NCBI GenBank assembly: GCA_037439705.1
Contig: JBBIVP010000052.1
Span: forward strand, 1 to 10,104
Direction: 5' to 3'
Origin: JBBIVP01 sp037439705 [NCBI: bacterium]
Lineage (GTDB): Bacteria; JBBIVP01
Length of the DNA: 10,104 nt
The notes beneath the pieces are model-generated. The model did not search any database and was not told the DNA's origin. It was given only the letters and a program-made list of their open reading frames with translations. Position 1 is the stretch's first letter; each line of letters begins with the position of its first letter. Shown here one piece after another: positions 1-10,104 of the stretch. The translations under genes and the position numbers were made by a program.

Positions 1-155
1 GGCCAAAATTCAAGCACGACAACAAAAACACAGGTCTATACACAGGAAATCCATATCCAGCGTGGTAAATTGCATTGTTTTTAAGAAAGAAAGCGAAAAG
101 AAAAATAATTGAAAGAAGGTCAAACAGTCTCTTGCCACTTACTTTTAAAAAACAT
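1..155 (-). CDS. Possible N-terminus of a membrane protein, cut by the window edge; start out of frame
   Basis: On the minus strand one frame stays open from about position 163 to the window edge (some 54 codons). It encodes a basic N-terminus with the stretch KRLFDLL followed by a very hydrophobic run (SIIFLFAFFL), then NAIYHAGYGFPVYRPVF, then leaves the window. The frame contains no ATG, GTG or TTG in a suitable place. An ATG at 155-153, 18 nt after the radical SAM stop, is in the neighbouring frame. Removing one T from the T6 run (147-152 on the plus strand) would join it to the open frame and give a protein starting MFLKVSGKRLFDLL. KRLFDLL next to a membrane helix recalls the N-terminus of bacterial sugar transferases, but the following residues do not match that family, so no function is assigned. 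It may be a frameshifted gene, a sequencing error, or chance. Confidence 0.3.
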
Positions 156-173
156 AATGGTTGTCAAAAATGA

Positions 174-1583
174 TTAAAATTTCATCTTGTTTATGGAAAA
201 GAAGGCATGACGGAAGCCGAGAATCTGTTTAAAGTATCCAATTTTGTCGAAGGGATAATCTTTGAAAACCCTTATTATTCTTGGCGGATAACCGTAAAAT
301 AAAAGGTAAGCCTTCATGTAAAGCCTTTTTAAAGTTTTATCATCAACATTGGAAAGGTTTAGGTGGGTATAATGGTAGTGATAATTCTTGAAATCCTTGA
401 ACTCCCTTCCCTCTCCATACATTTCATAAAGGTCTGTATTCTCAAATGGAGTAACAATAAAGAAACCGGCTGTATGAAGTTTTGATGTAACAGCAAATTT
501 TATCGTCCGATTTATCTCTTCCTTTGTTTCCGTTGGAAATCCAATCATGAAGTAGCCTGTTGCAAAAATTCCGTTTTTGACCCCTATCTCAATTGCCTTT
601 CTCGCCTTTTCAATATCAAGGTTCTTCCTTATCAGTTTCTGAATCCTTTCGGATGCAGATTCAATTGCAAAACTTATATAATATGTCCCGCACCTTCTCA
701 AAAGCTTTAAGGTTTCCTCGGTCAATATATCAGACCTCAATCCATTCGGAAATGAAAGGATTGTCTTCCATCCCCTTTTGAGTATTCCTTCACATATAGC
801 ATGTGTCCTTGCTGTATCCACATTGAATATGTCGTCAACAATTTCAAATCTTCTTATCCCGAATCTTTTCATTATATATTCCATCTCCTGAAGGACATTT
901 TCTGGAGACCTTTTTCTCACTATCCTTCCAGAAAGCTTGTGGCAATAGATACAGCTGTAAGGGCACCCCCTCTCTGTATACATTGCCACATAGGGAATTT
1001 CTAATCTTGTTCCTGAAAACTTTCTCTCTTTCGCATACCTCTCAATGGGAAGGAGGTCCCATGCTGGAAATGGTATATCATCAGGATTTTCAACTACCTC
1101 TCCTGGCGGATTAATTACTATTTCTCCATTATTATTTCTATATACGATTCCATTTATTTCTCTTCCATCCTTTCCGCTTGCCAGTGCGTTTATAAGTTTG
1201 TGAAATGTCTTCTCACCCTCTCCCCTCACTGCATAATCAATGTTCATGTCAGAAATGGTATCTTCAGGAAAAAGAGATGGATGCGGTCCACCAGCTATAA
1301 CTTTGATTTTTGGAGAAACCCTTTTTGTCATCAGAGCAATTCTGTGCATCTCATGGGCTTCCATCGTTATAGAACTTATCCCCACCACATCTGGAGAAAA
1401 TTCCTTTATAACCGAATAGAGCTGATTGTCATCGGGTTTCTCAATACGGATATCATAGAGTTTTAACTTCATATACGGTTCCTTTTCTCTGAGATAAGAG
1501 GCAAGGTAGGCTATTCCGAGAGGAGTGGTTATAACATTAAATCTTTCTGGAACAAAACCTGCTTTTATAAGGAAAACCCTCAT
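174..1583 (-). CDS. B12-binding-domain radical SAM enzyme (BchE-like architecture), substrate unknown
   Basis: This 469-residue protein has the two-domain layout of cobalamin-dependent radical SAM enzymes. Residues 1 to about 165 form a Rossmann-like B12-binding domain, with the family hallmarks GISS (68-71), AGGPHPS (97-103) and YAVRGEGE (118-125). No DxHxxG motif is visible, as is usual for this class. The radical SAM TIM barrel follows, with the 4Fe-4S cysteines C207, C211 and C214 in ERGCPYSCIYC. Further conserved segments are EIVDDIF (247-253), FAIESAS (305-311) and GYFMIGFPTET (343-353). Members perform methylations, cyclisations or ring rearrangements; the sequence does not reveal the substrate. 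The start is the ATG at 1583-1581. It lies 6 nt from a predicted -10 element and has no Shine-Dalgarno motif, so the mRNA is probably leaderless. It is divergent from the PhaR-like operon, and a possible second minus-strand gene follows 18 nt after its stop. The family call is firm; the function is open. Confidence 0.93.
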   Translation of the reverse strand: MRVFLIKAGFVPERFNVITTPLGIAYLASYLREKEPYMKLKLYDIRIEKPDDNQLYSVIKEFSPDVVGISSITMEAHEMHRIALMTKRVSPKIKVIAGGPHPSLFPEDTISDMNIDYAVRGEGEKTFHKLINALASGKDGREINGIVYRNNNGEIVINPPGEVVENPDDIPFPAWDLLPIERYAKERKFSGTRLEIPYVAMYTERGCPYSCIYCHKLSGRIVRKRSPENVLQEMEYIMKRFGIRRFEIVDDIFNVDTARTHAICEGILKRGWKTILSFPNGLRSDILTEETLKLLRRCGTYYISFAIESASERIQKLIRKNLDIEKARKAIEIGVKNGIFATGYFMIGFPTETKEEINRTIKFAVTSKLHTAGFFIVTPFENTDLYEMYGEGREFKDFKNYHYHYTHLNLSNVDDKTLKRLYMKAYLLFYGYPPRIIRVFKDYPFDKIGYFKQILGFRHAFFSINKMKF

Positions 1584-1589
1584 AATTTT

Positions 1590-1618
1590 ATTCTAATTGA
1601 TTATATAGATTTAATCAA
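1590..1618 (-). promoter_or_regulatory. Sigma-70-type promoter of the radical SAM gene (leaderless geometry)
   Basis: Read on the minus strand: TTGATT (1618-1613), a 17-nt spacer, TAGAAT (1595-1590), then 6 nt (AAAATT) and the ATG at 1583. The expected transcription start therefore falls at the start codon. A more consensus-like TATAAT lies within the spacer (1605-1600), but the hexamer 17 nt upstream of it (AAAGAG) is a poor -35. If it were used instead, the leader would be only about 10 nt with no ribosome binding site. Confidence 0.6.
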
Positions 1619-1636
1619 GCGACTCTTTCGGTTGCT
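1618..1636. promoter_or_regulatory. Imperfect inverted repeat between the divergent promoters, possible operator
   Basis: AGCGAC (1618-1623) and GTTGCT (1631-1636) form a six-position dyad with one G:T mismatch around a 7-nt centre. It overlaps the outer edge of the leftward -35 and sits 11 nt from the rightward -35, a suitable position for a regulator acting on both promoters. Short dyads of this size arise by chance, so this is a suggestion only. Confidence 0.25.
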
Positions 1637-1647
1637 CGTACAAATCC

Positions 1648-1676
1648 TTGAAACCTATAACGCAATGTGTTAAAAT
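1648..1676 (+). promoter_or_regulatory. Sigma-70-type promoter of the PhaR-like/acpS operon (leaderless geometry)
   Basis: TTGAAA (1648-1653), an exact 17-nt spacer and TAAAAT (1671-1676) form a good sigma-70-type promoter. The GTG start codon of the first gene begins 6 nt after the -10 hexamer, so the predicted transcription start coincides with the initiation codon and no ribosome binding site fits in between. The 14 bases ending in the -10 match the promoter at 6308-6336 in 12 positions. Confidence 0.75.
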
Positions 1677-1682
1677 GCGGGT

Positions 1683-2192
1683 GTGAAGGTCATAAAAAAG
1701 TATAAAAATCGCAAGCTTTATGATATGGACGAAAGCAGGTATGTTACTTTGAACGAAATAAAGGAAATAATGAAAAAGGGTGAAGAGGTTCAGATAATAG
1801 ACGATGCTACGGGAGAGGACATAACATCAGTTGTCCTCACGCAAATCCTGCACACCGTAGAGAAGAAGGAAAGAGCTCTTCCACAGGAAGGTTTGAAATG
1901 GCTGTTAAAGTACGGAGGAGAGGCTCTTGAGGAGCTGATTTCAAATATTCAGAACATAAGAAAGGAGGCAGAAAAACAAATAAAGACATTTGTAAAAAAG
2001 GGGAAAGAATCCGCTTCAGAAGAGATAAAAAAGACATTCTTTGATGCTCTAAAAGAAATAAGAAACACAATAAAGAGTTTCATACCCATCTCCACTGATT
2101 ACAAAAAGACTCTTGGTGAGATAAAAGAAATTAAAAAGAGGCTGAAAAGAATGGAGAAAAGAATTTTAAAACTTGAAAAAAATAGAAAATAA
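1683..2192 (+). CDS. PhaR-like regulator with PHB/PHA-accumulation DNA-binding domain
   Basis: The protein has 169 residues. Residues 5-58 match the polyhydroxyalkanoate-accumulation regulator DNA-binding domain, with the signature YKNRKLYDMDESRYVTLNEI (7-26), a GEEVQIIDDATGEDIT segment (33-48) and VLTQIL (51-56). In the family this domain is coupled to PHA/PHB granule regulation, where it represses phasin genes. Many distant bacteria carry it without PHA synthesis, and no PHA gene is visible here. The rest (about 62-169) is charged and helical, ending in a lysine/glutamate-rich segment (144-168) with heptad-like leucine/isoleucine spacing that probably forms a coiled coil. The start is a GTG only 6 nt after the -10, so the message looks leaderless. 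It heads the operon, and its stop lies 3 nt before the response regulator. The DNA-binding domain is clear; the target and signal are unknown. Confidence 0.85.
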   Translation: MKVIKKYKNRKLYDMDESRYVTLNEIKEIMKKGEEVQIIDDATGEDITSVVLTQILHTVEKKERALPQEGLKWLLKYGGEALEELISNIQNIRKEAEKQIKTFVKKGKESASEEIKKTFFDALKEIRNTIKSFIPISTDYKKTLGEIKEIKKRLKRMEKRILKLEKNRK

Positions 2193-2195
2193 ATC

Positions 2196-3575
2196 ATGGA
2201 AGGAGAGAGGGGAAACATCTTAATAGTTGACGACGAGCAAAGCTTCTGTGATGTGTTAAAGGAAATTTTTGAAGAGATGAGATGGAATGTTGATACATGT
2301 GGAACCATTAAAGAAGGACTGGAAAAACTGAAAAGTGGCGCTTACGATGTGGTGATTACTGACCTGAAACTTCCTGATGGAAGGGGGGAGGATTTTCTAA
2401 AAATTGTGAAGGAGACAAATCCCGATACAGAAGTAATTGTGTTAACCGCATACGGAACGGTTGAATCTGCTGTAGAGGCAATGAAGAGTGGCGCATTTCA
2501 TTACATTCTCAAAGGAGGAAAGGTGAGCATAGAGGAACTGAAGCTCACCTCCATAAAGGCTCTTGAAAGGAAGAAATTGAAGGAAGAAAACAGAAGACTG
2601 TGGCGAGAGCTCTACAGGGAATTTTCCTTTGAAAACATTGTTGGACGCTCAAAGGCGATGCAGGAGATTTTTGAGCTCATAAGAAGAGTTTCACTTGTGG
2701 ATACTCCTGTTCTTATTGAGGGAGAAAGTGGAACAGGAAAGGAACTTGTCGCAAGGGCAATCCATCACAACTCTCCAAGAAGGCTGAAACCTTTTGTAGC
2801 AATCAACTGTGCTTCAATTCCAGAAACCCTCGTTGAAAGTGAACTCTTCGGACACATAAAGGGTGCTTTCACCGGAGCATACACATCAAAAAAGGGACTT
2901 TTTGAAGTGGCTGACGGAGGGACGGTATTTCTTGATGAAATAGGAGACCTTTCTTTACCTGTCCAGGCAAAACTTCTGAGATTTCTTCAGGAAAAGACAT
3001 TTCAGCCAATTGGAAGCACAGAGGAAAAAAAAGTGGATGTCCGAATAATATGTGCTACGAACAAGAACCTGAAAGATGAAATGCTGAGTGGAAGGTTCAG
3101 GGAAGACCTGTTCTACAGGATAAATGTGGTATCAATAAAACTTCCTCCTCTCAGGGAAAGAAAAGAAGACATTCCACTTCTGGTTCGCCATTTTGTTGAA
3201 AAGTTTTCAAAGGAATTGAAGAAGGAGATAAAAAGGGTTTCTGACGAAGCCATGGAAATGCTCCTGAATTATTCCTACCCAGGAAATGTCAGGGAACTGG
3301 AAAACATCATAATAGGTGCTATAACCCTTGAAAGCTCTGACCTGATTCAGGCAGAAACCCTTCTTCTGTTAAAGAAAAACAGAGAAGGAACGGAAATTGC
3401 ACTTGACCCTTTAAGGGAAGGATTTAATCTTGAAAAGGTAATTGCAGAAACAGAAAAGAAGTATGTTAAAATGGCTCTTGAAAAGGCAAATGGAAAACAG
3501 GCAAAGGCAGCTGAAATTTTGGGAATCACACCAAGGCAATTGAGATACCTCATGGATAAATACGGGATTAAGTAA
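2196..3575 (+). CDS. NtrC-family sigma-54-dependent response regulator (REC-AAA+-Fis HTH)
   Basis: This complete 459-residue bacterial enhancer-binding protein activates sigma-54 RNA polymerase by ATP hydrolysis. The receiver domain spans about 6-125: acidic pair D12/D13, phospho-acceptor D56 in [10 protein letters not shown]84 and K106. K106 is followed by GG rather than the usual proline. The AAA+ domain spans about 145-380. It has Walker A GESGTGKE (176-183), the sigma-54 contact loop GAFTGA (223-228), Walker [11 protein letters not shown] (241-250), the arginine-finger region [11 protein letters not shown] (301-311) and [10 protein letters not shown] (361-370). A Fis-type helix-turn-helix closes the protein (about 434-457, [18 protein letters not shown]). 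The start is the first ATG after the upstream stop; no Shine-Dalgarno lies before it, though a purine-rich stretch lies just after it. No histidine kinase is present in the window, so it is an orphan here. I saw no -24/-12 promoter in the intergenic regions. Confidence 0.96.
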
Positions 3576-3587
3576 AATTCATCAACT

Positions 3588-4319
3588 ATGAAGATAAAAG
3601 TAGGAACATGTGGATTTCCCGCTCAAAAGGAGAAACTCTTTTCAGAACTTGATGCAATTGAAATCCAGCAAACCTTTTACCATCCTCCTGAAGCACAGAC
3701 CCTTAAAAAATGGAAGGAGGAAGCAAAGGGAATGGTTGAGTTTACTCTCAAGGCATGGCAGTTAATAACCCATCTTCCCTCAAGCCCCACCTACAAAAAA
3801 TTAAAGGGAGAACTCAAAGAAAAAATATCAAAAATCTCGGATAAACTCGGCTTTTTCAAAAACACAAAAGAGGTTTTCAGAGCGTATGAAAAAACATTGG
3901 AATCCTGTGAGGCAGTTGGAGGAAAGGTAATCATTTTTCAATCACCATCTTCTTTCAGGGAGAACGAGGAAAACATAAGAAATATGAGAAATTTTTTTAA
4001 AAATGCCTACAGACCGAAAGGGATTACATTTGTCTGGGAACCAAGGGGAAGGTGGAATACTGAAATTTTGAAAGAAATCTCAAAGGATTGCGAAATTTTA
4101 ATAGGAGGGGATCCTCTTGGAGGTGGTTATCTTATGGGTGAGGTCTTTTATTTGAGACTTCACGGAATCGGTGGATTCAGATACAAATTTAAAGAGGAGG
4201 ATTTCAGAAAGATTTCTGAAATAATTGGAAATAAGAAAACTTATGTTATGTTCAACAACATAAGCATGTTTGAGGATGCTTTGAAATTTAAAAAATTTAT
4301 AAGCGGGAGGAAAAAATGA
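3588..4319 (+). CDS. DUF72 (YecE-like) family protein, TIM-barrel fold, function unknown
   Basis: This 243-residue protein matches DUF72. It opens with VGTCGFP (5-11), followed by the strongly conserved block AIEIQQTFYHPP (23-34). Then come FTLKAWQLITHLPSSPTY (52-69), IIFQSPSSF (115-123), a FVWEPRGRW strand (about 149-157), a G-rich loop (IGGDPLGGG) and a late YLRLHG segment. The length is normal for the family. DUF72 proteins are predicted TIM barrels of unsettled biochemical role. The ATG lies 12 nt after the response-regulator stop and has no Shine-Dalgarno motif, so translation may depend on ribosomes arriving from upstream. Its last codons carry the GGGAGG ribosome binding site of the next gene, and its stop overlaps that gene's start (ATGA). 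Confidence 0.88.
   Translation: MKIKVGTCGFPAQKEKLFSELDAIEIQQTFYHPPEAQTLKKWKEEAKGMVEFTLKAWQLITHLPSSPTYKKLKGELKEKISKISDKLGFFKNTKEVFRAYEKTLESCEAVGGKVIIFQSPSSFRENEENIRNMRNFFKNAYRPKGITFVWEPRGRWNTEILKEISKDCEILIGGDPLGGGYLMGEVFYLRLHGIGGFRYKFKEEDFRKISEIIGNKKTYVMFNNISMFEDALKFKKFISGRKK
4305..4310 (+). promoter_or_regulatory. Shine-Dalgarno motif of the M20 peptidase gene
   Basis: GGGAGG lies 5 nt before the ATG at 4316, inside the last codons of the DUF72 gene. It supports the ATG that overlaps the upstream stop, and shows that this organism uses Shine-Dalgarno initiation alongside the apparently leaderless first genes. Confidence 0.8.
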
Positions 4320-5632
4320 ATGAAAAAGAATGGAACGAAATAAAGGAAGAGGCAATTGAGGTCCTTTCAAAATTCATTCAGTTCAACACCACAAATCCTC
4401 CAGGAAACGAGTTTCCAGCCTGCGAATTTCTCGGAAGCATCTTAAAAAGAGAAAATATAGAGTTTAAAATTGAAAAGACCGCGGAGAACAGGGCAAATTT
4501 ATATGCTGAAATATCAGGCGGAAAAGACCCTCTTGTAATTCTTTTAAACCACATTGATGTGGTTCAGGCGGATCCGAAAGAATGGAGCGTTGGCCCTTTT
4601 TCGGGAGTTTTTAAGGACTCTTATATATGGGGAAGAGGAGCACTGGATTGTAAAGGGCTCGGAATTATGGAACTTTTCGCCTTTATCCTCTTGAAAAGAA
4701 AAGGAAATCTAAAAAGAAATATCATCTTCTGCGCCACTGCGGATGAAGAGATGGGAGGGAGGTTCGGAGCATACATAGCTGCTGAAAGGCTTTCTCAGAG
4801 ATTAAAAAACGCATTTGTTCCAAATGAAGGAGGACTTGGAATAAAAAGGATGCTCTTCGGAAAAAACCTGTATTCACCTGATTTCGGAGAGAAGGGACCG
4901 GTATGGATTGAACTTGTTGCAACAGGAAAGGCGGGACATGGTTCAATGCCCCATCCTGACAATGCAAACCTGAAACTCATAAATGCCGTAGAAGAAATTC
5001 TGAAAAGTAAAAAGGAAATGAAGGTGATTCCAGAAATTCGTTCAGCCCTTAACTTTCTAAAAAAAGAATCAGGAAGAGTAAAATTCTTTCCTTTTGTATT
5101 CAGACTTTTACCAAAATTTCTTCTGAAGAAAGCACTATCAAAAAATTACAGGCTTTCTGCCATGTTCCATAATACCTTTGCCCTTACCATACTTAACGGA
5201 GGATATAAGGAAAATGTAATACCCGGAAGTTCAAGGGCAGTTATTGACATAAGGCTTCTCCCGGGAGAATCTCCTGATAAAGTGATTGAAGAAATAAAAA
5301 AGAAGGTGGAAAAATATGGAGTTTCGGTAAATGTTTTAGCAAAAGAAATGCCATCCCTTTCAGACCCACAGACAAAATATATGGAGTGTATAAGAGAAGT
5401 AATAAAAAGAAAATATCCGGATGCTCTGTTTCTTCCACTTCTTGTTCCCGGTTTCACTGATTCAAGATTTTTCAGGGCAAAAGGAGCGATAGCATACGGA
5501 TTTATTCCCTGCACCTTTGAGCAGGAGGAGATTGACAGGGTTCATGGCGTAAATGAAAGAATCTCAGAAGAATCTCTGCTTGAAGGAATAAAAAATATAT
5601 ATGAAATAGTAAAGGCAGTTCAGGAAGTATGA
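4316..5632 (+). CDS. M20-family metallopeptidase/amidohydrolase (ArgE/DapE/CPG2-like)
   Basis: This 438-residue zinc-dependent hydrolase of the M20 family cleaves amide bonds in peptides, acylated amino acids or related substrates. The full metal set is visible: H79 and D81 in LLNHIDVV, bridging D111 in WGRGALDCKG, catalytic base E144 and ligand E145 in TADEEMGG, E171 in PNEGG, and H410 in RVHGVNERI. The lid/dimerisation domain (about 195-310) carries GHGSMPH (207-213, with H208) and NVIPG (300-304). The catalytic domain resumes with TDSRFFRAKG (381-390). No signal peptide is seen, so it is probably cytoplasmic. Residues 255-285, between the lid motifs, are hydrophobic and basic. The start overlaps the DUF72 stop as ATGA and has a good ribosome binding site; its stop overlaps the acpS start in the same way. 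The family is certain; the substrate (dipeptide, N-acyl amino acid or other) cannot be decided. Confidence 0.92.
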   Translation: MNEKEWNEIKEEAIEVLSKFIQFNTTNPPGNEFPACEFLGSILKRENIEFKIEKTAENRANLYAEISGGKDPLVILLNHIDVVQADPKEWSVGPFSGVFKDSYIWGRGALDCKGLGIMELFAFILLKRKGNLKRNIIFCATADEEMGGRFGAYIAAERLSQRLKNAFVPNEGGLGIKRMLFGKNLYSPDFGEKGPVWIELVATGKAGHGSMPHPDNANLKLINAVEEILKSKKEMKVIPEIRSALNFLKKESGRVKFFPFVFRLLPKFLLKKALSKNYRLSAMFHNTFALTILNGGYKENVIPGSSRAVIDIRLLPGESPDKVIEEIKKKVEKYGVSVNVLAKEMPSLSDPQTKYMECIREVIKRKYPDALFLPLLVPGFTDSRFFRAKGAIAYGFIPCTFEQEEIDRVHGVNERISEESLLEGIKNIYEIVKAVQEV

Positions 5633-6000
5633 TACTCGGTCTTGGAATTGATGAGGTTGAAATAGAAAGGGTGATAGATATGCTTGAAAGATATGGTGAA
5701 AAGTTTAAAAAAAGGTTTTTTTCTGATGAGGAACTCCATATAGTTGGAAATTTCCCTCAAAAAATGGCTGGAAGGATTGCTGGAAAAGAGGCGGTTTATA
5801 AAGCAATATCTCCCGGTCAAATTGGACTGAGGTGGAGGGAGATAAAAATTCTGGAGAAAGATGGAAAACCTGTTGTATTTCTTTCAGGAAAAACAAGAGA
5901 AATCTCTGAAAAAACGGGAATAAAAAATCTTCACATCTCCATCTCACACACCTCAACCCTCGCCATAGCGGTGGCAATTGCCGAAGGGGAAATCTCATAA
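5629..6000 (+). CDS. acpS: Holo-[acyl-carrier-protein] synthase
   Basis: AcpS transfers the 4'-phosphopantetheine arm from coenzyme A to a serine of apo-ACP, switching on fatty acid synthesis in the cytoplasm. The 123-residue length is typical. It begins ILGLGIDEVEIERV, with metal-binding D8. FFSDEEL (30-36) is the usual FTxxE region, RIAGKEAVYKAI (49-60) holds the magnesium ligand E54, and LHISISHTSTLAIAVAI (101-117) is the conserved C-terminal strand. E9 follows D8, where the family more often has isoleucine, leucine or valine. The ATG overlaps the M20 stop (ATGA), with a weak AGGA 3 nt upstream, so translational coupling is likely. It is the last gene of the five-gene operon. No strong GC-rich terminator follows; the non-coding region beyond is AT-rich. 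Confidence 0.93.
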   Translation: MILGLGIDEVEIERVIDMLERYGEKFKKRFFSDEELHIVGNFPQKMAGRIAGKEAVYKAISPGQIGLRWREIKILEKDGKPVVFLSGKTREISEKTGIKNLHISISHTSTLAIAVAIAEGEIS

Positions 6001-6026
6001 TCACCTTTTAACTCCACAAACCCCGA

Positions 6027-6127
6027 AAAAAACTGATTTACAAAAATTGTCCGTTAAGTAAAAAGGTAAGAGACAGATTTAAAAAATTAATTTAAAATTA
6101 GTAAAAAACTGTTCTACATTGTCAGTT
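6027..6127. repeat. Pair of diverged direct repeats, about 25-29 bp each
   Basis: Copy 1 (6027-6055) and copy 2 (6103-6127) both start AAAAAACTG and then share TACA, TTGTC and GTT in the same order. With one 4-nt A-run gap, 22 of 25 aligned bases agree. The copies are 76 bp apart, start to start. Part of the match is poly-A, so its weight is lower than the count suggests. Confidence 0.45.
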
Positions 6128-6144
6128 TGATTTAATTTTTTAAA
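6078..6144. repeat. AT-rich inverted repeat with inner hairpin
   Basis: TTTAAAAAATTAA (6078-6090) and TTAATTTTTTAAA (6132-6144) are perfect 13-bp inverted copies. Within them AAACTG (6106-6111) and CAGTTT (6123-6128) form a second perfect arm pair around an 11-nt loop. The outer stem has no G or C and would be weak as RNA. It could act as a DNA-level element or as a poor terminator for the upstream operon. Confidence 0.5.
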
Positions 6145-6192
6145 CTAAAAAAGAACCTTTTTCCCCAACAAACTGGAAAAGTTAAGATATGA

Positions 6193-6282
6193 GCGACATT
6201 AAGGAGTGAGAGGGAGAGATGAAACAAATCCCTTGTTCAAAAAGCCCCTTAAATTTTCTCATTCAAACTCATAAAATGTCGC
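6193..6282. repeat. Nested stem-loop candidate upstream of the tldD-unit promoter
   Basis: GCGACATT (6193-6200) is exactly inverted at 6275-6282 (AATGTCGC). Inside, GAGTGAGA (6204-6211) pairs with TCTCATTC (6257-6264) using one G:T pair, and AACAA (6223-6227) pairs with TTGTT (6233-6237) as an inner hairpin. The arms stay in nested order, as expected of one folded element. It lies upstream of the -35, so it is not part of the predicted tldD-unit mRNA. Confidence 0.35.
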
Positions 6283-6299
6283 ATAAGTATATAACTTAT
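6283..6299. promoter_or_regulatory. Palindrome just upstream of the -35, candidate regulator site
   Basis: ATAAGT-ATATA-ACTTAT is a perfect 6-bp dyad with a 5-nt centre. It ends 8 nt before the -35 hexamer and is centred about 52 bp upstream of the predicted transcription start, a position suited to an activator or repressor. It abuts the end of the nested stem-loop. No regulator can be assigned. Confidence 0.4.
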
Positions 6300-6307
6300 A
6301 CATTTTC

Positions 6308-6336
6308 TTGACTTTTTTGACACAATGCGTTATAAT
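6308..6336 (+). promoter_or_regulatory. Strong sigma-70-type promoter of the membrane-protein/tldD unit (leaderless geometry)
   Basis: TTGACT (6308-6313), an exact 17-nt spacer and perfect TATAAT (6331-6336) give a near-consensus promoter. The ATG at 6343 begins 6 nt after the -10, so the transcript should start at or next to the initiation codon. An upstream in-frame ATG at 6325 lies before the -10 and would not be transcribed from this promoter. Confidence 0.8.
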
Positions 6337-6342
6337 TATTGT

Positions 6343-6699
6343 ATGATGAATGTAAAAGAAATAATGGTCAACATAAAAAAGGTAGATGTGGAGGAAATTT
6401 TTTCCTCCCTTCTGGTCGTCTTTCTTACAGTCTCTCTTCTCGTTTCAAGCGGGCTTTACTATTTTTTTGTGGGAAAGAATTATAAAGAAATGATTGAGCT
6501 CTTCTATTTTCCACCCATTCTTTCCCTTCAATTCCTTCTCACCCTTCTTTCCATATTCTCTCTCTGGATTTTAAAGAATAAACCGATCTCTTACGCAAAG
6601 CCGTTCAACCTCTTCCTTTTCGCCAATATCCTTATGGTGAATCTCAACCTCTTTGTTTCAGTCCTTCTGGTCATAATAGGGCTTTTATCCTATTTCTGA
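6343..6699 (+). CDS. Small integral membrane protein, about three helices, unknown function
   Basis: From the ATG at 6343 the protein has 118 residues. A short charged N-terminus (1-19, MMNVKEIMVNIKKVDVEEI) is followed by three hydrophobic segments at about 21-43, 57-77 and 88-116. The last is long enough for one long helix or two short ones. I recognise no family motif or catalytic residue. A longer frame starts at 6325, but that ATG precedes the TATAAT, so 6343 (or the adjacent ATG at 6346) is preferred. No Shine-Dalgarno motif is present, consistent with leaderless initiation. The stop lies 1 nt before the TTG start of tldD, so the two genes are almost certainly co-transcribed and may be functionally linked. 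The protein could be a membrane anchor or partner, but that is inference from position only. Confidence 0.75.
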   Translation: MMNVKEIMVNIKKVDVEEIFSSLLVVFLTVSLLVSSGLYYFFVGKNYKEMIELFYFPPILSLQFLLTLLSIFSLWILKNKPISYAKPFNLFLFANILMVNLNLFVSVLLVIIGLLSYF

Positions 6700-6700
6700 A

Positions 6701-8044
6701 TTGGGACTGAATTTCTCCTCATTACCCCTTGAGGAATCTCTGAAAAAAGTTCTGAAAGAATATGAAGATGGCGATATATTTATTGAGCGGAAGGGAGGAT
6801 TTAGAATAAAATTTGAAAACAAAAAGCCAGAACTAATACTTCAATTAAACGAAGAAGGTTTCGGAATAAGGGGAAGAAAGGATAAGGAAATCGCATATTT
6901 TTATTCAACAGGAATAATACCCGCTCGCCTTCTGGAAGGCGCAAAAAACCTGAAAGAAGGAAAGATACATGGCTATGATATTCCTCAGGAGAAACCTTCA
7001 GGAAAAGAAAAGGAGTATTCAAGAGAATCTGTCCTGAATGCAATAAGCTCTTCTCTGAAACTTCTTGAAAGGAAGGAAATTCTTTCATCAACTGTATTTT
7101 ATGAATTTTTGGAAAGGGAAATAGGAATTTTTACAAAGAGAGGATTGGTGACGGAAATTCAGAGAAGGGGATTCATGTTTTCAAAAGTTATTGTGTCGAA
7201 TGGAAAAATTTTTCAGACAGGTTATGAAATTGAGGGAGCCTCCTCGGATGCTCCGTTGAGAGGAATAAATCCGGAAAGGGTTATTGAAATTTCCATTGAA
7301 AGAGCCCTCACAAATTTTAAAGCTTTACCCCCTCCTCTCGGAAGGATGCCCGTGGTTATAGGAGGTGAAGCGGGTGGAACAATGATACATGAAGCTGTAG
7401 GACATGGATTTGAAGCAGACCATGTAGTTAAAAAAAGTTCTGTTTATGCTGGAAAAATAGGAGAAATGGTAGCATCTCCTCTTATAACAGTAGTTGATGA
7501 CCCGACAATTGAGGGGATGAGGGGAAGTTACTTATATGACGATGAGGGAATGCCCGCCAGAAGGGTTGTTTTAATAGAAAAGGGGATTTTGAAGGATTAC
7601 CTCTATGATAGTGCGTGGGCTGGAATGGCTGGAAGGGAAAGCAACGGGCATGGAAGAAGGGAATCCTACAGGTATCTGCCAATTCCGAGGATGTCCAATA
7701 CATTTATAGAAAGGGGAAGCATGAAAAAAGATGAAATTATCAGGGGGGTATGGAAAGGGGTATATGTGAAGAAAATGGGAGGTGGTGAGGTAAATACTGT
7801 AAACGGCAACTTCGTTTTTCATGTCCTTGAGGGCTACAGGATTGAGAACGGAAAAATTGGGGAACCGATTCAGAATTTTTCAATCTCAGGAAATGGTCCT
7901 GAGGTGTTAAAAATTATAGATGCAGTGGGAAATGACATTGGCTGGTCAGTAGGAAATTGCGGAAAAGCTGGACAACTGGTTCCTGTATCTGACGGCATGC
8001 CAACAATAAGAATACCCGAAATGATTGTTGGGGGGATTGAATAA
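6701..8044 (+). CDS. tldD: TldD-family metalloprotease (TldD/PmbA family)
   Basis: TldD pairs with TldE (PmbA) in a zinc protease that cleaves unfolded peptides; in enterobacteria it processes microcin B17 and degrades CcdA. This 447-residue protein has the metal-binding motif HEAVGH (230-235) within GGEAGGTMIHEAVGHGFEAD. The cysteine ligand position is C420 in GNCGKAGQ. Other family segments are VVDDPTIEGMRGSYLYDDEG (264-283) and NTVNGNFVF (365-373). It is a little shorter than the E. coli protein (about 480), mainly in the N-terminal domain. The first usable start is a TTG at 6701, 1 nt after the membrane-protein stop; no clear ribosome binding site is seen, so re-initiation is likely. No tldE/pmbA gene lies in the window. 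TldD rather than TldE is chosen because the full HExxxH and cysteine ligands are present. Confidence 0.9.
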   Translation: MGLNFSSLPLEESLKKVLKEYEDGDIFIERKGGFRIKFENKKPELILQLNEEGFGIRGRKDKEIAYFYSTGIIPARLLEGAKNLKEGKIHGYDIPQEKPSGKEKEYSRESVLNAISSSLKLLERKEILSSTVFYEFLEREIGIFTKRGLVTEIQRRGFMFSKVIVSNGKIFQTGYEIEGASSDAPLRGINPERVIEISIERALTNFKALPPPLGRMPVVIGGEAGGTMIHEAVGHGFEADHVVKKSSVYAGKIGEMVASPLITVVDDPTIEGMRGSYLYDDEGMPARRVVLIEKGILKDYLYDSAWAGMAGRESNGHGRRESYRYLPIPRMSNTFIERGSMKKDEIIRGVWKGVYVKKMGGGEVNTVNGNFVFHVLEGYRIENGKIGEPIQNFSISGNGPEVLKIIDAVGNDIGWSVGNCGKAGQLVPVSDGMPTIRIPEMIVGGIE

Positions 8045-8066
8045 AGGGCAATTTATCAATCCTGCA

Positions 8067-8081
8067 AAATAAAAATTATTT
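8067..8081. terminator. Very weak AT hairpin between convergent genes
   Basis: AAATAA-AAA-TTATTT forms a 6-bp stem made only of A:T pairs in the 31-bp gap between the tldD and nuoN stops, overlapping the nuoN stop codon. It could help end transcription from both sides, but it lacks the GC stem of a normal intrinsic terminator. Confidence 0.15.
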
Positions 8082-9518
8082 CCCCAAAATCATAAATGGA
8101 GTGATTGAAAGAAATCTGATGAGGTGGGCAGGATAGAGACCGAAATAGAGGATTTTAATAGAAAGGAGGAGGAGTGAAAATCTGAGAACCCATCTTTTTT
8201 CAATAACTTCATCTTTTGAAGGGGAATAGAAGAAAGAATAGATGAGAATTTTGAGATAATAGTAAAGAGCAACAACCGCACCCAGTAGAAGTAGTACCAC
8301 AGGAAGGATGTAACCGGAAGAAAGGGCAGATTTGAGCACATAAAACTTTGCCCAGAAGCCCGCTGTGGGAGGAATTCCTGCTAAGGAAAAGGCAAAAACG
8401 AGGAGCATGAAAGCAATGAACGGGTCTTTTTTGAATAAACCGCTCAAAGAATCTATAGAGGTCCTTTCAGAAGTTTCTGTTGAAAGGGCTGTTACAATTC
8501 CAAAGGCTCCGATGTTCATAAGCGAATAGATGATGATGTAAAAGCTTGCTGATTTTCCGCCATCTGATAGGTCTAACAGAGCAATCAGTATGAACCCAGC
8601 ATGCACTATACTTGAGTATCCGAGAAGTCTTTTGAAATCCTCCTGAACTATACCGAGAAGACTTCCCCATATAACGGTCAGGATTGAAAAGACATATACG
8701 GTCTGCTCCCAGACAGGAGAAAGACTTTGAAAAGCACCGTTGAGAAGCCTCAAAAGAACAGGAAAAGCAGAAGCTTTGACAGCAACGGACATAAATCCTG
8801 CTACAGGAGAGGGCGAACCCTGATAAACATCAGGAGCCCATATATGGAATGGAACGATTGCTATCTTGAAAAAGATGCCACTTACAAGGAATATATATCC
8901 AGCATAGATTAAAAGTGAATTCGGGTTAGATGAAATCCTCGCGGTGATATCTTTAAGAAGAACAAAACCCGTTCCACCAAAGGTAAATGCAATTCCCATA
9001 AGGAAAATAGCAGATGCAAATGAACCGAGGAGGAAATACTTTACACCCGCTTCAAAAGATGCCTCATCGTCCCTCAAAAATCCAGCAAGGATGTATAAAG
9101 GTAAAGATGTGAGTTCCAGCCCTATGAATATGGCAATCAGACTTCCTCCTCCAGCAAGAACGAGCATTCCGGCAGAACTGAAAAGGAGAAGGGCATAATA
9201 TTCGGGCTTTCTTTTCAGCCTTCTTTCATATTCAAATCCTGTAAGGACTGTAAATATGAGCGCAACAACCACAGAAACCTGGGCAGCAAGCGTGAGCCCA
9301 TCGTGAATGAAAGAATAATTCAATACGGTCAACGGATTTTTTGGAAGGAAGAAGAGCACAAAGAAAGAACCAAGTCCGGAAATAAGAGCAACAAACTTTG
9401 AAAGGTTTTCAAGAGTTCTTATCCTTGCAAAGAGAAGAATTAGCAAAGAAGATACAGAAAGAATTATAAATGGAATAAGGGGAAGAAGCGTTTTAACCTC
9501 AGAAGTTAATCTGAACAC
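8076..9518 (-). CDS. nuoN: NADH-quinone oxidoreductase subunit N
   Basis: NuoN is one of the three antiporter-like proton-pumping subunits of the complex I membrane arm. The 480-residue length and near-continuous hydrophobic segments (about 14 helices) fit. Residues equivalent to the conserved proton-channel charges are present: E135 in GLELTSLPLYILAGF, K218 in FFKIAIVPFHIWAPDVYQGSP, K248 in SVAVKASAFP and K391 in AGFWAKFYVL. KRLLGYSSIVHAGF (296-309) and AGIPPTAGFWAKF (380-392) are family signatures. The start is a GTG at 9518-9516, with GGAGGT 7 nt upstream inside the end of nuoM. Only 1 nt separates it from the nuoM stop, so the two are translationally linked. It is the last gene of the nuo operon here, with tldD converging 31 bp beyond its stop. 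Confidence 0.96.
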   Translation of the reverse strand: MFRLTSEVKTLLPLIPFIILSVSSLLILLFARIRTLENLSKFVALISGLGSFFVLFFLPKNPLTVLNYSFIHDGLTLAAQVSVVVALIFTVLTGFEYERRLKRKPEYYALLLFSSAGMLVLAGGGSLIAIFIGLELTSLPLYILAGFLRDDEASFEAGVKYFLLGSFASAIFLMGIAFTFGGTGFVLLKDITARISSNPNSLLIYAGYIFLVSGIFFKIAIVPFHIWAPDVYQGSPSPVAGFMSVAVKASAFPVLLRLLNGAFQSLSPVWEQTVYVFSILTVIWGSLLGIVQEDFKRLLGYSSIVHAGFILIALLDLSDGGKSASFYIIIYSLMNIGAFGIVTALSTETSERTSIDSLSGLFKKDPFIAFMLLVFAFSLAGIPPTAGFWAKFYVLKSALSSGYILPVVLLLLGAVVALYYYLKILIYSFFYSPSKDEVIEKRWVLRFSLLLLSIKILYFGLYPAHLIRFLSITPFMILGK

Positions 9519-9519
9519 C

Positions 9520-10104
9520 TCAAAAACCTCCGTATGGTTTTAATCCTTTAACAACATCAATGAAATTTCTAATTGATGGCTCTATTTTATCAAGAAATGT
9601 TGACGGATAGATTCCTATCCACAGAACGAAGAGGATTATGGAAAGGATTATAAAAATTTCAACAGGATTCAAGTCTTTAAGAGTTTTGTTCTCTTCAACC
9701 GTAATCTCTCCATGGAAAACCTTTTTGTAAGCCCAGAGCATATATCCTGCTGCGAATATCACTCCACTTGCACATATAATTCCATATACCTGTTTGAATT
9801 TTATTGCACCAGTTATAATCAGAAATTCACCTACAAATCCGTTTGTTCCCGGAAGACCTATGGAGGAAAGGGCGATTATAAGAAAAAGTCCGCCATATAC
9901 GGGCATTACCTTTCCAAGTCCGCCAAATTCAGAAAACATCCTCGTGTGTCTCCTGTCGTATATCATTCCCACAAGAAAAAAGAGGGCACCTGTTGAGAGT
10001 CCGTGATTTATCATCTGAAGCGTTGCACCTGTCAGGGACTGGAGGTTCATTCCAGAAATGCCAAGCACCACAAAACCCATGTGACTGACAGATGAGAAGG
10101 CAAT
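9520..10104 (-). CDS. nuoM: NADH-quinone oxidoreductase subunit M, C-terminal part (cut by window edge)
   Basis: The frame is open to the window edge and reads IAFSSVSHMGFVVLGI at its visible start, which is internal to NuoM. The ATG at 10080 is therefore an internal methionine, not the start. About 194 C-terminal residues are visible of a protein usually near 500. Signatures include LQMINHGLSTGALFFLVGM, YDRRHTR and SSIGLPGTNGFVGEFLI, the last with the glutamate of the NuoM proton channel, then GYMLWAYKKVFHGE and the final WIGIYPSTFLDKIEPS. It belongs to the complex I membrane arm, next to NuoN as in most nuo operons. Its last codons (Tyr-Gly-Gly-Phe) contain the GGAGGT ribosome binding site for nuoN. 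The missing N-terminus, and presumably nuoL, lie beyond the right-hand edge. Confidence 0.96.
   Translation of the reverse strand: MAFSSVSHMGFVVLGISGMNLQSLTGATLQMINHGLSTGALFFLVGMIYDRRHTRMFSEFGGLGKVMPVYGGLFLIIALSSIGLPGTNGFVGEFLIITGAIKFKQVYGIICASGVIFAAGYMLWAYKKVFHGEITVEENKTLKDLNPVEIFIILSIILFVLWIGIYPSTFLDKIEPSIRNFIDVVKGLKPYGGF
9526..9531 (-). promoter_or_regulatory. Shine-Dalgarno motif of nuoN
   Basis: Read on the minus strand, GGAGGT lies 7 nt before the GTG at 9518 and decides that GTG as the nuoN start. It is built into the last codons of nuoM. Confidence 0.8.

Follow-up and report, generated by a model that had tools for sequence, protein, structure and literature searches.

Leaderless-type spacing of outward-facing promoters and a predicted PhaR-family operator at the -10 region of a phaR-like gene

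Two divergently transcribed genes, a leftward gene for a B12-binding/radical SAM protein and a rightward phaR-like gene, are separated by a 99-bp gap (positions 1584-1682) in the stretch of bacterial DNA analysed here (10,104 nt of contig JBBIVP010000052.1; hereafter, the window), and the gap holds two outward-facing sigma-70-type promoters. The initial annotation read both promoters as placed for leaderless mRNAs and suggested that such initiation is routine in this organism.

Promoters and start codons

The features of the divergent gap and of the genes that flank it are as follows.

174-1583, minus strand: B12-binding/radical SAM protein gene (ORF; PF02310 and PF04055), ATG at 1583
1590-1595, minus strand: leftward -10 hexamer TAGAAT (read 1595-1590), ending 6 nt before the ATG at 1583
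1600-1605, minus strand: alternative leftward -10 hexamer TATAAT (6/6), best -35 hexamer 2/6, gap of 16 nt to the ATG
1613-1618, minus strand: leftward -35 hexamer TTGATT (read 1618-1613), 17-nt spacer
1648-1653, plus strand: rightward -35 hexamer TTGAAA, 17-nt spacer
1671-1676, plus strand: rightward -10 hexamer TAAAAT with TGn extension, 6 nt before the GTG at 1683, in-frame TAA inside
1683-2192, plus strand: phaR-like gene with PHB_acc_N domain (PF07879), GTG start
2196-6000, plus strand: downstream genes of the phaR unit, encoding an NtrC-type regulator, DUF72, an M20 peptidase, and AcpS (ORFs, Pfam)

Read directly from the sequence, both divergent promoters have the 17-nt spacer attributed to them, and on both strands the start codon begins exactly 6 nt after the -10 hexamer, from TAGAAT to the ATG at 1583 and from TAAAAT to the GTG at 1683. 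Consensus matches number 9 of 12 for the leftward promoter and 10 of 12 for the rightward one. A gap of 6 nt places the first three bases of each -10 hexamer in frame with the gene that follows, as TAG for the leftward gene and TAA for phaR; these stop codons, 12 nt upstream, set the upstream limit of both divergent ORFs. Nor are the starts expected much further downstream, since the PF07879 DNA-binding domain occupies residues 3-62 at the N terminus of the phaR product (2.2e-23, Pfam) and the B12-binding domain of the leftward product begins at residue 17 (Pfam). Further, when the phaR product is aligned with 20 orthologues, the aligned region starts at its residue 1 or 2. The phaR-like gene is followed directly by that of the NtrC-type response regulator (window 1683-3575); of 20 phaR loci from the G505 phylum, only two show an NtrC-type match, several kb from phaR (L109 and L116).

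A third promoter, with 11 of 12 consensus matches, lies in front of the unit that includes tldD.

6308-6313, plus strand: -35 hexamer TTGACT, 17-nt spacer
6331-6336, plus strand: -10 hexamer TATAAT, 6 nt before the ATG at 6343
6343-6699, plus strand: gene for a small hydrophobic protein without Pfam match (ORF), opening the unit that includes tldD
6701-8044, plus strand: tldD (PF19289, PF01523), TTG start, no Shine-Dalgarno (SD) sequence seen upstream

This site had been counted as a third case of the same placement. Its spacer of 17 nt and gap of 6 nt do match, but the gap depends on the choice of the start at 6343 among three in-frame candidates, the others being 6325, which gives the longest ORF and lies inside the promoter, and 6346 (ATG). 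An annotation made from the longest start of the small hydrophobic ORF (6325-6699), which directly precedes tldD, might add 6 residues. The description of these sites as three of three recognisable promoters is slightly overstated, since a further promoter-like site with 10 of 12 matches is located inside nuoM (9662-9635, minus strand).

At all three promoters, the start codon opens with a purine that lies 7 nt after the -10 hexamer, and the first T of the -10 hexamer (TANNNT) lies 12 nt before 1583, 1683, and 6343. The same placement characterizes TA-led leaderless genes, in which TANNNT is positioned about 12 bp before the start; such genes were reported for 207 of 953 bacterial genomes from many groups, with TAtaaT forms in medium- and low-GC genomes (extracts of Zheng et al., 2011, PMC3160421). 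Unlike the genes described there, all three cases in the window also have a -35 hexamer with 4-5 of 6 matches, and one start is GTG. In Deinococcus-Thermus, a -10 hexamer about 6-7 bp before the ORF was demonstrated by experiment to drive leaderless mRNA, and an added -35 hexamer strengthens it (extracts of PMC12340547); the corresponding adjacency in the window is predicted and apparently belongs to another phylum. As had been proposed, the first genes lack an SD sequence, with GGAG, GAGG, or AGGA found before 0 of 3 starts. Among the five within-operon genes called in the window, two have an SD motif, and nuoN, which was missed by the gene caller, has one by eye.

It could be argued that AT-rich DNA readily yields -10-like hexamers and that an in-frame TAA or TAG is expected near the start of an ORF in any case, so that the spacing would be fortuitous. 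Promoter-like sites show no enrichment across the full window (23 versus 21.9 expected), and the leftward site taken alone is unremarkable, given that a site with 9 of 12 matches anywhere in the 100 nt upstream of that gene has a probability of 0.20; by itself, this weak promoter is unconvincing. Against such an origin, dinucleotide shuffles of the 100 nt in front of each gene yield a site with at least 9 of 12 matches at a gap of 4-8 nt with probabilities of 0.015, 0.016, and 0.021 (product 5e-6). Moreover, a gap of exactly 6 nt has a probability of 0.009, 0.008, and 0.005 when the in-frame TAG and TAA of the divergent genes are held fixed, which removes the bias that arises at ORF boundaries, where the longest ORF tends to start just past an in-frame TAA or TAG that mimics a -10 hexamer. 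All of these values are to be discounted, as the gap of 6 nt and the start at 6343 were both picked post hoc and the two rightward promoters, having an operator-like element in common, are not independent draws. Even so, per-gene probabilities of 0.5-2%, along with a palindrome common to both rightward promoters, make it unlikely that the three-of-three spacing arose by chance, and we consider this the least probable of the explanations weighed here.

A second alternative is that these mRNAs carry short leaders, or leaders devoid of an SD sequence, with transcription starting further upstream and SD-less translation taking place on an unstructured, AT-rich leader. Under this explanation, the leftward gene would be transcribed from the TATAAT at 1605-1600, which would yield a leader of about 10 nt, and the other genes from unrecognised promoters. 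The perfect TATAAT at a gap of 16 nt on the leftward strand is consistent with this, as are the three of five called within-operon genes that lack an SD sequence, which suggest that SD-less initiation inside mRNAs exists here. However, the leftward TATAAT is accompanied by a -35 hexamer of 2/6 at best, and both rightward genes have a better promoter at a gap of 6 nt, one that is backed by the register of the operator described below. Predicted folding of the 5' ends revealed nothing unusual, although the AUG of the leftward mRNA is paired in the predicted fold, which was counted against leaderless initiation. We regard short or SD-less leaders as improbable, and leaderless or nearly leaderless mRNAs as the best reading of the three promoters. 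The proposed transcription start on or near the start codon is well supported, as a prediction from sequence, for phaR and the gene at 6343; it is less well supported for the leftward gene, given its alternative TATAAT.

A palindrome shared by the two rightward promoters

Both rightward promoters contain an imperfect palindrome built around a single central base.

1656-1674, centre 1665: 19-bp imperfect palindrome TATAACGCAATGTGTTAAA, a predicted PhaR-family operator, spanning the spacer and the first four bases of the -10 hexamer
6316-6334, centre 6325: second copy of the palindrome, TTTGACACAATGCGTTATA, in the same register

When TTTGACACAATGCGTTATA is inverted, 18 of 20 positions are identical to TATAACGCAATGTGTTAAA, a match equalled in 0 of 400 shuffles. 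In both promoters, the palindrome begins 2 nt after the -35 hexamer and ends 4 bases inside the -10 hexamer, such that its centre falls 17 bases after the first -35 base and 6 bases before the first -10 base. No such palindrome was seen at the leftward promoter. The occurrence of a palindrome in the same register of the spacer and -10 hexamer of both rightward promoters, on which the initial annotation is silent, is the new element here, and the fixed register supports the gap-6 promoter of the rightward genes as the real one.

The palindrome at 1656-1674 lies in the gene's own promoter, as expected of a phaR gene, with PhaR as its predicted binder. PhaR proteins act as repressors of phasin genes and, in certain bacteria, of the gene that encodes them, and in P. 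denitrificans PhaR represses phaR from a site that overlaps the -35 and -10 hexamers (extracts of PMC3206438). In Ralstonia, the PhaR site is YTKNTGCRNYGCANMAR, with phaP1 being repressed and phaP3 activated, and the rule given for R. eutropha is YTKNTGCRNYGCANMAR with at most 3 mismatches (extracts of PMC12849132); the Bradyrhizobium site is TGCRNYGCASMA (extracts of PMC6201568). In these sources, the PhaR sites are palindromic around one base and have a conserved centre (PMC12849132, PMC6201568). As far as the extracts go, the window resembles the PhaR/PhbF systems of Ralstonia, Herbaspirillum, and Bradyrhizobium in its PHB_acc_N-type protein, a family tie made by Pfam name, and in a single-base-centred palindrome in the -35/-10 region with most of the GCR-N-YGC core. 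Autorepression is reported in the published systems and would agree with what is predicted for the PhaR-like protein of the window. Several differences are also evident. The sites at 1656-1674 and 6316-6334 fail the published YTKNTGCRNYGCANMAR rule, with 6 and 5 mismatches, respectively (hand count), and the GCR-N-YGC centre is complete at neither. They have C/G in place of T/A at -4/+4, and their AT-rich outer arms form part of the -10 hexamer. Furthermore, no phasin or PHA gene was seen in the window, and Pfam detected no pha gene among the ten window proteins scanned. No such site was apparent in the PhaR operator literature, including that on Acidobacteria, as judged by title among the matches listed.

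The palindrome recurs in front of phaR-family genes elsewhere. A consensus scan of 2.4 Mb recovered seven other sites with at least 17 of 19 matches, five of which are in phaR-orthologue loci of the G514 phylum, a phylum reached via a record titled Candidatus Aminicenantes. From the matches listed for this phylum, 50 phaR genes (10 loci and 40 stretches) were compiled, of which 49 were scored, the remaining one having only 8 nt upstream. Within 300 nt upstream of these 49 genes, a site with at least 14 of 19 matches was found in 43, at least 15 in 29, and at least 16 in 20, as compared to shuffle rates of 0.055, 0.009, and 0.001, respectively. The palindrome occupies the window's register inside a promoter with at least 9 of 12 matches in 19 of 49 cases (0.5 at random centres), a result favoured both by the widening of the pattern after the G514 sites had been seen and by the resemblance of the right arm to a -10 hexamer. 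A typical layout in this phylum consists of TTGACA, 2 nt, and the palindrome, with its right arm running into the -10 hexamer. Because the right arm is itself -10-like, the -35 hexamer was tested alone with the window-derived pattern. Of the 43 genes whose site has at least 14 of 19 matches, 16 have a -35 hexamer (at least 5 of 6 matches) at a distance of exactly 17 bases upstream of the centre and four at 18 bases; the other 43 offsets have a mean of 0.42 and a maximum of 5.

These observations bear on a further alternative, namely that a different dimeric regulator, and not PhaR, binds the palindrome and acts on the phaR and tldD units. Binding by PhaR is a prediction here, the sites depart from the published PhaR box at +/-4, and no in-register element was found upstream of phaR in two other phyla, with 0 of 30 orthologues in the G505 phylum and 0 of 6 in the G515 phylum; sites with at least 15 of 19 matches do occur there, in 4 of 30 and 3 of 6 upstream regions (shuffle rates 0.018 and 0.021). 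On the other hand, in distant genomes the palindrome again precedes phaR-family genes with an unchanged promoter register, and it has most of the GCR-N-YGC centre in common with published PhaR sites. Additionally, counts of the operator core are raised only in genomes that encode PhaR (80 versus 17 for the reversed pattern in 10 genomes with PhaR, 9 versus 7 in 10 genomes of the same phylum without it), a comparison that is supporting only, as the PhaR-encoding genomes were mostly picked for a well-scoring phaR upstream region and comprise more bases. We therefore judge a regulator other than PhaR to have a low probability, comparable to that of leadered mRNAs. Two genomes of the G514 phylum, G582 and G566, carry 26 and 17 operator-core matches versus 2 and 0 for the reversed pattern, and sizeable regulons may possibly exist there. 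At L147, L151, L208, and L212, two or three tandem palindromes surround the phaR promoter, with one upstream of the -35 hexamer and one between the -35 and -10 hexamers; in the Ralstonia phaP1 promoter, by comparison, one site is upstream of the -35 hexamer and one is around the transcription start.

Most of these orthologues do not have the window's start arrangement. An SD sequence is present at a candidate start in 61 of 85 phaR orthologues (27 of 30 in the G505 phylum, 29 of 49 in the G514 phylum, and 5 of 6 in the G515 phylum), and a promoter with at least 9 of 12 matches at a gap of 4-8 nt to any candidate start was detected in 3 of 85. The 19 in-register cases comprise 15 with an SD sequence and four without. 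Three loci (L206, L225, and L232) combine an in-register operator with the lack of an SD sequence and a -10 hexamer just 8, 9, and 7 nt, respectively, before a candidate start, and may represent independent leaderless phaR genes. Operator and near-leaderless start hence co-occur in the G514 phylum as well, where a longer leader is commoner and the leaderless form occasional.

Leaderless spacing in other genomes

Whether leaderless initiation is routine in this organism, as had been suggested, was approached from the window and from other genomes. From three of three visible transcription-unit starts, our own arithmetic puts the 95% lower bound at about 37% of units, which is compatible with a high leaderless rate and is no proof of one. 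Among the genomes searched with TldD, no close relative of the window's organism was found: the best match shares 56% identity across residues 148-446, which make up two thirds of the protein, and other loci reach at most 49%. The genome nearest by TldD identity (G003), of a phylum reached via a record titled Nitrospirae, has other genes on its tldD contig, and 20 of its stretches hold only an NtrC-type match. For Nitrospirota classes, one source gives SD figures, its extracts giving no leaderless genes (PMC10783764). PhaR was detected in 0/395 (a weak negative), 43/46, 86/396, and 6/8 sampled genomes of four phyla, and the PF07879 family in 0/5 and 0/101 genomes of two more phyla and in 1/17 genomes behind the TldD loci. 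Synteny around phaR was not observed in 20 genomes of the G505 phylum. Searches of plasmids (whole window, near mode), viral contigs (NuoN only), and Rfam (gathering thresholds) returned no match.

First-in-operon genes were surveyed with a simple, home-made gene caller, whose starts are approximate; in the window, it finds the three first genes along with five within-operon genes. As a control, the last 25 nt before each start were shuffled locally with in-frame TAA and TAG excluded, and a strong -10 hexamer was defined as 5/6. In four low-GC genomes from the G003 phylum, selected for good TldD hits within long contigs and with TldD proteins that are distantly related, a strong -10 hexamer occurred at a gap of 5-8 nt in 13/70, 8/52, 11/64, and 5/34 first genes versus 4.8, 3.5, 4.7, and 1.8 after shuffling (combined, 37 of 220 versus 14.8). 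For within-operon genes of the same genomes, the count was 17 of 401 versus 18.6. None of 93 first genes with an SD sequence had a strong -10 hexamer at this gap, an exclusion that is partly forced, as both elements occupy the same bases. The looser pattern TAnnnT was in slight excess in these genomes (z of 2.3, 0.3, 0.4, and 2.1). Under the window's own definition (at least 9 of 12 matches, gap of 4-8 nt), applied with the longest start and uncorrected for ORF-boundary bias, 24 of 220 first genes and 7 of 401 within-operon genes qualified in the four genomes, as did 3/84 first genes in HR19, 2/52 in G544, 5/145 in G505-phylum loci, 2/38 in G003, and, among controls, 0/25 in D. deserti and 0/20 in E. 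coli.

The excess of strong -10 hexamers is absent from HR19 (7/84 versus 5.7), G544, G505-phylum loci, and G003. An apparent leaderless enrichment in HR19 (G005) in a first survey (28 versus 10.4) was mostly due to ORF-boundary bias and was rejected: it fell to 8 versus 4.8 when TAA- or TAG-initial hexamers were excluded at every position, and, when only in-frame TAA and TAG were excluded, the counts were 7 versus 5.7 for strong -10 hexamers and 20 versus 13.4 for TAnnnT (z of 2.1). That this bias inflated the count of one genome is a point in favour of chance as the source of such spacing. HR19 (L125-L132, L014) has few SD motifs, in 11 of 84 first genes and 6 of 51 within-operon genes, without a clear excess of strong -10 hexamers. 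The D. deserti plasmid control gave 7 TAnnnT sites at a gap of 5-8 nt versus 1.0 expected in the first survey (E. coli, 0 versus 2.4) and 4 versus 1.0 (z of 3.2) after bias correction, at which point no strong -10 hexamer at this gap was detected in E. coli. Since D. deserti has a strong -10 hexamer in only 1 of 25 first genes and none in 25 at 9 of 12 matches, these two definitions would miss genomes of its kind. Placement at a gap of 5-8 nt is frequent in one comparably distant group, and the other groups sampled did not show it. Leaderless initiation as a routine of this organism is plausible; it cannot be assumed, because the strong -10 excess is present in four genomes of one phylum and absent in the other sampled lineages.

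A model for the locus and its meaning

Taken together, we favour, with a probability of roughly two in three, a model in which the outward promoters produce leaderless mRNAs and PhaR regulates its own gene and, by extension, the tldD unit. RNA polymerase would start on, or within 1-2 bases of, the start codon at both outward promoters, and the ribosome would begin on the 5'-terminal AUG or GUG without an SD sequence. When sufficient, free PhaR would occupy 1656-1674 over the -35/-10 region and block its own gene, and it would also bind 6316-6334, thereby repressing, rather than activating, the small-protein/tldD unit as a second target. A transcript that starts at the start codon has no leader in which to house a repressor site; here, the operator would instead be built into the spacer and -10 hexamer.

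The leaderless arrangement itself is already known, whereas an operator fused to the -10 hexamer and tldD as a target are less expected. If supported, the locus would add to the known leaderless cases a bacterium that lacks close relatives among the genomes searched, and gene finders that predict starts from SD sequences could fail here. More speculatively, and with the odds against it, leaderless initiation could be the default for first-in-operon genes of this lineage, combined with a PhaR operator that is fused to the -10 hexamer in a register shared with a distant phylum, such that promoter, operator, and start codon form a module of about 38 bp and the tldD unit represents a new kind of PhaR target. 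The model predicts a PhaR-family protein that uses the -10-fused operator to repress both the tldD unit and the leaderless gene from which it is made.
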